Assembly: GCA_900316165.1 (NCBI GenBank)
Contig: ONBW01000002.1
Location: 100,770 to 164,769 of the forward strand
Source of the DNA: an uncultured Lachnospiraceae bacterium
GTDB taxonomy: Bacteria; Bacillota; Clostridia; Lachnospirales; Lachnospiraceae
Direction: 5' to 3'
Length of the DNA: 64,000 nucleotides
Position numbers and translations under genes: made by a program. The notes under the pieces are model-generated. The model saw nothing but the letters and a program-made list of their open reading frames with translations, was not told the DNA's origin and searched no databases. Below, piece by piece: positions 1 through 64,000 of the stretch (its first letter is position 1; every line of letters starts with the position of its first letter).

Positions 1-519
1 CCGGTGCTCAAGGCTTCGCATATTCCGGTTACTTTTCCAAAAGATCAGATGATTAACGAGCCTATGGAGGTCGATGGCAATATCTTCCGTGTGACCTGCG
101 TTTCGATGGGGAATCCTCACTGCGTTATTTTTACAGATGAGGATACGAGAACTATCGATCTGCCGCATATCGGGCCGATGTTTGAGAACCATCCGACGTT
201 CCCTCAGAGGACCAATACCGAATTCGCGAATATCCTCGACCGGAAAAATATCCGCATGAGAGTCTGGGAGCGCGGCAGCGGTGAGACGCTCGCCTGCGGT
301 ACTGGCGCCTGCGCTACGACTGTAGCTGCTGTGGTTAATGGTCTTACTGATGAGGAAGTCACGATGCACCTCTTAGGTGGAGAGCTGACTGTCAGATACG
401 ACAGGGAAAATGATACCGTCTGGCTCAAGGGACCGGCCACTACTGTATTTACAGGTCATATCGATATTCCGGAATCTTTTGAGAGAGATGATGTGAAGAT
501 TTACGAGCCGAAGAAGTGA
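1..519 (+). CDS. dapF: Diaminopimelate epimerase, C-terminal part
   Basis: Interconverts LL- and meso-diaminopimelate in lysine and peptidoglycan precursor synthesis. The frame is open at the left edge, so the gene starts outside the window; the first GTG here (position 4) is not a credible start. The visible ~172 residues hold the MGNPHCV segment, the ERGSGETLACGTGACAT block with one catalytic cysteine and the substrate phosphate-like binding loop, and the GGELTV and VWLKGPA strands that close the second domain. The partner catalytic cysteine lies in the missing N-terminal half. It is followed after 64 bases by dapL, consistent with a lysine operon. Identification is secure from the family-specific ACGTGA motif. 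Confidence 0.95.
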   Translation, partial: PVLKASHIPVTFPKDQMINEPMEVDGNIFRVTCVSMGNPHCVIFTDEDTRTIDLPHIGPMFENHPTFPQRTNTEFANILDRKNIRMRVWERGSGETLACGTGACATTVAAVVNGLTDEEVTMHLLGGELTVRYDRENDTVWLKGPATTVFTGHIDIPESFERDDVKIYEPKK

Positions 520-583
520 GTCTGGCGTTTATTTTTTCAAGATAAATAATTATAGAAGTTCAGGTTTTTAGAAGGAGAAAGAA

Positions 584-1798
584 ATGTATCAGGTTAATAC
601 GAACTATCTGAAGTTACCGGGAAGCTACCTTTTTTCAACTATCGCGAAGAAGGTTGCCGCTTTTGCTGAGGCAAATCCAGACAAGAAGATCATCAGACTT
701 GGAATCGGTGATGTAACACAGCCGCTGCCAAAGGTCGTTATCGATGCCCTTCACAAGGCTGTTGACGAGCAGGCTGACGCTGCTACTTTCAGAGGATACG
801 CACCGGACCTCGGATATGATTTTTTACGTAACGCTATCGCAAAGCACGATTATCAGGACAGAGGCTGCGATATCGCTCCTGACGAGATCTTCGTTTCTGA
901 CGGTGCGAAGAGTGATTCTGGTAATATCCAGGAGCTTTTCTCTGAGGACAACCGTATTGCTGTTACTGATCCGGTTTATCCTGTTTATGTAGATTCAAAT
1001 GTTATGGCTGGCCGCTGCGGTAACTATGATGCCAATACCGGTATGTGGGACAGAGTCATCTACATGCCTTCAACTGCTGAGAATGGTTTCGTTCCTGAGT
1101 TCCCTAAGGAGACTCCTGACATCATCTATCTCTGCCTGCCGAATAACCCGACTGGTACTACTCTTAAGAAGGTTGATCTGCAGAAGTGGGTTGACTATGC
1201 TAACCAGAAGGGCTCTATAATAATCTTTGATGCCGCTTATGAGCACTATATCTCTACTCCGGATGTTCCTCATTCTATCTATGAGTGTGATGGCGCTAAG
1301 GACTGCTGCATCGAGATCAGATCATACTCAAAGACTGCCGGCTTCACTGGTCTTCGTCTTGGCTTTACTGTTGTTCCGAAGAGCCTTAAGTCTGGTGACG
1401 CTTCTCTTCATGATATGTGGGCACGCCGTCACGGGACAAAGTTCAACGGTGCTCCGTACATCGTTCAGCGTGCCGGTGAGGCTATCTACTCTGAGGAGGG
1501 CATGAAGGAGATTGACGCTTTAGTCGGTTACTACATGGAGAACGCCCGCATGATCCGCGAGGGCCTTACTGAGGCTGGATTCACCTGCTACGGCGGCGTT
1601 GACGCTCCGTACATCTGGATGAAGACTCCTGACCATATGACGAGCTGGGAATTCTTCGACTTCCTTCTTGAAAAAGCAAACGTTGTCGGCACTCCAGGCA
1701 GCGGTTTCGGCCCTTCAGGTGAAGGCTACTTCCGCCTGACTGCCTTCGGTACCCACGAGAACACAAAGGCAGCACTTGAGAGATTCAAGGCACTGTAA
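584..1798 (+). CDS. dapL: LL-diaminopimelate aminotransferase
   Basis: PLP-dependent fold-type I aminotransferase converting tetrahydrodipicolinate directly to LL-diaminopimelate, bypassing the succinylase and acetylase routes. The 404 residues show the full family layout: N-terminal [13 protein letters not shown], the [10 protein letters not shown] segment, FVSDGAKSD, the [10 protein letters not shown] motif that contacts PLP, and [14 protein letters not shown] with the Schiff-base lysine near residue 249. Length matches the family (about 400-410). The ATG is preceded by AGAAGGAGAAAG at good spacing. It follows dapF and ends in a hairpin terminator, so the two probably form one unit that feeds lysine and cell wall synthesis. 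Confidence 0.96.
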
Positions 1799-1817
1799 TT
1801 ATTGATTTTAGATTAGA

Positions 1818-1856
1818 GAGGCTTCTCCAGAATTTTCCGGAGAGGTCTTATTTTTT
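1818..1856 (+). terminator. Intrinsic terminator after dapL
   Basis: An 11-bp stem with some G-T pairs (1818-1828 against 1839-1849) with a 10-base loop is followed by a T-rich run. It separates the lysine genes from the Wadjet operon. Confidence 0.75.
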
Positions 1857-1870
1857 GCTGTCTTTTCAGC

Positions 1871-1899
1871 TTGACACAAATAGAAGACTGATTTACTCT
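1871..1899 (+). promoter_or_regulatory. Candidate promoter of the jetDABC operon
   Basis: A perfect TTGACA (1871-1876), a 17-base spacer and a weak TACTCT (1894-1899) sit directly after the dapL terminator and 40 bases before the jetD ATG. The -10 is a poor match, so this is tentative. Confidence 0.4.
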
Positions 1900-1938
1900 A
1901 TCAGAGAAAAGTCGTTGACATGCATAGAACAGAAATTT

Positions 1939-2955
1939 ATGAAGAAAATTACTTTAGATGAGCTCCTGTCAAAGGTGCGGGACAGGGATTACGGGAGTCA
2001 GTACGATTATATCACAGGTCTTCTCGAAAAAGGCAGGATAAAGCCGATGAAAACGGCAGCCACCAATGGCAAGAACCCGGCCCTGCCTCTTGGCTACTGG
2101 CTTATTGAAGAGAAGAAGGATTACAGCGGATACATAGATGAGCTGCGCTTTGGTTTAAATTACAGGATTTCCCCGACCTATTATCTGGACCATCTGGAGC
2201 AGTATGATAAGGACAGGGAGTATGTGCGCGCTCTTAGCGGCTATTTCGATAAGCATTCGGACAGGCTTATGGAGCAGATTTCTTTAAATGAGAGAAGCTA
2301 CGACATCTGGCAGAGGGAGAAGTTTCTTCAGAGGGAGCAGGGGCTTAGGATCTTAAAGAACTGCGGCATAGATACGGCGGATCTTAATTTTTACAGGACC
2401 TCTGAGCCGTTAGCCTACTATTCGGCCAGCCGGGAGCCTGGACAGACAGTGCTTATTATAGAGAATAAGGATACCTTTTACAGTATCAGGCGGATACTTA
2501 TCGAAAACAGTACAAGTGAAAAACCTCAGGAGATTCTGGGAGCGCAGATCGATACGGTTATCTATGGCGCCGGAAAGGGTATCTGGAAATCTCTAGATGA
2601 TTTCGAGATGTGTGTCGAGGACTATCTGACAGATTCAAAGGATAAATATTTATATTTCGGAGATCTCGATTTCGAGGGAATAGGTATTTTTCAAAAGGTG
2701 CAGGAAAAATTCCTTGATGCAGGCAGAAAAATCCTGCCGTTTAAAGAAGCCTATCAGAGGATGATGGATAAAGCTGGAGATACCGGATTTAAGCGGCTTC
2801 CAGAGACTAAAGAGAAACAGAACAGAAATATAGATCGTTCATTTTTTAGATATTTCGGTGAGGAATATGCCGTACAGATGGAGGAGATTCTTGATTCTGG
2901 AAAGTATATACCTCAGGAGATTTTAAATGTCACGGATTTCAAGGGAAGAGATTGA
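1939..2955 (+). CDS. jetD: Wadjet system protein JetD (Toprim-type nuclease subunit)
   Basis: Predicted DNA-cleaving subunit of the Wadjet plasmid-restriction complex. JetD family proteins carry a winged-helix arm region followed by a topoisomerase VI-like Toprim domain (DUF3322/DUF2220). Here the Toprim signature is visible as the glutamate strand VLIIENKD near residue 172 and the acidic strand LYFGDLDFEGIG near residue 240; these should be the metal ligands. The frame stays open upstream to a TTG at 1855, but the ATG at 1939 (MKKITLDELL) gives the expected 338-residue protein, and the extra upstream residues overlap the candidate promoter. No strong Shine-Dalgarno precedes this ATG. It is first in the operon, 18 bases ahead of jetA. 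Family assignment is strong; the start is less certain. Confidence 0.85.
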   Translation: MKKITLDELLSKVRDRDYGSQYDYITGLLEKGRIKPMKTAATNGKNPALPLGYWLIEEKKDYSGYIDELRFGLNYRISPTYYLDHLEQYDKDREYVRALSGYFDKHSDRLMEQISLNERSYDIWQREKFLQREQGLRILKNCGIDTADLNFYRTSEPLAYYSASREPGQTVLIIENKDTFYSIRRILIENSTSEKPQEILGAQIDTVIYGAGKGIWKSLDDFEMCVEDYLTDSKDKYLYFGDLDFEGIGIFQKVQEKFLDAGRKILPFKEAYQRMMDKAGDTGFKRLPETKEKQNRNIDRSFFRYFGEEYAVQMEEILDSGKYIPQEILNVTDFKGRD

Positions 2956-2973
2956 ATTTTTACGAGGAAAAAT

Positions 2974-4641
2974 ATGCAGTATGAATTTCTAGAGCAGTTC
3001 ACCCGCAGAATGCAGCACGTCGGTAAATACGCCGTTCTGATGCGGATGTCGATGAATAAACAGACCTGGAAGCAGTATGGGTTTGAGACCTTTGATGAGC
3101 AGGTCAACATACTTTTTGCGGTTCTGCTCTTTATCATGGAGCAGTCTCTAAAGGACGAGAACTGCACAGTTGATGACATCGGTGCATATATAGACGATCT
3201 CAATTCTTCTTATTTCCATAAGCAGATAAACTATGAGGAATGCCGGGATATGGCGGATTTCATCATAAATGTCATACTTTCAAACGACGGTCAGTCGATG
3301 ACCTTTGATGGCTATGATTTCGAATCCAGGCAGTACAAGGAGCTTATAATAAGCTATGTCAAAAACAAGGTCATCTACACCGACACCAATATCAAGCGTA
3401 CCTCGTACGAGCTGACAAATGACGGCTATGACCTGATGCTTTCGACTCTTGAAATCGAGGACAACCTGAAGCTCTCTGTTCAGGATATGATCTTCGAGCT
3501 TCATCTAAAGAAACAGAGTTACGATGAAGCTGTAAACGACATCAGAAACGAGTTTAATCTTCTCCATATACGGCTTCGTAAAATCGAGGACGCTATGACG
3601 AGGATAAGGAGGAATGCCTTAAGCTATTCCATTGATGAGTATTCCCAGATCCTAAATGACAACCTCGAGACGATAAGTGAGACCAAGGAAAAATTCCAGG
3701 CCAGACGAAAAATGATTCAGGAGAAGACCAGGGAATTCGAAGAGGCTGATATCGATGTGAATAATCTTTCGTCAGATAATGAAAAGACACTTGAAAATCT
3801 TCGGATAATTGATGATTACCTGGGCAGAGCCTTAGAAGAGCAGCAGAAAATCTTTGGCTCGCATTTAGACCTTAAGGCGCTCTACACTCATGAATTAGAG
3901 CAGCTCTCGCAGATGTCGGCGATAAAGAGATTTTCGCTGACTGCGGACTTCTATGATAAGATTCTAAAGAATCCGGGTTATCTCGACAGGACGGATATTT
4001 TTCTAAGGCCCCTGTTCGGCTGTGATCCTGACAAAGTATACGATCTCCGCAGGGCCTTGGCAACACAGAAGCCTATCACTGAGAGGGAAGAGACAGATGA
4101 GAGTGAGCTGATGGAAGAGGACATCGCTGATCAGGATAAGAAGCAGGAAGAGATCAGAAGGAAGCTTCGAATCTATGAGAAAAGTGTCAGGACTCTTCTT
4201 AAGGAGGCTGTCCACGGAAAAATCGAGCGTCTGAAGAGAGGCGTCGCCGGAAGCATAACCTTAAAGGAGCTTGAGGAGAAATGCAGGTCTGACCTGAAAT
4301 TAAAAAAGGCGATGATTCCGGATGTCGATAAATTCAAGGAGATAATGGTCGACCTGTTAAACAGCAGGGTTATGGATATAGAGCAGTTAGATAAGGAGAG
4401 GAAGGAAAATATTCAGGAGGAGCCCTCTTCCTTTTCACTGACTGAGACGGTGCTTGAGATCGCTGATTCGGTGAGGGACAGAAAAATTTTTATGGTAGAG
4501 GCTCTAAAAATAGATGACGGCAGCACCGCGGTGTTTACTGATATTCCTGACCTGAGCTCACATCCTTCGGATGATGAGGACAGTGGCAGGGATATCTGCT
4601 GCTCGAATGTGCTGATCCGTGTCAGATGGGAGGACAGATAA
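2974..4641 (+). CDS. jetA: Wadjet system protein JetA (kleisin-like subunit, probably type II)
   Basis: Predicted kleisin-like subunit that bridges the SMC-like JetC heads. The 555 residues begin with a compact helical segment (QYEFLEQFTRRMQHVGKYAV) and continue into long charged helices with predicted coiled-coil character (about residues 180-330), ending in an acidic tail. There is no catalytic motif. Assignment rests on position between jetD and jetB-jetC, size, and resemblance to the DUF5716 JetA family that I associate with type II Wadjet systems; that family name is from memory and was not searched. GAGGAAAA precedes the ATG. The stop codon abuts the jetB ATG, implying translational coupling and stoichiometric assembly of the complex. 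Confidence 0.8.
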   Translation: MQYEFLEQFTRRMQHVGKYAVLMRMSMNKQTWKQYGFETFDEQVNILFAVLLFIMEQSLKDENCTVDDIGAYIDDLNSSYFHKQINYEECRDMADFIINVILSNDGQSMTFDGYDFESRQYKELIISYVKNKVIYTDTNIKRTSYELTNDGYDLMLSTLEIEDNLKLSVQDMIFELHLKKQSYDEAVNDIRNEFNLLHIRLRKIEDAMTRIRRNALSYSIDEYSQILNDNLETISETKEKFQARRKMIQEKTREFEEADIDVNNLSSDNEKTLENLRIIDDYLGRALEEQQKIFGSHLDLKALYTHELEQLSQMSAIKRFSLTADFYDKILKNPGYLDRTDIFLRPLFGCDPDKVYDLRRALATQKPITEREETDESELMEEDIADQDKKQEEIRRKLRIYEKSVRTLLKEAVHGKIERLKRGVAGSITLKELEEKCRSDLKLKKAMIPDVDKFKEIMVDLLNSRVMDIEQLDKERKENIQEEPSSFSLTETVLEIADSVRDRKIFMVEALKIDDGSTAVFTDIPDLSSHPSDDEDSGRDICCSNVLIRVRWEDR

Positions 4642-5400
4642 ATGGCATTTGAATACGAGGATATAAGAAAAAGTCAGGAGATTTTTGCCTGCCTCTTGGA
4701 AAATCATGAGCTGAGTGAGGATGAGTCTGCGGATCTGTTTGATGCATATACTACAAGCGAGGCCGTGCAGAGCCTGACTAAATCTCAGGGAGATGCCTTA
4801 GACGCTGATATAGAGCAGTACGGCGATACTATCTATCTGATCCCAAGAGAGGACAACAGCTTCTTGGGGTATTCGAAGGCACAGCTTAAGAGGGAGCTGT
4901 GCAGATCTGATGCGACTGACAGGGACTATTATCTGAGCCAGTTCGCAATCCTGACTCTCCTTACGATGTTCTATGACGGGCAGGGTGTTACTGCTCACAC
5001 CAGAGATTTTATCAGGGCAGGAGAGCTGCAGAATACTATTTCTGAGAGACTTAAGGAGGGTGTCGAGAGATACGATGAAGAGAGACAGGAGGAGAGTGGG
5101 ATTGCCTTTACGAATATCGCGGAGGCTTATGAGAAGCTTAAGTCAGATGAGAGAGGCTCGAGGGCAAGGACTACGAAAGAGGGATTTCTGTACTATATTC
5201 TGAAATTTCTCGAGAGACAGGGGCTTATCGAGTATATAGAGCAGGACGATATGATAAAGACTACAAAGAAGATGGACCATTTCATGGACTGGAATCTGCT
5301 GAATAAAAACAACTACCAGAGAGTACTAGCTGTCTTTAATGAATTGGACGACCCACAGTCTTATAAAACGAAGAAAACTACAAGGGAGAAAAATAAATGA
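4642..5400 (+). CDS. jetB: Wadjet system protein JetB (KITE-like subunit)
   Basis: Predicted KITE-type winged-helix subunit, the counterpart of MukE or ScpB, that binds the kleisin JetA. The 252 residues are mostly helical with a C-terminal half resembling a winged helix (KEGFLYYILKFLERQGLIEYIEQDDMIK..., residues about 175-225), a pattern typical of DUF6063/DUF4194-like JetB proteins. There is no enzymatic motif. The gene starts on the base after the jetA stop and its last four bases (ATGA) contain the jetC start, so jetA, jetB and jetC are translationally linked. Identification depends largely on context; the size fits the family. Confidence 0.8.
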   Translation: MAFEYEDIRKSQEIFACLLENHELSEDESADLFDAYTTSEAVQSLTKSQGDALDADIEQYGDTIYLIPREDNSFLGYSKAQLKRELCRSDATDRDYYLSQFAILTLLTMFYDGQGVTAHTRDFIRAGELQNTISERLKEGVERYDEERQEESGIAFTNIAEAYEKLKSDERGSRARTTKEGFLYYILKFLERQGLIEYIEQDDMIKTTKKMDHFMDWNLLNKNNYQRVLAVFNELDDPQSYKTKKTTREKNK

Positions 5401-8400
5401 GCAGGATAAACCGTGTCAGGATTATTAATCTAAAATACAATCATGATGCAATTCAGATAGGTGATGAGACCTTTGACATGAACGGCGAGAATACTCTGCT
5501 TTCTCTTAGGAATGGAGGAGGTAAGACTGTCCTGGTGCAGATGATGATAGCACCATTCGTGCACAAGAGGTACAGAGATTTGAAGGACAGGGCATTTTCT
5601 TCGTATTTCAATACCTCAAAGCCATCATTTATTCTTGTCGAATGGAAGCTCGACGGTGGCGGCGGGTATGTGCTGACCGGCATGATGGTCAGGAGAAACC
5701 AGGATACTGATTCGCCTTTTGACCTAGATACTATTGGGTTTATCACAGAGTATGACGGAGAATCGAATCTCGATATCGCGCATATACCCCTTGCAGAAAA
5801 GACTTCAAAGGGTGAGGTCGTAAAAGGATACATACAGAGCAGACAGCTCTTTGATACCTGGAAAAAGGACTCGGGCGTTGATTTTTTCTATTATGATCTG
5901 AATCAGAGTACCCAGTCAAAGCAGTATTTCTCGAAATTAGAGGAGTACGATATTTTTTACAGAGAGTGGGAGGCTATAATCCACAAGATAAACCTCGAGG
6001 AATCGGGACTTTCAAATCTCTTCAGCGACTGCAAGAATGAGGAGGGGCTCGTTGAGAAATGGCTTCTCGATACGATTGAGAAAAAGCATAACAGGACAAA
6101 CGATTCGATGAAGGAATTCCGTGTGCTGACCGCCAAATATGTGAGGTCGTACAAGGATAACCAGTCGAAGATTCAAAAGAAGGAAGCTATCGAGGTCTTC
6201 AAGCAGGAGACTGAGGGCGTTAAATCTCTTGGCGAGGAGTACTTTAATGCTGAGGGAGAGATGGATGCAAAGAAAAATGAGATTGCGGCATTTCGTGATA
6301 CCCTATCAGAACTTCTCTCTGATAAAAATCAGGAGATCTCATCTCTTGAGGATGACAGGGATAAGCGAAATGACGATGTCAGATACTTAAATCATCAGAA
6401 GTATTCCTCGGATATCTATGCGACGGAGGACGAGATTGAGGAGAATCAGATAAAGCATGACGAATTAAATGCTGATTATGAGGATATAGAAAAGGAAAGA
6501 CAGGAGACTGAGAAAAATCACAATCTCTATATCTGTGCCGGTCAGCAGGACGACCTGAATGAGATTGTAAGAGACCTCAGGAATACTGAGGAGAGACTTA
6601 ATATCCAGCGGGAGAAAAATAAGGATTTAAAGCCAGAGCGTGAGAAAATCGGTTCAAGACTGTCTAAGTATTTCGGTGATAAGCTTGATGATGTAAAGCA
6701 TAGAACAGCTCACATTGAGCAGGATATAAAAAAGACTGAGGAGGAGATTTCTGGGTATAAGAAGGAACTGAGTGAGAAGGAGGCCTCAAAGCAGCAGGCT
6801 GCTATCGAGCTCGGTGCTTTAAATCAGAAAATCTCTGCTTTTGATGATGCCGAGGACCGTTTCAATGACAGGTATAAGACTGGCTTTACCAGGAATATCC
6901 TTGGTGTCTACGAGGAGGGCCTTTTAACTGATGCGAAGCTCTCAGGTGAGGAGCGCCTGAAAGAGGCTGAACAGAAAAAGAAGGATATCATTAAAGAAAA
7001 GGACAGCGCCAAAAAGGAACTGGATTTGCTTTCCCACAGGCTCGATGAGGAGAAGAAGCATCACACTCTGACCGAAAGTTCTCTTTCACACAAGAGAGAG
7101 GAGAAGCAGGAGCTCGACAGACAGCTCGAAGAAAGAAGAAGCATCATTAAATACTTCGATATTCCGGAGGAAAATATCCTGAACACTGAGGAGATTCTTA
7201 AATCCGCAGACACGAAGCTCAAGGCTAACGAAGAAGTCCGCAAGGCCATGGAAATCTCCTTAGTCGTCACGAAAAGAGAGCTGCGTCAGCTGAATGGCGA
7301 AGAGTCTATTGAGCTATCAGATGATTTCAAGAGAATGCTTGAGAACTCCGGAATCGATTTCGTCTACGGTATGGAATGGCTGATAAAAAACAGTAATACC
7401 GAAAGCCAGAACAAAATGCTCGTGAAGAGATTTCCTTTCCTCCCGTATTCCCTTATCATAAGCAGACATGATGCTGAGCATCTGACCAAAATAACCGATG
7501 CTGCCAACACCTCGATTCCTGTTCCGCTCATCATAAGAGAGGATATGAATGCGGGTGAGGAGGAGAAAAAGAAGCCTGCTGATCAGAATCTGATAAGCTT
7601 TGAGGGTGTAAGCTTCTATATAAGCTTCAACAGGGAGCTTCTTAACAGAAAGAAATTAAAAGAGCTCGTTGAGAAAAAGCAGTACGATATAGAGAAAGTC
7701 AAGGACCAGATTGCTTCGCGCGAGCAGGAATACCACACCTACTATGACAAGCGTGGAGTTATCGCAAACCAGACGGTGAATGCGGATACTTTTTCAAGGA
7801 TACAGACTGAGATTTCAGGACTTGAAGAGGAGCTGAAGCAGTCGCTTGAGACAATTGAGGGATTCAAGAAGCAGCAGGCTTCTCTTACTGAAATAATAAA
7901 CGAGGCATCTGCCAGAGAGAATAAGGCCGAGGAGCAGATCAGGCATTGCGGTGATTTTTTAAAGGATTTAGAGAGCTTTTCTGGTTCATATAACAGGTAT
8001 CTCAGAGTGCGTGATGAGCAGTCTTCTCTAGAAAAGTCATTTAAGAAGATTCAGGAGAGGATTAAACAGTTGGGCGATTTGTCTGATCAGGCGGCTTTAG
8101 ATCTGAGAAAGGCCGATGCTCTAAAGAGTCAGCTGACACAGCAGGCTGTTGAACTGACCCGCGAGGTTTCAAAGTATTCCCAGTATAAGGCTTCTGACGA
8201 TTCTGTCGCAGAGGAAGAGGCGGCTGAGCTTATTGCCCGGTATGAGGCTATCACTGCCAAATCTGCTGTAGAGGAAAAGGAACTCGAGGACAGGATTGCG
8301 GAGCAGACTAACCGGATGAACCGTAAGCTCAGAGAGCTGAATAACAGCGCTTCTGAGTATGGGTTCCTTCACGAGGAGTGGAAGGATGTCGTCTATGAGC

Positions 8401-9815
8401 AGGAAGCTGTCATGCGTCTTGAAAAAGAATCAAAGGCTCTTCTTGATCAGATGAAGGCGAAGCAGAAGGAGATTACTGCGGTTGACAGGAAGGCTGGTAA
8501 GCTTGAGGAGAGGGAAAAGACTCTCTATGCGAATATGAAAGAGGCTACCGGCATGGATGAGGCACTTCCGAAATCAGAGATTCCTGTGATGAATTTTGAT
8601 GAGGCTATTGTTGCGAAAAAGCATGAGATCAGGAATATTGAGAATCTGATAAAGGAAGCGGTGAACCGCTCTCATGTCTATGAGGAAAATCTCGCTGCTA
8701 TGGCGGAATTCGAAGATTTCTCAAGAGATGGGGACACTCAGCTCATGGATGATATCTCTGATCTCTCCTCTGAGCAGATCAGAAACAGACAGGGTAAGCT
8801 GAGACGTGACTTCCAGAGACTTAAAGAGAGACTTCAGAAGTATAAGTCTGACCTCGACAGGATGATTGCTGCTGTTATGCGTTCTGAGAAGCTTGCTGAT
8901 GACTTTTTCCAGAAGCCGCTTAATACTCTCTTGTCACTTACTGCCTCTGCTGACCAGCTTTTAAAGCAGCTGGATATAATTCTAAGTTCTTTTGACCAGC
9001 TGATCGAAAAGCTTATGGTAGACATTTCGTTTGTTGATAAAGAAGAGAATGAGTTGATTGAGCTCGTTTCTGAGTATATGCAGTCTGTCAATACTGACCT
9101 CGGAAAGATTGACGATAACTCTACTATCAATATCAGACAGCGTCCTGTCAAAATGCTCAAAATCTCCGTTCCTGACTGGGAAGAGAACGAAGCGCTTTAT
9201 CTATCGAGGCTCAAGGGGTATTTCGATGAGGTGACCAAGCACTGTATCGATCTTCTCGAGGAAAATAAAAATATCGAGGAGTACCTGGGTGCAAAGATAA
9301 GTACGAAGGCCCTTTATGATGCGGTGATCGGTATCAGCAATGTCTCCATCCACCTCTATAAAATCGAAGCGGAGCGTGAATATCCTATTACCTGGTCTGA
9401 TGTGGCGAAGAATTCCGGTGGTGAAGGCTTCCTCTCTGCCTTCGTTATCCTGACAAGTCTTCTCTATTATCTGCGCAGAAATGACAGTGATGTATTTTCT
9501 GATAGAAAAGAGAGCAAGGTGCTTATCATGGACAATCCTTTTGCCCAGACGAATGCTTCGCACCTTCTGATTCCGCTGATGGATTTTGCGAAGAAGACCA
9601 ATACGCAGCTGATCTGCCTGAGCGGTCTCGGCGGTGAGTCCATCTACAACCGCTTCGACAATATCTATGTGCTGAACCTGTTCTCATCCAGCCTCCGCAG
9701 CGGCCTGCAGTACCTGAAGGCTGAGCACGAACGCGGCAGCGACGCTGAAAGTATGATGGTGTCAAACATCCACGTGCAGGATATGGGAGATGGAGAGCAG
9801 ATGAAGCTGTTTTAG
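5397..9815 (+). CDS. jetC: Wadjet system protein JetC (SMC/MukB-like ATPase)
   Basis: Motor of the Wadjet complex, expected to extrude DNA loops and trigger cleavage of closed circular plasmids. The 1472 residues show an N-terminal ATPase lobe with P-loop LRNGGGKT (residues 37-44), long heptad-rich coiled coils on each side of a globular hinge-like segment (about residues 650-750), and a C-terminal lobe with the ABC signature NSGGEGFLSAF (about 1338) and Walker B VLIMDNPF (about 1375). The P-loop lacks the usual first glycine and the Walker B has asparagine where most SMC proteins have the catalytic glutamate. The start overlaps the jetB stop (ATGA). The 63-bp repeat array begins within 10 bases of the stop codon. 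Confidence 0.88.
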   Translation: MSRINRVRIINLKYNHDAIQIGDETFDMNGENTLLSLRNGGGKTVLVQMMIAPFVHKRYRDLKDRAFSSYFNTSKPSFILVEWKLDGGGGYVLTGMMVRRNQDTDSPFDLDTIGFITEYDGESNLDIAHIPLAEKTSKGEVVKGYIQSRQLFDTWKKDSGVDFFYYDLNQSTQSKQYFSKLEEYDIFYREWEAIIHKINLEESGLSNLFSDCKNEEGLVEKWLLDTIEKKHNRTNDSMKEFRVLTAKYVRSYKDNQSKIQKKEAIEVFKQETEGVKSLGEEYFNAEGEMDAKKNEIAAFRDTLSELLSDKNQEISSLEDDRDKRNDDVRYLNHQKYSSDIYATEDEIEENQIKHDELNADYEDIEKERQETEKNHNLYICAGQQDDLNEIVRDLRNTEERLNIQREKNKDLKPEREKIGSRLSKYFGDKLDDVKHRTAHIEQDIKKTEEEISGYKKELSEKEASKQQAAIELGALNQKISAFDDAEDRFNDRYKTGFTRNILGVYEEGLLTDAKLSGEERLKEAEQKKKDIIKEKDSAKKELDLLSHRLDEEKKHHTLTESSLSHKREEKQELDRQLEERRSIIKYFDIPEENILNTEEILKSADTKLKANEEVRKAMEISLVVTKRELRQLNGEESIELSDDFKRMLENSGIDFVYGMEWLIKNSNTESQNKMLVKRFPFLPYSLIISRHDAEHLTKITDAANTSIPVPLIIREDMNAGEEEKKKPADQNLISFEGVSFYISFNRELLNRKKLKELVEKKQYDIEKVKDQIASREQEYHTYYDKRGVIANQTVNADTFSRIQTEISGLEEELKQSLETIEGFKKQQASLTEIINEASARENKAEEQIRHCGDFLKDLESFSGSYNRYLRVRDEQSSLEKSFKKIQERIKQLGDLSDQAALDLRKADALKSQLTQQAVELTREVSKYSQYKASDDSVAEEEAAELIARYEAITAKSAVEEKELEDRIAEQTNRMNRKLRELNNSASEYGFLHEEWKDVVYEQEAVMRLEKESKALLDQMKAKQKEITAVDRKAGKLEEREKTLYANMKEATGMDEALPKSEIPVMNFDEAIVAKKHEIRNIENLIKEAVNRSHVYEENLAAMAEFEDFSRDGDTQLMDDISDLSSEQIRNRQGKLRRDFQRLKERLQKYKSDLDRMIAAVMRSEKLADDFFQKPLNTLLSLTASADQLLKQLDIILSSFDQLIEKLMVDISFVDKEENELIELVSEYMQSVNTDLGKIDDNSTINIRQRPVKMLKISVPDWEENEALYLSRLKGYFDEVTKHCIDLLEENKNIEEYLGAKISTKALYDAVIGISNVSIHLYKIEAEREYPITWSDVAKNSGGEGFLSAFVILTSLLYYLRRNDSDVFSDRKESKVLIMDNPFAQTNASHLLIPLMDFAKKTNTQLICLSGLGGESIYNRFDNIYVLNLFSSSLRSGLQYLKAEHERGSDAESMMVSNIHVQDMGDGEQMKLF

Positions 9816-9824
9816 TCTGTGGAT

Positions 9825-10268
9825 TTCAGTACTATATGGCGATTTGTGCGTTTTGGTACGGAAATTAAGCTGCCTTTGGCTGTCATTTTCCGTACCATAT
9901 GGCGGTTTATGCTTATTGGTACGGAATTCTTGACTTAACCAGCCGCTATTTTCCGTACCAAACACCTATTTATACCAAATGGTACGGAATTAATATCATC
10001 TCTAGCTGTGGATTTCCGTACCACACGCCGTTTCTTGCCATTTGGTACGGAATTCATCTCATCTATGTCTGTCAATTTCCGTACCACACTACGAAATTTG
10101 CCAAATGGTACGGAATTCTTGTCATCTCTGGCTGTAGTTTTCCGTACCAAACACTGATAATTGTTAAATGGTACGGAAATCAAGGCAAAACAGGCTGCTG
10201 GCTTCCGTACCATACGCCTTCAAGAACGAAATGGTACGGAAACAAGCGGCTCCGCGCACGGCTGTAAC
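9825..10268 (+). repeat. Tandem 63-bp array of alternating inverted 10-bp arms (array 1)
   Basis: The arm TGGTACGGAA occurs with its GGTACGGA core starting at 9855, 9918, 9981, 10044, 10107, 10170 and 10233, exactly 63 bases apart. The complementary arm TTCCGTACCA starts at 9888, 9951, 10014, 10077, 10140 and 10203, also exactly 63 apart, with a decayed copy at 9825. The offsets alternate 33 and 30 bases. The arms are nearly invariant while the 24- and 21-base spacers vary in sequence but not in length (one spacer class keeps a loose TCATCTCTGGCTGT). The array starts 10 bases after the jetC stop. It resembles no CRISPR: arms alternate in orientation and spacers are related to each other. Confidence 0.93.
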
Positions 10269-10575
10269 TATTCTTGGGAGTCAGATTCAGTGGGAAGGAA
10301 CAGTTAGTCGGGGGCCTGGCCTCGACGTAGTTCACAGGTAATGCAAAACTAAAAAGCCCCGACGGCACGACCAAGAGCCAACTGTTCTTGAGTTCATCGC
10401 CGTCGGGGTAAATAAATATAACGCATTGCCTTTAAGCTGTGTCAATCCTGGCGTCACTTGCCAAGCATCATCAATTACGCCGGAATAGCAGTGCGTTAGC
10501 ACTATTTATCATTATTATCAAATACCAGTATATCAGAAAATGATTTTCAGACGTATGGTTGCAGATAACAAATTA
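10269..10575. other. Non-coding interval between array 1 and the nuclease gene
   Basis: No convincing reading frame. It holds the minus-strand structured region described separately (10356-10498) and about 75 bases of AT-rich sequence next to the nuclease stop codon. A GAACAGTT at about 10298 is complementary to AACTGTTC at about 10380, a possible further long-range pairing. Confidence 0.6.
10356..10498 (-). ncRNA. Candidate structured RNA ending in an intrinsic terminator
   Basis: Read on the minus strand, this segment forms an outer stem TAACGCACTGC/GCAATGCGTTA (10498-10488 with 10429-10419, one mismatch) enclosing a GGCGT/ACGCC stem, then a strong terminator-like hairpin with a 10-bp CCCCGACGGC/GCCGTCGGGG stem (10407-10398 with 10366-10357), an inner CAAGA/TCTTG stem, and a CTTTTTAG tail. 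It may be the structured 3' end of the nuclease transcript or a separate small RNA. I do not recognise it as a known riboswitch or ribozyme class, and no clear promoter was found for it alone. Confidence 0.4.
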
Positions 10576-11364
10576 TTATACATAAAACTCATTGATAATC
10601 TGCTTAATTATTCCCATATCAAGATGCACGTTCTCACTTTCGTAAGTCAGAATAAGCTGCTTTCCTTGTATGAAACCATTCTTCTCATAAGCGTGTATTT
10701 TTTGAAGATTTTTTAAGAGATATTCGCTGTCTTCCAGCATTCCTAGATGTTCATGATAGAATACTTCCCTGGTCCGCTTGTTTAACACAGTGAAATCAGG
10801 ATAAACATAGCCGTATCCTTTCAAATCAAGGCGGGCTTCGTATCTGAAAGGGACACCTGCTTTCTCTAATTCATTGGCAATTAAAGATTCTGACTTCGAA
10901 CGATATTTATTCGTGCCATCAGATGTGTACTCCTCACTGGTTTCAAGATTTAGAGCAGTAAATGTCTCAGATGTCCAGCGCTGTGCATATGTTTCATCAT
11001 CCATGCAGACTGGCTCGACCAGATCCTGCTTCAAAACTGGCATCTGTTTGTAGACATCTTCAACGGAAACCTCCGAATCGTACTTCAAAAACTGGTTGAT
11101 GTGTTGAAGCTCTTTTTGAGCAATTGATAGTAGCTGGGAATAATAGTCCTTCGAAGCCAGTTTACCAATCATAGTACTGTCATTTAGGTAGGTGCGTTTT
11201 CTGCTTGAGCTGTCGTAAAAATGAAACTGAGGAACGCCATGCGACCGTGATGCTACCATCCGCCCTTCAGGTGCTGATTTGAGCTCTGCGTTACATGATG
11301 AAATGATTTCTTCCAGATACTTCTTCCTGGAAATAAGTGATGTGAAAATCTCTTCCCTTGTCAT
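10576..11364 (-). CDS. PD-(D/E)XK nuclease-like protein
   Basis: Probable DNA-acting or Vsr/DUF559-like nuclease of unknown target. The C-terminal half carries the ordered motif set of the PD-(D/E)XK fold: glutamate in RSKSESLIANELEKAG (about residue 159), PDFTVL with the metal-binding aspartate (about 188), and the strand FYHEHLGM (about 203), followed by a helix with lysines. The N-terminal 100 residues are helical and may bind a partner. The ATG is preceded by AAGGGGGAG. The gene is bracketed on both sides by the 63-bp repeat arrays and lies next to a Wadjet operon, suggesting a defence or mobile role, which is inference. A leader of about 165 bases precedes it. Confidence 0.7.
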   Translation of the reverse strand: MTREEIFTSLISRKKYLEEIISSCNAELKSAPEGRMVASRSHGVPQFHFYDSSSRKRTYLNDSTMIGKLASKDYYSQLLSIAQKELQHINQFLKYDSEVSVEDVYKQMPVLKQDLVEPVCMDDETYAQRWTSETFTALNLETSEEYTSDGTNKYRSKSESLIANELEKAGVPFRYEARLDLKGYGYVYPDFTVLNKRTREVFYHEHLGMLEDSEYLLKNLQKIHAYEKNGFIQGKQLILTYESENVHLDMGIIKQIINEFYV

Positions 11365-11594
11365 AGAGACTCCCCCTTTCCTAAAAAACCAGTCGTTGAC
11401 TGCGCACCCTCTTGCAGCACAATCAAAGACTAAAACATTGCTGCGACACTAACCAAATCCAGATGTTTCAAGCAGTTTTATCTGAGTAAAAATGCTTTGA
11501 AAGATCTGTTTTGAAAAAATAAAAATTAGTGATGCGATTTTATCATAATTTTTAGTAAAAAGCAATTGTTTTTTGAAAATTTTCTGGGATTTTT
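11365..11594. other. Leader region of the nuclease gene
   Basis: AT-rich intergenic DNA. On the minus strand it contains the nuclease promoter, a GCAGCA/TGCTGC stem, and a small CAGTC-AAC-GACTG hairpin (11402-11390) followed by GGTTTTTT just before the ribosome binding site. The last could act as an attenuator, but its stem has only five pairs. Confidence 0.4.
11537..11565 (-). promoter_or_regulatory. Candidate promoter of the nuclease gene
   Basis: On the minus strand TTGCTT (11565-11560), a 17-base spacer and TAAAAT (11542-11537) form a sigma-A-like promoter about 170 bases upstream of the nuclease ATG. Confidence 0.5.
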
Positions 11595-11812
11595 GGTACC
11601 GATTTTTGGATGTCTGTCATTTTCCGTACCATACGATGATATTTGCCAAATGGTACGGAACAAAAGTCGACTTTGTCTGTCATTTTCCGTACCAGTCACT
11701 TATTTTTGTCATTTAGTACGGAAAGCAATCAGAATCAGGTTGCTAGCTTCCATACCACATGCCTTCAAGAACGAATTGGTACGGAAACAAGCGGCTCCGC
11801 ACACGACGTCAA
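11595..11812 (+). repeat. Second array of the 63-bp repeat family (array 2)
   Basis: Arms of the same family occur at 11595 (degenerate), 11622, 11652, 11685, 11715, 11748 and 11778, keeping the alternating 30/33-base offsets except for one 27-base step (11595 to 11622), which looks like a 6-base deletion. Several arms have point changes (AGTACGGA at 11715, TTCCATACC at 11748). The last ~70 bases (11735-11806) match the end of array 1 (10190-10260) closely. The array ends about 9 bases from the stop codon of the phosphoesterase gene. Confidence 0.9.
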
Positions 11813-11820
11813 GCTGGCGG

Positions 11821-12567
11821 TTACTTCAGTACCCGGATAGGCTTGAAATTCAAATAGTCGCCAGAGACAAGAGAGTATTTGACTCCATGGTAGCGGCCGT
11901 GGATGCTGTCGTGAAATCGCTCTTTGCCGTGACTGTGTGAATAAATAACCTGCTCCGCGCCAATCTCTTCAGCTATGCGGGTGAATTCAGAATCGGTCTG
12001 GATTATGGATGTCGGTGGATAATGCAGAAACATGATGAATTTTGTATAACCAGCTTCTTTTGCAGCGTTGATGCCAGTCATAAGCCTTGTTTTTTCACGC
12101 TCGACGAGCTTGACAGATTCCTCATAGGCAGCCTTGTCATATCCAGTTATAAGATTAGTCCGCGTGTCCACGAAAAAAGGTCCCTCAAAGCAGAAACCTT
12201 TAGTGCCTACCAGAGCATAGTCATTGTAGCTGTAAAAATTATTCTGCAGAAAAAGCAGTTTTCCCTGATATATATCATTCAATTTCTGAGTCTGGTTTGC
12301 CTTCCAGAAACGGTCGTGATTACCACGTAGCAGAATTTTTCTGCCGGGAAGAGCTGCTATGAAATCCAGATCTCTCTGGGCCTGTACCAGGTTACCGCCC
12401 CAGGAATGATCTCCAGTTAGAACCAGCGTATCATCAGGCTTAACAAGCTTTTCGATGTTTGCCTTTGCTTTCCATTCGTGGTCTTTCCATATTTTTCCAA
12501 AGCGCTCCTGCGACTTCTCCGGTGTCGAAAAAGACAGGTGCAGGTCGCCCATTGCATATAATGCCAT
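11821..12567 (-). CDS. Calcineurin-like metallophosphoesterase
   Basis: Two-metal phosphohydrolase of unknown substrate. The 248 residues carry the canonical metal-binding blocks in order: GDLHL (DxH) near residue 7, GDHSWG near 52, GNHDRFW near 82, the HYPP block near 182 and SHSHGKERF near 215. The family includes many cytosolic phosphoesterases annotated only as predicted phosphohydrolases. The ATG follows GAGAGGTTTGAT on the minus strand. The gene is divergent from the GNAT gene, with which it appears to share an overlapping -10 region, and its 3' end abuts repeat array 2. Confidence 0.9.
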   Translation of the reverse strand: MALYAMGDLHLSFSTPEKSQERFGKIWKDHEWKAKANIEKLVKPDDTLVLTGDHSWGGNLVQAQRDLDFIAALPGRKILLRGNHDRFWKANQTQKLNDIYQGKLLFLQNNFYSYNDYALVGTKGFCFEGPFFVDTRTNLITGYDKAAYEESVKLVEREKTRLMTGINAAKEAGYTKFIMFLHYPPTSIIQTDSEFTRIAEEIGAEQVIYSHSHGKERFHDSIHGRYHGVKYSLVSGDYLNFKPIRVLK

Positions 12568-12589
12568 ATCAAACCTCTCAAAACCTTGC

Positions 12590-12618
12590 TTGTCAATCGT
12601 TTTGCTTACAATTATAAT
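12590..12618 (+). promoter_or_regulatory. Promoter of the GNAT gene
   Basis: TTGTCA (12590-12595), a 17-base spacer and a perfect TATAAT (12613-12618) lie about 20 bases ahead of the ATG at 12639. The -10 overlaps that of the divergent minus-strand promoter. Confidence 0.7.
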
Positions 12619-12638
12619 GGTGAAGGCGGAAAAATCAA
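12611..12638 (-). promoter_or_regulatory. Divergent promoter of the metallophosphoesterase gene
   Basis: On the minus strand TTGATT (12638-12633), a 16-base spacer and TATAAT (12616-12611) share the palindrome ATTATAAT with the + strand promoter, so polymerase can occupy only one direction at a time. Confidence 0.55.
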
Positions 12639-13745
12639 ATGGGAAAAATAAAATTCATTTTAAAAAATATAACGCAGGAAGACATAGAGTTCTTTAACGA
12701 GTCAGAACTCTTTGAAAACACGAATTTAAAACGAACTCCTGAAAGTATAATAGTCAAGGATTTGAAGTACGATGTCGTCGTGACTGACCAACAGGCTGAA
12801 ATCAACAGGGCAAATGACAGGCATATCGCGGTAATAGGTTTAGACAGAGAAATCGAAAAGGATCCGCAGATGCAAGGAGGGTATTCAGACGAGCTCTCAG
12901 ATATTATTTGCGATGAAAATCAAATATCGAGATATCATTCAAATGCTGCATCAGACAACGCTTGTGATGAAAAACAGATATCTATAGATAATTCATATGC
13001 GGTACCAGACAACGCTTGTGATAAAAATACAGAGCCGCCGGCAAGTCAGCCGAGAATTTCTTCGCGTTTCATCATCGGCTCACTCTGGGCGTTAGATCAG
13101 GAATTCATCAGGAAGGTCCATGACCTCACGTATAGGATTCCGCATGTTATTCTTGAGACAGAGAGAACCATAATAAAGCAGTGCGATCCGGAGCGGGATA
13201 TACTGCCGCTGATAGAAATCTACTCTAAACCACATGTGAATGATTATATCGAACCTCTCTACCCATTTGCTGAAGAGACGGTGTACCAGCGGGATTATTT
13301 CGACAATATCTATGCCTTATACGATTTCGGAATGTGGAACGTATTTTTAAAAGAGAACGGCAGGCTTATTGGCAGGTGTGGTGCGGAGTACATGCAGCCA
13401 CCCATTGAAATAGAAAAATTTGCTGCCGATAAGTCAAAAGGAATGAATGGCCAGGTACAGAATATTGAGAAAAATGAAACCGTCAGCAGGCAATACACAA
13501 CAAATCAAGAAGAACTTGAAACGTCTGATGATCAGTGGCTGGAGATCGGTTACCTGATAGATTCCGACTACTGGCACATGGGCTTAGGCTATGAAACTAC
13601 AAATGCAGTGGTCGATTTGGCGCTGGAACGAGGGCATAGCCATATATTTGCAGAAATCGATAAGAGGAATTCAGCTTCTATCGCCCTGGCAGGAAAGCTT
13701 GGATTCGTACACTTTGATAGCGATGTGTGGGTATATAAATCATAA
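12639..13745 (+). CDS. GNAT-family N-acetyltransferase with repeat-bearing N-terminal extension
   Basis: Predicted acetyl-CoA dependent acetyltransferase of unknown substrate. The C-terminal ~190 residues form a RimJ/RimL-like GNAT fold: IYSKPHVNDYIEPL, VFLKENGRLIGRCG, EIGYLIDSDYWHMGLGYE (the acetyl-CoA pyrophosphate loop region), then FAEIDKRNSASIALAGKLGF. The first ~150 residues are not recognised and include two 18-residue repeats beginning CDENQIS and CDEKQIS plus a partial third. A second low-complexity insertion (about residues 265-300) interrupts the GNAT core between two strands. Start codon chosen because the promoter lies immediately upstream; the ribosome binding site is weak (GGCGGAAA). 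Confidence 0.75.
   Translation: MGKIKFILKNITQEDIEFFNESELFENTNLKRTPESIIVKDLKYDVVVTDQQAEINRANDRHIAVIGLDREIEKDPQMQGGYSDELSDIICDENQISRYHSNAASDNACDEKQISIDNSYAVPDNACDKNTEPPASQPRISSRFIIGSLWALDQEFIRKVHDLTYRIPHVILETERTIIKQCDPERDILPLIEIYSKPHVNDYIEPLYPFAEETVYQRDYFDNIYALYDFGMWNVFLKENGRLIGRCGAEYMQPPIEIEKFAADKSKGMNGQVQNIEKNETVSRQYTTNQEELETSDDQWLEIGYLIDSDYWHMGLGYETTNAVVDLALERGHSHIFAEIDKRNSASIALAGKLGFVHFDSDVWVYKS
12909..13028 (+). repeat. 54-bp in-frame tandem repeat inside the GNAT gene
   Basis: Units start at 12909 and 12963 with a partial third at 13017. Each encodes 18 residues starting Cys-Asp-Glu/Lys and ending DNA. The period is a multiple of three, so copy number could vary without breaking the frame. 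Confidence 0.8.
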
Positions 13746-13750
13746 GCGTA

Positions 13751-13792
13751 ATAAAAAAGACATCTGAATGCCCGGATGCCTTTTATTTTTTA
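13751..13792. terminator. Bidirectional terminator between the GNAT and LRR genes
   Basis: An A-rich run, the imperfect stem GACATC/GATGCC and a T-rich run lie between two convergent genes, so it can serve both strands. Confidence 0.55.
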
Positions 13793-13807
13793 AAAGAATA
13801 AATCAGA

Positions 13808-14998
13808 TCAGCCTTTTACGATTTCTACATCCTTAAGCTTTGCGTCCTTCAGCCATTTGTTCAAGGATTTCACATTTGCATCGTAGTTCTTGCTGCCAGT
13901 ATCCTTGTTTAAAATTATTTTCTTGAGGGACTTGCAGCCATCTATCGGATTGTAATCATCACTATAGTTATCAAAAACGAGGCCAATTTTCTCGGTCGTC
14001 TTAAAATCGATTGTCTGGAGCTTTTCGCTGCCTGTAAAATTAATCTGCTTGGCATAAGTCGTTATAGATTCGAGCTTCTTGCAGTTTTTACAGGTGAGGT
14101 CGGTCATTTTTTTCTGTTTTGACAGATCAAGAGATTTTATATCAGTTTCACTGCAGTCAAACAGGGTTACTTTTGGATTTTTCGATAAATCAATAGATGC
14201 AAGCGGATTGGAGCTGATAAAAGCCGACTCTAGTGCAGTGTTCTTTGACACATCTATTTTTTTCAGCTTGTTTACGCCGAATGACAGAGATTTCAATGCA
14301 GGATTTTTTGACACATCCAGCTTCGTCAGCTTATTGTTTCCACAATCGAGATCCTTCAGGGCTTTATTTTTTGATATATCCAGTGATTTCAGATTCTCAG
14401 TATTACAGCCCAGATACGTAAGTGCGGTATTTTTTGAAACATCAAGTGATGTAAGCTTATTGAAGCCACAATCAAGGTGAGTCAGAGCCTTATTCTTTGA
14501 TACATCTAGTGATTTCAGCTTACATGAATAGCAGTCAAGCTCGGTAAGTGATGAGTTTTTGGAAACATTAAGCCTCGAAAGACTGGCGCAATTGTTGCAG
14601 TCGAGCTTTTTTAGAGCTGTATTCTTTGATAAATCAAGAGATGTCAGCCCGTTAAAGCTGCAATCAAGGGTGTTCAGTGAAGTGAAATATTCTATTCCCT
14701 TGAGATTCTTTATTCCCTTAAAGCTGCATGAAAGTTTTTTTGTCTTGGAAATCTCCTGCTTGCTCAAAGAGCCATCATTATTTGAATCAGCCTTCTTTTT
14801 CACAAATTTCATGAAACTGCTGTCAGGGAAATTTGTTTTGTTGATTTTAATCCCTGATCCTGCAGCGACTGTTCTGTCAGAGGTTTTATATACCATCTCT
14901 GCTGACGCGTCAATTCCGAGGGCTGGGACAGCGGCGATTACCATCGCTGCAGCTGAAGCACCAAGTAAAAGATTTCTAAGCTTCTGTGTTGTTTTCAT
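13808..14998 (-). CDS. Secreted leucine-rich-repeat protein
   Basis: Predicted extracellular protein-binding protein. The N-terminus is a Sec signal peptide (MKTTQKLRNLLLGASAAAMV then an AVPALGIDASA cleavage region). After it comes an EF-hand-like loop DSNNDGSLSKQEI, then about ten 21-residue leucine-rich repeats of the form LTxLDCxxNKLTSLDVSKNxA (residues about 100-310), and a C-terminal cap. The frame continues four residues upstream to a GTG, but that GTG lies inside the AGGAGGTG ribosome binding site, so the ATG at 14998 is chosen. There is no LPXTG or other wall anchor, so it is probably released or bound through the LRRs. It has its own strong promoter. Confidence 0.85.
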   Translation of the reverse strand: MKTTQKLRNLLLGASAAAMVIAAVPALGIDASAEMVYKTSDRTVAAGSGIKINKTNFPDSSFMKFVKKKADSNNDGSLSKQEISKTKKLSCSFKGIKNLKGIEYFTSLNTLDCSFNGLTSLDLSKNTALKKLDCNNCASLSRLNVSKNSSLTELDCYSCKLKSLDVSKNKALTHLDCGFNKLTSLDVSKNTALTYLGCNTENLKSLDISKNKALKDLDCGNNKLTKLDVSKNPALKSLSFGVNKLKKIDVSKNTALESAFISSNPLASIDLSKNPKVTLFDCSETDIKSLDLSKQKKMTDLTCKNCKKLESITTYAKQINFTGSEKLQTIDFKTTEKIGLVFDNYSDDYNPIDGCKSLKKIILNKDTGSKNYDANVKSLNKWLKDAKLKDVEIVKG

Positions 14999-15050
14999 AT
15001 TCAAAAGCACCTCCTATAATAAAATGAAAATAACATTTAAACTATATTAC

Positions 15051-15079
15051 AGTATATTATTATAAAAGGAATGTGTCAA
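15051..15079 (-). promoter_or_regulatory. Promoter of the LRR gene
   Basis: On the minus strand a perfect TTGACA (15079-15074), a 17-base spacer and TATACT (15056-15051) lie about 50 bases ahead of the ATG. Confidence 0.75.
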
Positions 15080-15124
15080 GTAAAATATATTCGTCGTTTT
15101 CCAGCGCTTGGCGATTTATCGATA

Positions 15125-15166
15125 TTTCCGTACTAAACGACAAGAAATGGCGAATGGTACGGAAAT
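15125..15166 (+). repeat. Solitary arm pair of the 63-bp repeat family
   Basis: TTTCCGTACT (core from 15126) and ATGGTACGGAAA (core from 15156) sit exactly 30 bases apart, the same offset as in both arrays, but without neighbouring units. Confidence 0.8.
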
Positions 15167-15359
15167 CCACAGCTTGCTACACATATTATTGGCGGCAGCA
15201 GGAACTTATTGATGTAAGCAGGGAATTTATTGAGGTAGGTAAACCCCTGGTCACCAAACGTAATCGGTTTCTTGAAAAATTGGAACGAATGCCTGATTAT
15301 CGGTGTCAAAAATTCCATAAAATTTCTTAAAAAATTATAAATTTATGATTCACAAATGA

Positions 15360-15388
15360 TTGAAAATGTGTTAAAATTTCGTTAATAA
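15360..15388 (+). promoter_or_regulatory. Candidate promoter of the type IV pilus operon
   Basis: TTGAAA (15360-15365), a 17-base spacer and TAATAA (15383-15388), about 45 bases upstream of the prepilin peptidase start. Confidence 0.4.
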
Positions 15389-15432
15389 ATTATGAAGGGT
15401 GGGGTGAAGGGTTTCCTTTCATCATTTTAGAA

Positions 15433-16284
15433 GTGAAGATTATTATTTATCTATTTGTTTTTATTCTGGGATCGTGCATAGGGTCGTTTCTCAATGTCCT
15501 GATATTCAGGATTCCGAAGCACGAGGAATTCGTTTATGGCAGAAGCCATTGTATGAGCTGCGGGCATGAGCTGAGCTGGTACGACATGTTCCCGATTTTC
15601 TCGTTTATTTTTCTAAGAGGGAAATGTCGCTACTGTGGGGCAAGACTATCTGTTCAGTATCCGATTATTGAAGCGCTGAACGCCATTTTATGGTGCCTGT
15701 GTGTTCATTTGTTTGGACTGTCTATGATAGGAATCCTTACGGCAGCGCTTCTTTCTGCCTTAATAGTTCTTTCAGTCATAGATGAGCGGACGCAGGAGAT
15801 ACCCTTTGGGATAAATATCTTTATAGCAGTGCTTGGCGCGGTAAAGGTTGTTTCAGAGATTATCGCGGCAGCGACAGGAGATTCGCTGTATTTTCTTGAA
15901 GAAATACTGTCAGATGAGTACAGTCCGTTTGAGGCTGTTTCGACACAGACAGTAAGCATCGGACATATACTTATCTCGCATGCGTTAGGATTCGTCGTGG
16001 TAGCAGGAGTGCTTCTGATTATACTTCTGCTAAGCGGAGGGGCAGCAATCGGCGGAGGAGATATAAAGCTTATGGCGGCAGCCGGACTTTTCTTAGGACT
16101 TCGGCTTACGATCATAGCTTTTTTCGCAGGATGCATAGTAGGAACAGTCATACATCTGATAAGAATGGCATTTTTCCATGCGGGAAAGAAGCTGGCGATG
16201 GGACCATATCTCGCAATCGGAATCGGACTTATGGCATTGTTTGGAAGCAGTATGGTTAGGGCATATGTGGCCCTTGTATTATAG
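15433..16284 (+). CDS. Prepilin peptidase / leader peptidase (A24 family)
   Basis: Membrane aspartic protease that cleaves and N-methylates type IV prepilins. The 283 residues show the PilD layout: GSFLNVLIFRIP at the N-terminus, a cytosolic zinc-binding pair of CxxC motifs (CMSCG, CRYCG, residues about 37-62), and the catalytic aspartates in VIDERTQEIP (about residue 116) and GGGDIKLMAA (about 209), embedded in seven or eight membrane segments. The start is a GTG at 15433; no in-frame ATG lies nearby. First gene of an eight-gene pilus operon with gaps of only 10-20 bases, so it probably processes the four prepilins encoded downstream. Confidence 0.92.
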   Translation: MKIIIYLFVFILGSCIGSFLNVLIFRIPKHEEFVYGRSHCMSCGHELSWYDMFPIFSFIFLRGKCRYCGARLSVQYPIIEALNAILWCLCVHLFGLSMIGILTAALLSALIVLSVIDERTQEIPFGINIFIAVLGAVKVVSEIIAAATGDSLYFLEEILSDEYSPFEAVSTQTVSIGHILISHALGFVVVAGVLLIILLLSGGAAIGGGDIKLMAAAGLFLGLRLTIIAFFAGCIVGTVIHLIRMAFFHAGKKLAMGPYLAIGIGLMALFGSSMVRAYVALVL

Positions 16285-16298
16285 AAGGGAAAAGAAAA

Positions 16299-18038
16299 AT
16301 GGCACAGATTATCAATCTGCAGGCAGGAGACAGAATTTCACTTGTCTGCCGCGCGACAAAGAGGGGAAATGGCGTTTCTATTAACGAGCATTTCTTCTTC
16401 CCAACTCCGATAGGAACTGTTTCTGACGGTATGATATCGGAACCAGACGCTTATGCGAAGGCATTGACTCAGGAGCTTGCCAATCACGGCATGAAAAATG
16501 TCACCGAGGTAAATGTCTGCCTGGCATCAGGAAAGACAGCGACCAGAGAGGTAGTACTTCCAAAGCTTAAGGACAAGCAGCTGGCATCTATGATCAAATC
16601 GAACGCAGACGAATATTTTCCGGTTGACATGTCTCAGTACAAACTCTCCTACACCGTTATTGGTGATGAGGAAGAGGTAGTAGCTTCCAAATCTGATGGG
16701 ACTGAGGATAAGGACGGAAAGGCTGCAGCAAAAACTACAACCAGATCTACCGGAAAACAGAGAGTGCTGATAAAGGCAGCACCAAAGGAAGTTCTTAATT
16801 CATATGTATCGCTTTCACAGAAGGCACTTTTCCATTTAAGGACTATTGATTCAGCACAGAACGCACTTTACCAGGCACTGAAGAATGTTAAGCTTCAGGG
16901 TACAGTTATGTATGTAGATATCGGTTCAGTGCGTATGGACTGTACGTTTTTAAAGGATGGAAAGTTTGTAATGCAGAGGTCTTTCACATACGGTGGTGAT
17001 GAGATGATCATCCCGTATATAGAGAGACAGGGCATGACAGAGGAAAATTATTTCGAGGCTTTCCTTGAGCTTACAAATCCAGAGAAGAATTCTATAGAAA
17101 AAGACTTAGCCGAGGATCTGTTAAGCCGTTGCGTCAGCTCTATTACAAGAGCTGCTGACTACCTGCGAACCACGAAGAACATGCAGGTGGATGGCATTGT
17201 GCTTTTAGGTACCTGTGCACATCTTCCATTCCTGCGCGAGGCTATTCAGGAGCAGTCAGGAATAGATGTAGCATTTATCGAGAATATCAAGGAGACAGCA
17301 CCGCTTGTAAACGGATCGGCAGACCTGGCCCGCTACTTAAGCTGTGCTTCCTGTATTATTGATTCTATAAATCTTACACCGGATGCATACTTGGCAAATA
17401 AGGCAAAGAAGGGATTTACCTTTGGCGGTGGCACCAGTGATTCGTTCATGGTGCCGATTATCATTGCGGTAGTTCTTGTTGCAGTCGGAGTAGTCTTAGG
17501 ACTTATGTCAGTACTCGGATACCTGAGCAAAAAGCAGGAACTTGCAAATATCCAGACTGAGATGGAACAGCTCAAGCCGGAAAAGGACGCTTACGATGCT
17601 TACATCTCATATCAGCAGGATTCAAATTCACTTGATTTGATCAAGAATGACGCTGAAGGAAATAACAAAAAGCTCCGTGATTTCTTTGAGGAGCTCGAAG
17701 CAAAGATGCCGTCAGATCTTCTTGTAATGAACGCTCAGTGTAATTCAGCTACAGTTACAATGACATGTACCTGTGACACACTTGATGATGTGGCAAACGT
17801 AATCAGTGATTTCAGAAAGTTTGAGTCCATTACGATTACGAATGTATCTGTACCTTCAGTATCACTCAGTGAGAGTGAAAGTGGTAAGAAGACAGAGAAC
17901 TTCACAGTTACAGCAACTCTTGCTCCAGATGGTTCTGCAGCTAATCCGGAGACGACTTCATCAGATGGATCAACCACTACATCATCAGATGGGTCAACAA
18001 CTGATACATCGGCTGATTCAGGCAGCAGTGCACAGTAA
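16299..18038 (+). CDS. Fused PilM-PilN type IV pilus assembly protein
   Basis: Combines two inner-membrane platform components. Residues 1 to about 360 match the actin-like PilM fold (SHS2-type insert LPKLKDKQLASMIKSNADEYFPV, then MYVDIGSVRMDCTF and GIVLLGTCAHLPFLREAI for nucleotide binding). Residues about 382-410 form one membrane helix, followed by a coiled coil (KKQELANIQTEMEQLKPEK) and a PilN-like ferredoxin-fold segment, ending in a Ser/Thr/Asp-rich tail. In most systems PilM and PilN are separate proteins, with PilM binding the N-terminal peptide of PilN. AAGGGAAAAG precedes the ATG. Followed after 14 bases by the PilO-like gene, as expected from PilMNO order. Confidence 0.82.
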   Translation: MAQIINLQAGDRISLVCRATKRGNGVSINEHFFFPTPIGTVSDGMISEPDAYAKALTQELANHGMKNVTEVNVCLASGKTATREVVLPKLKDKQLASMIKSNADEYFPVDMSQYKLSYTVIGDEEEVVASKSDGTEDKDGKAAAKTTTRSTGKQRVLIKAAPKEVLNSYVSLSQKALFHLRTIDSAQNALYQALKNVKLQGTVMYVDIGSVRMDCTFLKDGKFVMQRSFTYGGDEMIIPYIERQGMTEENYFEAFLELTNPEKNSIEKDLAEDLLSRCVSSITRAADYLRTTKNMQVDGIVLLGTCAHLPFLREAIQEQSGIDVAFIENIKETAPLVNGSADLARYLSCASCIIDSINLTPDAYLANKAKKGFTFGGGTSDSFMVPIIIAVVLVAVGVVLGLMSVLGYLSKKQELANIQTEMEQLKPEKDAYDAYISYQQDSNSLDLIKNDAEGNNKKLRDFFEELEAKMPSDLLVMNAQCNSATVTMTCTCDTLDDVANVISDFRKFESITITNVSVPSVSLSESESGKKTENFTVTATLAPDGSAANPETTSSDGSTTTSSDGSTTDTSADSGSSAQ

Positions 18039-18052
18039 GGGAGGGCGTACAG

Positions 18053-18727
18053 ATGAAGATGACATTACAGAAAAAAGATATAAAGCTGATCATAGTTCTG
18101 GTCGGTGTACTAGTACTTGTTATTGCTTACTTCGCAGTATTCAGGACATATAGAGATAAGACCGATGATCTGCAGTCACAGATAGATTCACTGCAGCCTG
18201 AGCTTCAGCAGTTAAGAGAGTATGACGATCACAAGCAGGAATACCTCGATGGAATAGACGCTTACAAGGAGAATGCGAAGTCAATAATGTCTTCGCTTCC
18301 ATCATCAATCTGGACAGAGGATCAGATCATGTTTTTGAGCATGATGGAAGATGACCTTGATATAGAGGCCCAAAGTGAGGCGTTTTCTGATCCTACAGTC
18401 CTGACTCAGTTCTCAGGAACACCGCTTGCGGACTTAGATAATTATAATGATAAAGTCGACATGACTGCACAGAAGTATCAGACGACCCTCTCTGTGAATA
18501 TGGACTATAATAAGTTCAAGGATTTCATCGACTATATCTACGACGAAGAGAACATGACAGGACTTGATTCTGTTTCACTGTCTTACAATGCAGAGGATGC
18601 AGATTTAGAAATATCTACAGTCATTAATCAGTATTCGCTTTCATATGATGGCGCAGAAGAAGAGACACACTCTGTACCTGAGGTATCAAGCGGAGTATCT
18701 GATCCGTTTGGAACAATTTCGCGCTGA
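18053..18727 (+). CDS. PilO-like type IV pilus assembly protein
   Basis: Predicted partner of PilN in the inner-membrane alignment complex. It has a short cytosolic start, one membrane helix (about residues 10-30, LIIVLVGVLVLVIAYFAVF), a coiled coil (DDLQSQIDSLQPELQQLREY), and a C-terminal domain of about 150 residues with the alternating pattern expected of the PilO ferredoxin-like fold. Length (224) is normal for PilO. GGGAGGG precedes the start. Function is assigned from architecture and position after the PilM-PilN fusion rather than from sequence motifs. Confidence 0.72.
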   Translation: MKMTLQKKDIKLIIVLVGVLVLVIAYFAVFRTYRDKTDDLQSQIDSLQPELQQLREYDDHKQEYLDGIDAYKENAKSIMSSLPSSIWTEDQIMFLSMMEDDLDIEAQSEAFSDPTVLTQFSGTPLADLDNYNDKVDMTAQKYQTTLSVNMDYNKFKDFIDYIYDEENMTGLDSVSLSYNAEDADLEISTVINQYSLSYDGAEEETHSVPEVSSGVSDPFGTISR

Positions 18728-18747
18728 CATGACAGAGGAGGCAGCTA

Positions 18748-20202
18748 ATGTTTAAGTCTTTCACTAAAAAACTGAATAAGGCTTTTCGCGATGACAGCGG
18801 CGCCTCCTTATTGGAGCTGATTATAGCAGTCACTATCCTGGCTATAGTCACCGCACCGCTCCTTAACACATTCATAGTTTCTGCAAAGCTGAATGCCAAG
18901 GCTAAGACTATGGGCCTTGAGAATGATGCAATAACAAGTATCTATGAAAAAATAAAAGGAACCGATGCTTCTGAAATAGTTTCAGCAAAATCGGATGGAA
19001 CTCTGGATAAAAACCAGAAGGATAATCTTAGAACGATTTTTGGAGCCGAAGATGTAGCTTTTCATAATCCTGCAGATGTCCGTACCTCTTCAGATGGTCT
19101 CTATAAGCAGATGTGCAGTGGAGTAAATCTCGATATAACAAATCTCTATGCAGGCAAAGAAACTTCTGACAGAAAATTCGACGCGAACGTACAGATGACA
19201 GCGGTACCAGTCGGAACTGACGGACTTATAAGTGTGTCTTCTTATGATCAAGGATTTATTAATACTGATAATAACACTCCTCGTGCTGTCCAGATGTCAT
19301 TTGATAACGTCTGGCTTCAGCCGACAGATAGTTCAGACCCTGATGAAATCGTGAATGGTCATTTACCAAATAAAATTAATGCGGATTCCACAGAATCCAC
19401 GGATGTAATAGATGAGAATCCTGACGCGAAGGGACAGAGGGTAAAAAAGAACCAGAGGATTATCACAGTAACATTGGAGACTTCGACCTCCTCTGATGGG
19501 CTTGTCAGAGTAACTCCTGTCATTAAGTATGAATACGAGGTAGACTGGATTCAGCTTAAAGAAGGATCGAAGACACAGCTTGAAGAGAAAAAGATCTATT
19601 CCGAAGATCACACTGAAGCAAAGCCAGGTGATTCTGAGGATATTGCAGTTTATACCAGACGTCTGAATGAGTTTACATACAAGGAAGCAGGTAAAACGGA
19701 GGCCGAGCATCATTTCTTTGATGTGATGCTTTTCTATAGACCGTACTATTATGCAGTAAAGACAGATACAGGTCAATACGATACAATAAATATCGATAAT
19801 GAGAGCAATCTCGAAGGAGATATGTTTATTGTAAAAGAGAAACCGGATGATACTAAAACGTATTCAGGTATTATCAGATTGATAGAAAATCATCCAGAAG
19901 AGAAGACTAATTTCAAATTAAACGTACATACAAATATGGGCCTTAAGTCCACGAATGACCTTATAAATGATAGACAGAGTCTTAGTGGTGGAACCTTTGT
20001 ACTAAAGAAGATTTATAATTCGAATGGATACTATAACCTGAGTAATAATCTTGCCCTGGTTGATAAAAAGTATTCTTATAACACTCTTATAAAGGAAGAG
20101 GCAATAGATCACATATATCAGGTTACGATAAAATTGTATAAAGCAGGCGAGCTTAGTACAGGTAATCCAGTCTGCACGTTTAGTGGCATAAAGGTCAACT
20201 AA
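18748..20202 (+). CDS. Type IV prepilin-like protein (PilV-like minor pilin)
   Basis: Carries a class III prepilin leader: a positively charged start, then DDSGASLLELIIAVTILAIV, with cleavage expected after the glycine and a glutamate at mature position 5, followed by the hydrophobic helix. The 484 residues are much longer than major pilins (about 150), so a minor or tip pilin with a large extracellular domain is more likely. The rest of the protein is not recognised. GAGGAGGC precedes the ATG. Member of the pilus operon. Confidence 0.78.
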   Translation: MFKSFTKKLNKAFRDDSGASLLELIIAVTILAIVTAPLLNTFIVSAKLNAKAKTMGLENDAITSIYEKIKGTDASEIVSAKSDGTLDKNQKDNLRTIFGAEDVAFHNPADVRTSSDGLYKQMCSGVNLDITNLYAGKETSDRKFDANVQMTAVPVGTDGLISVSSYDQGFINTDNNTPRAVQMSFDNVWLQPTDSSDPDEIVNGHLPNKINADSTESTDVIDENPDAKGQRVKKNQRIITVTLETSTSSDGLVRVTPVIKYEYEVDWIQLKEGSKTQLEEKKIYSEDHTEAKPGDSEDIAVYTRRLNEFTYKEAGKTEAEHHFFDVMLFYRPYYYAVKTDTGQYDTINIDNESNLEGDMFIVKEKPDDTKTYSGIIRLIENHPEEKTNFKLNVHTNMGLKSTNDLINDRQSLSGGTFVLKKIYNSNGYYNLSNNLALVDKKYSYNTLIKEEAIDHIYQVTIKLYKAGELSTGNPVCTFSGIKVN

Positions 20203-20216
20203 TACAAAGGAACGAT

Positions 20217-22820
20217 ATGAGCAGGATAAGGGATTTTTTAAAGAAAAGAAAAAAGCTTGGTAACAAGGGTGAAGCTATGATCCTTATGATTGTAGCCATT
20301 GGGATTATCATGTTCTTAGGAATGTCTCTGCTCTATGCTACAGCTACGGCTTTTATGATCCGTAATTCCGAAAGACAGAGTGAGGAAACGTTTAACTCTG
20401 CAGATACAGGTATGGATTTGCTGAAGAACCGTTTGACTGAGGTTGAAAGCAAAGCGGCTGAGCAGGGCTATGCAAAGGTCTTAAATCTATATGCCGATTC
20501 AAAGTCTGATCAGGTGAATTTTAAGAATTCATTCATAGAAGGACTGACTCATACCTATGTCTCATCTACAGGTGATATTACTATCTCAGACACCGCAAGT
20601 TCAGGAGATACTGCGCTTTTTCCTGGTGGTACTACAAGTGCTGTTAATGCATATAGTGAGACAGCAATCCAGGATCTCTTCAGGGGAAAAACAAGCGCTG
20701 AAGGAGATACCTATGAGCTGAAGTGTGATGGGACTGCGAAGCTTTCTAATGACAAAAAATCACTTACACTTAAAGGCATAAAGCTTACTTATACGCGCCA
20801 TGATGGTTATGTGACCTCTGTAACTACAGATATTAAGCTTAAAGTGCCGGAGATTACAGCGTCGTTACCATCACAGGGATTCGAGAAAAATATTCTGAAT
20901 GGTTATTCATGTGTGGCTGATCAGGGCCTTAGATACTATGATTCTACTTCAATGGGGGATACTGCTGCTTCCGGAATAATTGAAGGAAGTGTATATGCTG
21001 GTTCTGCATACACGAAGACTGAAAATTTAACTGTGTCTGAAGGCAATAAGATTATTATCGGCAGAACCAGAATAACAAGCAGAGGCACGGATGGCAGCGT
21101 TACATTTTCAGACGGAAGGACTGATGGACAGCTTAATATTGAAACTTCCAGTAACAATGCTGGTGGAATAGATCTTAAAGATAATTCTGAGCTTTGGATT
21201 CAGGATATAAATCTGTTACATAATGCGTCAATTACCACTGGATTAAACTCTAATATCTATGTAGCAGATGATCTGAATTTTGAGGATGGCGGAAGTGCAA
21301 CGATAAAGGGAAACTATTTCGGATTTGGAAATGGAAGCAGGGCCTCTCAGTCCAGTTCTATTATTTTCAATTCGCCAAAGAAGGTTACAATCAATCTGAG
21401 TGGAGCTCAGAGCCTTATGCTTGCAGGCCGTTCTTTTATTATGCAGGACGATAAATCCGATACGAGCGACGAAATCGGAATGGGTTCATCAATCACTGCA
21501 AAAAGCGAGCAGCGTGCTTATCTGATACCAACAGAAGGTGGCAAAATACCGGGCTCAAATATTCAAAACCCACAGATTGTAGACAGTACAGATGTGGATA
21601 CTATAAAGCGCAAGGTGGATATCCTCGTAGATACGGCTGCAAAAAAAGGTACTAATATTTATGGAATGAAAAAAAGTCTCAGTGAATATTGGACTAATGG
21701 TGAACCCATAGTAAAAGTTCTATCGTATCCGTTAGATAAAGGGGCCAAGTATAAACAATACTATTTCTTTTCATTTAACAGTACAGCAGAGGCTAATGCA
21801 TACTTCAAGGACTATTTTGAAGCAAATAGAAATGACGTTAACTCATATATAAGTCAGTATGCAGAAATCAGTGGCCTTAAATCATCTGTTTTAAGGACAG
21901 CTGGAACAGGGCTTACAAACGGAAATGATGGCTTGGATGTCACAGAAGCACTTAATAAAACTGATGATATTGATGAGATGAATATGCTGGCTGAGAAGTA
22001 TCAGAAACAGTACAAGAATCTCTCAGAGACATTGGACCCGAATACTTCAGGCAGTAAGACACCTTTCTATTCCATGATAGATATAGATAATCTGCATAAG
22101 ACCTGTGGCTCTATGGATAGCAAAACTCCTGTTCCTGCAGCCTGGTGGGCTGATGTTAATAATATTAAACCTGTTTATGAGGACGATCTTGTTAAGGATC
22201 CTTATAGTGGAGGCGGTAAAAATCTCGTAGTTGTCAATACACTATATAGAATGCCAAATAAGGGTAATGCCTTTGTCATGTTTGTCTATGAGAATCAAAA
22301 GTTATATATGCTTAATCTTGAGAAATCTGGAGATTCGCTGAGAACTACCTTGAATTCTTCAGATATAAATAAGTATCTTGTTATTCAAAATGGTAAGGAA
22401 GTCACCACTAAACTATATACCGGCAGCGTAGATTCTTCAGATAGTTCAAATCTTATCGCAATCGCAAATAGTATAACAGAGGTAGATCCTGGAAGGTATT
22501 TTGATAAGATTGGTGGCTATGTAGTATGGGGAGATGTTACTCCTGAAATGTATACGAGATTTACCTTAGGTGATAATGAGATTAATTTCCTTATAGTAGA
22601 GGGTAATGTCACTATTCCAAATGACTTTCATGGTTTGATTATGTGTTCTGGTATTTTGGAATCAAGAGGAGGAAAAGTTACGCTGGAAAATAATATTGGT
22701 TCTAAGATTTTAGCAAAGACACATATCTGGTCAGGAAACACCGGTGGCAGCAAAAAATCTTCAAGTGAAGACTGGACATTAGGGAAGATGGTTGTATATG
22801 AAAACTGGAAGAAGAACTGA
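20217..22820 (+). CDS. PilX-like large pilus-associated protein
   Basis: An 867-residue protein with a short basic N-terminus, KGEAMILMIVAIGIIMFLGMSL membrane helix and an extracellular remainder. The opening resembles PilX-type minor pilins, which often lack the canonical GFTLIE leader. The central part (about residues 220-420) reads as beta-helix-like, with repeated short strands and Asn/Gly turns. This is typical of surface-exposed adhesive regions, but no known adhesin domain is recognised. AAAGGAAC precedes the ATG. It overlaps the next gene by 23 bases, so expression is coupled. Confidence 0.6.
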   Translation: MSRIRDFLKKRKKLGNKGEAMILMIVAIGIIMFLGMSLLYATATAFMIRNSERQSEETFNSADTGMDLLKNRLTEVESKAAEQGYAKVLNLYADSKSDQVNFKNSFIEGLTHTYVSSTGDITISDTASSGDTALFPGGTTSAVNAYSETAIQDLFRGKTSAEGDTYELKCDGTAKLSNDKKSLTLKGIKLTYTRHDGYVTSVTTDIKLKVPEITASLPSQGFEKNILNGYSCVADQGLRYYDSTSMGDTAASGIIEGSVYAGSAYTKTENLTVSEGNKIIIGRTRITSRGTDGSVTFSDGRTDGQLNIETSSNNAGGIDLKDNSELWIQDINLLHNASITTGLNSNIYVADDLNFEDGGSATIKGNYFGFGNGSRASQSSSIIFNSPKKVTINLSGAQSLMLAGRSFIMQDDKSDTSDEIGMGSSITAKSEQRAYLIPTEGGKIPGSNIQNPQIVDSTDVDTIKRKVDILVDTAAKKGTNIYGMKKSLSEYWTNGEPIVKVLSYPLDKGAKYKQYYFFSFNSTAEANAYFKDYFEANRNDVNSYISQYAEISGLKSSVLRTAGTGLTNGNDGLDVTEALNKTDDIDEMNMLAEKYQKQYKNLSETLDPNTSGSKTPFYSMIDIDNLHKTCGSMDSKTPVPAAWWADVNNIKPVYEDDLVKDPYSGGGKNLVVVNTLYRMPNKGNAFVMFVYENQKLYMLNLEKSGDSLRTTLNSSDINKYLVIQNGKEVTTKLYTGSVDSSDSSNLIAIANSITEVDPGRYFDKIGGYVVWGDVTPEMYTRFTLGDNEINFLIVEGNVTIPNDFHGLIMCSGILESRGGKVTLENNIGSKILAKTHIWSGNTGGSKKSSSEDWTLGKMVVYENWKKN

Positions 22821-23454
22821 TTTTTCAAAGAGTAATAACTCAGGTTTCACGCTTATAGAGCTGGTTGTCATAGCTGCAATTATATTCGTACTCACAGGTA
22901 TGATAGCTATAAACGTGACACCGATGTTCACACAGTCAGTACGTTCATCTGCCGAAGATCTGCAGCAGCTGCTTGCAGATACCAGGACAGCAGCTTATGC
23001 CAGAGATAATGGCTCAGATTCCACTTATCTCGAGATTTCTGTTGCAGACAATGGCCGCATAAAGGCTACTGAATATGTCAATGATAATGCGGTTACTCCA
23101 TATACGAATGGTGAAAATGATTATAAGTATCTGGGAAACTATAAGGAGACACTTGTAGCAAAAAAGCGTACGTCTACATCGACATCTACTTCGTCAAGTG
23201 GATCTGTAACATCTTCTGATAGTGAAATTGGGTCTATTGGAACAGGACAGAATCTTTACATAGCCTTTGAAAAAGGTACTGGAGAGGTTTACTGCTTTAC
23301 TTTGGCAAAAGATTGGGCAGATGCTAAAAATGCTACAAAATTCAACGATGGAGTTGTGTCTGATGCAGTCATCACTCTTCAGGGAAACGGATCTACTTTT
23401 GAAGTTACAGTAGATGGTGTTACAGGCAGAAGCAAATATACGAGGATCTATTAA
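22798..23454 (+). CDS. Type IV prepilin-like protein (GspH/FimT-like)
   Basis: Has a textbook prepilin leader, SNNSGFTLIELVVIAAIIFV, with cleavage after Gly and glutamate at +5. The 220-residue protein then shows VRSSAEDLQQLLADTRTAAYARDNG, the segment after the helix typical of GspH/FimT pseudopilins. The frame extends two codons upstream to a TTG, but the ATG at 22798 with GGGAAG about ten bases before it is preferred. The coding start overlaps the end of the preceding gene and its stop shares a base with the next start (TAATG). Confidence 0.82.
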   Translation: MKTGRRTDFSKSNNSGFTLIELVVIAAIIFVLTGMIAINVTPMFTQSVRSSAEDLQQLLADTRTAAYARDNGSDSTYLEISVADNGRIKATEYVNDNAVTPYTNGENDYKYLGNYKETLVAKKRTSTSTSTSSSGSVTSSDSEIGSIGTGQNLYIAFEKGTGEVYCFTLAKDWADAKNATKFNDGVVSDAVITLQGNGSTFEVTVDGVTGRSKYTRIY

Positions 23455-24167
23455 TGAAAAAGAATGACAGTGGTTTTACCTTAGTAGAGCTTATCTGTGT
23501 TATAGCCATACTTGGACTGATAACGGTGTCTATTTTTACATTCATTCTTTCTGGTATGGGAATGGCGAAGGAGACAAAAAAGTCAGCAGCTCTTTCTGAG
23601 AATGCCCGTACCACAATCAATAAAATTAAGACTGATGTCATGAACTGCGGTGGCGGTGTAGTAGGTTCTGATCCTATAGTTGTTTCTTCAGATGGGAGTC
23701 TGGTTTTAGATACTACACCTTACGGTTCAGCCAAGGATCTTGGAAAGATTTTTTATTTGATGACAAAGGATGGAACAGTAGCAGGTGGAACAAATGACAC
23801 TTACACGATAAACTGTTACAAATATGATGATGCAGATGGTAAAATCTACTATGGCAGGGCAAAGGGAGTTGCAATTACGAGCTCTTTGGATTCAGATATA
23901 CTTAATAAATGCTCAGCAACTCATGTGCTTTGTGACCATGTGTCTTACTTTTCGGCTGCTGTTTTACCAGAGGGTGAGACAGTTACAATCACAAATAGTG
24001 ATGGAAGTACTGATTCCGAAACGCAGATAAAGGCGAAGAGAGTCCACATAATCTTAAGCCTTGATAGAGAAAATAAAAATTTTCATACTCAGCAGGATGC
24101 GGCTATCAGGTCAGATGTCAGGTGTTTTTCGAACTTCGCTGATGCAGCTTCGGCACTTAATTCTTAA
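23454..24167 (+). CDS. Type IV prepilin-like protein (PilW/GspJ-like)
   Basis: A 237-residue prepilin with leader MKKNDSGFTLVELICVIAIL and the usual hydrophobic helix, followed by KSAALSENARTTINKIKTDV, which fits PilW/GspJ-type minor pilins. No ribosome binding site is needed beyond coupling, since the ATG overlaps the stop of the preceding gene (TAATG). Together with the V-, X- and H-like proteins it makes a complete minor pilin set for priming a filament tip. Confidence 0.82.
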   Translation: MKKNDSGFTLVELICVIAILGLITVSIFTFILSGMGMAKETKKSAALSENARTTINKIKTDVMNCGGGVVGSDPIVVSSDGSLVLDTTPYGSAKDLGKIFYLMTKDGTVAGGTNDTYTINCYKYDDADGKIYYGRAKGVAITSSLDSDILNKCSATHVLCDHVSYFSAAVLPEGETVTITNSDGSTDSETQIKAKRVHIILSLDRENKNFHTQQDAAIRSDVRCFSNFADAASALNS

Positions 24168-24179
24168 TAGGAGATTACT

Positions 24180-27100
24180 ATGAAGAAAAAGACAGGTTCT
24201 TTAAAGTCCTATAATCCAAGAAAAAGTAAAAAGCATATATTTCTCTTTAATGTGCTGCCTGTAGCTGTTGCTGCGGCAGTTCTATTAGGAATTGCAGGAA
24301 ACAGCGCATTCCAGTCAGTAGACGCTACGGCGAAGACATCGCTTCCGTACATAGAGACGAAGAAGAGCGAGCTGAGCCAGACTGGCGGTTCTTTTCATAT
24401 ACTTGAAGTGACTCCTGAGAAGGAAAATGCACTCTACAGGACTACAGCAGGTGGCGGTGTGGTCACATCTACAGCAGGAAAAGGAAATGCGTCTACTGAT
24501 AATTACGATGCTGTGACTGGAAACTTCGGATATCTGATAGGTGGGCAGGAGCCTATAGACTTTGATGAGACTCTTAAATATTTCAGCACTGCACTTATAA
24601 GTGATTCAGAAAAGAAGAAGGACTATACTGATGATAATGATCTCTTAAAGGGTGGAATGCTCAGTACTGCCAGAACAAAATGGGCTAATCAGTATCTTAA
24701 TGCTCTGAAAAATGCCGGGATTGCTTCAGAAGACAAGGATAGCGCCCCGCTGAAGCTTACGAAGGTATCAGAAGACAGCTATTACAAGGAGCTTATGCCA
24801 TGGGATCCAAATGAGGACGGAGAGAAGACTATTAGTCTCAATTCTACAGAGACAGTTTACGTGAAAGGCCGATTAACTCAGGATACAACTAATGGCAGCT
24901 ATAGTCCCTCAGCTTCCTCATATAAATTAGATCAATATGGCAGTTATTTACAGAATATCAGCATGCTGAATCCTCTGATTTCGGCAGACTCTGTTCCAGA
25001 TACTGAAGTGTCTGACTACGTGTTCTATCAGCCGGTATTTACTAAGGTTGATTTTGACAAACTTTCTTATAGCGATGTGAAGGGTGACTTATATACTGCG
25101 TGGAAGCTTGGATTCCCACTCATTTTTACCAGGTCAGAGGACAGTAATGGCACTGATACATACTCTATGGATCAGCTGGCTACGGGAAATTTCAGCAATT
25201 TATTCGCCAAAGATGAGGCATCATTTAAGAAAGCATTAAAGAAGCATACCTTTGATGATTCTAAGGATTACTATGTAATTACTGGTATAACCGGTACTCC
25301 TGTGTTGGGCAGCTCTTCAGGCATGACCTTAGACCAGCTGAAGACAGATGGATACTATGCTGCAAAGCTTAATACAGAGATTCCTTATGTCACTACAGCT
25401 TCACTCGTAATACAAAAAGATGGTTTTTACGGAAGTGCGGCCAAAGGATTCTTCAGCTGTGATCCTCATTTCTTCAATTATGTGGGAAAAGGCCAGGGCA
25501 GCTATGACCTGACTGGTGTTAATGAAACTACATCAAATGATCAAGATGCCATAATCATAAACTACAGCATTATCCGTTATGTAGGCGGCTATAAGAACAA
25601 TAACTGGTTCTTAAAGCATACTCTTGACATCGATGACGATAAAGCAGACAGCCTTGCGTCAAAAGTGTATGTAGACTATGTAACACCTGCTCAGGTAACA
25701 GAGAAAAATAACACTGATGGACAGTCTCAGAATTTCAGCGACTATGATCTCGTGGTTCTTAGCGGAGGTATTGATCTCTTCTCGGATCCTATCAGATACA
25801 GATCTGATGATTCATATAAAAATGCCGATTGCAACGCCTTAAAAGGTCAGCTTAATAAATATCTGGATAATAAAGGGCCGGTTCTTGCAGATAGCAGTGC
25901 TCTGGCTAATTCTGATATTACTGATCTTTTAAGTACAAAAGAGAGCAATACCATCTACAAGTACATGGATATGAACAAAGCTGATGCTGCCAATTATCCG
26001 AATGGCGCGGTTTACAGGAGTGTCTATGTATATAGAGACAATAACGAGAGTAAGGCAATCGCTTCTGACAAATACATCACTAATTTCCCAAACGAACAGT
26101 ATAATGATAAGGGAACTGCGTTCTATGAAGTGTCTTCTGAGATAAATTCAGAGAATGCACTTCGAGAGAGAAAGAATCCTGGTACTACTGACATTCTTGA
26201 TGAAAATGAAATAGATGAGGCTACCGCCATACGATATATCATCAATTATGCCCAGCAGAGAGATACTAAGCTGAAGTCTTCACTAAATGTACTCGATATA
26301 GAGCCAGAGAGCATTAACAAGACAAATAGTCAAGATAATTATTCTTATTATAAGGTAAGCAATGGAACTGCAGAAAGTGTTACACTCTCTGATTTCAATG
26401 AGTCAGACTGTAAGTCTGCTATTGAGAAGTGCCTGCCTCATATTGATAAAAATAAAATTAATGTAACCACTATATCTACCCGTACTCTGGCTGGTCTGAC
26501 TGATGATATAACAGAGAACTATGATCTCGTGTATATCGGGGATTATAATGGAATCAGGAAAAAGTATTGGGATTCTAACATGTATACAATGAGTGGTAAT
26601 ACTTTTTATAATAGTCTTGTGTATTATAATATCGGAGATGAGTATTATGTTCCAAATAATGGTTATACAATATTATGTGGAATGCTTGATAAAGAGTATA
26701 AAACACCAAGTGGAGGATATGATACATATAGATATTCCGGTAATGATATATCTGTAAAGAAACAAAAAGAGTTGGAATCATTTATTAAGCAAGGATTTCC
26801 TGTAATAGTATCTGATGGATTGATAGCAGATACATCACATGATTCTATAAGTGATGTCCAGTTGGGTATCTCTGATCCATATGGATTTTATAATGCAACT
26901 GCTTCTGATAAGGGATTATTATCAATTAAGGTAACTCCACAGTTTATAGATTCTACTGGTCAGGTGGTTAGTGTAAAAAATGCAAGTGGTGAGGATGTTT
27001 ATGCTTCTGATTTGATGAAGTGCCATTATGAACTTTACGATAAAAATAACAAAAAGATTGCAGAGTCTGATGATGGGACTTTTAAAATAAATCAGGATCA

Positions 27101-29723
27101 AATGAATAAATACGCATATGGTAATGACCGTAGAACGTCATATACTTGTAAAATCACATCTGCAACTATTGGGAATACATCTATCAGCTTTAGTACTCAA
27201 GCCAGTAAGGAAATATTGGTTTGGTTTAACTATGCTGATGGACAATCTTTAACAGCTGGATGCTGGAGTGGAAGTAGTAAATTTACTGTCCCGGCTTCTC
27301 AGAACACTTCTGTCTCAAAGACTACAATAGATAATAACACCAGGCTATATGAGACACTGGATAAATATTTTTCCAGAGGAAATGTCATGAGTTATTCAAA
27401 AGCTAAAGATAATCCAAGTTCTGTTGAAGGGTATTCTTCATTGTCATCGCCTGAAATTTATTTTGATGATGTAAGTAAGGATGTACCAGCACAGTATAGT
27501 GAAACTGCAGAAAATCATAATATTTTAAGTGATATGAAGTTGGATTTCAAATTCAGAATAATTAATGAGACAGATATTAATCCAAATGATACAACCTATA
27601 CTGCAAAAGTATACGCAGACCTTAACGGCGATGGTGTATATGATTCTGATAGTGAGGAGATAACTTCACTTACAGTAAATAGGGGAGATGAGAATGGTAG
27701 CTCAGTTCTGCCCTCTAATCTCAAAGGTGGAATCAATGCAAATACGGCAGAGCAATACTATCTTTCTGCTCAGCTTCCTGAAAGCCTTAAAGGTGCTTTT
27801 AGCTGGAAGCTTGTCATATATGAAAATGGTGATGATCCTGATGCTACGATAGATGAATGTCCTAGGGATTCTTATAATGGTATATCATTTGTAGGATTAG
27901 GTAGTTCGAATAAAAAGATATCTATAAGGATTCTTCAGCTCAATTCAAATGCTAATACTGATACAGCATTTGATGTTCCAAAGTATAATTTGGAAAAGCT
28001 GATGCAAGGGGAAAATGTTAATAAAACTGTTAATAAAAGTGAAAAAAGTTATAAAAATTGGTTTGGAATTGAATTAACAAGTGAATTTATTAAGAAATAT
28101 TATGATTTAAGTATTAAGACTATATATGCGTCAGATTTTGATTACTATATAAAGAACTTCAAGACAAATATTCAAACGCAGGATTCAGACTGGTATAAAG
28201 CTAATAAAAATGGCACCTGGATGGATTATTACGATATGCTTATATTAGGATTTGGAGATTCTTATAAAGGACCTGATGAGGAAGGATTAAAGCAGGTTGG
28301 AAATTTTATAGATTATACTGGAAAGGCAGTACTTTTCTGCCATGATAATAGTGGGTATGTAAATTTGAACGAGGCTGATACCAAAAACCATGGTAAAGAA
28401 TTTGGAAATCAATTTTATTACAACACTATTTTAAGAAAAAAATCCTACATGGATGTGTATGGAATAACTGATTCTGATAATATTGTTAATAGTTTGCAAC
28501 TTGGAGGACAGTCAAGATGGGGGTTAAAGGATTCTAATGGTAAAAATATCCAAAGCGGTATTTTAGCGAAGGCTGATCAGATCAATACTGCGACTGCTAA
28601 TGCAATTAAGGAATTGGGATATTCAGTAGCTTATAAGCCTGTCAGTGGTGGAAACGATACTGCTGAAACTACACCAGAGGTTCATGGCTATACTGATACA
28701 GCCAGTGCACACAGAGTCAAGTATGATGGTTCTGGAAAAATGACCAGCGAAGCTAGTAGATCAAATATTACTGCTAATCCGGGAGATTTGGTTTCTACAA
28801 AGGTTAACCAGATAAACAAAGGTCAGATTACCAGTTATCCATACAATATCAACACAGGTGAGTTTAACAAGGATACTAAAAATGGCTTTTACTATACAGG
28901 TAGTGATAAGGCTTATATGAATGTATGTAAGACTCACGCTCAATGGTTTCAGTTGAATACCAATTCTAATAATATCGTGGTATGGTACACAGTAGAAAAT
29001 AATAGTAGTAATGATGACCTGTATGGATATAATGATTGCATTAATAATTATTATATCTATAACTGTGGTAACATCACTTATACTGGTGCAGGACATTGCG
29101 GTGAATCATGGGAAGTCACCGAAGCTGAAGCCAAGCTCTTTGTAAACACTATGATAGCTGCCTTCCGTACCTCGACAGAAAAGCCTTCTGCTGCGTTCTA
29201 CAGCGATGAGAAAGGCACTAAAACGACGAGCCAGATGAACATAGAGGCGGAGACAGGTTCAGCTAATGGTGCAGGCACGGGTGAAAGCACTGATGATAGT
29301 ACAGATACTACAGCTGTTATAAATGCTATCAGCTCATCGAAGATCTACTTCAAGATCAATGATAATACCATCTCGAAAAATAAGACAGATGGCATTTACC
29401 TGTACAACAGCGCAACGGCAAAAACAGAAAAAGGAGTGACTACTTATACTGTTTCAAATGATGATAAGATAGATATCAGCAGCTTAAAGCTGTATGATAC
29501 AAAAGGTAATATATGTTCTTCTGATAATCTGAAGAGCGGCAAAGTATATTACTTCTATCTTCCGTCTTACAGTAAAGCCTATGCTGATCTGGTAAGCAAT
29601 AATAAGGACTCTTCTGAAATCTGGCTTGTCCCTTATAATAATGTCGGCAGTCATGAAGAAGATGGTGATCCGGTCAGGCTTACTGTAAGCCTCACAAAGA
29701 CAGGCCTGTTTGACCTTGGATAA
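24180..29723 (+). CDS. Very large membrane-anchored pilus-associated protein with repeated alpha/beta modules
   Basis: 1847 residues, not confidently recognised; it may belong to the DUF5057 group that I recall next to pilus genes in Lachnospiraceae. It has a basic N-terminus and a single membrane helix or signal (about residues 20-42). Three modules start with similar strands (FHILEVTP near residue 74, LNVLDIEPE near 702, IRILQLNSN near 1248), and each is followed by a Rossmann-like hydrophobic strand-helix-strand: YDLVVLSGG (about 521), YDLVYIGDY (about 780) and YDMLILGFG (about 1350), each with a later G-x-(P/A)-V-(L/I) strand. This suggests a repeated ThuA or class I amidotransferase-like fold, without visible catalytic residues. 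AGGAGATT precedes the ATG. The central-to-late part is visibly more AT-rich than the rest. Confidence 0.6.
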   Translation: MKKKTGSLKSYNPRKSKKHIFLFNVLPVAVAAAVLLGIAGNSAFQSVDATAKTSLPYIETKKSELSQTGGSFHILEVTPEKENALYRTTAGGGVVTSTAGKGNASTDNYDAVTGNFGYLIGGQEPIDFDETLKYFSTALISDSEKKKDYTDDNDLLKGGMLSTARTKWANQYLNALKNAGIASEDKDSAPLKLTKVSEDSYYKELMPWDPNEDGEKTISLNSTETVYVKGRLTQDTTNGSYSPSASSYKLDQYGSYLQNISMLNPLISADSVPDTEVSDYVFYQPVFTKVDFDKLSYSDVKGDLYTAWKLGFPLIFTRSEDSNGTDTYSMDQLATGNFSNLFAKDEASFKKALKKHTFDDSKDYYVITGITGTPVLGSSSGMTLDQLKTDGYYAAKLNTEIPYVTTASLVIQKDGFYGSAAKGFFSCDPHFFNYVGKGQGSYDLTGVNETTSNDQDAIIINYSIIRYVGGYKNNNWFLKHTLDIDDDKADSLASKVYVDYVTPAQVTEKNNTDGQSQNFSDYDLVVLSGGIDLFSDPIRYRSDDSYKNADCNALKGQLNKYLDNKGPVLADSSALANSDITDLLSTKESNTIYKYMDMNKADAANYPNGAVYRSVYVYRDNNESKAIASDKYITNFPNEQYNDKGTAFYEVSSEINSENALRERKNPGTTDILDENEIDEATAIRYIINYAQQRDTKLKSSLNVLDIEPESINKTNSQDNYSYYKVSNGTAESVTLSDFNESDCKSAIEKCLPHIDKNKINVTTISTRTLAGLTDDITENYDLVYIGDYNGIRKKYWDSNMYTMSGNTFYNSLVYYNIGDEYYVPNNGYTILCGMLDKEYKTPSGGYDTYRYSGNDISVKKQKELESFIKQGFPVIVSDGLIADTSHDSISDVQLGISDPYGFYNATASDKGLLSIKVTPQFIDSTGQVVSVKNASGEDVYASDLMKCHYELYDKNNKKIAESDDGTFKINQDQMNKYAYGNDRRTSYTCKITSATIGNTSISFSTQASKEILVWFNYADGQSLTAGCWSGSSKFTVPASQNTSVSKTTIDNNTRLYETLDKYFSRGNVMSYSKAKDNPSSVEGYSSLSSPEIYFDDVSKDVPAQYSETAENHNILSDMKLDFKFRIINETDINPNDTTYTAKVYADLNGDGVYDSDSEEITSLTVNRGDENGSSVLPSNLKGGINANTAEQYYLSAQLPESLKGAFSWKLVIYENGDDPDATIDECPRDSYNGISFVGLGSSNKKISIRILQLNSNANTDTAFDVPKYNLEKLMQGENVNKTVNKSEKSYKNWFGIELTSEFIKKYYDLSIKTIYASDFDYYIKNFKTNIQTQDSDWYKANKNGTWMDYYDMLILGFGDSYKGPDEEGLKQVGNFIDYTGKAVLFCHDNSGYVNLNEADTKNHGKEFGNQFYYNTILRKKSYMDVYGITDSDNIVNSLQLGGQSRWGLKDSNGKNIQSGILAKADQINTATANAIKELGYSVAYKPVSGGNDTAETTPEVHGYTDTASAHRVKYDGSGKMTSEASRSNITANPGDLVSTKVNQINKGQITSYPYNINTGEFNKDTKNGFYYTGSDKAYMNVCKTHAQWFQLNTNSNNIVVWYTVENNSSNDDLYGYNDCINNYYIYNCGNITYTGAGHCGESWEVTEAEAKLFVNTMIAAFRTSTEKPSAAFYSDEKGTKTTSQMNIEAETGSANGAGTGESTDDSTDTTAVINAISSSKIYFKINDNTISKNKTDGIYLYNSATAKTEKGVTTYTVSNDDKIDISSLKLYDTKGNICSSDNLKSGKVYYFYLPSYSKAYADLVSNNKDSSEIWLVPYNNVGSHEEDGDPVRLTVSLTKTGLFDLG

Positions 29724-29753
29724 TGCCTCTAGTTACGAAGCGATTCATAAGAT

Positions 29754-29788
29754 AAAAAACAGCCTCCCCTTCACAGGGAGGCTGCTTT
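29754..29788. terminator. Strong bidirectional terminator after the pilus operon
   Basis: A perfect 9-bp stem CAGCCTCCC/GGGAGGCTG (29760-29768 with 29776-29784) is flanked by A-rich and T-rich tracts. It serves the pilus operon and the convergent minus-strand gene, whose last codons lie inside the stem. Confidence 0.88.
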
Positions 29789-30136
29789 TAGTTCGTCTGA
29801 TTTTTTTGAAATCCATTCACAGATTTCGTCTAATGCTTCCTCGGAGAATTCGAAGTTCTCTGAGGACATTTTTTCTTCTGGGGTTTTGTCGTAGGAGAAG
29901 GGACCGGGCCAGATCGTAACCTTAAGTACGGTCTCCGTGGGGCTCTTTTTAGAGCCATCGTCTGCATTATCATCAGGTGCAGACCTATCACCTGAAGAAG
30001 CATCTTCATTTCCTGAATCGTCAGCAGGTACTTCCACCTCTGCCTTCTCAATCCTATATCTCAGTGGTCCGTCACTGCCTAAATACGGACTTTTCTTATA
30101 GAAACTCAGATGCAGCAGATCTCGTCTGTTAACCAT
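29771..30136 (-). CDS. Small conserved protein of unknown function
   Basis: 121 residues, starting MVNRRDLLHLSFYKKSPYLG and containing LRYRIEKAEVEV, VTIWPGPFSYDKTPEEK and a helical end. Short acidic proteins with this layout (NRRDLLHLxFYKKxPYxGS ... WPxPFxYxxTPEExK) are familiar from Lachnospiraceae genomes but have no known role. A central Asp/Ser-rich linker (about residues 36-65) looks inserted between the two conserved halves. The frame is open 35 codons further upstream, but the ATG at 30136 has GGGAGGT immediately before it and is chosen. No signal peptide or membrane segment. Confidence 0.7.
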   Translation of the reverse strand: MVNRRDLLHLSFYKKSPYLGSDGPLRYRIEKAEVEVPADDSGNEDASSGDRSAPDDNADDGSKKSPTETVLKVTIWPGPFSYDKTPEEKMSSENFEFSEEALDEICEWISKKSDELKAASL

Positions 30137-30272
30137 ATATACCTCCCTGTTTTGTAGGGTCAATTGGCTTGGCCCAATTACTTCAAACTTCTTTAGCCGC
30201 TCCCCTTTTTTGATTGGGGATTTTGTGTTAAAATAAAACACGTAACATTATGATATACGAAAAGAGACAGGT

Positions 30273-31304
30273 ATGCAAAGGTTTTTTAGAGAGAACAGGA
30301 CGAGAATTATCTCGGCCTTGGTTATTTTTGTTTTGCTTATCGTTTGCTTTGCCAATGCTGGTGATGGTGAGATCGAAGAGGCCATTACAGATTCGAAGCG
30401 CTATAAGTCTACGACTGAGTGGATGCAGGAGATAGATGATGATACTTCAATCTCCGCGATATCTATACCGGGAACGCATGACAGCGCGGCAGTCCATATT
30501 TTTCCGGGATTTGCACTGAAGACGCAGAGCATGTCGATCGCTGATCAGCTGACGAACGGTTTTCGGTATTTAGATATCAGGCTCGCTGTTGAGTCAGATA
30601 AGGATGGAGATTATCTGGGATTCGTTCACAGTGTTGGAAAGTGCAGGGTGAAAGGAAGTATTTTTTCAAGTCAGATGAGGCTTGACGGAGTATTAGACCA
30701 GATCTATGCCTTCCTGAAGGCGCACCCGTCTGAGACAGTGCTCTTCTGTGTAAAGGATGAGAACAGTAAGGATGATTCGCGAGAGTTCGAGCAGCTGCTT
30801 TTTAAATCGATAAATCAGAACAGGAACTCCTGGTACTTATACGACAGTATCCCTAAGCTTTCAAGTGTAAGAGGTAAGATTGTTCTGCTCAGACGATTCA
30901 ACGATTCGCTGAACTATGGAAATGTCGGACTGGATTTCACCTGGAAGGATCAGGGGTCGAAAGAGTCTGTCGATCTTCCGTATGTGATGAGCTCGCTGAA
31001 TGGTACAGATAAGCTCTGGGTTCAGGACAGATACCGTTATACTGTCGGACAGAAGAAGGACGTATTCCTCGATATGCTTAGGAACGTCGCTCCGGACGAT
31101 AATACTTTTACACTGAATTTCCTCTCGACTGCGGGAGACGGTTCGATAGGCAATCCAAAGGGCAACGCGGAGATATTAAATGATATCCTGCTTACGACTG
31201 ATCTCGCGTCACAGACAGCCTATGGAACCATCGTGGTTGATTTTGGTACGAGGCAGATAGCACAGCATATCTATATGTCGAATTTTGCGAATGCTGATGA
31301 GTAG
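30273..31304 (+). CDS. Phosphatidylinositol-specific phospholipase C-like protein
   Basis: Exported or membrane-anchored PI-PLC X-domain protein. After an N-terminal hydrophobic helix (residues 12-28) it carries the family hallmarks: SIPGTHDS with the first catalytic histidine (about residue 69), GFRYLDIRL, GFVHSVG with the second histidine region, and ETVLFCVKDE. Bacterial PI-PLCs of this type cleave phosphatidylinositol or glycosyl-PI anchors without calcium. Length (343) fits. The ribosome binding site is AGAGACAGG. The substrate in this organism is unknown; gut bacteria could act on host or own inositol lipids, which is inference. Confidence 0.85.
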   Translation: MQRFFRENRTRIISALVIFVLLIVCFANAGDGEIEEAITDSKRYKSTTEWMQEIDDDTSISAISIPGTHDSAAVHIFPGFALKTQSMSIADQLTNGFRYLDIRLAVESDKDGDYLGFVHSVGKCRVKGSIFSSQMRLDGVLDQIYAFLKAHPSETVLFCVKDENSKDDSREFEQLLFKSINQNRNSWYLYDSIPKLSSVRGKIVLLRRFNDSLNYGNVGLDFTWKDQGSKESVDLPYVMSSLNGTDKLWVQDRYRYTVGQKKDVFLDMLRNVAPDDNTFTLNFLSTAGDGSIGNPKGNAEILNDILLTTDLASQTAYGTIVVDFGTRQIAQHIYMSNFANADE

Positions 31305-31417
31305 GAGCCTTTGAAAAATAACACGATATCCAGGGCTTCAGAGGAGTTGAAAAACGACGCAGGGTGCCAGATTTTTTGAATAAGGCAGAAGTGCAGGGTT
31401 TTTAGGAAGAAAAAGAA

Positions 31418-32011
31418 ATGAAGATTAATGCATTTGACAAATACAGAGATAAAAGCGGTAAACTGTATCAGGTGATCACAACGGCTATTTCGCTTTCTAC
31501 AGAGCAGGAAGAAGTCATCGTTCAGCAGATGTATGGGAATTTTATAAATATAGCTATACCTGAGGATAAGTTTCTGAGAATTTTTACCAGGGATGATGCT
31601 GAGAATAATCAGAGTGTCACTGAGGAGAGTAAAAAGCCGGAACAAAAGGCAGAGGCTGTAAAGCAAAGACCTGTAGAAAATCCAGTAAAACCAGAGCCTG
31701 TGAGAACTCCTGAGGTCAAGGTTCATCCGTCACCTGCCACAGTGGAAGTTGATGACAAGTCTGACGATACTGAGCAGGATCCGGCAGTCAGGGATATGCT
31801 CGCTTTCTTAGATACTGACGACTTCGATGAGAAGTACATGATAATCGAGCATATGGCTCAGAACGATGAGCTGAACGATACCTATATAGATAATATGGCG
31901 GCCTCAATCGACATCGTAATAGACGATGGTCCGCTCGACGGCCGTATCAGGGAGCTTCTTAAGTGCCTTGATACCAGAAAGCGTTTTGAGAATACCAGAC
32001 TCAGAGGCTAG
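31418..32011 (+). CDS. Hypothetical protein with Pro/Glu-rich linker
   Basis: 197 residues, not recognised. Residues 1-60 form a small beta-rich domain (KYRDKSGKLYQVITTA, VIVQQMYGNFINIAIPEDKFLRIF). A charged Pro/Glu/Lys linker follows (65-120), and the C-terminal 75 residues are helical (VRDMLAFLDTDDFDEKYMIIEHMAQNDELNDTYIDNMAASIDI). It is cytosolic by appearance. AGGAAGAAAAAG precedes the ATG. Its last 11 bases overlap the convergent CYTH gene. Confidence 0.65.
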   Translation: MKINAFDKYRDKSGKLYQVITTAISLSTEQEEVIVQQMYGNFINIAIPEDKFLRIFTRDDAENNQSVTEESKKPEQKAEAVKQRPVENPVKPEPVRTPEVKVHPSPATVEVDDKSDDTEQDPAVRDMLAFLDTDDFDEKYMIIEHMAQNDELNDTYIDNMAASIDIVIDDGPLDGRIRELLKCLDTRKRFENTRLRG

Positions 32012-32504
32012 GCATTCCAGAGCGGGAGAGGTCTGAGTTCGAGAAACCCTTGATACCTGTCAGGTCTTTTCCGAACCACTTAGGTGGCTTGTAGGCATTG
32101 GCAGATTCGATGGAGTCAAACTCGACCTCAGCGTAGATAAGGCCGTTCAGTTCGCCTGAGAAGATGTCGAGCTCGATAGTTAAGTCTCTGCCGGAGGTAG
32201 AATCCTTTACTCCAGCCGGTATCAGATAGCGGGTCTTTTCTATGATATGCCCTTCACACTTGGTAAAGAGCTTCTCTCCGGCGTCGGATGGAAGAGGGAT
32301 ATTTATCTCTTCTCTGGCGAGCCCTCCGCTGTCCTTATATGTAAGGGTATATTTGGGCTCTCCGTCAGGCAGAAGAATCTCTTTTCTGATACGGAGTGCC
32401 GGTTTATGCAGCAGATAACCCTGCTTTATTGATTTCGCCGGGTAAGTGTCATACCCATCAGGCAGATCTGATTTATTAATGAGGTATTTATGCTCAATCT
32501 CCAT
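32001..32504 (-). CDS. CYTH domain protein (triphosphate tunnel metalloenzyme)
   Basis: Triphosphate-cleaving or adenylate cyclase-like enzyme. The protein opens MEIEHKYLI, the ExExK signature of the CYTH superfamily, followed by LRIRKE, YTLTYKD, and later acidic strands (ELDIFSGELNGLIYAEVEFDS) that line the metal-binding tunnel. Members hydrolyse inorganic triphosphate or thiamine triphosphate, or make cAMP; which one applies cannot be told here. An upstream GTG-type extension of seven codons is rejected because GAGGAG lies just before the ATG at 32504. About 167 residues, slightly short but complete. Confidence 0.88.
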   Translation of the reverse strand: MEIEHKYLINKSDLPDGYDTYPAKSIKQGYLLHKPALRIRKEILLPDGEPKYTLTYKDSGGLAREEINIPLPSDAGEKLFTKCEGHIIEKTRYLIPAGVKDSTSGRDLTIELDIFSGELNGLIYAEVEFDSIESANAYKPPKWFGKDLTGIKGFSNSDLSRSGMPSL

Positions 32505-32560
32505 TAGTATAACTCCTCGTGTCACATACTTTTTAACTATTATAGAGAAAGGAAGTCATT

Positions 32561-33112
32561 ATGTCAAAAGCAGCAATACTTATAGCGGATGGTTGCGAAG
32601 AGTGCGAGGCCTTAATTCAGGTCGACATGCTCCGCAGAGCCGGGATTGATATCGATATGGTATCGATAACCGGAAACAGACAGGTCACCAGTGCGAGGGA
32701 TATCACCTTTATCTGCGACAGGATTTTAAGCGATTTCGACGCAGATGCATACGATGCAGTGATACTTCCGGGCGGAATGCCGGGAACTATCCACCTTAAG
32801 GAAGATGCCAGGGTAATTTCACTGATAAAGAAATTCAATTCAGATAAGAAGCTTGTCGCAGCTATCTGCGCAGCACCTACAGTCCTGGGCTATGCAGGAA
32901 TCCTGAAAGGCAGAAATGCCACCTGCTATCCTGGTATGGAGGACGGCCTTACAGGCGCCACCAAGAAGACTGATCCTGTTGTCCGCGATGGGAATATCAT
33001 CACCAGCCGTGGCCTTGGAACAGCACTTGCATTTGCAGGTGCCATCATAGAGTACTTGACAGATGCACCTACAGCAAAGCGTGTTTTAGATGGAGTAGTA
33101 TATAAAAACTGA
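32561..33112 (+). CDS. DJ-1/PfpI family protein (YajL/ThiJ-like)
   Basis: Cytosolic DJ-1 superfamily protein, possibly a protein or nucleotide deglycase or a redox chaperone. The nucleophile cysteine sits in the elbow AAICAAPTVLGYAG (about residue 107), and the conserved glutamate that tunes its pKa is in DGCEECEAL (about 15). The VILPGGMPG strand and NIITSRGLGTA end are also typical. 183 residues, normal for the family. AAAGGAAG precedes the ATG. It is divergent from the CYTH gene and followed by a strong terminator. Confidence 0.92.
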   Translation: MSKAAILIADGCEECEALIQVDMLRRAGIDIDMVSITGNRQVTSARDITFICDRILSDFDADAYDAVILPGGMPGTIHLKEDARVISLIKKFNSDKKLVAAICAAPTVLGYAGILKGRNATCYPGMEDGLTGATKKTDPVVRDGNIITSRGLGTALAFAGAIIEYLTDAPTAKRVLDGVVYKN

Positions 33113-33167
33113 TCGTTTGTTTCTAACACCTGTTCCAAACATTAATTTTGTTACATTTGCACAAAGA

Positions 33168-33204
33168 AAAGCACCTACCGACATATTTGGTAGGTGCTTT
33201 TTTT
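33168..33204 (+). terminator. Intrinsic terminator upstream of mraZ
   Basis: A perfect 9-bp stem GCACCTACC/GGTAGGTGC (33171-33179 with 33189-33197) is followed by seven T residues. It isolates the dcw cluster from the DJ-1 gene. Confidence 0.92.
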
Positions 33205-33244
33205 GTGTTCCACAATATCTTGCGATTTAGAGGCTTAAAAAATG

Positions 33245-33261
33245 CCCCCACTTTGCCCCAC
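33245..33261 (-). promoter_or_regulatory. Inverted pair of MraZ-like boxes upstream of the mraZ promoter
   Basis: On the minus strand GTGGGG (33261-33256) and GTGGGGG (33251-33245) stand 10 bases apart, the same spacing as the direct boxes downstream. Their opposite orientation is unusual for MraZ sites. Confidence 0.4.
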
Positions 33262-33297
33262 ACATTGAAAAATCATTGAAATCGAACAGCCATTTTA

Positions 33298-33326
33298 TTG
33301 AAAAAACACAATTGAATGAGTAAAAT
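33298..33326 (+). promoter_or_regulatory. Promoter of the dcw cluster
   Basis: TTGAAA (33298-33303), a 17-base spacer and TAAAAT (33321-33326), directly followed by the MraZ boxes. Confidence 0.72.
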
Positions 33327-33332
33327 TAGAGA

Positions 33333-33372
33333 AAAGTGGTGAGAAGTGGGGGATAGTGTGAGAAATGTGGAG
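33333..33372 (+). promoter_or_regulatory. MraZ operator: four direct 10-bp boxes
   Basis: Four consecutive 10-base units (AAAGTGGTGA, GAAGTGGGGG, ATAGTGTGAG, AAATGTGGAG) begin at 33333, 33343, 33353 and 33363. MraZ of E. coli and mycoplasmas binds GTGG/TGGG-type direct repeats with this period just upstream of its own gene, so autoregulation is expected here. Confidence 0.72.
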
Positions 33373-33398
33373 TATCTGGGAAGGAGGTGACAGCCGCG

Positions 33399-33830
33399 AT
33401 GTTCATGGGAGAATACAACCATACGATTGATCCGAAGGGCAGGGTAATTATCCCGGCAAAGTTCCGTGAGAACCTTGGAAGCCAGTTCGTGATCACGAAG
33501 GGACTTGACGGCTGTCTCTACGGATATCCCTATGATACCTGGGAGGAAGTAGGAAAGAATTTTCAGGAGTCTATGAAGGCGAACAAGGAGGCCAGAAAGT
33601 TCTCTAGGTTCTTCTTCGCATCTGCCAGCAGCTGTGACATCGACAAGCAGGGCCGAATTCTTATCCCGGCAAATCTTCGTGATTATGCGGGACTTAAAAA
33701 GGACGTCGTGCTTGCCGGAAACCTGACCCATATAGAAATCTGGGATAAGGATAAGTGGGATGCAGACAACACCTTCGAAGACATGGACGATGTGGCTGAT
33801 AAGCTGGCAGAGATAGGACTTACACTATGA
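33399..33830 (+). CDS. mraZ: Transcriptional regulator MraZ
   Basis: Ring-forming AbrB-like DNA-binding protein that regulates the division and cell wall cluster. Two SpoVT/AbrB-type half-domains are visible, each with the DxxGRxxIPxxxR motif: [14 protein letters not shown] (about residue 12) and [14 protein letters not shown] (about 84). The frame is open to a GTG at 33387, but that GTG is within the AAGGAGGTGA ribosome binding site; the ATG at 33399 ([11 protein letters not shown]) matches the family start and gives 143 residues. Its four putative binding boxes lie just upstream. The stop overlaps rsmH (ATGA). Confidence 0.96.
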
Positions 33831-34795
33831 CAGAATTCAAACATTTCTCAGTAATGCTTGATGAGGTCATAGACTCGCTGGCCATCAAGCCGGACGGTAT
33901 CTACGTCGACGGAACCCTTGGCGGGGCTGGCCATTCCTTTGAGATAGCAAAGCGTCTCACAGAGGGCGGAAGGCTTATCGGAATAGATCAGGATCAGGAC
34001 GCTATAAAAGCAGCCACAAAAAAGCTCGCACTATATAGCGACAGGGTTACGATAGTCCACGATAACTACGAGCACATAAAAGAAGTCTTAGACAGCCTCG
34101 GCATTGAAAAAGTAAACGGAATCCTCTTAGACCTTGGAGTATCGTCGTATCAGCTCGATACAGAGGAGAGAGGCTTCTCATACAGGAGTGATGATGCACC
34201 TCTCGATATGAGGATGGATCAGTCATCCGATTTTACAGCGGAGGATCTCTTAAATACCTATTCAGAGAAGGATTTGAGCAGGATAATAAGAGACTACGGC
34301 GAGGAAAAATTCGCCGACCGCATAGCAGCAAATATCGTAAAGGAAAGACCTCTTAAGACTACAGGAGATCTGAACCGGATAATCAGGGAATCCATACCGG
34401 AGAAGTTCAGGCGTACCGGTGGAAACCCATCAAAAAGAACCTTTCAGGCGATACGTATCGAGCTTAACCGTGAGCTTAGCGTGCTTACGGATACTATAGA
34501 TACGATGATCGACCTGCTTGATGAAGACGGCCGGCTGGCGGTGATTACTTTTCACTCGCTTGAGGACCGTATAGTAAAGAGTCACTTTAAAAGGACAGAG
34601 TACCCGTGCACCTGTCCGCCGGATTTTCCGGTCTGTGTATGCGGGAATATCTCGAAAGGGTATCAGCTGACGAAGAAGCCGATACTTCCGACAGAAGAAG
34701 AGTTAGAAAAAAACAAGAGGTCAAAGAGCGCGAAGCTTCGGGTTTTTGTAAGAGCGACCTCGGAAACGTCCCAACCAGTCAGGAGGAGCAGATAA
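33827..34795 (+). CDS. rsmH: 16S rRNA (cytosine-1402 N4) methyltransferase
   Basis: SAM-dependent methyltransferase (MraW) that modifies C1402 in the ribosomal P site. The 322 residues contain [15 protein letters not shown], the SAM-binding [11 protein letters not shown] (about residue 27), [18 protein letters not shown] and the [14 protein letters not shown] block near the end, all diagnostic of RsmH. Its start overlaps the mraZ stop and its stop abuts ftsL, the standard dcw order. The length is normal. Confidence 0.97.
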
Positions 34796-35248
34796 ATGAA
34801 ACAGACTTTTATCTATGAAAGAGGATCAGAGGCACACGAGTTTGTAACTGAATATGAGCACCAGGAGAAGCTTAGGAGAGAGCGTGAGGAGAGACGCAGA
34901 AAGCGCCAGAGACGTGCTCATAATAATGCAAGGCTTTTAAAAATAAAACGCAGACAGTTCAAACTTACTATCGCCGCAGCAGTGGTCCTTTTTGCAATGT
35001 TTGGCGCATTTGTCATGCTTGAGAACAACATCACTGCCACAATAAAGAATATCTCAGCTACCGAGCAGGAGATCTCACAGCTGAAGGCTGAGAATTCCGC
35101 TCTCCTTTCAAAAATAAACACCAATGCCAATCTTTCAGAGGTGAAGAAAAAGGCTATGAACGAGCTTGGTATGAAATATGCCAAGGCTGGACAGATAGAG
35201 TACTACACTATGAAGGAACAGGACTATATGAGTGTTGAAGACAAATAG
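34796..35248 (+). CDS. ftsL: FtsL/DivIC-like septum protein
   Basis: Bitopic division protein that links FtsQ and FtsB-type partners with the FtsW-FtsI synthase. A long, very basic cytosolic N-terminus (REREERRRKRQRRA) is followed by one membrane helix (about residues 60-82) and an extracytoplasmic coiled coil (ISATEQEISQLKAENSALLSKI), then a short tail with GMKYAKAGQIEYY. Low sequence conservation is normal for FtsL; identity rests on this architecture and the position between rsmH and the penicillin-binding protein. The unusually long basic N-terminal segment could interact with nucleoid or membrane. Confidence 0.82.
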   Translation: MKQTFIYERGSEAHEFVTEYEHQEKLRREREERRRKRQRRAHNNARLLKIKRRQFKLTIAAAVVLFAMFGAFVMLENNITATIKNISATEQEISQLKAENSALLSKINTNANLSEVKKKAMNELGMKYAKAGQIEYYTMKEQDYMSVEDK

Positions 35249-35256
35249 GTTGACTC

Positions 35257-37152
35257 ATGAGCGAATATCGAAAAAGGCATCATAAGAGACATAAAAAAGG
35301 GAATAGGATCAATAGGAGAATGCAGGCTACACTTACACTTGCATTCTTTGCATGCCTGGCCCTTTTTTGCGTTATAATAATAAGAATCATTTATCTGCAG
35401 ACAGCTAATGGAAAGAGCTACGCGAAGCAGGTCTTAAGTCAGATGACTTACCAGAACACTACTATCCCGTATAAGCGTGGCGATATAGTAGACGCAAAGG
35501 GTACAACTCTTGCAACGTCGATAGATGTGTATAATGTCGTCTTAGACTGCAAGGCTTTAAAGAAGCAGTCCGGACTGAAGGGATACGAGGATATCATCTC
35601 AAGTACAGGAGAGTATGTCCACAAGTATTTCCCTGATATCGATGAGGACGCTGTGGCGAAAGCGGTAAAAAAGAACCCGAACAGCCAGTACAAGGTCCTT
35701 GCCAGGAAGGAAAGCTATGAAAAAATGAAAGCTTTCTCTGATTTTTCCGAGACAGATGAAGGAAAAGCCGGAGTGGCTGGTATCTGGTTCGAGAAGGAGT
35801 ATCAGAGGAGCTACCCGTATCCTACGCTTGCATCTCAGCTGATTGGATTTGTGGCATCCGGAAACACAGGTGTCACCGGTCTTGAAAGTGAGTACAACTC
35901 AATCCTGAATGGAACTGACGGAAGGTCGTTCGGTTATCAGAATGAGGATAATTCAGAAGAGAACAATGTCATAGAGCCTGTGAACGGAAATACTATCCAG
36001 ACCTCGATTGACGTGATGACGCAGCAGACAGTAAATCAGGCTATTCTTAAGTTCAACAAAAAAATGGCCAAAGCTGCCGGTAATCATAAAAATGGTTCTG
36101 TAAATACTGCAGCTCTCGTAATGAACCCGAACAACGGACAGATATATGCGATGGCGACCTATCCTACTTTTTCACTTGATGATCCAAGAAACTTATCAGG
36201 AGTCGACCTGGATAAGGATGAAAAGGATATGACTGATGAGGAGAAGCTCGATGCCTTGAATAATCTGTGGCAGAACTATCCGGTAAGCCACACCTATGAG
36301 CCGGGTTCTACTTTCAAGCCATTTACGATAGCAGCAGGCTTTGAGACAGGAACACTCAAGAAAACAGATACATTTATGTGTGATGGAGGACAGAGCTTCC
36401 CGGGAGATGTCTATGTCAGATGTGAATCTCACCACGGTATAGAGACAGTAAGAAAAGCACTGATGGATTCGTGTAACGACGCCCTGATGCAGATAGGTAA
36501 AAAAGTAGGACCAGAGAATTTTGCCAATTATCAGCACCTGTTCGGCTTTGGACAGAAGACTGGGATAGACCTGCCTGGTGAGCCCCGCACAGCGAGCCTT
36601 CTCTATTCCGAAAAGCAGCTGGCTGCTCAGCCAATAAACCTTGCTACAAATGCTTTCGGACAGAACTTCAATACGACTATGGTTCAGCTGGCCAGCGGTT
36701 TCTGTTCTCTGATAAATGGCGGAAATCTCTACAAGCCGACTGTTGTTTCAAGGATTGAGGATGACGCAGGAAATACTGTTTCACAGACGCAGCCGGAGCT
36801 TCTTAAAAAGACAGTTTCAAAGAGTACCTCAGATACACTCAGAAGCTATTTGAAGTCTGTAGTAACAGGAGGTACCGGAGTTACAGCCCAGGTAAAGGGC
36901 TATTCGATAGGAGGAAAGACAGGAACAGCAGAGAAGCAGCCTAGAAACAAGCACAACTATCTCGTTTCGTTTATAGGTTTTGCACCTGTGGAAAATCCAA
37001 AGCTTTTAGTCTATGTAGTAGTTGATGTACCGAATGCCGTCGATCAGGCACATTCAAAATATGCTCAGGAAATCGCACATGATATTTTCAAAACCCTTCT
37101 TCCGTATTATAATATAGAGAAAGAAAAAACTGATAGTAAGAAGGAGAAATAA
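35257..37152 (+). CDS. Penicillin-binding protein 2-like transpeptidase (FtsI/SpoVD type)
   Basis: Class B PBP that cross-links septal or spore-cortex peptidoglycan. After a basic N-terminus and one membrane helix (about residues 25-48) comes the pedestal (KRGDIVDAKGTTLA...), then the transpeptidase domain with all three active-site motifs: GSTFKPF (SxxK, about residue 350), SCND (SxN, about 404) and GKTGTAEK (KTG, about 553). No PASTA domains follow, so it is closer to plain FtsI/PBP2 than to classical SpoVD. 631 residues. Its stop abuts the mraY start. Confidence 0.93.
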   Translation: MSEYRKRHHKRHKKGNRINRRMQATLTLAFFACLALFCVIIIRIIYLQTANGKSYAKQVLSQMTYQNTTIPYKRGDIVDAKGTTLATSIDVYNVVLDCKALKKQSGLKGYEDIISSTGEYVHKYFPDIDEDAVAKAVKKNPNSQYKVLARKESYEKMKAFSDFSETDEGKAGVAGIWFEKEYQRSYPYPTLASQLIGFVASGNTGVTGLESEYNSILNGTDGRSFGYQNEDNSEENNVIEPVNGNTIQTSIDVMTQQTVNQAILKFNKKMAKAAGNHKNGSVNTAALVMNPNNGQIYAMATYPTFSLDDPRNLSGVDLDKDEKDMTDEEKLDALNNLWQNYPVSHTYEPGSTFKPFTIAAGFETGTLKKTDTFMCDGGQSFPGDVYVRCESHHGIETVRKALMDSCNDALMQIGKKVGPENFANYQHLFGFGQKTGIDLPGEPRTASLLYSEKQLAAQPINLATNAFGQNFNTTMVQLASGFCSLINGGNLYKPTVVSRIEDDAGNTVSQTQPELLKKTVSKSTSDTLRSYLKSVVTGGTGVTAQVKGYSIGGKTGTAEKQPRNKHNYLVSFIGFAPVENPKLLVYVVVDVPNAVDQAHSKYAQEIAHDIFKTLLPYYNIEKEKTDSKKEK

Positions 37153-38115
37153 ATGCTTCAGATAGTTGTACCACTAATAGTATCATTTGCGGTTACCGTC
37201 CTCTTAGGACCTGTAATCATTCCATGGCTTAGAAAATTACACGCAAGCCAGACTGAAAGAGAATACTTAAAGACTCATGTAGCAAAAAACGGAACGCCTA
37301 CGATGGGCGGAATCATGATCCTTGCAGGCCTTTTAGCAGGAACGCTGATCAGTGCCGCTAAGTACCCGAAGATCCTTCCGGTCTTAGTCCTTGCGATAGG
37401 ATTCGGACTTATAGGATTTTTAGACGACTTCCTTAAGGTCGCTCTTCACCGTTCTGACGGGCTCTTCGCCTGGCAGAAGATGTTTCTTCAGATAGTCGTA
37501 ACGACTATTTTTGCAGTGTGGCTGATAAAATTTACCGACGTAGATCTCTCGATCATGATTCCGTTTACAGCCCAGAAGCTGGTTACTATTCCGCAGCCAC
37601 TTGCAATAGTGATCCTGTACTTCGCAGTGCTTGGAACTGTAAATGGTACGAACTTTACTGATGGTCTCGATGGACTTGCTTCATCTGTTACTATCGTTGT
37701 GGCAGTATTTTTCATGCTGTCCTCTATGATACTTGATGGCGACATAGAGCCGGTGTGCGCTGCTATGGCTGGAGCCCTCTGTGGATTTTTGGTCTACAAC
37801 CACTATCCGGCGAAGGTCTTTATGGGAGATACAGGTTCTTTGGCACTTGGAGGCTTCGTAGCCGGTGCTGCCTACCTCCTTCACATGCCGCTTTTTATCC
37901 TGATCGCCGGATTTATCTATGTGATAGAGGTTCTCTCAGTTATCCTTCAGGTGGCAAGCTTTAAGATAAGCCACGGCAAAAAGAGGCTGTTTAAAATGGC
38001 ACCTATCCACCACCATTTCGAAAAGAGTGGATACAGTGAGAAGCAGATAGTTATCGCATTTACGCTGGTTACGATCGGCTGCTGTGCGTTGGCACTTATT
38101 GGACTTATGCTTTAA
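37153..38115 (+). CDS. mraY: Phospho-N-acetylmuramoyl-pentapeptide transferase
   Basis: Integral membrane enzyme that makes lipid I by moving phospho-MurNAc-pentapeptide onto undecaprenyl phosphate. The 320 residues form about ten membrane helices and carry GTPTMGGI, the catalytic GFLDDFLK aspartates, NGTNFTDGLDGLA, the MGDTGSLALGG loop and the HHHFEKSG segment. All are family-diagnostic. It follows the PBP without a gap and precedes murD by 18 bases. Confidence 0.97.
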   Translation: MLQIVVPLIVSFAVTVLLGPVIIPWLRKLHASQTEREYLKTHVAKNGTPTMGGIMILAGLLAGTLISAAKYPKILPVLVLAIGFGLIGFLDDFLKVALHRSDGLFAWQKMFLQIVVTTIFAVWLIKFTDVDLSIMIPFTAQKLVTIPQPLAIVILYFAVLGTVNGTNFTDGLDGLASSVTIVVAVFFMLSSMILDGDIEPVCAAMAGALCGFLVYNHYPAKVFMGDTGSLALGGFVAGAAYLLHMPLFILIAGFIYVIEVLSVILQVASFKISHGKKRLFKMAPIHHHFEKSGYSEKQIVIAFTLVTIGCCALALIGLML

Positions 38116-38133
38116 GGTTGGAAAGGAAAACAA

Positions 38134-39483
38134 ATGAAAGACAGATACTTGATTGTTGGTCTTGGAAAAAGTGGAGTAGCAGCAGCAAAGCTGCTTTTAT
38201 CAGAGAAGAAGGATATCGTCCTCTTTAACAGCTCCGATATGGATGCGGACGATTTCCTAAAGAAGAATCCTGAGCTCAAAGGGGTTCCGTTCTACACAGA
38301 GGAGCTTCCTGAAAAGGAATATGACGGACTTGATATCGCAGTATTAAGCCCTGGTGTTCCTCTCGATATCCCGTTTGTAGAGGACTTAGTAAAGCGCGGC
38401 ATCCATCTCTCAGGTGAGGTAGAGCTCGCCTATACCTTTGCAAAGGGAACTATCGCAGCTATCACAGGAACCAACGGAAAGACCACTACTACAGCACTTA
38501 CAGGACATATCCTCCGCGACTATTATAAGGATGTCCGTGTCGTAGGTAATATCGGAATCCCATTTACTGACGAGGCTGCTACTACAACTGACGATACGAG
38601 AATCGCTATTGAGGTTTCATCCTTCCAGCTTGAGACTATTGATACCTTCCATCCGAAGGCAGCAGCTATCCTTAATATCACACCGGATCATCTGAACCGT
38701 CACCATACGATGGAAAACTACATCGCAGCAAAAGAGTCAATCGTAAAAAACCAGACTCCTTCCGATGTGACTGTCCTTAATTACGAGGATGACGTGCTCC
38801 GTGAATTCGGAAAGACCTTAAAGACAAAGGTCGTTTATTTTTCCAGCAAGAGAAAAATAAAAGATGGCCTCTATTACGATGAGAGCAGAAATGCCATCTT
38901 TATCGATAAGGATGGAGCAGAGGAAAAGGTTATAGATGTAAGCGACTTACAGATCATCGGCGCTCACAACTATGAGAATGTCTGCGCTGCTGTAGCTCTG
39001 ACCTTAGCTCTCGATGTTCCGATGGATTCTATCAGGGAGAGCCTTAAGACCTTTACCGCTGTTGAACACAGAATTGAGTTCGTCTGTGAGAAAAACGGTG
39101 TCAGATACTATGACGATTCAAAGGGCACAAACCCTGATGCTGCTATTAAGGCAGTACTTTCGATGCCTGGACCTACAGTCCTTATCGGTGGTGGTTACGA
39201 CAAGGGAAGCACCTACGACGAGTGGGTCGAGACCTTCGAGGGCAGAGTAAAGAAACTCGTGCTGATTGGTGTCACCAAGGAAAAAATAGCCGCCTGCTGC
39301 GAAAAGCACGGTTTTAAGAACTATGAGTTCGCAGACAGCTTCAAGGAGGCAATAGATAAGTGTACAGCTGCCGCGGTAAAGGGTGACTGCGTTCTGCTCT
39401 CGCCTGCCTGCGCCAGCTGGGATATGTTCCCTAACTATGAGATCAGGGGAGACGAATTCAAGGATTACGTAAGGAAGATGTAA
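38134..39483 (+). CDS. murD: UDP-N-acetylmuramoylalanine-D-glutamate ligase
   Basis: Cytosolic Mur ligase adding D-glutamate to UDP-MurNAc-L-Ala. The N-terminal Rossmann-like domain begins LIVGLGKSGVAAAKLL. The central ATPase carries the P-loop AITGTNGKTTTTAL (about residue 112), the Mg-binding SSFQLE and the NITPDHLNRH motif. The C-terminal domain has YYDDSKGTNPDAAIKAV and LLSPACASWDMF. 449 residues, typical. GGAAAGGAAAAC precedes the ATG. Part of the dcw operon. Confidence 0.97.
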   Translation: MKDRYLIVGLGKSGVAAAKLLLSEKKDIVLFNSSDMDADDFLKKNPELKGVPFYTEELPEKEYDGLDIAVLSPGVPLDIPFVEDLVKRGIHLSGEVELAYTFAKGTIAAITGTNGKTTTTALTGHILRDYYKDVRVVGNIGIPFTDEAATTTDDTRIAIEVSSFQLETIDTFHPKAAAILNITPDHLNRHHTMENYIAAKESIVKNQTPSDVTVLNYEDDVLREFGKTLKTKVVYFSSKRKIKDGLYYDESRNAIFIDKDGAEEKVIDVSDLQIIGAHNYENVCAAVALTLALDVPMDSIRESLKTFTAVEHRIEFVCEKNGVRYYDDSKGTNPDAAIKAVLSMPGPTVLIGGGYDKGSTYDEWVETFEGRVKKLVLIGVTKEKIAACCEKHGFKNYEFADSFKEAIDKCTAAAVKGDCVLLSPACASWDMFPNYEIRGDEFKDYVRKM

Positions 39484-39487
39484 CGAG

Positions 39488-40642
39488 ATGAGAGACCGGA
39501 CAAGAGAAAAGACAGTCAAATTCAAGAACTACACAAGGCAGAAGTATTTTGATTATATTCTCCTGGGTGTAGTGGCTCTTCTGATACTTTTCGGTCTTGT
39601 TATGCTCTACTCTTCGAGTGCCTATACAGCATCATTAAGGCTTTCGGATCCTACGCACTATCTGAAGAGACAGGTGGCGTTTGTTATCATTGGAACAATC
39701 CTTGCGATAATGATTACGTTCACCCCAAGCCAGGTTATTAAAAAATTCGCTGGAGTGTTTTATTTACTTGCGCTTCTTTTGAATATTGCCGTTATCTTTG
39801 TAGGAAATTCAGGGAACGGTTCTACCAGATGGATAAGTATCGGCGGTTTTTCACTTCAGCCATCTGAGCTGATGAAGATGGCTGTTATTCTGGCGATGGC
39901 AGCCTTTATTTCAACCCATACTAAAAAATTTGGAGATGCTGTTTTTGATATTGCAGGAATAGTTATATTTGGAGTGGCTCTTGCTCCTGTTGTAGGTTCA
40001 AACCTGAGTACAGCTCTTATCATCGCAGGCATTGGCTTTATCATGCTTTTCATTGCGAGCAGGAGAAAAAAGAATCTTATCATAGTAGTTGGATTGATAT
40101 TTATTGTCGGTGTGGCAGCGTCTGTTAGTGGGTATCGTAGGAATCGTATCAGGTATTGGCTCCATCCGGAACAGGCTGCTCCAGGAGCTGATGGCTTCCA
40201 GGTACTTCAGGGACTCTATGCTATTGGTTCCGGAGGCTTTTTTGGAAAAGGGCTTGGTGCTTCAGATACAAAGCTCGGAAATCTTCCTGAGTCAAAGAAT
40301 GATATGATATTTGCGGTAATAGTTGAGGAGCTCGGTGCGTTCGGCGCTGTCTGTCTTATACTTATGTATGTGATACTGCTCTGGAGACTATATCTGATAG
40401 CAGTAAACGCTAAGGATATGTTCGGCTCATACATAGTGATAGGCGTATTCGCACACCTTTCACTTCAGATGATCCTGAACATGCTCGTTGTCACAAATTT
40501 AATTCCGAACACCGGTGTCACGCTCCCGTTCATAAGCTACGGAGGAAGCTCAATCATCTGTACTCTGATGGAGATGGGACTGGTCTTCTCGGTAGCCCGG
40601 CAGATACCGATGGAGCATATTTCACTTGGAGAGGAGGTATGA
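39488..40642 (+). CDS. ftsW: SEDS family peptidoglycan glycosyltransferase FtsW
   Basis: Polytopic division glycosyltransferase that polymerises lipid II together with the class B PBP. The 384 residues hold about ten membrane helices and the family segments FGLVMLYSSSAYTA, GGFSLQPSELMKMA, GLYAIGSGGFFGKGLG with the extracellular loop, KNDMIFAVIVEELG and LPFISYGGSS. It starts five bases after the murD stop; the ribosome binding site overlaps the murD end. Its stop overlaps ftsQ (ATGA). A normal clostridial cluster would have murG next, which is absent. Confidence 0.95.
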   Translation: MRDRTREKTVKFKNYTRQKYFDYILLGVVALLILFGLVMLYSSSAYTASLRLSDPTHYLKRQVAFVIIGTILAIMITFTPSQVIKKFAGVFYLLALLLNIAVIFVGNSGNGSTRWISIGGFSLQPSELMKMAVILAMAAFISTHTKKFGDAVFDIAGIVIFGVALAPVVGSNLSTALIIAGIGFIMLFIASRRKKNLIIVVGLIFIVGVAASVSGYRRNRIRYWLHPEQAAPGADGFQVLQGLYAIGSGGFFGKGLGASDTKLGNLPESKNDMIFAVIVEELGAFGAVCLILMYVILLWRLYLIAVNAKDMFGSYIVIGVFAHLSLQMILNMLVVTNLIPNTGVTLPFISYGGSSIICTLMEMGLVFSVARQIPMEHISLGEEV

Positions 40643-41391
40643 TGAGAGAGGAAAAACACCATTTTTCACCGGCAAGGTTTTATGCGGTAAATATCATTTT
40701 TTTGATACCTCTTATCATTCTTGCCTTTCTGGTTTTTCTGATACTTGCGACAAATGTCACAGCTGTTGAGGTAAACGGAAACAGCCTTATCTCAGACGCT
40801 GAGATAGAAGGCTTTGTGATGACAGGAAAGTATAAAAACAACGGTGCCTTTGATGTGATAAAGAATAAGGTCAGACCTGCTCAGATTCCATTTATCAGGA
40901 CTACGAATGTTTCACTTAAGAATCTCCATACGCTGGTAATCTCAGTAAAGGAGAAGAATCTTTCAGGCTATGTGAGTGACAGCAAAAACAACTACGTCTA
41001 CCTGGATGAGGACGGAATCGTAACAGAGATAGATCAGAGGCTTCTTGGGGATGCCATTCCGGTGGAGGGTATTTCTACAAAGAAAAAAATAACCGAAGGT
41101 GCAGCTTACCCGGCTGCCGAGAACAGAATCAAGGCGCTTAGCACTATTTTTAAAACGATGAAAAATCAGGACATCGCTATCGAAGGCATAACCTTTGGCT
41201 CAAGCGGACAGATCACCTTAGACTGCGGAAGCATTACCGCGTCTCTTGGAACAGCAGACAGCCTGAAGGAAAAACTCATGAGGCTGGCAAACATCCTTCC
41301 GAAGGTTGAAGGAAAGTCTGGAATACTACATTTTGAGGATTACACGGCCGATAATACAGATATTGTATTTGAAAAAACAAAAACGGACTGA
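40639..41391 (+). CDS. ftsQ: FtsQ/DivIB-like cell division protein
   Basis: Bitopic division protein. A short cytosolic start leads to one membrane helix (about residues 17-38), then a POTRA-like domain (NVTAVEVNGNSLISDAEIEGF...), and a beta-rich FtsQ domain (LVISVKEKNLSGYV, YVYLDEDGIV). 250 residues, normal for DivIB. The first ATG at 40639 overlaps the ftsW stop, with GAGGAGG just upstream; a second ATG follows immediately. Sequence identity in this family is low, so the call relies on the POTRA pattern and location before ftsZ. Confidence 0.88.
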   Translation: MMREEKHHFSPARFYAVNIIFLIPLIILAFLVFLILATNVTAVEVNGNSLISDAEIEGFVMTGKYKNNGAFDVIKNKVRPAQIPFIRTTNVSLKNLHTLVISVKEKNLSGYVSDSKNNYVYLDEDGIVTEIDQRLLGDAIPVEGISTKKKITEGAAYPAAENRIKALSTIFKTMKNQDIAIEGITFGSSGQITLDCGSITASLGTADSLKEKLMRLANILPKVEGKSGILHFEDYTADNTDIVFEKTKTD

Positions 41392-41409
41392 TTTTTTTCT
41401 GAAAAAGGG

Positions 41410-41438
41410 TTGCGAAACAGCGGAAAAAAACTTATTAT
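41410..41438 (+). promoter_or_regulatory. Promoter for ftsZ
   Basis: TTGCGA (41410-41415), a 17-base spacer and TATTAT (41433-41438) in the 112-base ftsQ-ftsZ gap. It gives ftsZ transcription independent of the dcw operon. Confidence 0.68.
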
Positions 41439-41503
41439 ATATAAGTGTGAAAATTTGATAATAACGATTTATTCGTATTGGAAATAAGAAGGAGGAACTA
41501 CCT

Positions 41504-42811
41504 TTGAACGAAGTAGTTAGTAGCACAAACGACGTATCCGGACCAAGGATATATGTGGATGCCCCGGAAAAGCAGGAGGGAGCAAGAATTCTTGTCATTG
41601 GAGTCGGCGGTGGCGGAAACAACGCCATCAACCGAATGGTAGATGTCGGCATCAACGGAGTTGATTTCCTTGGTGTAAATACTGATATGCAGGTTCTTTC
41701 CCGCTGTAAGGCTCCGAACCATCTTCAGATAGGTGAAAAGCTTACCAAGGGACTTGGTGCCGGTGGAAGGCCTGAAGAGGGACAGAAGGCAGCTGAAGAG
41801 AGTGCTGAGGATATAACCTCTGCGGTCAAAGGTTATGATATGGTTTTCGTTACCTGTGGTATGGGTGGCGGAACCGGAACAGGTGCTTCTCCTGTCATCG
41901 CGAAGATTGCTAAGGAGATGGGCATTCTCACAGTCGGTATCGTTACGAAGCCTTTTACCTTTGAAGCTCGTGTCAGAATGGAGAATGCTATCGGCGGAAT
42001 CGATAAGCTCAAGGAGAACGTTGATACCCTTATCGTAATTCCTAACGATAAGCTTTTAGGCATAGTAGACAGACGCACTTCATTCAGAGATGCTATGAAG
42101 GTTGCTGATGAAGTCTTACAGCAGGCAGTAAGAGGTATCACCTCTATTATCTATACACCTATGGATATCAACCTCGACTTCCGTGACGTAAGAAATGTCA
42201 TGGAAGACAAGGGTCTTGCTCACATCGGTATCGGTGAGGGCCAGGGAGATGAGAAGGCTAAGCAGGCAGTTCAGCAGGCGGTTACTTCTCCACTCTTAGA
42301 GACAGATATCAAGGGTGCTTCTGATGTACTCGTATCTATTTCTGGAGATATTACTCTCTATGATGTAAACGATATTCAGGAGTACATCATGGAGAAGGTC
42401 GGTGAGCAGGCAAATATCATCATGGGTGAACTTACTGATGATGAGATGACTGACGAGATCAGAGTTACAGTCATCGCTACAGGCCTTGAGCAGAATCTGA
42501 AGAAGACTCCTACCTCACCTCAGAAGGATGAGAACGGAAGACTTAAGTTTACTCCGTATGTTCCACCTACACCTCCGACATCTCATGTAAGCTCATCTGT
42601 TGCAGCTGAGGCACGCGCTTCAGAGCAGAAGAACAAAGAGATGGAGGATATGCTCAACCGTATCAAGAACGATACTCCTTCTGCTGATACTACACAGACT
42701 TCTCAGCAGAATGCGGGCGGTTTTACAGGTATGAGAAGACCTGAGCCTCCTAGAAGCAGTGTTCAGGAAAGAGATATTCAGATTCCTGACTTCCTTAAAA
42801 ACAAACAGTAA
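41504..42811 (+). CDS. ftsZ: Cell division GTPase FtsZ
   Basis: Tubulin homologue that forms the Z ring. The GTP-binding domain shows [12 protein letters not shown] (about residue 34), NTDMQVL, the tubulin signature [13 protein letters not shown] (about 123) and [14 protein letters not shown]. The polymerisation T7 loop [11 protein letters not shown] is present. A Ser/Thr-rich linker leads to the conserved C-terminal peptide [10 protein letters not shown], which docks FtsA or SepF. 435 residues. The start is TTG at 41504, with GGAGG nine bases upstream; no ATG fits the conserved N-terminus. It has its own promoter and terminator. Confidence 0.97.
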
Positions 42812-42818
42812 TTTTTAA

Positions 42819-42846
42819 GCCGCGGCGAAGCTGCGGCCTTTTTTTT
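42819..42846 (+). terminator. Intrinsic terminator after ftsZ
   Basis: An 8-bp GC-rich stem with a GAA loop (42819-42826 with 42830-42837) is followed by eight T residues. Confidence 0.92.
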
Positions 42847-42867
42847 CCGGAAAGGGGTTATTTTTTT

Positions 42868-44475
42868 ATGAAAATAAAATTTTTAGGGGCCGACCACGAG
42901 GTAACTGGCAGCTGCCACTACGTAGAGGTCGGGGAAAAGAAATTCTTAGTAGACTGTGGTATGCAGCAGGGGCCTGATCTCTATGAGAATCAGGATCTGC
43001 CTGTCTCAGCAGCAGAGATTGACTATGTCTTCGTCACACACGCTCATATAGACCATTCGGGACTTCTGCCTCTTCTGTATCAGAGGGGATTCAGAGGACA
43101 GATCTTCGCGACTGAGGCTACCTGTGATCTCTGTGACATAATGCTCAGAGACTCGGCCCACATCCAGGAGTCAGAGGCAGAGTGGAAGAACAGAAAGGCC
43201 AAGAGATCAGGAGATGAAGAGGTTACTCCTATCTATACGATGGAGGATGTCTATGGAGTGCTCCCGCTCTTTGTGCCGGTCAGATATCACGATGTGATCC
43301 ATGTATCCGATGAGATCACAGCGACCTTCTATGATGCCGGACATCTTCTTGGTTCATCGTCTATTTCGATGGACCTTACAGAGGACGGTGTTACAAAGAC
43401 TGTCGTTTTCTCAGGTGATATCGGAAATCCGGACAGACCTCTTATCAAAAATCCAGAATTCCTGAAGAAAGCTGACTATGTGCTGACAGAGTCCACCTAT
43501 GGCAACCGTGAGCATGGCCCGAAGAGGGATTTTGCAAATATGCTCGCTCAGGTCATTGACGAGACCTTAAGCCTCGGCGGTAATGTCGTGATTCCGGCGT
43601 TTTCTGTAGGCAGAACTCAGGAAATCCTCTATTCAATCAGGAGGATAAAAGAGGAGAAGCTCCTCAAGTATGTAAAAAATGACTTCCCGGTAGTTATGGA
43701 TTCGCCGCTTGCAGTCGAGGCCACCCACGTCTATTCTATGAATGTCTCTGAGTGTTTCGATGAGGAGGCTATGGACCTTGTAAGCCACGGTGTAAACCCT
43801 ATATCATTCCCGGGGCTTCGGGTTGCGGTAACACCTGATGAGTCAAAGGCCATTAATTTCGACACTACGCCAAAGGTCATTATCTCGGCATCAGGTATGT
43901 GCGAAGCCGGCCGTATCAGACACCACTTGAAGCACAACCTCTGGAGAAGTGATTCGACAGTAGTCTTTGTAGGATATCAGGTTCCTGGAACTCTTGGTTT
44001 CAATCTCTTAAACGGAGCCAAGGAAGTAAGGCTCTTTGGTGAGGATGTAAAGGTAGCTGCCCGTATCGAGAACCTTCCGGGTATCAGCGGACACGCAGAT
44101 CATACTGAACTCTTAAAGTGGATAGAGAGCTTCGAGACTCCGGTTCAGAAGGTCTTCGTAGTTCACGGTGATGACGACGTAGTCGATGGCTACGCGAAGG
44201 AAGTAACTGAGCATACAGGATTCCCTGCATACGCTCCTTATTCGGGTGATGAGTTTGACCTCTTAACTGGTGAGCAGGTCGCTGAGGGAAGCCGCGAGAA
44301 GATTTATAAGACAAAGGGCGGAAAGATCCGCGCTGCTTCGAATGTCTTTGCCCGCCTTGTTGCTGCAGGACAGAGACTTATGGCTGTTATTCAAAAGTGT
44401 GAGGGTATGGCAAATAAGGATCTGGCAAAGTTTGCAGACCAGATCAATTCTCTTTCCGATAAATGGGATCGGTGA
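42868..44475 (+). CDS. Beta-CASP metallo-beta-lactamase RNA-processing protein
   Basis: Predicted nuclease of the metallo-beta-lactamase/beta-CASP group (COG1236-like), related to CPSF-73 and RNase J. The zinc-binding motifs are intact: THAHIDHSGLLP (about residue 56), YDAGHLLGSSS (about 160), FSGDIGNPDRPL, and the beta-CASP histidines in SGMCEAGRIRHHLK and GISGHADHTEL. Bacterial members of this subfamily are thought to process RNA, but the target is unknown. 535 residues, full length. A weak AAAGGGG site precedes the ATG. Confidence 0.9.
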   Translation: MKIKFLGADHEVTGSCHYVEVGEKKFLVDCGMQQGPDLYENQDLPVSAAEIDYVFVTHAHIDHSGLLPLLYQRGFRGQIFATEATCDLCDIMLRDSAHIQESEAEWKNRKAKRSGDEEVTPIYTMEDVYGVLPLFVPVRYHDVIHVSDEITATFYDAGHLLGSSSISMDLTEDGVTKTVVFSGDIGNPDRPLIKNPEFLKKADYVLTESTYGNREHGPKRDFANMLAQVIDETLSLGGNVVIPAFSVGRTQEILYSIRRIKEEKLLKYVKNDFPVVMDSPLAVEATHVYSMNVSECFDEEAMDLVSHGVNPISFPGLRVAVTPDESKAINFDTTPKVIISASGMCEAGRIRHHLKHNLWRSDSTVVFVGYQVPGTLGFNLLNGAKEVRLFGEDVKVAARIENLPGISGHADHTELLKWIESFETPVQKVFVVHGDDDVVDGYAKEVTEHTGFPAYAPYSGDEFDLLTGEQVAEGSREKIYKTKGGKIRAASNVFARLVAAGQRLMAVIQKCEGMANKDLAKFADQINSLSDKWDR

Positions 44476-44487
44476 AAGGCTTTATAA

Positions 44488-46272
44488 ATGACAGGAAAAA
44501 ATCTTAAAAGACTGCGCCTTGAAATGGAAAAGGAAGGCGTGGATATCTATGTGATGACACTTGCTGACTATCATATGTCTGAGTATGTGGGCGACTACTT
44601 CAAGGAGATAGAGTATATCTCTGGATTTACCGGTACGAACGCCACTCTTATCGTAACAGCTGATGAGGCTGGACTCTGGACAGACGGCAGATACTTCATC
44701 CAGGCCAGAGAGCAGATGGATGGAAGCGGAGTAAAGCTCTATGAGATCGGAACCGAGGGAGTCCCTACTGTAGAGCAGTTCATAGAGAGCCATCTGATCG
44801 AAGGAAAGGTCCTCGCTTTTGATGGCAGGCTTTTCCCATACAACTGGTACAAAAAAATCGAGAAAATCGTCGATAAGAAGAATGCAGATATAAGGACAGA
44901 CTTGAATCTGCTCGATTCATTTTTTAAAGAGAGAAAGCCTCTGCCTAAGGAGCCGGTATTCATCCTTGAGGAGAAGTACTCAGGCAAGAGTACGAAGGAC
45001 AAGCTCTCAGAAGTAAGAGCACAGATGAAGAAATACGGTGCAGAAGGGTATCTCCTCACGAGTCTCTGCGATATCGCCTGGCTCTTAAACCTCCGTGGAA
45101 ATGATATCCCGTCGGTTCCTGTGTTTATGTCTTATATCTATATCACACAGGAAAGCTGTTTTCTCTATGCTCAGGCTGAGTCCTTTGATGTAAAGACTCT
45201 TGAGTATCTGAATAATGAGGGTGTAAGGCTTTTATCATACGAGGCCATCTACTCCGACCTGCACCACATAGATCAGAAGTCAGTGCTTATAGATCCAGAC
45301 GTTGTAAACTCTGAGCTCGTAAACGAACTGCCAAGTTCTGTGACTCTGATAAAGAAGCCGAATCCTACACTTCTTATGAAGGCTGTTAAGAATCCGACGG
45401 AGATTAAAAATACCGAGGCTGCTCATATAGATGATGGTCTTGCTGTAACGAGATTTATTTACTGGCTTAAGCATACTGTAGGGAAAGAGCCTATCACTGA
45501 GATGAGTGCAGCTGACAAGCTTCTTGAGTTCAGAAAGGCTGCCGATGACTTTATAGAGGTAAGCTTTGATACGATAAGCGCGTACAAGGAAAACGCAGCT
45601 CTTATGCACTATGAGCCGGGACACGACCATGAGGTCGAGCTTAAGCCTGAGGGAATGCTCCTTGTAGATTCAGGTGGGCATTACTATAGAGGCACTACTG
45701 ATATCACAAGGACTATTGTTTTAGGACCGATTTCTGAGAAGGAGAAAAAGGCTTTTACCTATACTCTCCGCAGTCACCTGAGACTTATGAAGGCAAAGTT
45801 CCCTAAGGGAGCCTGTGGTGCGAACCTCGATATCCTTGCCCGCGGACCGATGTGGGACCTTGGTCTCGACTATCGCTGCGGAACAGGTCACGGTGTAGGT
45901 CATATCCTGAATGTCCATGAGGGACCGAATGCCTTCCGCTGGAACGTAAAGAATGCAGAGGCCTGCACTCCACTTTTGCCTGGCATGATCACTTCAGATG
46001 AGCCGGGACTCTACTTCGAGGGTGAATTCGGAATCAGGACTGAGAGTGAGATCCTCGTAGTTGAAGACGAGAAGACAGAGTATGGTCAGTTCTATTCATT
46101 CAAGGACCTGACCTACTGCCCGATAGATCTCGACGCTGTGATCCCTGAGTTACTGACTCAGTATGAGCGCGAGGCATTAAACGCTTACCACGCAGACGTC
46201 TATGAGACGCTTGCCCCGAGGCTTCCGAAGGAGGAGGCAGCCTGGCTTAAAGAGGCCACAAGAGCTATTTGA
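44488..46272 (+). CDS. Xaa-Pro aminopeptidase (M24B family)
   Basis: Cytosolic metallopeptidase removing N-terminal residues before proline. The three-domain, 594-residue form matches eukaryotic-type APP1 found in many Firmicutes: two creatinase-like N-terminal domains, then a pita-bread catalytic domain. Metal ligands are visible as Asp in LLVDSGGHYYRGTTDITRT, His in GTGHGVGHILNVHEGP, and Glu in SDEPGLYFEGEFGIRTESEIL. Starts 12 bases after the beta-CASP stop; the ribosome binding site is GTGAAAGG. Probably cotranscribed with its neighbours. Confidence 0.93.
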   Translation: MTGKNLKRLRLEMEKEGVDIYVMTLADYHMSEYVGDYFKEIEYISGFTGTNATLIVTADEAGLWTDGRYFIQAREQMDGSGVKLYEIGTEGVPTVEQFIESHLIEGKVLAFDGRLFPYNWYKKIEKIVDKKNADIRTDLNLLDSFFKERKPLPKEPVFILEEKYSGKSTKDKLSEVRAQMKKYGAEGYLLTSLCDIAWLLNLRGNDIPSVPVFMSYIYITQESCFLYAQAESFDVKTLEYLNNEGVRLLSYEAIYSDLHHIDQKSVLIDPDVVNSELVNELPSSVTLIKKPNPTLLMKAVKNPTEIKNTEAAHIDDGLAVTRFIYWLKHTVGKEPITEMSAADKLLEFRKAADDFIEVSFDTISAYKENAALMHYEPGHDHEVELKPEGMLLVDSGGHYYRGTTDITRTIVLGPISEKEKKAFTYTLRSHLRLMKAKFPKGACGANLDILARGPMWDLGLDYRCGTGHGVGHILNVHEGPNAFRWNVKNAEACTPLLPGMITSDEPGLYFEGEFGIRTESEILVVEDEKTEYGQFYSFKDLTYCPIDLDAVIPELLTQYEREALNAYHADVYETLAPRLPKEEAAWLKEATRAI

Positions 46273-46284
46273 CATGGAGATTAA

Positions 46285-48651
46285 ATGAGCAGATTAGCAG
46301 CAGATGTAAACAGCATAGCAGAGGCAGCCGCAAACGGGCTGCCTTTTTGCGGTACTGATGAGAAAAAAGAGAAGACAGGGGCATTTTTTCATGTATTATC
46401 CACTGTCGTAACGAAATATGATATAGAGCGGCTTTTTCTTATCGTAAAGCCTGAGGACGGTCTCGTGGCTGACATCGAAAATAAAGCTGAAGAGAAGAAG
46501 CTTTCTGTAACAGAGGCAGACGATACATTTAAGCTTCTTGGTGCTGTCTCAAGGGCTGATTCTGAAAAGAACTACATCCTTACCATGAATAGGGACCTTT
46601 GTCTTTTCGCGTCAGCAGATACAACAGTTCTTCTTATCACCTTTGATGAAAATGGAAGTCATATCGAAGAAGTGAATGAGCCGCTTTCCTCTGATTATCT
46701 GTCTTTAAGTACGACTTTTGGTAAAGCAGTTTCTGAAGCGCTTTTAGAGCAGTACGGCTCAGCTGATCAGATACTGAACGCCCCTTCTTCAGTTGATTTC
46801 TTCGGAGCAGCTGAAGTGCTTTTTGAGCACTCTGATGAGATAAAAGAAAAGCTCGATTATCTGAGAAGCGATATAACTGATGAGGTTGAAAAGAAGGCTT
46901 CTGAGATTCTTGCTGATCCAAATGCAGCTTTAAGTGAAAAGAGCTTTGAATCAGAGCCTGCAGATGATGCAGTTGATACCTCAGGAATCGCTTTCTTTAC
47001 TGAGTTGGATGAGGCAGCGATCTCTGCCTTTACAGACGAGGCTGAAAAGCGGCTTTCCGAGGGCAAGAAGCTGATCTTCTACGATCTGAAGGCTCTTCTG
47101 CATTCGCTCGGCGCGGCATCAGGCTTTGACTTCGAGCTTAGAAGAGATATGACGCACGAGGAGGAGAGCGGCCAGCTGTCCTTTAACGCCGATGACAGGA
47201 AGAAAAGTCCTGCTGCTGAAAAGCTTTATCGGCTTATCATGAAGACAGAGCAGCTCGCATGGAATGAGTCTCTTGATTCAGACCAAAGCTACGGACAGGC
47301 ACTTCACAAATATTTTGAGGATGTAAAAATAGAGGGCTACATCGTAGATCCGCTTTCCGACGCAGAGTGTAAGAACGCCTCAGAGGTGGCAAAGGCCCAC
47401 GTTCATTTTTCAAAGGAATTAGAAGAGAGCGGTCAGGAAAAACTCTATGAGGAGCTCGAGCTGCCGCTGATCTTCGTGCTCTACGATATGGAAAAGACCG
47501 GCATCTATATGGAGGCCGATAGGCTTAAGGAGTACGGGCAGCGCCTTCAGGTGCAGATTGATTCTCTTGAGCAAAAAATATACGCTGAGGCCGGCGAGGA
47601 GTTTAATATCAATTCTCCAAAGCAGCTAGGCGAGATCCTCTTCGGAAAGCTGGGACTTCCGAAGGGTAAGAAGACAAAGACAGGATATTCGACATCTCAG
47701 AAGGTTTTAGATGAGCTCTCTGAGGACTATCCGATAGTGGCTGATGTCCTCGAGTACAGGAGATACGCGAAGCTAAAGAGCACCTACGCTGATGGACTTT
47801 TCACCTGCGTTTCGATGGATGGAAGAGTGCATACGACTTACCAGCAGACTGTTACGGCTACCGGCCGTCTGTCCAGTACTGATCCGAACCTTCAGAATAT
47901 CCCTATAAGGCTTGAGCTTGGAAAACAGATAAGAAAGGTCTTTCTGCCTGCGAAGGATTCACTTTTCTTAGATGCCGATTATTCGCAGATAGAGCTTAGG
48001 GTTTTAGCTCATATGTCAGGGGATGAGAACCTGATTGAGGCCTACAAGGCGGACAGGGATATCCATACTGCCACGGCTGCTGCAGTTTTCCATGTCAGTG
48101 CAGATGCGGTGACACCTCTTATGAGGCGCTCCGCAAAGGCTGTAAACTTCGGAATCGTCTACGGTATCAGCTCGTTTGGCTTAGGGCAGAACCTCTCGAT
48201 TTCGAGGAAAGAGGCCCAGCAATATATTAACGACTATTTCAAGGCTTATCCGGGACTTCATACCTTCTTAGATGGCCTTGTCGATTCCGCGAAGCTCAAT
48301 GGTTACGCCGAGACCATGTATGGCAGGAGGCGTCCGGTTCCTGAGCTTAAGGATTCACAGTATATGAGACGGCAGTTCGGTGAGAGAGTCGCTATGAATG
48401 CGCCGATTCAGGGAAGCGCCGCAGATATCATTAAGATCGCGATGCTTCATGTCTATGAAAGACTTAGAAAAGAGGGAATGAAGTCGAAGCTCCTGCTTCA
48501 GGTTCACGACGAGCTTCTTATCGAGGCTCCGATATCTGAAAAGGAAGAGGCAAAGAAGATTCTTAAGGAAGAGATGGAGAAGGCTGCGGAGCTTAAGGTT
48601 CCGCTTCAGGTTGATCTGGAGGAAGGCAATGACTGGTACTCAGCACACTAA
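46285..48651 (+). CDS. polA: DNA polymerase I with degenerate 5'-nuclease domain
   Basis: Repair and Okazaki-fragment polymerase. The polymerase domain is intact: motif A DADYSQIELR (about residue 563), motif B RRSAKAVNFGIVYG (about 614), motif C VHDELLIE (about 741). At 788 residues it is roughly 100 shorter than usual. The N-terminal 200 residues are clearly derived from the 5'-3' exonuclease (DVNSIAEAAANGLPF, VTEADDTFKLL, MNRDLCLFAS, ALLEQYGSADQIL) but lack the arch region, and several metal-binding aspartates are replaced. The 3'-5' exonuclease-like middle domain also lacks recognisable catalytic acids, as is common in Firmicutes. Start ATG with GGAG upstream. Confidence 0.93.
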   Translation: MSRLAADVNSIAEAAANGLPFCGTDEKKEKTGAFFHVLSTVVTKYDIERLFLIVKPEDGLVADIENKAEEKKLSVTEADDTFKLLGAVSRADSEKNYILTMNRDLCLFASADTTVLLITFDENGSHIEEVNEPLSSDYLSLSTTFGKAVSEALLEQYGSADQILNAPSSVDFFGAAEVLFEHSDEIKEKLDYLRSDITDEVEKKASEILADPNAALSEKSFESEPADDAVDTSGIAFFTELDEAAISAFTDEAEKRLSEGKKLIFYDLKALLHSLGAASGFDFELRRDMTHEEESGQLSFNADDRKKSPAAEKLYRLIMKTEQLAWNESLDSDQSYGQALHKYFEDVKIEGYIVDPLSDAECKNASEVAKAHVHFSKELEESGQEKLYEELELPLIFVLYDMEKTGIYMEADRLKEYGQRLQVQIDSLEQKIYAEAGEEFNINSPKQLGEILFGKLGLPKGKKTKTGYSTSQKVLDELSEDYPIVADVLEYRRYAKLKSTYADGLFTCVSMDGRVHTTYQQTVTATGRLSSTDPNLQNIPIRLELGKQIRKVFLPAKDSLFLDADYSQIELRVLAHMSGDENLIEAYKADRDIHTATAAAVFHVSADAVTPLMRRSAKAVNFGIVYGISSFGLGQNLSISRKEAQQYINDYFKAYPGLHTFLDGLVDSAKLNGYAETMYGRRRPVPELKDSQYMRRQFGERVAMNAPIQGSAADIIKIAMLHVYERLRKEGMKSKLLLQVHDELLIEAPISEKEEAKKILKEEMEKAAELKVPLQVDLEEGNDWYSAH

Positions 48652-50200
48652 ACTGGCGCCAGAGAGAAAGGCAGCCAGAAAAAACGGCGTATTCAGACTG
48701 GTGGTGGCCCTTATCGCCATCATCGCAGAAATAGCACTGATAGTGTCTATTTTTACAAGGCTTAATGGTTATTCGACCTGGATAAACCTGACGACGAGAG
48801 TCTTAGCCGTGCTTCTTGTGCTCTTTATCTATAACGGAAATATAAATGCCGCGTTCAAGACGCCCTGGATCATCTTAATCCTCGCGGTCCCGATTTTCGG
48901 TGTCATTATGTTTCTGATGGTAGGTCTTAATTCGCACACCTTTCAGATGACAAGGCGTTACAAAGAGATTGACGAAAAGCTCTATCCGATGATTGATAAA
49001 AACGACGATTTGATAGAGGCTGTAAAGGACAAGGATTCCGGCGCCGGTGCCATCTGTTCGTACTTAAAGCACCAGGCACATTTCCCGACATATAAGGACA
49101 CCGATATCAGATATTTCGGCGATACCTGCGAGGCGCTCGACTCGATGATTGCTGACCTAAAGAGCGCGCAGCACTTTATTTTTATGGAGTATTTCGCAAT
49201 CGACGACAAGAAGGCATGGCACCGTATCGAGGAGGTCCTTGCCAGAAAAGTAAAAGCCGGCGTCGAGGTCAGGGTCTTCTACGATGACCTCGGAAGCATC
49301 GGGTTTATAAACACTGCTTTTTCAAAGAAACTGAACTCACTTGGAATCAAGTGCAGGGTATTCAACCCGTTTTTTCCAGGCCTTAACCGTTTCCTCAACA
49401 ATCGTGATCATAGAAAAATAACCGTTATCGACGGAAGAATAGGTTACACCGGCGGTTACAATCTCGCCGACGAGTACTTTAATATCGAGCGCCCTTACAG
49501 GGCATGGAAGGACTGTGGAATCAGGCTTTCTGGCAGTGGTGTCGATTCGATGACGATGACCTTCCTCGAGAACTGGAATGCGACAAAGAAGCATTTCGAG
49601 AAGGATAAGGTCTACGACAAGTACATGACGGCTGAGCCTGATACAAATGGCAGGGGCTTTGCAGTGCCGTTTGCTGACTCACCGATGGACAATCTTCAGG
49701 TAGGAGAGGATGTCTACATCAGCATGATAGATAAGGCCGACGACTATGTATGGTTTATGACGCCGTATCTTATTATTACTGATGAGCTTAAGTCTGCGCT
49801 CTGTCTTGCTGCCATGCGGGGAGTCGATGTGAGAATCATCACTCCTGGAATTCCTGACAAGAAGCTCGTTTACTCTATTACGCGTTCATTTTATCATGAT
49901 CTCTGTATGCACGGGGTGAAAATATACGAGTGGGCGCCGGGCTTCATGCACGGAAAGCTCTGCATCTCGGACGATTCGCTCGCTGTCTGCGGAACGATAA
50001 ACTTAGATTACAGAAGTCTCTATCATCACTTTGAAAACGGGGTGTTCTTCGGGTACTGCGAGGCGGTGATCGACGCGAAGCATGATTTCGAAAAAACCCA
50101 GTCGGAGTGCAATGATGTGACTCTTGACTACAAGGTCGGCCGCAAGGGTATAATGAAGCTGTCGCAGATGTTCGCGAGACTTTTCGCAGAACTTCTCTAA
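48629..50200 (+). CDS. cls: Cardiolipin synthase (phospholipase D family)
   Basis: Membrane enzyme condensing phosphatidylglycerol into cardiolipin. Two N-terminal membrane helices (about residues 20-80) precede two PLD catalytic HKD motifs: NRDHRKITVIDGRIGYTGG (about residue 260) and MHGKLCISDDSLAVCGTIN (about 440). The first motif reads HRKxxxxD as in many bacterial Cls. The frame opens six codons earlier at a TTG, but the ATG at 48629 with GGAGGAAGGC before it is preferred; it overlaps the polA end by 23 bases. About 523 residues, normal. Confidence 0.93.
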   Translation: MTGTQHTKLAPERKAARKNGVFRLVVALIAIIAEIALIVSIFTRLNGYSTWINLTTRVLAVLLVLFIYNGNINAAFKTPWIILILAVPIFGVIMFLMVGLNSHTFQMTRRYKEIDEKLYPMIDKNDDLIEAVKDKDSGAGAICSYLKHQAHFPTYKDTDIRYFGDTCEALDSMIADLKSAQHFIFMEYFAIDDKKAWHRIEEVLARKVKAGVEVRVFYDDLGSIGFINTAFSKKLNSLGIKCRVFNPFFPGLNRFLNNRDHRKITVIDGRIGYTGGYNLADEYFNIERPYRAWKDCGIRLSGSGVDSMTMTFLENWNATKKHFEKDKVYDKYMTAEPDTNGRGFAVPFADSPMDNLQVGEDVYISMIDKADDYVWFMTPYLIITDELKSALCLAAMRGVDVRIITPGIPDKKLVYSITRSFYHDLCMHGVKIYEWAPGFMHGKLCISDDSLAVCGTINLDYRSLYHHFENGVFFGYCEAVIDAKHDFEKTQSECNDVTLDYKVGRKGIMKLSQMFARLFAELL

Positions 50201-50224
50201 TAAGTGTCTTTATTTTTTCAGTAG

Positions 50225-50252
50225 TTACAAAATAGAATAATTGTGATATACT
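50225..50252 (+). promoter_or_regulatory. Promoter of the coaE-ftsA fusion gene
   Basis: TTACAA (50225-50230), a 16-base spacer and TATACT (50247-50252). A short GGGCTT/AAGCCC hairpin (about 50268-50290) follows in the leader. Confidence 0.55.
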
Positions 50253-50304
50253 AACTACAATATATTGGGCTTAAACAGAGGATAAAGCCCTACGGAGAAA
50301 TCAA

Positions 50305-53088
50305 ATGCATTTTATAGGAATCACTGGAGGGGTCGGAGCCGGCAAAAGTGAGGTTCTGAATTTCCTGGAGACTAATTATAAAGTTGAGGTTTTACGCTCG
50401 GACGAGCTCGCGAAGCAGCTGATCCTGCCGGGCCACGCCTGCTATGACATAATCAGGGTGGAGTTTCATGACGATGACATCTGGGGCGGCGAGGTTGCTT
50501 CGGCACCTGGAAAGCCGCTTATAGATAAGGGGAAGCTGGCTAAGCTTATTTTTTCAGATGAGGCGAAGAGGAAAGAATACGATGGCATCGTGCATCCGGC
50601 TGTAAGGGAAGAAATCATGCGCCGGGTCGAGGTCGCGAGAAGAAAGAGAGAGGTCGATGTATTTTTCTTAGAGGCTGCTCTTCTTATAGAGGAAGGGTAT
50701 GACAAGGTCTGCGATGAGCTCTGGTACATCTACGCGCCGGTCGGCGTCAGAAGGGCGAGACTTAAGGCATCGAGGGGATACACCGATGAAAAAATAGACC
50801 AGATGCTTGCGTCACAGCTTCCTGATGATGAATTCAGGAACGCCTGTGATGTGGTAATAGATAACACCCGCGGTCTCGAGGAGGGTTTCCCTGATGTAAG
50901 GGCCCAGATGGAGAGGCTGCTCGGAGAAGAAAAACACATGATTGAGGTGACAGAGGATAAGGGCAGTAAGCTGAATCTGCCTGACAATGCTGATGAATTA
51001 GTCTACAGTCTCGATATCGGTACGAGAAATGTCGTCGGTACCGTTGGCTATCAGGTGGATGAGGACCACTTTACTGTTATCGCGATGGAGAGCAGGGAGC
51101 ACAAGAGCCGTGCGATGCTCGACGGACAGATTCACGATATCGGTAAGGTCGCTGATATCATCCGTGAGGTAACTGACGCTTTAAATGAAAAGCTTGGATT
51201 CAAGCTGCATGAGGTCTGCATCGCAGCCGCTGGTCGTGTGCTCCGGACTGTGACCACAAGAGTCGAGATGAATTTCGATGAGGAGACCGTGGTCACCGGT
51301 GAGGATATCAATACCCTTGACCTGATGGGTGTCGACCAGGCGCAGCGTGATATCAATATGGACGGCGGTCCTTACAGATTCTACTGTGTCGGCTACTCGA
51401 CGATGAAGTATTATCTGAACGGTGAGCTGTTTACGAATCTCGAGGGACACAAGGCACAGAAGATCGAGGAGATCATCATCGTGACCTTCCTTCCTGAGGA
51501 CGTTGTTGACGGCCTCTATTCTGCTGTAGAAAGAGCCGGACTTTCTGTCATGAATATGACTCTCGAGCCTATCGCCGCTATCGCCGTTGCCATCCCTAAG
51601 AATTTTAGAATGTTAAATATCGCCCTGATAGATGTCGGCGCCGGTACCTCTGATATCTGTATCACGAGGGACGGAAGTATCTGCGCTTATGGCATGATTC
51701 CGTACGCTGGCGATGAGCTGACTGAGGTAATCGTTCAGGCCTACCTCGTCGATTTCGACACTGCTGAGCAGATAAAAAAGGATTCTACTACAAATGACAA
51801 GGTCACTTACTCTGATATCATGGGCATCGAGCACACCGTTCCTGCCAAAGATGTCTGGAAGCTCACTGACCCTGTCATGGAAAAAATAACCGACGCTGTC
51901 GCTGACAAGATTATCGAATTAAACGGCGACAAGGCTGTTGCTGCCGCTTTCGTAGTTGGTGGCGGCGGTAAGGTTCACGGATTCACGACTCATCTTTCTG
52001 AAAAGCTGGGTATCGCTCACGAGAGAGTCGCTCTCCGTGGAGAAGAAGTCATGAAGAACATCACCTTCCCTGAGGGTGTGAACAAGGATCCGCTTTTCGT
52101 TACGCCTATCGGTATCTGCCTGAACTACTATGAGCAGAAAAATAATTTTATCATGATCCACTTCAATGGTGAGATTATGAAACTCTATGACAACGGTCAT
52201 CTGAAGATTATCGATGCTGCTATGCAGAGCGGTATGGATACTGCCGAGCTCTTCCCGAAGAGAGGCAGAGAAACCCGCTTTACTGTAAATGGCGAGGAGA
52301 GGATGGTCCGCGGTGTCGAGGGTGAGTCCGCAACTGTTATGATGAACGGTCATGTGGCTTCTCTTAATACCGTGCTGATCCCGAATGCGACTGTTACTAT
52401 CACAGGCTCTACTGCAGGTGGTGACGGCATGATAAGGATCGAGAATCTCGATGAATTCGCAAAGGCCTTCGTTTCATTTATCGTAAACGGTACAAAGGTA
52501 AAATGCCCGAAGTTCGTAGAGGTAAACGGCGCTCTTCAGCCGGGCAGCTATGTGATAAAAAACGGCGATGCAATAGAGACCAGAGATTACTATACTGTTG
52601 GTGAGCTGGCAAAGTTCATGGACGTCGATGTAGACGAGAACCACCAGATCCTCGTAAACTCCAATGTCGCTGATTTGAATACTCTGATATATGAGAATTT
52701 CTCAATTGACTGGACTGTTACTGGGGCTGGGAACAGGGAGAAAGAAAGTGCTTCAGATGCTGAGGCAGCTGGTTCGGAAGATATTGTTTCTGATTCAGAA
52801 GAAAAATCAGAGCCTACAAATATGCCAGATAGACCGTCGACTCCGCTTACAAAAGAGGCGGTTGATGACATGGGAATTCCGAAAAATTTGATTTATGTGA
52901 CTTTCAATGGTGATAGTGTAAGCTTAAGTGGCAGGGATGACTATATTTTTGCAGATGTTCTTGCAAAAGTGGACTTCGATGTAAACTCCGCAAATGGCAA
53001 GAGTGTCGTCATTACGAAGAACGGCGTCAAATGCGGCTACGCCGATGCGATTTCTGATGGCGATGAACTGAGGATTGATTTTAAATGA
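50305..53088 (+). CDS. Dephospho-CoA kinase fused to an FtsA-like actin-fold protein
   Basis: One 927-codon frame joins two normally separate proteins. Residues 1-205 are a complete dephospho-CoA kinase (CoaE, last step of CoA synthesis): P-loop GGVGAGKS (8-15), the KGKLAKLIFSDEAKRKEYDGIVHPAV region and the LLIEEGYDKVCDELWYI block. Residues about 230-610 are an FtsA/PilM-type actin fold: YSLDIGTRNV (about 234), LIDVGAGTSDI (about 442), VVGGGGKVHG (about 550). The last ~300 residues contain repeated beta-rich modules starting FTVNG, FIVNG and VTFNG, plus an acidic Ser/Glu linker near residue 820. An internal ATG at 50938 has GGAGAAG eight bases upstream and could start a separate FtsA-like protein. 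It overlaps the next gene (ATGA). Confidence 0.88.
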   Translation: MHFIGITGGVGAGKSEVLNFLETNYKVEVLRSDELAKQLILPGHACYDIIRVEFHDDDIWGGEVASAPGKPLIDKGKLAKLIFSDEAKRKEYDGIVHPAVREEIMRRVEVARRKREVDVFFLEAALLIEEGYDKVCDELWYIYAPVGVRRARLKASRGYTDEKIDQMLASQLPDDEFRNACDVVIDNTRGLEEGFPDVRAQMERLLGEEKHMIEVTEDKGSKLNLPDNADELVYSLDIGTRNVVGTVGYQVDEDHFTVIAMESREHKSRAMLDGQIHDIGKVADIIREVTDALNEKLGFKLHEVCIAAAGRVLRTVTTRVEMNFDEETVVTGEDINTLDLMGVDQAQRDINMDGGPYRFYCVGYSTMKYYLNGELFTNLEGHKAQKIEEIIIVTFLPEDVVDGLYSAVERAGLSVMNMTLEPIAAIAVAIPKNFRMLNIALIDVGAGTSDICITRDGSICAYGMIPYAGDELTEVIVQAYLVDFDTAEQIKKDSTTNDKVTYSDIMGIEHTVPAKDVWKLTDPVMEKITDAVADKIIELNGDKAVAAAFVVGGGGKVHGFTTHLSEKLGIAHERVALRGEEVMKNITFPEGVNKDPLFVTPIGICLNYYEQKNNFIMIHFNGEIMKLYDNGHLKIIDAAMQSGMDTAELFPKRGRETRFTVNGEERMVRGVEGESATVMMNGHVASLNTVLIPNATVTITGSTAGGDGMIRIENLDEFAKAFVSFIVNGTKVKCPKFVEVNGALQPGSYVIKNGDAIETRDYYTVGELAKFMDVDVDENHQILVNSNVADLNTLIYENFSIDWTVTGAGNREKESASDAEAAGSEDIVSDSEEKSEPTNMPDRPSTPLTKEAVDDMGIPKNLIYVTFNGDSVSLSGRDDYIFADVLAKVDFDVNSANGKSVVITKNGVKCGYADAISDGDELRIDFK

Positions 53089-53897
53089 TGGAGATGTTTT
53101 CTATCGCAAGCGGTTCGAGCGGAAACTGCATCTGTGCAGGCAACGACGATACGCATGTGATGATCGATGCCGGTATTTCCGGTAAAAAAATTGAAGCCGG
53201 GATGAATACCTACGACTTGACAACCAGGGACATGGCTGGTATTCTTGTCACTCATGAACATATAGATCATGTCTCGGGCCTCGGCGTCATTATGAGGCGC
53301 TACGGTCTGCCGGTCTACTCGACAGAGGGCACGATTAAGGCTATACTTAAGGACGGCCGTATTGGAAAAGTAGACGAGAGCCTTTTTCATCCGATTAATG
53401 CGGATGAGACCTTTGATATAGGAAGTCTTGCTGTTAAGCCGATTCACATCTCCCACGATGCGGCTGATCCGGTAGCGTACATTATTAAGGATAAGAACCA
53501 CGGCAAGAAGGTCGGTGTGATTACCGATTTAGGCAAATTCGACGACTATATAGTTTCAAATATCATGGACCTTTCGGCTGTACTTCTTGAGGCTAACCAC
53601 GATGTCAATATGCTCGAGGTCGGGCCTTACCCGTACCAGCTGAAACGCCGTATCTTAAGCGATTACGGTCACCTGTCAAATAATCTCTCTGGACAGCTTT
53701 TGGGCAAAATCCTTAATGACCATATGGAGCATGTCTTCTTGGGGCACCTGTCCGCAGAGAATAATTACGGCCGTCTCGCGCTCGATACTGTCAGAGACGA
53801 GGTTACTGACGGGGATAATCCTTACAAGGGAAAGGATTTTAATATTACTGTTGCATCGAGACACGAGGTCTCAGAACGGGTGGTTCTGGGAGCGTAA
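53085..53897 (+). CDS. YycJ/WalJ-like metallo-beta-lactamase fold hydrolase
   Basis: Predicted nuclease or hydrolase of the WalJ group, linked in Bacilli to cell wall stress and DNA replication coordination. It opens with the typical FSIASGSSGNC, then VMIDAGISGKKIE, the zinc motif VTHEHIDHVSG (about residue 57), HISHDAADPVAYII, GVITDLGKFDDYI and LLEANHD, and ends with HVFLGHLSAENN. 270 residues, full length. The start overlaps the end of the coaE-ftsA fusion, so translation is coupled. Confidence 0.9.
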   Translation: MMEMFSIASGSSGNCICAGNDDTHVMIDAGISGKKIEAGMNTYDLTTRDMAGILVTHEHIDHVSGLGVIMRRYGLPVYSTEGTIKAILKDGRIGKVDESLFHPINADETFDIGSLAVKPIHISHDAADPVAYIIKDKNHGKKVGVITDLGKFDDYIVSNIMDLSAVLLEANHDVNMLEVGPYPYQLKRRILSDYGHLSNNLSGQLLGKILNDHMEHVFLGHLSAENNYGRLALDTVRDEVTDGDNPYKGKDFNITVASRHEVSERVVLGA

Positions 53898-53928
53898 GTG
53901 GCTTGAGATTTTATTTTTCTTTTGCATT

Positions 53929-53970
53929 AAGACACCGGGTTAATGAGCTGTTCTGATGCCCGGGTTTTGA
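53929..53970 (+). terminator. Weak terminator after the YycJ-like gene
   Basis: A CCGGG/CCCGG stem with a partly paired loop (ATGAG/CTGAT) is followed by TTTTG. Marginal strength. Confidence 0.35.
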
Positions 53971-54009
53971 GTTGATAATTTTTTGCTGGAATAAGAAAAG
54001 GAGTTTTTC

Positions 54010-54291
54010 ATGGAAAGTAAGAACCGCACCATTATCAGTGTAGTTGGAAAAGATGCTGTCGGCATCATCGCAAAGGTCTGCACCTATCTCTCTGAGCACA
54101 AGGCTAACGTGCTTGACATTTCTCAGACTATCCTCGATGGCTTTTTTACGATGATGATGATCGTAGATACGAATACCGCTGACGAGTCCTTCGGTGACAT
54201 CCAGAAGGGCCTCTCCGAGATCGGCAAGGAAATCGGAGTCGACATCCGCTGCCAGAAGGAAGAAATTTTTGAAATGATGCATAGGATATAA
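54010..54291 (+). CDS. ACT domain protein (UPF0237)
   Basis: A single 93-residue ACT domain (RTIISVVGKDAVGIIAKVCTYLSEHKANVLDISQTIL) of the small UPF0237 family, which probably binds an amino acid and regulates a partner. The family is usually encoded directly next to the PFL (UPF0210) protein, as here in gene order, although a 332-base gap holding a long palindrome separates the two in this genome. AAAAGGAG precedes the ATG. No enzyme motif. Confidence 0.93.
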   Translation: MESKNRTIISVVGKDAVGIIAKVCTYLSEHKANVLDISQTILDGFFTMMMIVDTNTADESFGDIQKGLSEIGKEIGVDIRCQKEEIFEMMHRI

Positions 54292-54299
54292 GCGCCAGC

Positions 54300-54558
54300 A
54301 AACCTGTACAATAGATAACGGCTGCCACAGCTGGTGGCTCACTAGGTCACGTTTTTCTGTTCGGTCGCACGCGCTTATTAGCGGCCCTCTGACAAAACGC
54401 ACAGAATTGCTTTTATAAAAATTGCTGACGCAATTTTTTAGCAATTCTGTTTGAACGGTTGTCACCCGGGCCGCAGCTAGCGCGCTCCCTCACAACGAAA
54501 AACGCGACAATCGTTCGCCATTCATCTGTGGCTGCCGTCATCCCAAAAGTCCAGGTTT
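54300..54558. repeat. 259-bp imperfect palindromic element
   Basis: The two halves are inverted copies along most of their length. Landmarks pairing left to right: AAACCTG (54300) with CAGGTTT (54552-54558), ACGGCTGCCACAG with CTGTGGCTGCCGT (12 of 13), a central ACAGAATTGC with GCAATTCTGT, and innermost AAAAATTGC-TGAC-GCAATTTTT. Weaker matches (CGTTTTT, GCGGCC, TGACAA on one arm against their complements on the other) fill the space between. It has no coding capacity. This looks like a MITE-type or BIME-type palindrome inserted between the ACT and PFL genes. Confidence 0.78.
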
Positions 54559-54623
54559 ACAGACTAACGTGCTAAATACGGAATGGGATGTTTTAAAAAC
54601 TTTCCAGATATTGTGAGGATTAC

Positions 54624-55988
54624 ATGATTAACATATTAGAAGTCGAAGAGACCAACCGCATGGTCTCGGACGAGAACCTTGATGTAAGAACGATAACGAT
54701 TGGAATCAGCTTGTTTGACTGCATGGATTCTGATCTCGATAAACTGAATGCGAATATCTATAAGAAAATTACTACTGTAGCCAGGGATCTGGTGGCTACT
54801 GGTGAGAAAATCGAGAAGGAATTTGGAATTCCTATAGTTCATAAGAGAATTTCTGTTACTCCGATCGCTATGATCGGTGCTGCTGCCTGCCACAGCCCTA
54901 AGGACTATGTGTCTATCGCGAAGACGCTCGATAAAGCTGCTAAGACTGTTGGGGTAAATTTCCTCGGTGGTTATTCAGCAATTGTCAGCAAGGGCATGAC
55001 TACTCAGGATAAGATGCTTATCGAGTCTATCCCTGAGGCACTTGCTTCGACTGATTTCGTCTGCTCCTCTGTAAATGTCGGCTCTACCAAGACCGGTATC
55101 AATATGGACGCTGTCCGTCTGTTAGGTCAGATCGTTAAGGATACTGCTCTTGCTACTAAAGAGAACGATTCTCTTGGCTGCGCGAAGCTCGTTGTTTTCT
55201 GCAACGCTCCTGATGACAACCCGTTCATGGCTGGTGCCTTCCACGGTGTTTCTGAGGCTGACGCTATCATCAATGTCGGCGTTTCAGGACCTGGTGTTGT
55301 TAAGACTGCGCTTAGCCATGTGAGAGGTGAGTCTTTTGAAGTCCTCTGCGAGACTATAAAGAAGACTGCTTTCAAGATTACCCGTGTGGGTCAGGCTGTC
55401 GCAAAGGAAGCCAGCAGAATGCTCCATATCCCGTTTGGCATCATCGACCTGTCGCTCGCGCCAACGCCGGCCATTGGCGATTCCGTTGCTGATATCCTTG
55501 AGGAGATTGGTCTTGAGAAGGCTGGTGCTCCGGGAACTACAGCTGCGCTTGCTCTTTTAAACGACCAGGTAAAAAAGGGCGGTATCATGGCTTCTTCTTA
55601 TGTCGGCGGTCTTTCAGGCGCTTTCATTCCTGTGTCTGAGGATCAGGGTATGATCGATTCTGTCGAGGCTGGTGCCCTTACTATAGAAAAGCTCGAAGCT
55701 ATGACCTGCGTATGCTCTGTTGGTCTCGATATGATCGCTATCCCTGGTGATACGAAGGCTACTACGATTTCTGGTATCATGGCCGACGAGATGGCTATTG
55801 GTATGGTTAACCAGAAGACGACTGCTGTCCGCCTGATTCCTGTTATCGGCAAATCTGTCGGCGACACTGTTGAGTTCGGAGGCCTCTTAGGGCACGCTCC
55901 GATCATGCCTGTTAACCAGTTCGACTGCCAGGATTTCGTAAACCGCCAGGGACGAATTCCAGCACCGATTCACTCGTTTAAGAACTGA
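54624..55988 (+). CDS. PFL family protein (UPF0210/DUF711)
   Basis: Protein of the UPF0210 group, structurally related to glycyl radical enzymes such as pyruvate formate-lyase but without the glycyl radical loop; its reaction is unknown. The 454 residues show [60 protein letters not shown] and [13 protein letters not shown], all typical of the family. The AGGATTAC region precedes the ATG. It is expected to work with the ACT protein upstream, since the two co-occur widely. Confidence 0.93.
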
Positions 55989-55994
55989 CCGAAA

Positions 55995-56102
55995 GCACAG
56001 AGACGAGGGCAAGCGTAAGCGCCGACCGAGTCCTGTGCGAGGCCGTTCTTCGAGATTTGCGAAAACGAGCCGAAGGCGACGTTTGAGCTTAACGAGAAGA
56101 AC
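55995..56102. repeat. Two GC-rich nested hairpins between the PFL and DUF1275 genes
   Basis: Stem A pairs GCACAG (55995) with CTGTGC (56033-56038). Stem B pairs GTTCTTC (56045-56051) with GAAGAAC (56096-56102), and inside it AAACG with CGTTT and GCC with GGC. There is no T tract, so these are not simple terminators. They resemble dispersed palindromic repeats and are richer in GC than the neighbouring genes. Confidence 0.55.
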
Positions 56103-56140
56103 TTCCTTGTTAGGCAAACTTGTAACTATAGGAGGAAAAA

Positions 56141-56866
56141 TTGTCTGACACAAGCACGAGAGAAGACACGAAGTTTCTCGAATGTGAAAAACAGTATATT
56201 TTTTATCTGCTGATATTCGCCGGAGGTGTCTTCGGCGGATATACTTTTGTACAGAGGGGTGGAATTTTCTGTAACGCCCAGACTGCAAACCTCGTGATGC
56301 TTGCTATCCATCTGGGGCAGGGCGACTGGAATGGTGCGCTTTATTATTTTATTCCTTTTCTGGCTTACCTCGGTGGAATTATGCTCAGTGAGCTGCTGGC
56401 GTTTTCTATCAAGCCGCTGCATCTGATGCGCTGGGATACGCTCCTGGTTGGCATTGAGGCTGTAGTCACTATTCTTGTTGGTTTTATTCCGCAGTCGGCG
56501 CCTGACCAGATCAGCCAGGTTTCGCTGAACTTTCTCGCCGCTATGCAGTTTAACACTTTCAGGCAGGCCGAGGGTGTCGGCATGGCAACTACTTTCATCA
56601 CTAATCATGTAAGGCAGATGGGAAGCCACCTCGTTCAGTATCTTCACCACAGAAAGCCTGAGAATTTCAATCGTTTCAGAAGACATTCTACGATGGTTGT
56701 TTTCTTTGTCGCCGGGGCTGCTGTATGCTCATTCTGCTGCAAGATTATCGGCGATTATGCCATCTGGTGTGCTTCCGGAATCGAGATTTTCGTCTTCTTC
56801 CGCCTTCTTTACGCTGACCGTACCTATGAAAGTGAGCTTCTTTACAGGAAACCGAAGGGACACTGA
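56141..56866 (+). CDS. YoaK family membrane protein (DUF1275)
   Basis: A 241-residue polytopic membrane protein with about six helices. It shows the DUF1275 layout: FAGGVFGGYTFVQRGGIFCNAQTANLVMLA at the start, and MQFNTFRQAEGVGMATTFITNHVRQMG in the middle. The function of the family is not established. The start is TTG at 56141, five bases after GGAGG; there is no in-frame ATG before the first membrane helix. The hairpin pair upstream lies between it and the PFL gene. Confidence 0.88.
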   Translation: MSDTSTREDTKFLECEKQYIFYLLIFAGGVFGGYTFVQRGGIFCNAQTANLVMLAIHLGQGDWNGALYYFIPFLAYLGGIMLSELLAFSIKPLHLMRWDTLLVGIEAVVTILVGFIPQSAPDQISQVSLNFLAAMQFNTFRQAEGVGMATTFITNHVRQMGSHLVQYLHHRKPENFNRFRRHSTMVVFFVAGAAVCSFCCKIIGDYAIWCASGIEIFVFFRLLYADRTYESELLYRKPKGH

Positions 56867-56952
56867 GGAAGTTTACGGACTGGAGATGGAAAATGAGTCT
56901 TTTTTACAATTAATTTCCTGTGGCTTCAGTTGTAAATACCTATAAAATCTTG

Positions 56953-56981
56953 TTGCAAAACACCCTCAGAAAGATTATAAT
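56953..56981 (+). promoter_or_regulatory. Promoter of the chemoreceptor gene
   Basis: TTGCAA (56953-56958), a 17-base spacer and a perfect TATAAT (56976-56981), about 36 bases upstream of the ATG. Confidence 0.75.
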
Positions 56982-57017
56982 TAAATAGAATTATTAACTT
57001 AGATTGGGGGTTATTTT

Positions 57018-58703
57018 ATGAAGCTTAGAAGCAAATTTTCACTGTTTTACAACGTATGTATGGTTGCGATGGCTGTATTGCTGTTCTTTCTGTCTTTTAA
57101 CATCTCGAAGTCAGGATATGAGACCTGCTTTGAGCAGAAGGCAACCGGGGATTTAAGCCAGATGCACCAGCTGCTTGACTATGAATGTCCGGGTGAATAC
57201 GAGGTAAAGGATGACGGATTTTACAAAGGTGAAGTAAAGCTTGACGAAAACAATGACTTAGTTGACGGGCTCAGCAAACTTTCCGGGGATAACATCACAA
57301 TATTCAACGGCGATACCAGGATAGCGACTACTTTTTCAGAAAATGGCAAGAGGATGACAGGCACCAAGGCAGCATCAAATGTCATTGATACAGTAATCAA
57401 AGGCGGCAAGAATTACATCGGTGTCGCAAATATTCTTGGGCAGAATTACGTAAGTGCATATATGCCGATAAAGACCAGCGATGGAAAAATAGTCGGAATG
57501 CTTTTTGTAGGTATTACAAAGAGTGAGATTGAGTCTGTTCAGCGCAGATTTATCATATATTTTTGGGCAATCACAGTAATCCTTATCGTAATTTCGTTCT
57601 TTGGTATAAATAGATATTGCAAGCGTACCTTTACTCCGCTTGAAAAGGCACAGGATCTTTTGGATAAGATGTCAAAAGGTGACCTGAAGTCTCCTGACCT
57701 TGCTGTGCCGAAGGGTAAGGACGAGATAGTAAGTATAACGAAGAGCGCTAACTCACTTAAGAATTCACTGAATCAGCTGATGAGGTCTATTTCTGAGTCA
57801 GCTCAGCAGGTAGCTGCGTCAAGTGAGGAACTTACAGCGTCAGCTTCAGAGACGGCAGATTCTATCAACAGTGTGGCGCAGTCAGTGGTAAAAATGGCTG
57901 AGGGCGCAGGTGAGCAGAACAAGCTCGTCGATGATGTGCTCGATGTAAGGCAGGATTCAATTGAAGCCATGAATGGATTTGAGTCCGTGTCAGAGTCAAT
58001 CAAGGATTCAGTTGGCACGACGGCAGATGATACGGCATCAGGTCAGGAAGCTGTAAACAACGCCACCACTTCTATGGAGAATATGAAGGCTCAGATCGCA
58101 AAGGTAGCAGCTGTGGTCGACAGGCTTGGCCAGAAATCAAACGAGATTGGCCAGATAATAAGCACTATTTCAGACATTGCTTCTCAGACAAATCTTCTGT
58201 CACTTAATGCTTCAATAGAGGCAGCCAGAGCAGGAGAGGCTGGACGCGGCTTCGCAGTAGTTGCGGAGGAAATCGGCCAGCTGGCTGAGCAGTCTGGAAA
58301 GGCAGCATCTGACATTTCAGATATCATCGGAGGAATCCAGAACGATACAAATGACGCGATAGCTGCGATGAATGTAAGCAGCAAGGCAGTTGAAGAGAGC
58401 ACTGAGATAGTAGAAAAAGCAGGAGCTGCTTTTGAAAAAATATCCTCAAGTGTTAATGAACTCAGAAATAATATCGATTCTCTTTATGCGTCAATGCAGC
58501 AGCTTGCAGCAAAGAGCAATGAGATGACTGAACCTCTCAACAGCACAAAGGACAAGGCAACGCTTGTATCTGATGAGTCGCAGACAGTATCAGCATCCAC
58601 CCAGGAGCAGGCAGCAGTTATGGGTGAGATTTCAAATGCCGCTGCGTCACTTGCAGAGATGGCTCAGTCACTGCAGAAGAGCATCGCGCAGTTTGAGGTG
58701 TGA
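57018..58703 (+). CDS. Methyl-accepting chemotaxis protein with extracellular Cache-type sensor
   Basis: Membrane chemoreceptor that signals to CheA/CheW. Layout: membrane helix (about residues 10-30), extracellular single-Cache-like sensor (35-175, with [14 protein letters not shown] and [21 protein letters not shown]), second helix (about 180-200), HAMP ([18 protein letters not shown]), and a cytoplasmic coiled coil with the conserved tip [35 protein letters not shown]. Ligand unknown. No flagellar or che genes are present in the window. The ribosome binding site is GGGGG. 561 residues. Confidence 0.94.
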
Positions 58704-58773
58704 TAGCACATAGATTCTTGAAAAAATAAAAGCGATATCAAGCTGCTGGGTACCTTTTGAATCCACAATTAAT

Positions 58774-58811
58774 AATCTCTCCGGTCAGATAAAGACTGGA
58801 GAGATTTTTTA
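58774..58811 (+). terminator. Intrinsic terminator after the chemoreceptor gene
   Basis: AATCTCTCC/GGAGAGATT (58774-58782 with 58797-58805) forms a 9-bp stem followed by a T run. Confidence 0.85.
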
Positions 58812-58882
58812 CTGCTACTTGAAAATCGGTTATTTTTCCTGTATGATAAGAAAAGTTTTGCAAAACACTATGGAGGATAAGC

Positions 58883-60526
58883 ATGATACAGGCTTCAAAT
58901 ATTTCGCTGCGTGTCGGTAAGAAGGCACTTTTCGAAGACGTAAATATCAAGTTCACAGAGGGCAACTGCTACGGAATCATCGGAGCAAACGGAGCAGGAA
59001 AATCAACCTTCCTGAAGATTTTGTCGGGAAGACTTGAGCCTACGACTGGTGAGATTTCGATAACTCCGGGCCAGAGACTTTCATTTCTGGAGCAGGATCA
59101 GTTCAAGTATGACGACCAGATCGTGCTCGACACTGTGATCCAGGGCAACCAGCATCTCTATGATGTAAGAGAAGAGAAGGACGCAATCTACGCAAAGCCT
59201 GATTTTTCAGATGAGGATGGAATCCGCGCGTCCGAGCTTGAGGCTGAGTTTGCTGACATGGACGGCTGGAACGCAGAGAGCGATGCTGAGACACTTCTGA
59301 ATGGACTCGGAGTTTCAACTGAGAATCATCAGAAAAAAATGAGCGAGCTTCCGGGCGCACTAAAGGTCAAGGTTCTTCTCGCGAGAGCGCTTTTTGGAAA
59401 TCCGGATATCCTGCTTCTCGATGAGCCTACGAACCACCTCGATCTCGATGCTATCGGCTGGCTTGAGGAGTTTCTTATTAATTTCGAGAACACAGTCATT
59501 GTAGTATCGCATGACAGATATTTTTTGAATAAGGTTTGTACGCACATCGCGGACATCGACTACGGCAAGATCCAGCTGTATTCAGGAAACTACGATTTCT
59601 GGTATGAGTCATCACAGCTGATTTTAAAGCAGAGAAAAGAAGAAAATAAAAAGAAAGAAGAGCAGATAAAAGAGTTGAAGGAATTCATCTCGAGATTCTC
59701 GGCAAACGCTGCTAAGAGTAAGCAGGCGACGTCAAGAAAGAGAGCTCTTGAGAAAATTCAGCTGGACGACATCCGCCCTTCTTCCCGAAAATATCCGTTT
59801 ATTGACTTCCGCCCGAAGAGAGAAATCGGAAATGAAGTCCTTACTGTTGATGGAATCACAAAGACCATAAATGGGAAGAAAGTTCTTGACAATGTTTCGT
59901 TTGTTGTAGGACACGATGACAAGATCGCGTTTGTAGGAGGAAACGAGGCTGCAAAGACCGCGCTCTTCGAGATTCTCTCAGGAAATATGGAGCCGGACAG
60001 TGGAGACTACAAGTGGGGTGTTACCACATCCCAGTCATATTTTCCAAAGGACAATTCGAAAATTTTCGACGGCAATGATATGATAATTGCCGACTGGCTT
60101 ACGCAGTTCTCCGAGATAAAGGACGCAACTTATGTTAGAGGATTCCTCGGACGAATGCTCTTCAAGGGTGAGGACGGCAACAAGAAAATGAAAGTTCTCT
60201 CCGGAGGTGAGAAGGTTCGTGTGCTTCTTTCAAGAATGATGATCGAGGCGTCAAATGTCTTGATGCTGGATGAGCCGACAGACCATCTGGATATGGAATC
60301 TATTACGGCGCTGAACCAGGGAATGAAGAAGTTCAAGGGAGTCATCCTCTTCTCATCAAGAGACCACGAGATAGTGGAGACGACTGCCAATCGAATCATC
60401 GAATTCCTGCCGGATGGAGGAATGATAGATAAAGTCACGACCTACGACGAGTATCTCGAGTCAGATGAGATGGCAAGAAAGAGAACTGTATATACGACTA
60501 CAGATGATGAAGAATCAGATGATTGA
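58883..60526 (+). CDS. ABC-F family ATPase (YbiT-like)
   Basis: Cytosolic ribosome-acting ABC-F ATPase with two nucleotide-binding domains and no membrane part. NBD1 has GANGAGKST (about residue 38), a divergent signature SELPGALKVK and Walker B ILLLDEPTNHLDL. A charged linker helix follows (KEENKKKEEQIKELKEF). NBD2 has a changed P-loop GGNEAAKT (alanine for the last glycine), signature LSGGEKVRV and Walker B VLMLDEPTDHLDM. The degenerate first signature and second P-loop recall E. coli YbiT and its Firmicute relatives. The site TGGAGGA precedes the ATG. A role in translation or antibiotic protection cannot be distinguished. Confidence 0.92.
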   Translation: MIQASNISLRVGKKALFEDVNIKFTEGNCYGIIGANGAGKSTFLKILSGRLEPTTGEISITPGQRLSFLEQDQFKYDDQIVLDTVIQGNQHLYDVREEKDAIYAKPDFSDEDGIRASELEAEFADMDGWNAESDAETLLNGLGVSTENHQKKMSELPGALKVKVLLARALFGNPDILLLDEPTNHLDLDAIGWLEEFLINFENTVIVVSHDRYFLNKVCTHIADIDYGKIQLYSGNYDFWYESSQLILKQRKEENKKKEEQIKELKEFISRFSANAAKSKQATSRKRALEKIQLDDIRPSSRKYPFIDFRPKREIGNEVLTVDGITKTINGKKVLDNVSFVVGHDDKIAFVGGNEAAKTALFEILSGNMEPDSGDYKWGVTTSQSYFPKDNSKIFDGNDMIIADWLTQFSEIKDATYVRGFLGRMLFKGEDGNKKMKVLSGGEKVRVLLSRMMIEASNVLMLDEPTDHLDMESITALNQGMKKFKGVILFSSRDHEIVETTANRIIEFLPDGGMIDKVTTYDEYLESDEMARKRTVYTTTDDEESDD

Positions 60527-60532
60527 CTTCAT

Positions 60533-60557
60533 CGCCGCCCTACGGGGCGGTCCTTTT
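60533..60557 (+). terminator. Intrinsic terminator after the ABC-F gene
   Basis: A CCGCCC-TAC-GGGGCGG hairpin (60535-60550) is followed by TCCTTTTT. Confidence 0.82.
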
Positions 60558-60610
60558 TATTTATGGAAAAGCTGTACCGCATAAAGAACACCGAATAGTT
60601 GGGAAAATCA

Positions 60611-60639
60611 TTGAACTTTTTGACAAAAAATACTATATT
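60611..60639 (+). promoter_or_regulatory. Promoter of nifJ
   Basis: TTGAAC (60611-60616), a 17-base spacer and TATATT (60634-60639). The resulting leader of about 90 bases contains the hairpin at 60665-60697. Confidence 0.6.
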
Positions 60640-60664
60640 TAGAAAGGACGAAATCGTGCGGCTA

Positions 60665-60697
60665 TCATGCCGTGCTTTTCATGTAAGAACGGCATGA
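60665..60697 (+). promoter_or_regulatory. Hairpin in the nifJ leader
   Basis: A perfect 9-bp stem TCATGCCGT/ACGGCATGA (60665-60673 with 60689-60697) and a 15-base loop lie in the 5' leader, with no T tract. It could stabilise this probably abundant mRNA or bind a regulator. Confidence 0.55.
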
Positions 60698-60736
60698 AAG
60701 ATCGTCGAATAGTATAGTAGTAGGAGGAAAGACTAA

Positions 60737-63700
60737 ATGATCAAGAGATCAATGAAGACCATGGATGGAAACCATGCAGCCGCTCATGCATCTTATGCAT
60801 TTACAGATGTTGCAGCTATCTATCCTATCACACCTTCATCAGTTATGGCAGAAGCTACTGATGAGTGGGCTACTGCAGGCAGAAAGAACATTTTCGGCCA
60901 GACAGTACAGATTACTGAGATGCAGTCTGAGGCCGGTGCAGCAGGAGCTGTTCACGGATCACTCGCAGCTGGTGCATTAACCACCACATTCACAGCATCA
61001 CAGGGACTTTTACTTATGATCCCTAACCTGTATAAGATCGCAGGTGAAGGACTTCCAGGAGTATTCAACGTATCAGCTCGTTGTGTAGCTACACACGCTC
61101 TGAATATCTTCGGTGACCACTCAGATGTATATGCGTGCCGTCAGACAGGATGCGCAATGCTTTGCGAATCATCAGTTCAGGAAGTTATGGATTTAACTCC
61201 TGTTGCACATCTTGCAGCTCTTGAGGGACATGTTCCATTCATCAACTTCTTCGATGGATTCCGTACATCACACGAGATTCAGAAGATCGAGACATGGGAT
61301 TACAAGGATCTTGCAGATATGCTTGATATGAACCTTGTAGAGGACTTCAGAAAGAACGCCCTTAACCCAGAGCATCCAAGAGAAATGGGATCAGCTCAGA
61401 ACCCAGACCTCTTCTTCCAGACTCGTGAGGCTTGCAACAGTACATATGACGCTCTTCCAGCTATCGTAACCAAGTACATGGATAAGATCAACGAGAAGAT
61501 CGGTACAGATTACAAGCTCTTCAACTACTATGGTGATCCAGACGCAGAGAGCGTTATCATTGCCATGGGTTCAGTTTGCGAGACAATTGATGAGACAATC
61601 GATTACCTTCGTAAGGAAGGCGAGAAGGTCGGCGTCGTTAAGGTTAGACTTTATCGTCCGTTCGTTAAGGAAGCCCTTCTTTCAGTTATTCCTAAGTCTG
61701 TTAAGAGAATCTCAGTTCTAGACAGAACAAAGGAGCCAGGATCAATCGGTGAGCCTCTCTACCTCGATGTAGTTGCAGCTCTTAAGGGATCAGAGTTCGA
61801 GAGCGTTCCAGTTTACACTGGCCGTTATGGACTTGGTTCAAAGGATACTACACCAGGACAGATCATCGCAGTATTCAGAAATACAGAGAAGCCTAGATTT
61901 ACAATCGGCATCACAGATGATGTTACCAACCTTTCACTTGAGGTTAAGGAGAACCCTGTTACTACTCCAGAGGGAACCACGAACTGCAAGTTCTGGGGAC
62001 TCGGCGCAGATGGTACAGTAGGTGCTAACAAGAACTCCATTAAGATCATCGGTGATAACACCGACATGTATGCTCAGGCATATTTCGATTATGATTCAAA
62101 GAAGTCCGGCGGTGTCACAATTTCTCACCTTCGTTTCGGACATCAGCCTATCAGATCTACATACCTGATCTCACAGGCTAACTTCGTAGCATGCCACTGC
62201 ACAGCATACATCTACAAGTACAACATGGTTCAGGACCTTGTTCCAGGCGGTACATTCCTGTTCAATACTCAGTGGACAGAGGATGAGCTTGATGAGAAGC
62301 TTCCTGGCCAGGTAAAGAGATACATCGCAGAGAATAACATCAATTTCTACATCATTGATGGTGTTAAGATCGGTAAGGAGATCGGACTTGGAAAGCGTAT
62401 CAACACTGTCCTTCAGTCAGCATTCTTCTCACTGACAAAGCTCATCCCAGAGGAGCAGGTGCTTAAGCTCATGAAGGATGCAGCTAAGGCTTCATATGCT
62501 CGTAAGGGTGATGATGTCGTAAAGATGAACTGGGATGCCATCGACGCAGGTGCTACAGCTTATCATAAGGTTAACGTACCTGAGAGCTGGAAGAACTGCA
62601 AGGATGATGACCTTTCAGTTGAGGTTAAGGGTGACAGAGCTGATGCTGTTGAGTTCGTTAAGAACATTCAGCAGAAGGTTAACGCTCAGCAGGGTAACAC
62701 AATTCCTGTTTCTGTAGTAAAGAAGTATGCAGATGGTTCTACACCTTCTGGTACAGCTGCTTTCGAGAAGCGTGGTGTTGCTACTGATGTTCCAGTTTGG
62801 GATGTTACTAAGTGTATTCAGTGTAACCAGTGTTCACTTGTCTGCCCACACGCTGTAATCCGTCCTGTAGCTATGACAGCTGACGAGGCTGCTAAGGCTC
62901 CAGAGGGAATGGCTATGAAGGATATGACAGGAATGCCGAACTACAAGTTCGCAATCACTGTTTCAGCATTCGACTGCACAGGCTGCGGTTCATGTGTAAA
63001 TGTCTGCCCAGTAGATGCTCTTTCAATGGATTCATTCGAGGAGAACGAAGGCGAGCAGAAGTACTTCGATTATGCAGTATCACTTCCAGAGAAGGAAGAT
63101 GTCGTAGAGAAGTTCAAGGTAAATACAGTAAAGGGTTCACAGTTCAAGAAGCCGCTTCTTGAGTTCTCAGGAGCTTGCGGTGGCTGCGGTGAGACACCTT
63201 ATGCTAAGCTTATTACACAGCTCTTCGGTGACAGAATGTATGTAGCAAACGCTACAGGATGCTCTTCTATCTGGGGTAACTCTTCACCATCTACTCCTTA
63301 CACTGTAAATGATCAGGGCAAGGGTGTTGCTTGGTCTAACTCACTTTTCGAAGATGCAGCTGAGTTTGGTTATGGTATGCTTCTTGCTCAGAGAGCTATC
63401 CGTGACAGACTTAAGAGAGAGCTCGATGATATGAACGCTACTGGCGAGCTCGCAGATGCTATCAAGGAGTGGAACGATACATTCGCAAGCGGAATTCTCA
63501 ACGGACCTGCTACAGACAAGCTTGTTGCAGCTCTTGAGAAGGATGGCAGTGCAGCAGCAAAGGCTATCCTTGAGGAGAAGAATTTCTTAGCCAAGAAGTC
63601 ACAGTGGGTATTCGGTGGCGATGGCTGGGCTTATGATATTGGATACGGCGGACTCGATCACGTTATCGCTTCTGGCAAGGACATCAATATCATGGTTTAT

Positions 63701-64000
63701 GATACTGAGGTTTATTCAAATACAGGTGGTCAGTCTTCTAAGTCTACACCATGCGGTGCTACAGCACAGTTCGCTGCAGGTGGTAAAGAGACAAAGAAGA
63801 AGGATCTTGCAGGCATGGCTATGTCATATGGCTATGTATATGTAGCTCAGATCGCTATGGGTGCAAACATGGCTCAGGCTGTCAAGGCTATTGCAGAGGC
63901 AGAGGCTTATCCAGGTCCTTCAGTTATCATCGCTTATGCTCCATGTATCAACCATGGTATCAAGAAGGGCATGAGCAAGGCTATGACAGAGGAGAAGCTT
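60737..64000 (+). CDS. nifJ: Pyruvate:ferredoxin (flavodoxin) oxidoreductase, cut off at the right edge
   Basis: Cytosolic thiamine-diphosphate enzyme oxidising pyruvate to acetyl-CoA and CO2 while reducing ferredoxin or flavodoxin; central to anaerobic fermentation. 1088 codons are visible of about 1180 expected, with no stop, so the 3' end lies outside. Domains in order: N-terminal YPITPSSVMAE pyruvate-binding region, domain II with GQTVQITEMQSEAGAAGA, two 4Fe-4S clusters (CIQCNQCSLVCP at about residue 694, CTGCGSCVNVCP at about 747), the SGACGGCGET cysteines, and the TPP motif GGDGWAYDIGYGGLDHV (about 960). GTAGGAGGAAAG precedes the ATG. Codon choice is narrow, as in highly expressed genes. 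Confidence 0.97.
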   Translation, partial: MIKRSMKTMDGNHAAAHASYAFTDVAAIYPITPSSVMAEATDEWATAGRKNIFGQTVQITEMQSEAGAAGAVHGSLAAGALTTTFTASQGLLLMIPNLYKIAGEGLPGVFNVSARCVATHALNIFGDHSDVYACRQTGCAMLCESSVQEVMDLTPVAHLAALEGHVPFINFFDGFRTSHEIQKIETWDYKDLADMLDMNLVEDFRKNALNPEHPREMGSAQNPDLFFQTREACNSTYDALPAIVTKYMDKINEKIGTDYKLFNYYGDPDAESVIIAMGSVCETIDETIDYLRKEGEKVGVVKVRLYRPFVKEALLSVIPKSVKRISVLDRTKEPGSIGEPLYLDVVAALKGSEFESVPVYTGRYGLGSKDTTPGQIIAVFRNTEKPRFTIGITDDVTNLSLEVKENPVTTPEGTTNCKFWGLGADGTVGANKNSIKIIGDNTDMYAQAYFDYDSKKSGGVTISHLRFGHQPIRSTYLISQANFVACHCTAYIYKYNMVQDLVPGGTFLFNTQWTEDELDEKLPGQVKRYIAENNINFYIIDGVKIGKEIGLGKRINTVLQSAFFSLTKLIPEEQVLKLMKDAAKASYARKGDDVVKMNWDAIDAGATAYHKVNVPESWKNCKDDDLSVEVKGDRADAVEFVKNIQQKVNAQQGNTIPVSVVKKYADGSTPSGTAAFEKRGVATDVPVWDVTKCIQCNQCSLVCPHAVIRPVAMTADEAAKAPEGMAMKDMTGMPNYKFAITVSAFDCTGCGSCVNVCPVDALSMDSFEENEGEQKYFDYAVSLPEKEDVVEKFKVNTVKGSQFKKPLLEFSGACGGCGETPYAKLITQLFGDRMYVANATGCSSIWGNSSPSTPYTVNDQGKGVAWSNSLFEDAAEFGYGMLLAQRAIRDRLKRELDDMNATGELADAIKEWNDTFASGILNGPATDKLVAALEKDGSAAAKAILEEKNFLAKKSQWVFGGDGWAYDIGYGGLDHVIASGKDINIMVYDTEVYSNTGGQSSKSTPCGATAQFAAGGKETKKKDLAGMAMSYGYVYVAQIAMGANMAQAVKAIAEAEAYPGPSVIIAYAPCINHGIKKGMSKAMTEEKL

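Follow-up and report, generated by a model that had tools for sequence, protein, structure and literature searches.

The window analysed here, a stretch of 64,000 nucleotides from an uncultured Lachnospiraceae bacterium, carries a family of short inverted repeats on both sides of a single gene, laid out as follows.

9825..10241, no strand: array 1, seven 39-bp inverted-pair units TTCCGTACCA-N19-TGGTACGGAA with a period of 63 bp and a linker of 24 bp.
10242..10266, no strand: edge sequence ACAAGCGGCTCCGCGCACGGC, closely resembling the right end of array 2.
10576..11364, minus strand: gene of a 262-aa protein like the PD-(D/E)XK nuclease family, with array 1 downstream and array 2 upstream.
11622..11786, no strand: array 2, three units of the array 1 family, period 63 bp.
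15126..15164, no strand: single 39-bp unit with 1 mismatch, in an intergenic spacer.

Array 1 starts 9 bp past the stop codon of a JetC-like gene. It is immediately preceded by a Wadjet type III-like operon (window 1855-9815), where PADLOC matches JetB3 at 4642-5400 and JetC3 at 5397-9815, and where the ORFs at 1855-2955 and 2974-4641 lie at places fitting candidate JetD and JetA.

The strictly phased 63-bp array of alternating inverted arms described in the earlier note is real, the period being exactly 63 bp in 6 of 6 steps. Seven exact TGGTACGGAA arms alternate with six exact TTCCGTACCA arms from 9854 to 10241, and a decayed arm with 2 mismatches (TTCAGTACTA, at 9825) is the first arm of the array, so that the counts of seven, six and one decayed arm stand; the offsets of 33 and 30 bases given with them fit only the inner 9 bases of the arms, the 10-base arms starting 34 and 29 bases apart. 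Besides the array at 9825-10241, the window has three units at 11622-11786 and one at 15126-15164, neither of which had been listed. Across the window, 26 arm matches are found at no more than one mismatch as against 2.11 expected, with a maximum of 7 across 100 shuffles. We define the unit as TTCCGTACCA-N19-TGGTACGGAA because it is found singly and because arrays start with TTCCGTACCA and finish with TGGTACGGAA, the exceptions being additional arms, decayed ones at the ends of some arrays and an intact one at contig C39. Since this unit stands alone and orders the arrays, the alternative hairpins with either neighbouring arm that had been proposed are an unlikely logic.

The edge sequence at 10242..10266 is similar, by eye, to the ACGCGGAGC arms of another array family of the same genus. 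A further arm family, GCTCCGCG/CGCGGAGC, was recognised by eye at the edges of other families' arrays, namely at L132, L134, in the flanks of the G012 arrays in L246 and L250, and at window 10242-10266, as if arrays were nested in or adjoined one another. A 122-aa ORF (window 9899-10267) reads through array 1 because 63 is a multiple of 3, and ORFs of this type probably end up in annotations as spurious hypothetical proteins; a coding reading of the array was rejected because the periods of other families, such as 52, 53, 64 and 71 bp, are not divisible by 3. Rfam gave no match in the window. A second repeated element, 80% identical between window 10312-10431 and L033 2228-2343 (19 stretches of the window's own genome compared), lies near units of the array 1 family at both places, and the RNA structure predicted for 10300-10440 is strong (-59.4 kcal/mol, z -6.8).

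For the 262-aa protein, Pfam gives nothing below E 0.01, NCBIfam gives no match and PHROGs none that convinces (best E 0.012), and the relative at L099 matches one PHROGs family of unknown function at 1.6e-4. Residues 152-259 of the window protein match the C-terminal domain of PDC-S68 in PADLOC, to the end of the model (E 2.4e-23). In a 26-member alignment, from which the broken L130 and L133 were left out, the invariant positions of the profile are Y59, R155, S156, E159, Y175, E176, P189, D190, F191, E205, H206, G208 and Y215; among them E159, D190, E205 and H206, the last directly following E205, are of catalytic type and invariant in 26 of 26 members, and K222 is nearly so. The AlphaFold model of the window protein (pLDDT 90.9, pTM 0.68) predicts a helix, three strands and a long helix followed by a further fold. 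Among the first 30 Foldseek matches of this fold are Bax1, DrdV, R2 and MunI, which we take to share the PD-(D/E)XK fold, all weak (best E 2.6e-3), together with unrelated helical or coiled-coil folds such as prefoldin. By this predicted structure, the product resembles a PD-(D/E)XK-like nuclease family that has no model in Pfam or NCBIfam.

Relatives of the gene were found in 17 of 61 genomes and, within the window's own family sampled at one genome per genus, in 107 of 299 (94 with a best E below 1e-30, the 13 weaker ones perhaps matching the C-terminal domain only). At the level of the phylum they occur in 13 of 398 genomes; five of these belong to the window's family and carry full-length relatives, and the other eight match in the C-terminal part only, mostly inside longer reading frames. 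Carriage of the gene by plasmids or phages was rejected on few and mostly partial matches: three plasmid records match 29-39% of the protein, three phage records match, one of them over 94% within an unannotated 4.2-kb faecal record, and nine viral loci match residues 155-261 only. Six diverged homologues (L135, L136 and L138-L141) were seen in G043, a genome from a different family within the order; upstream of the gene at L138 lies an array of 2.6 copies with a period of 54 bp, and L139 has one of 2.2 copies at 52 bp, the others having no clear array, and these homologues could be an ancestral form.

The gene is linked to tandem arrays. Our set derives from 34 loci (35 rows, two of which are pieces of one gene), 27 of which were kept including the window after leaving out the six distant G043 genes and one 1221-aa fusion; to these were added L079 and 40 rows from a list showing more than 150, namely the new rows in order to G260:C7 (35), then three from G318, G326:C19 and G225:C8, with G100, G321 and G249 passed over. 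At 49 of 68 loci the gene has a tandem array of period 40-130 bp no farther than 1.5 kb away, on one side or on both, as against 3 of 144 control chunks of 1.5 kb, one of these three being a 53-bp array of 8.5 copies that may be a true array near L110. The arrays are usually upstream of the gene: the array-bearing flanks number 62 of at most 136, 43 of them upstream and 19 downstream. Where at least 450 bp of upstream sequence is available, an array was found at 46 of 57 loci and none at the threshold used at the remaining 11; eight of the 19 loci without an array have their upstream stretch cut short. Clear inverted arms appear in the consensus of 34 of the 49 arrays, and 15 have no clear inverted arm pair. 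The arm sequences vary by locus, and even the paralogous genes in the window's genome have different arms. Thus the repeats are accompanied by a gene whose product is of a DNA-binding type, in line with the protein-binding array that had been suggested.

The exact unit of the window was found neither in IMG/VR nor in 60 relatives. Among one-genome-per-species contigs, in a scan that may omit records near the window's genome, it occurs on two contigs only, both with a period of 65 bp; at L079 a homologous gene (35% identity over 113 aa) adjoins the array, and at L078 no homologous gene was seen within the 4.6 kb examined. The looser pattern GTACCA-N19-TGGTAC matched 47 of 299 family genomes, with at most 3 matches per genome except for 18 in the window's own, and we regard these matches as chance because, by eye, they are not commoner than a reversed control pattern.

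The periods of these arrays are not spread evenly. When each locus is represented by its strongest array (secondary hits of 41-49 bp, which are weaker and in several cases downstream and perhaps coding, were excluded), the period is 50-54, 61-65, 71-75, 84-86 or 94 bp, with none between. When proteins were collapsed at 50% identity (25 clusters, 29 values), which is mildly circular as the collapsing used classes from a 10.5 step, and with the periods of L110, L120, L123, L175 and L209 set by hand where multiples or halves had been misread, the periods fit a modulus of 10.40 bp best (R 0.77, a value that none of 5000 uniform simulations reached). When the proteins were left uncollapsed and the 53 class was omitted, the best modulus came to 10.65 with p 0.0001 (22 values, the misread L120 and L209 left out). 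Furthermore, the arrays of related proteins differ by whole turns: the window has a period of 63 bp as against 53, 52 and 53 bp beside proteins 60-61% identical, L196 has 62 as against 73 at L191 (proteins 65% identical), and L123 has 64 as against 84 at both L120 and L124 (proteins 55-57% identical), while at L132 one array mixes periods of 52 and 72 bp. These shifts of gene-linked periods in helical-turn steps agree with the fixed geometry and helical phasing read from array 1 in the earlier note, and with its protein-binding array.

The steps are absorbed by the linker, the arm-to-arm distance within the unit being 29.4 bp (sd 2.3). As the core was taken to be the arm pair nearest to 30 bp apart, this constancy is biased for the 53 class; the choice is clear for the nine families with a period of at least 71 bp because the alternative distance there is 39-65 bp. 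In 34 consensus cores, the A/T content peaks at the centre and again about 9-10 bp to each side, with a peak period of 9.5 (0 of 20000 in a rotation null that scanned fewer periods than the observed value did) and p 5e-5 for centre versus troughs. This pattern fits a protein-bound bent duplex, binding being what we infer from it.

The period class follows protein relatedness (r 0.22, p 0.0004), so the loci are not independent. No co-divergence of arm similarity with protein identity was detected over 34 loci (Mantel r 0.07, p 0.16). If arms change this fast, they should correlate weakly with the proteins, which excuses the result and is not evidence. This missing correlation is, together with the lack of a resolved insertion described below, the strongest of our negative results.

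The sequences of the arms bear on whether they act as duplex DNA or as RNA. We compared 133 distinct units from three families, collected at loose thresholds and including some decayed ones; their arm cells (arms only) show 6 compensatory changes, 35 G-T or T-G pairs and 78 mismatches. In G012, 16 of 70 distinct units have a first arm like TTACGTACT opposite AGTCCGTAA at the relevant position, which leaves both strands mismatched there. Pointing the other way, two positions of the G318 arms are co-changed in 2 units each, as against 0.1-0.2 expected. Since changes are rarely compensated, the arms look like half-sites in duplex DNA and not like RNA stems, and on balance, from their sequences, they look like degenerate half-sites for a duplex-DNA binding protein. 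This disfavours the structured-RNA role that had been listed among the possibilities.

The repeats are also dispersed. The window's genome holds 50 exact arms that are not randomly spaced, 42 of them within 39-bp units, one (C39:177) abutting such a unit and seven in no unit (C27, C36, C50:24932, C55, C64, C72 and C109), as compared with about 4.9 expected by chance. This arm family occupies 11 places in the stretches fetched from the genome, and a second family, located next to the C107 paralogue, gives 52 unit matches whose spacing within arrays is mostly 53 bp. The one-contig genome G318 has arrays with the same arms at 6 loci (period 72), and G012 has 82 unit matches (period 52), so that dispersed arrays of the same arm and period are seen for four arm families in three genomes. 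All 27 array places checked, from three families, lie between ORFs; an ORF reads through the array at 7 of these 27, which is taken for chance.

At C84, a single unit lies between two genes that are presumably topoisomerase-like. The congeners in which both flanks could be located lack this unit (11 of 11), and G006, the twelfth congener, has no match there. The spacer is too diverged to reveal a boundary or a duplication. In four congeners (L259, L261, L262 and L266) it is occupied by other inserts and exceeds the expected length by about 76, 171, 321 and 128 bp, and G010 has a C84-type site on two contigs, one with and one without an insert. The array at the G318 locus is unmatched in its 22 congeners, mostly with one flank only. 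As neither locus gave an exact boundary, mobility rests on dispersal and species specificity and not on an observed insertion.

Several known systems were compared with this one. CRISPR was rejected, as in the earlier note, since 10-base arms alternate and the linkers are related, with neither a uniform repeat nor unique spacers. A type III toxin-antitoxin system was rejected for want of a ToxN/CptN/TenpN-type match in Pfam or NCBIfam. The PDC-S68 candidate defence proteins of PADLOC share the homologous C-terminal nuclease-like domain, but their models are multidomain proteins of about 1200 aa, whereas the protein here has 262 aa, a separate N-terminal domain and an array beside its gene. The BIME/REP arrays of enterobacteria also have regularly spaced REPs of alternating orientation, but arms, period rule and associated gene all differ here.

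TIGR-Tas loci (PMC12045711) have dual-repeat or stem-loop arrays with 36-nt processed guide units, and resemble our loci in having a single effector gene beside alternating short repeats of locus-variable sequence; they differ in that ours have inverted half-sites, related linkers instead of unique spacers and a period of 50-94 bp instead of 36-nt guide units. TIGR-Tas was ruled out by the protein, no member of the 26-member alignment matching a Nop domain in Pfam, and by the array logic, linkers being similar between units.

A further close likeness is to REPIN-RAYT, which combines REP doublets with a Y1/HUH tyrosine transposase (PMC3116915). Both have an inverted doublet as the unit, a cluster beside the enzyme gene, one private repeat per enzyme and dispersed intergenic copies, whereas here the enzyme is PD-(D/E)XK-like and not HUH, ordered tandem arrays are frequent, the period is helically quantised and the arms are little compensated. 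The inverted doublet is indeed the dispersed unit in our genomes. A RAYT or Y1 partner, for which the earlier note proposed a scan, is not supported: Y1 matches are found only on C112, C15 and C81, contigs that lack exact arms, and the gene linked to the repeats is PD-(D/E)XK-like; nor do the arms keep hairpins by compensation (6 compensatory as against 78 mismatched cells). As both the linked-HUH and the hairpin-compensation tests fail, the system is taken as like REPIN-RAYT in population structure without being a member.

We therefore favour, with moderate confidence, a one-gene system working like REPIN-RAYT, in which a PD-(D/E)XK-like nuclease has private inverted-pair repeats and the array is its cognate repeat. 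In such a system, the 39-bp unit would serve as a site in duplex DNA whose two inverted half-sites lie about 29 bp from each other, and it would be bound by a dimer through the N-terminal domain with bending of the A/T-rich centre. Adjacent dimers would stack along one face of the helix, and the linkers would change by whole turns because neighbouring dimers so stack. The nuclease may cut at units, whereby units would be copied or recombined into other intergenic sites and expanded in tandem, the gene not being multiplied with the repeats. This would work as REPIN-RAYT does, with an unrelated enzyme and double-stranded sites. More tentatively, and at slightly less than even odds in our judgement, this may be a new class of element in which a helically phased PD-(D/E)XK multimer on tandem inverted-pair sites copies these sites via duplex breaks, with whole-turn spacing under selection.

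Three other explanations have to be weighed against this one. The protein could sit on phased arrays as a chromosome organiser or regulator that also controls its own gene, a DNA architecture useful to the host in which the nuclease fold would be used rarely or only structurally and the arrays would spread by ordinary recombination. Of the 40 strongest upstream arrays, 31 stop no more than 163 bp from the gene match, as an operator would, helical phasing suits cooperative assembly, and the intergenic position of the 27 array places agrees with it as well. We nevertheless hold this explanation to be unlikely: the catalytic-type residues are invariant, and a selfish element fits better because the gene is patchy (107/299), the arms are locus-specific and the tested arrays were not found in congeners.

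Less probable still is an RNA function, in which transcribed hairpins would guide or inhibit the nuclease in the manner of TIGR stem-loop arrays or of type III toxin-antitoxin RNA. The arms are able to pair, the co-changed positions of G318 would suit it, and a gene with adjacent locus-specific repeats resembles TIGR loci (PMC12045711), but most arm changes are uncompensated, linkers are related and are not unique spacers, single-stranded RNA gives no reason for helical-turn spacing, and neither a Nop or known toxin family match nor an Rfam match in the window was obtained. We consider it very improbable, finally, that these are ordinary MITE or REP-like repeats, non-autonomous and mobilised by some unrelated transposase, for example of the IS200/Y1 type, while the nuclease gene rides along as a passenger; the window's genome does have Y1 matches, but none shares a contig with an exact arm, and the nuclease gene tracks with arrays of many arm sequences across many genera.

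A PD-(D/E)XK gene with such arrays is undescribed in the open-access papers searched by title and start of abstract, and the suggestion of a new repeat class holds within Pfam, NCBIfam, Rfam and these papers. The one-gene system of nuclease and private repeats thus looks like an undescribed repeat-plus-enzyme mobile system. To our knowledge, short intergenic repeats are present in many bacterial genomes without an explanation, and one widespread sort of them is here tied to one particular enzyme family in which the arm sequence is private to each gene. Specificity and spread can therefore be tested with a single protein and a 39-bp oligonucleotide. If true, this would solve independently, and with duplex DNA, the problem for which RAYTs use single-stranded hairpins, and a natural set of arrays whose sequence has varied while helical spacing was kept would directly evidence selection on DNA geometry.
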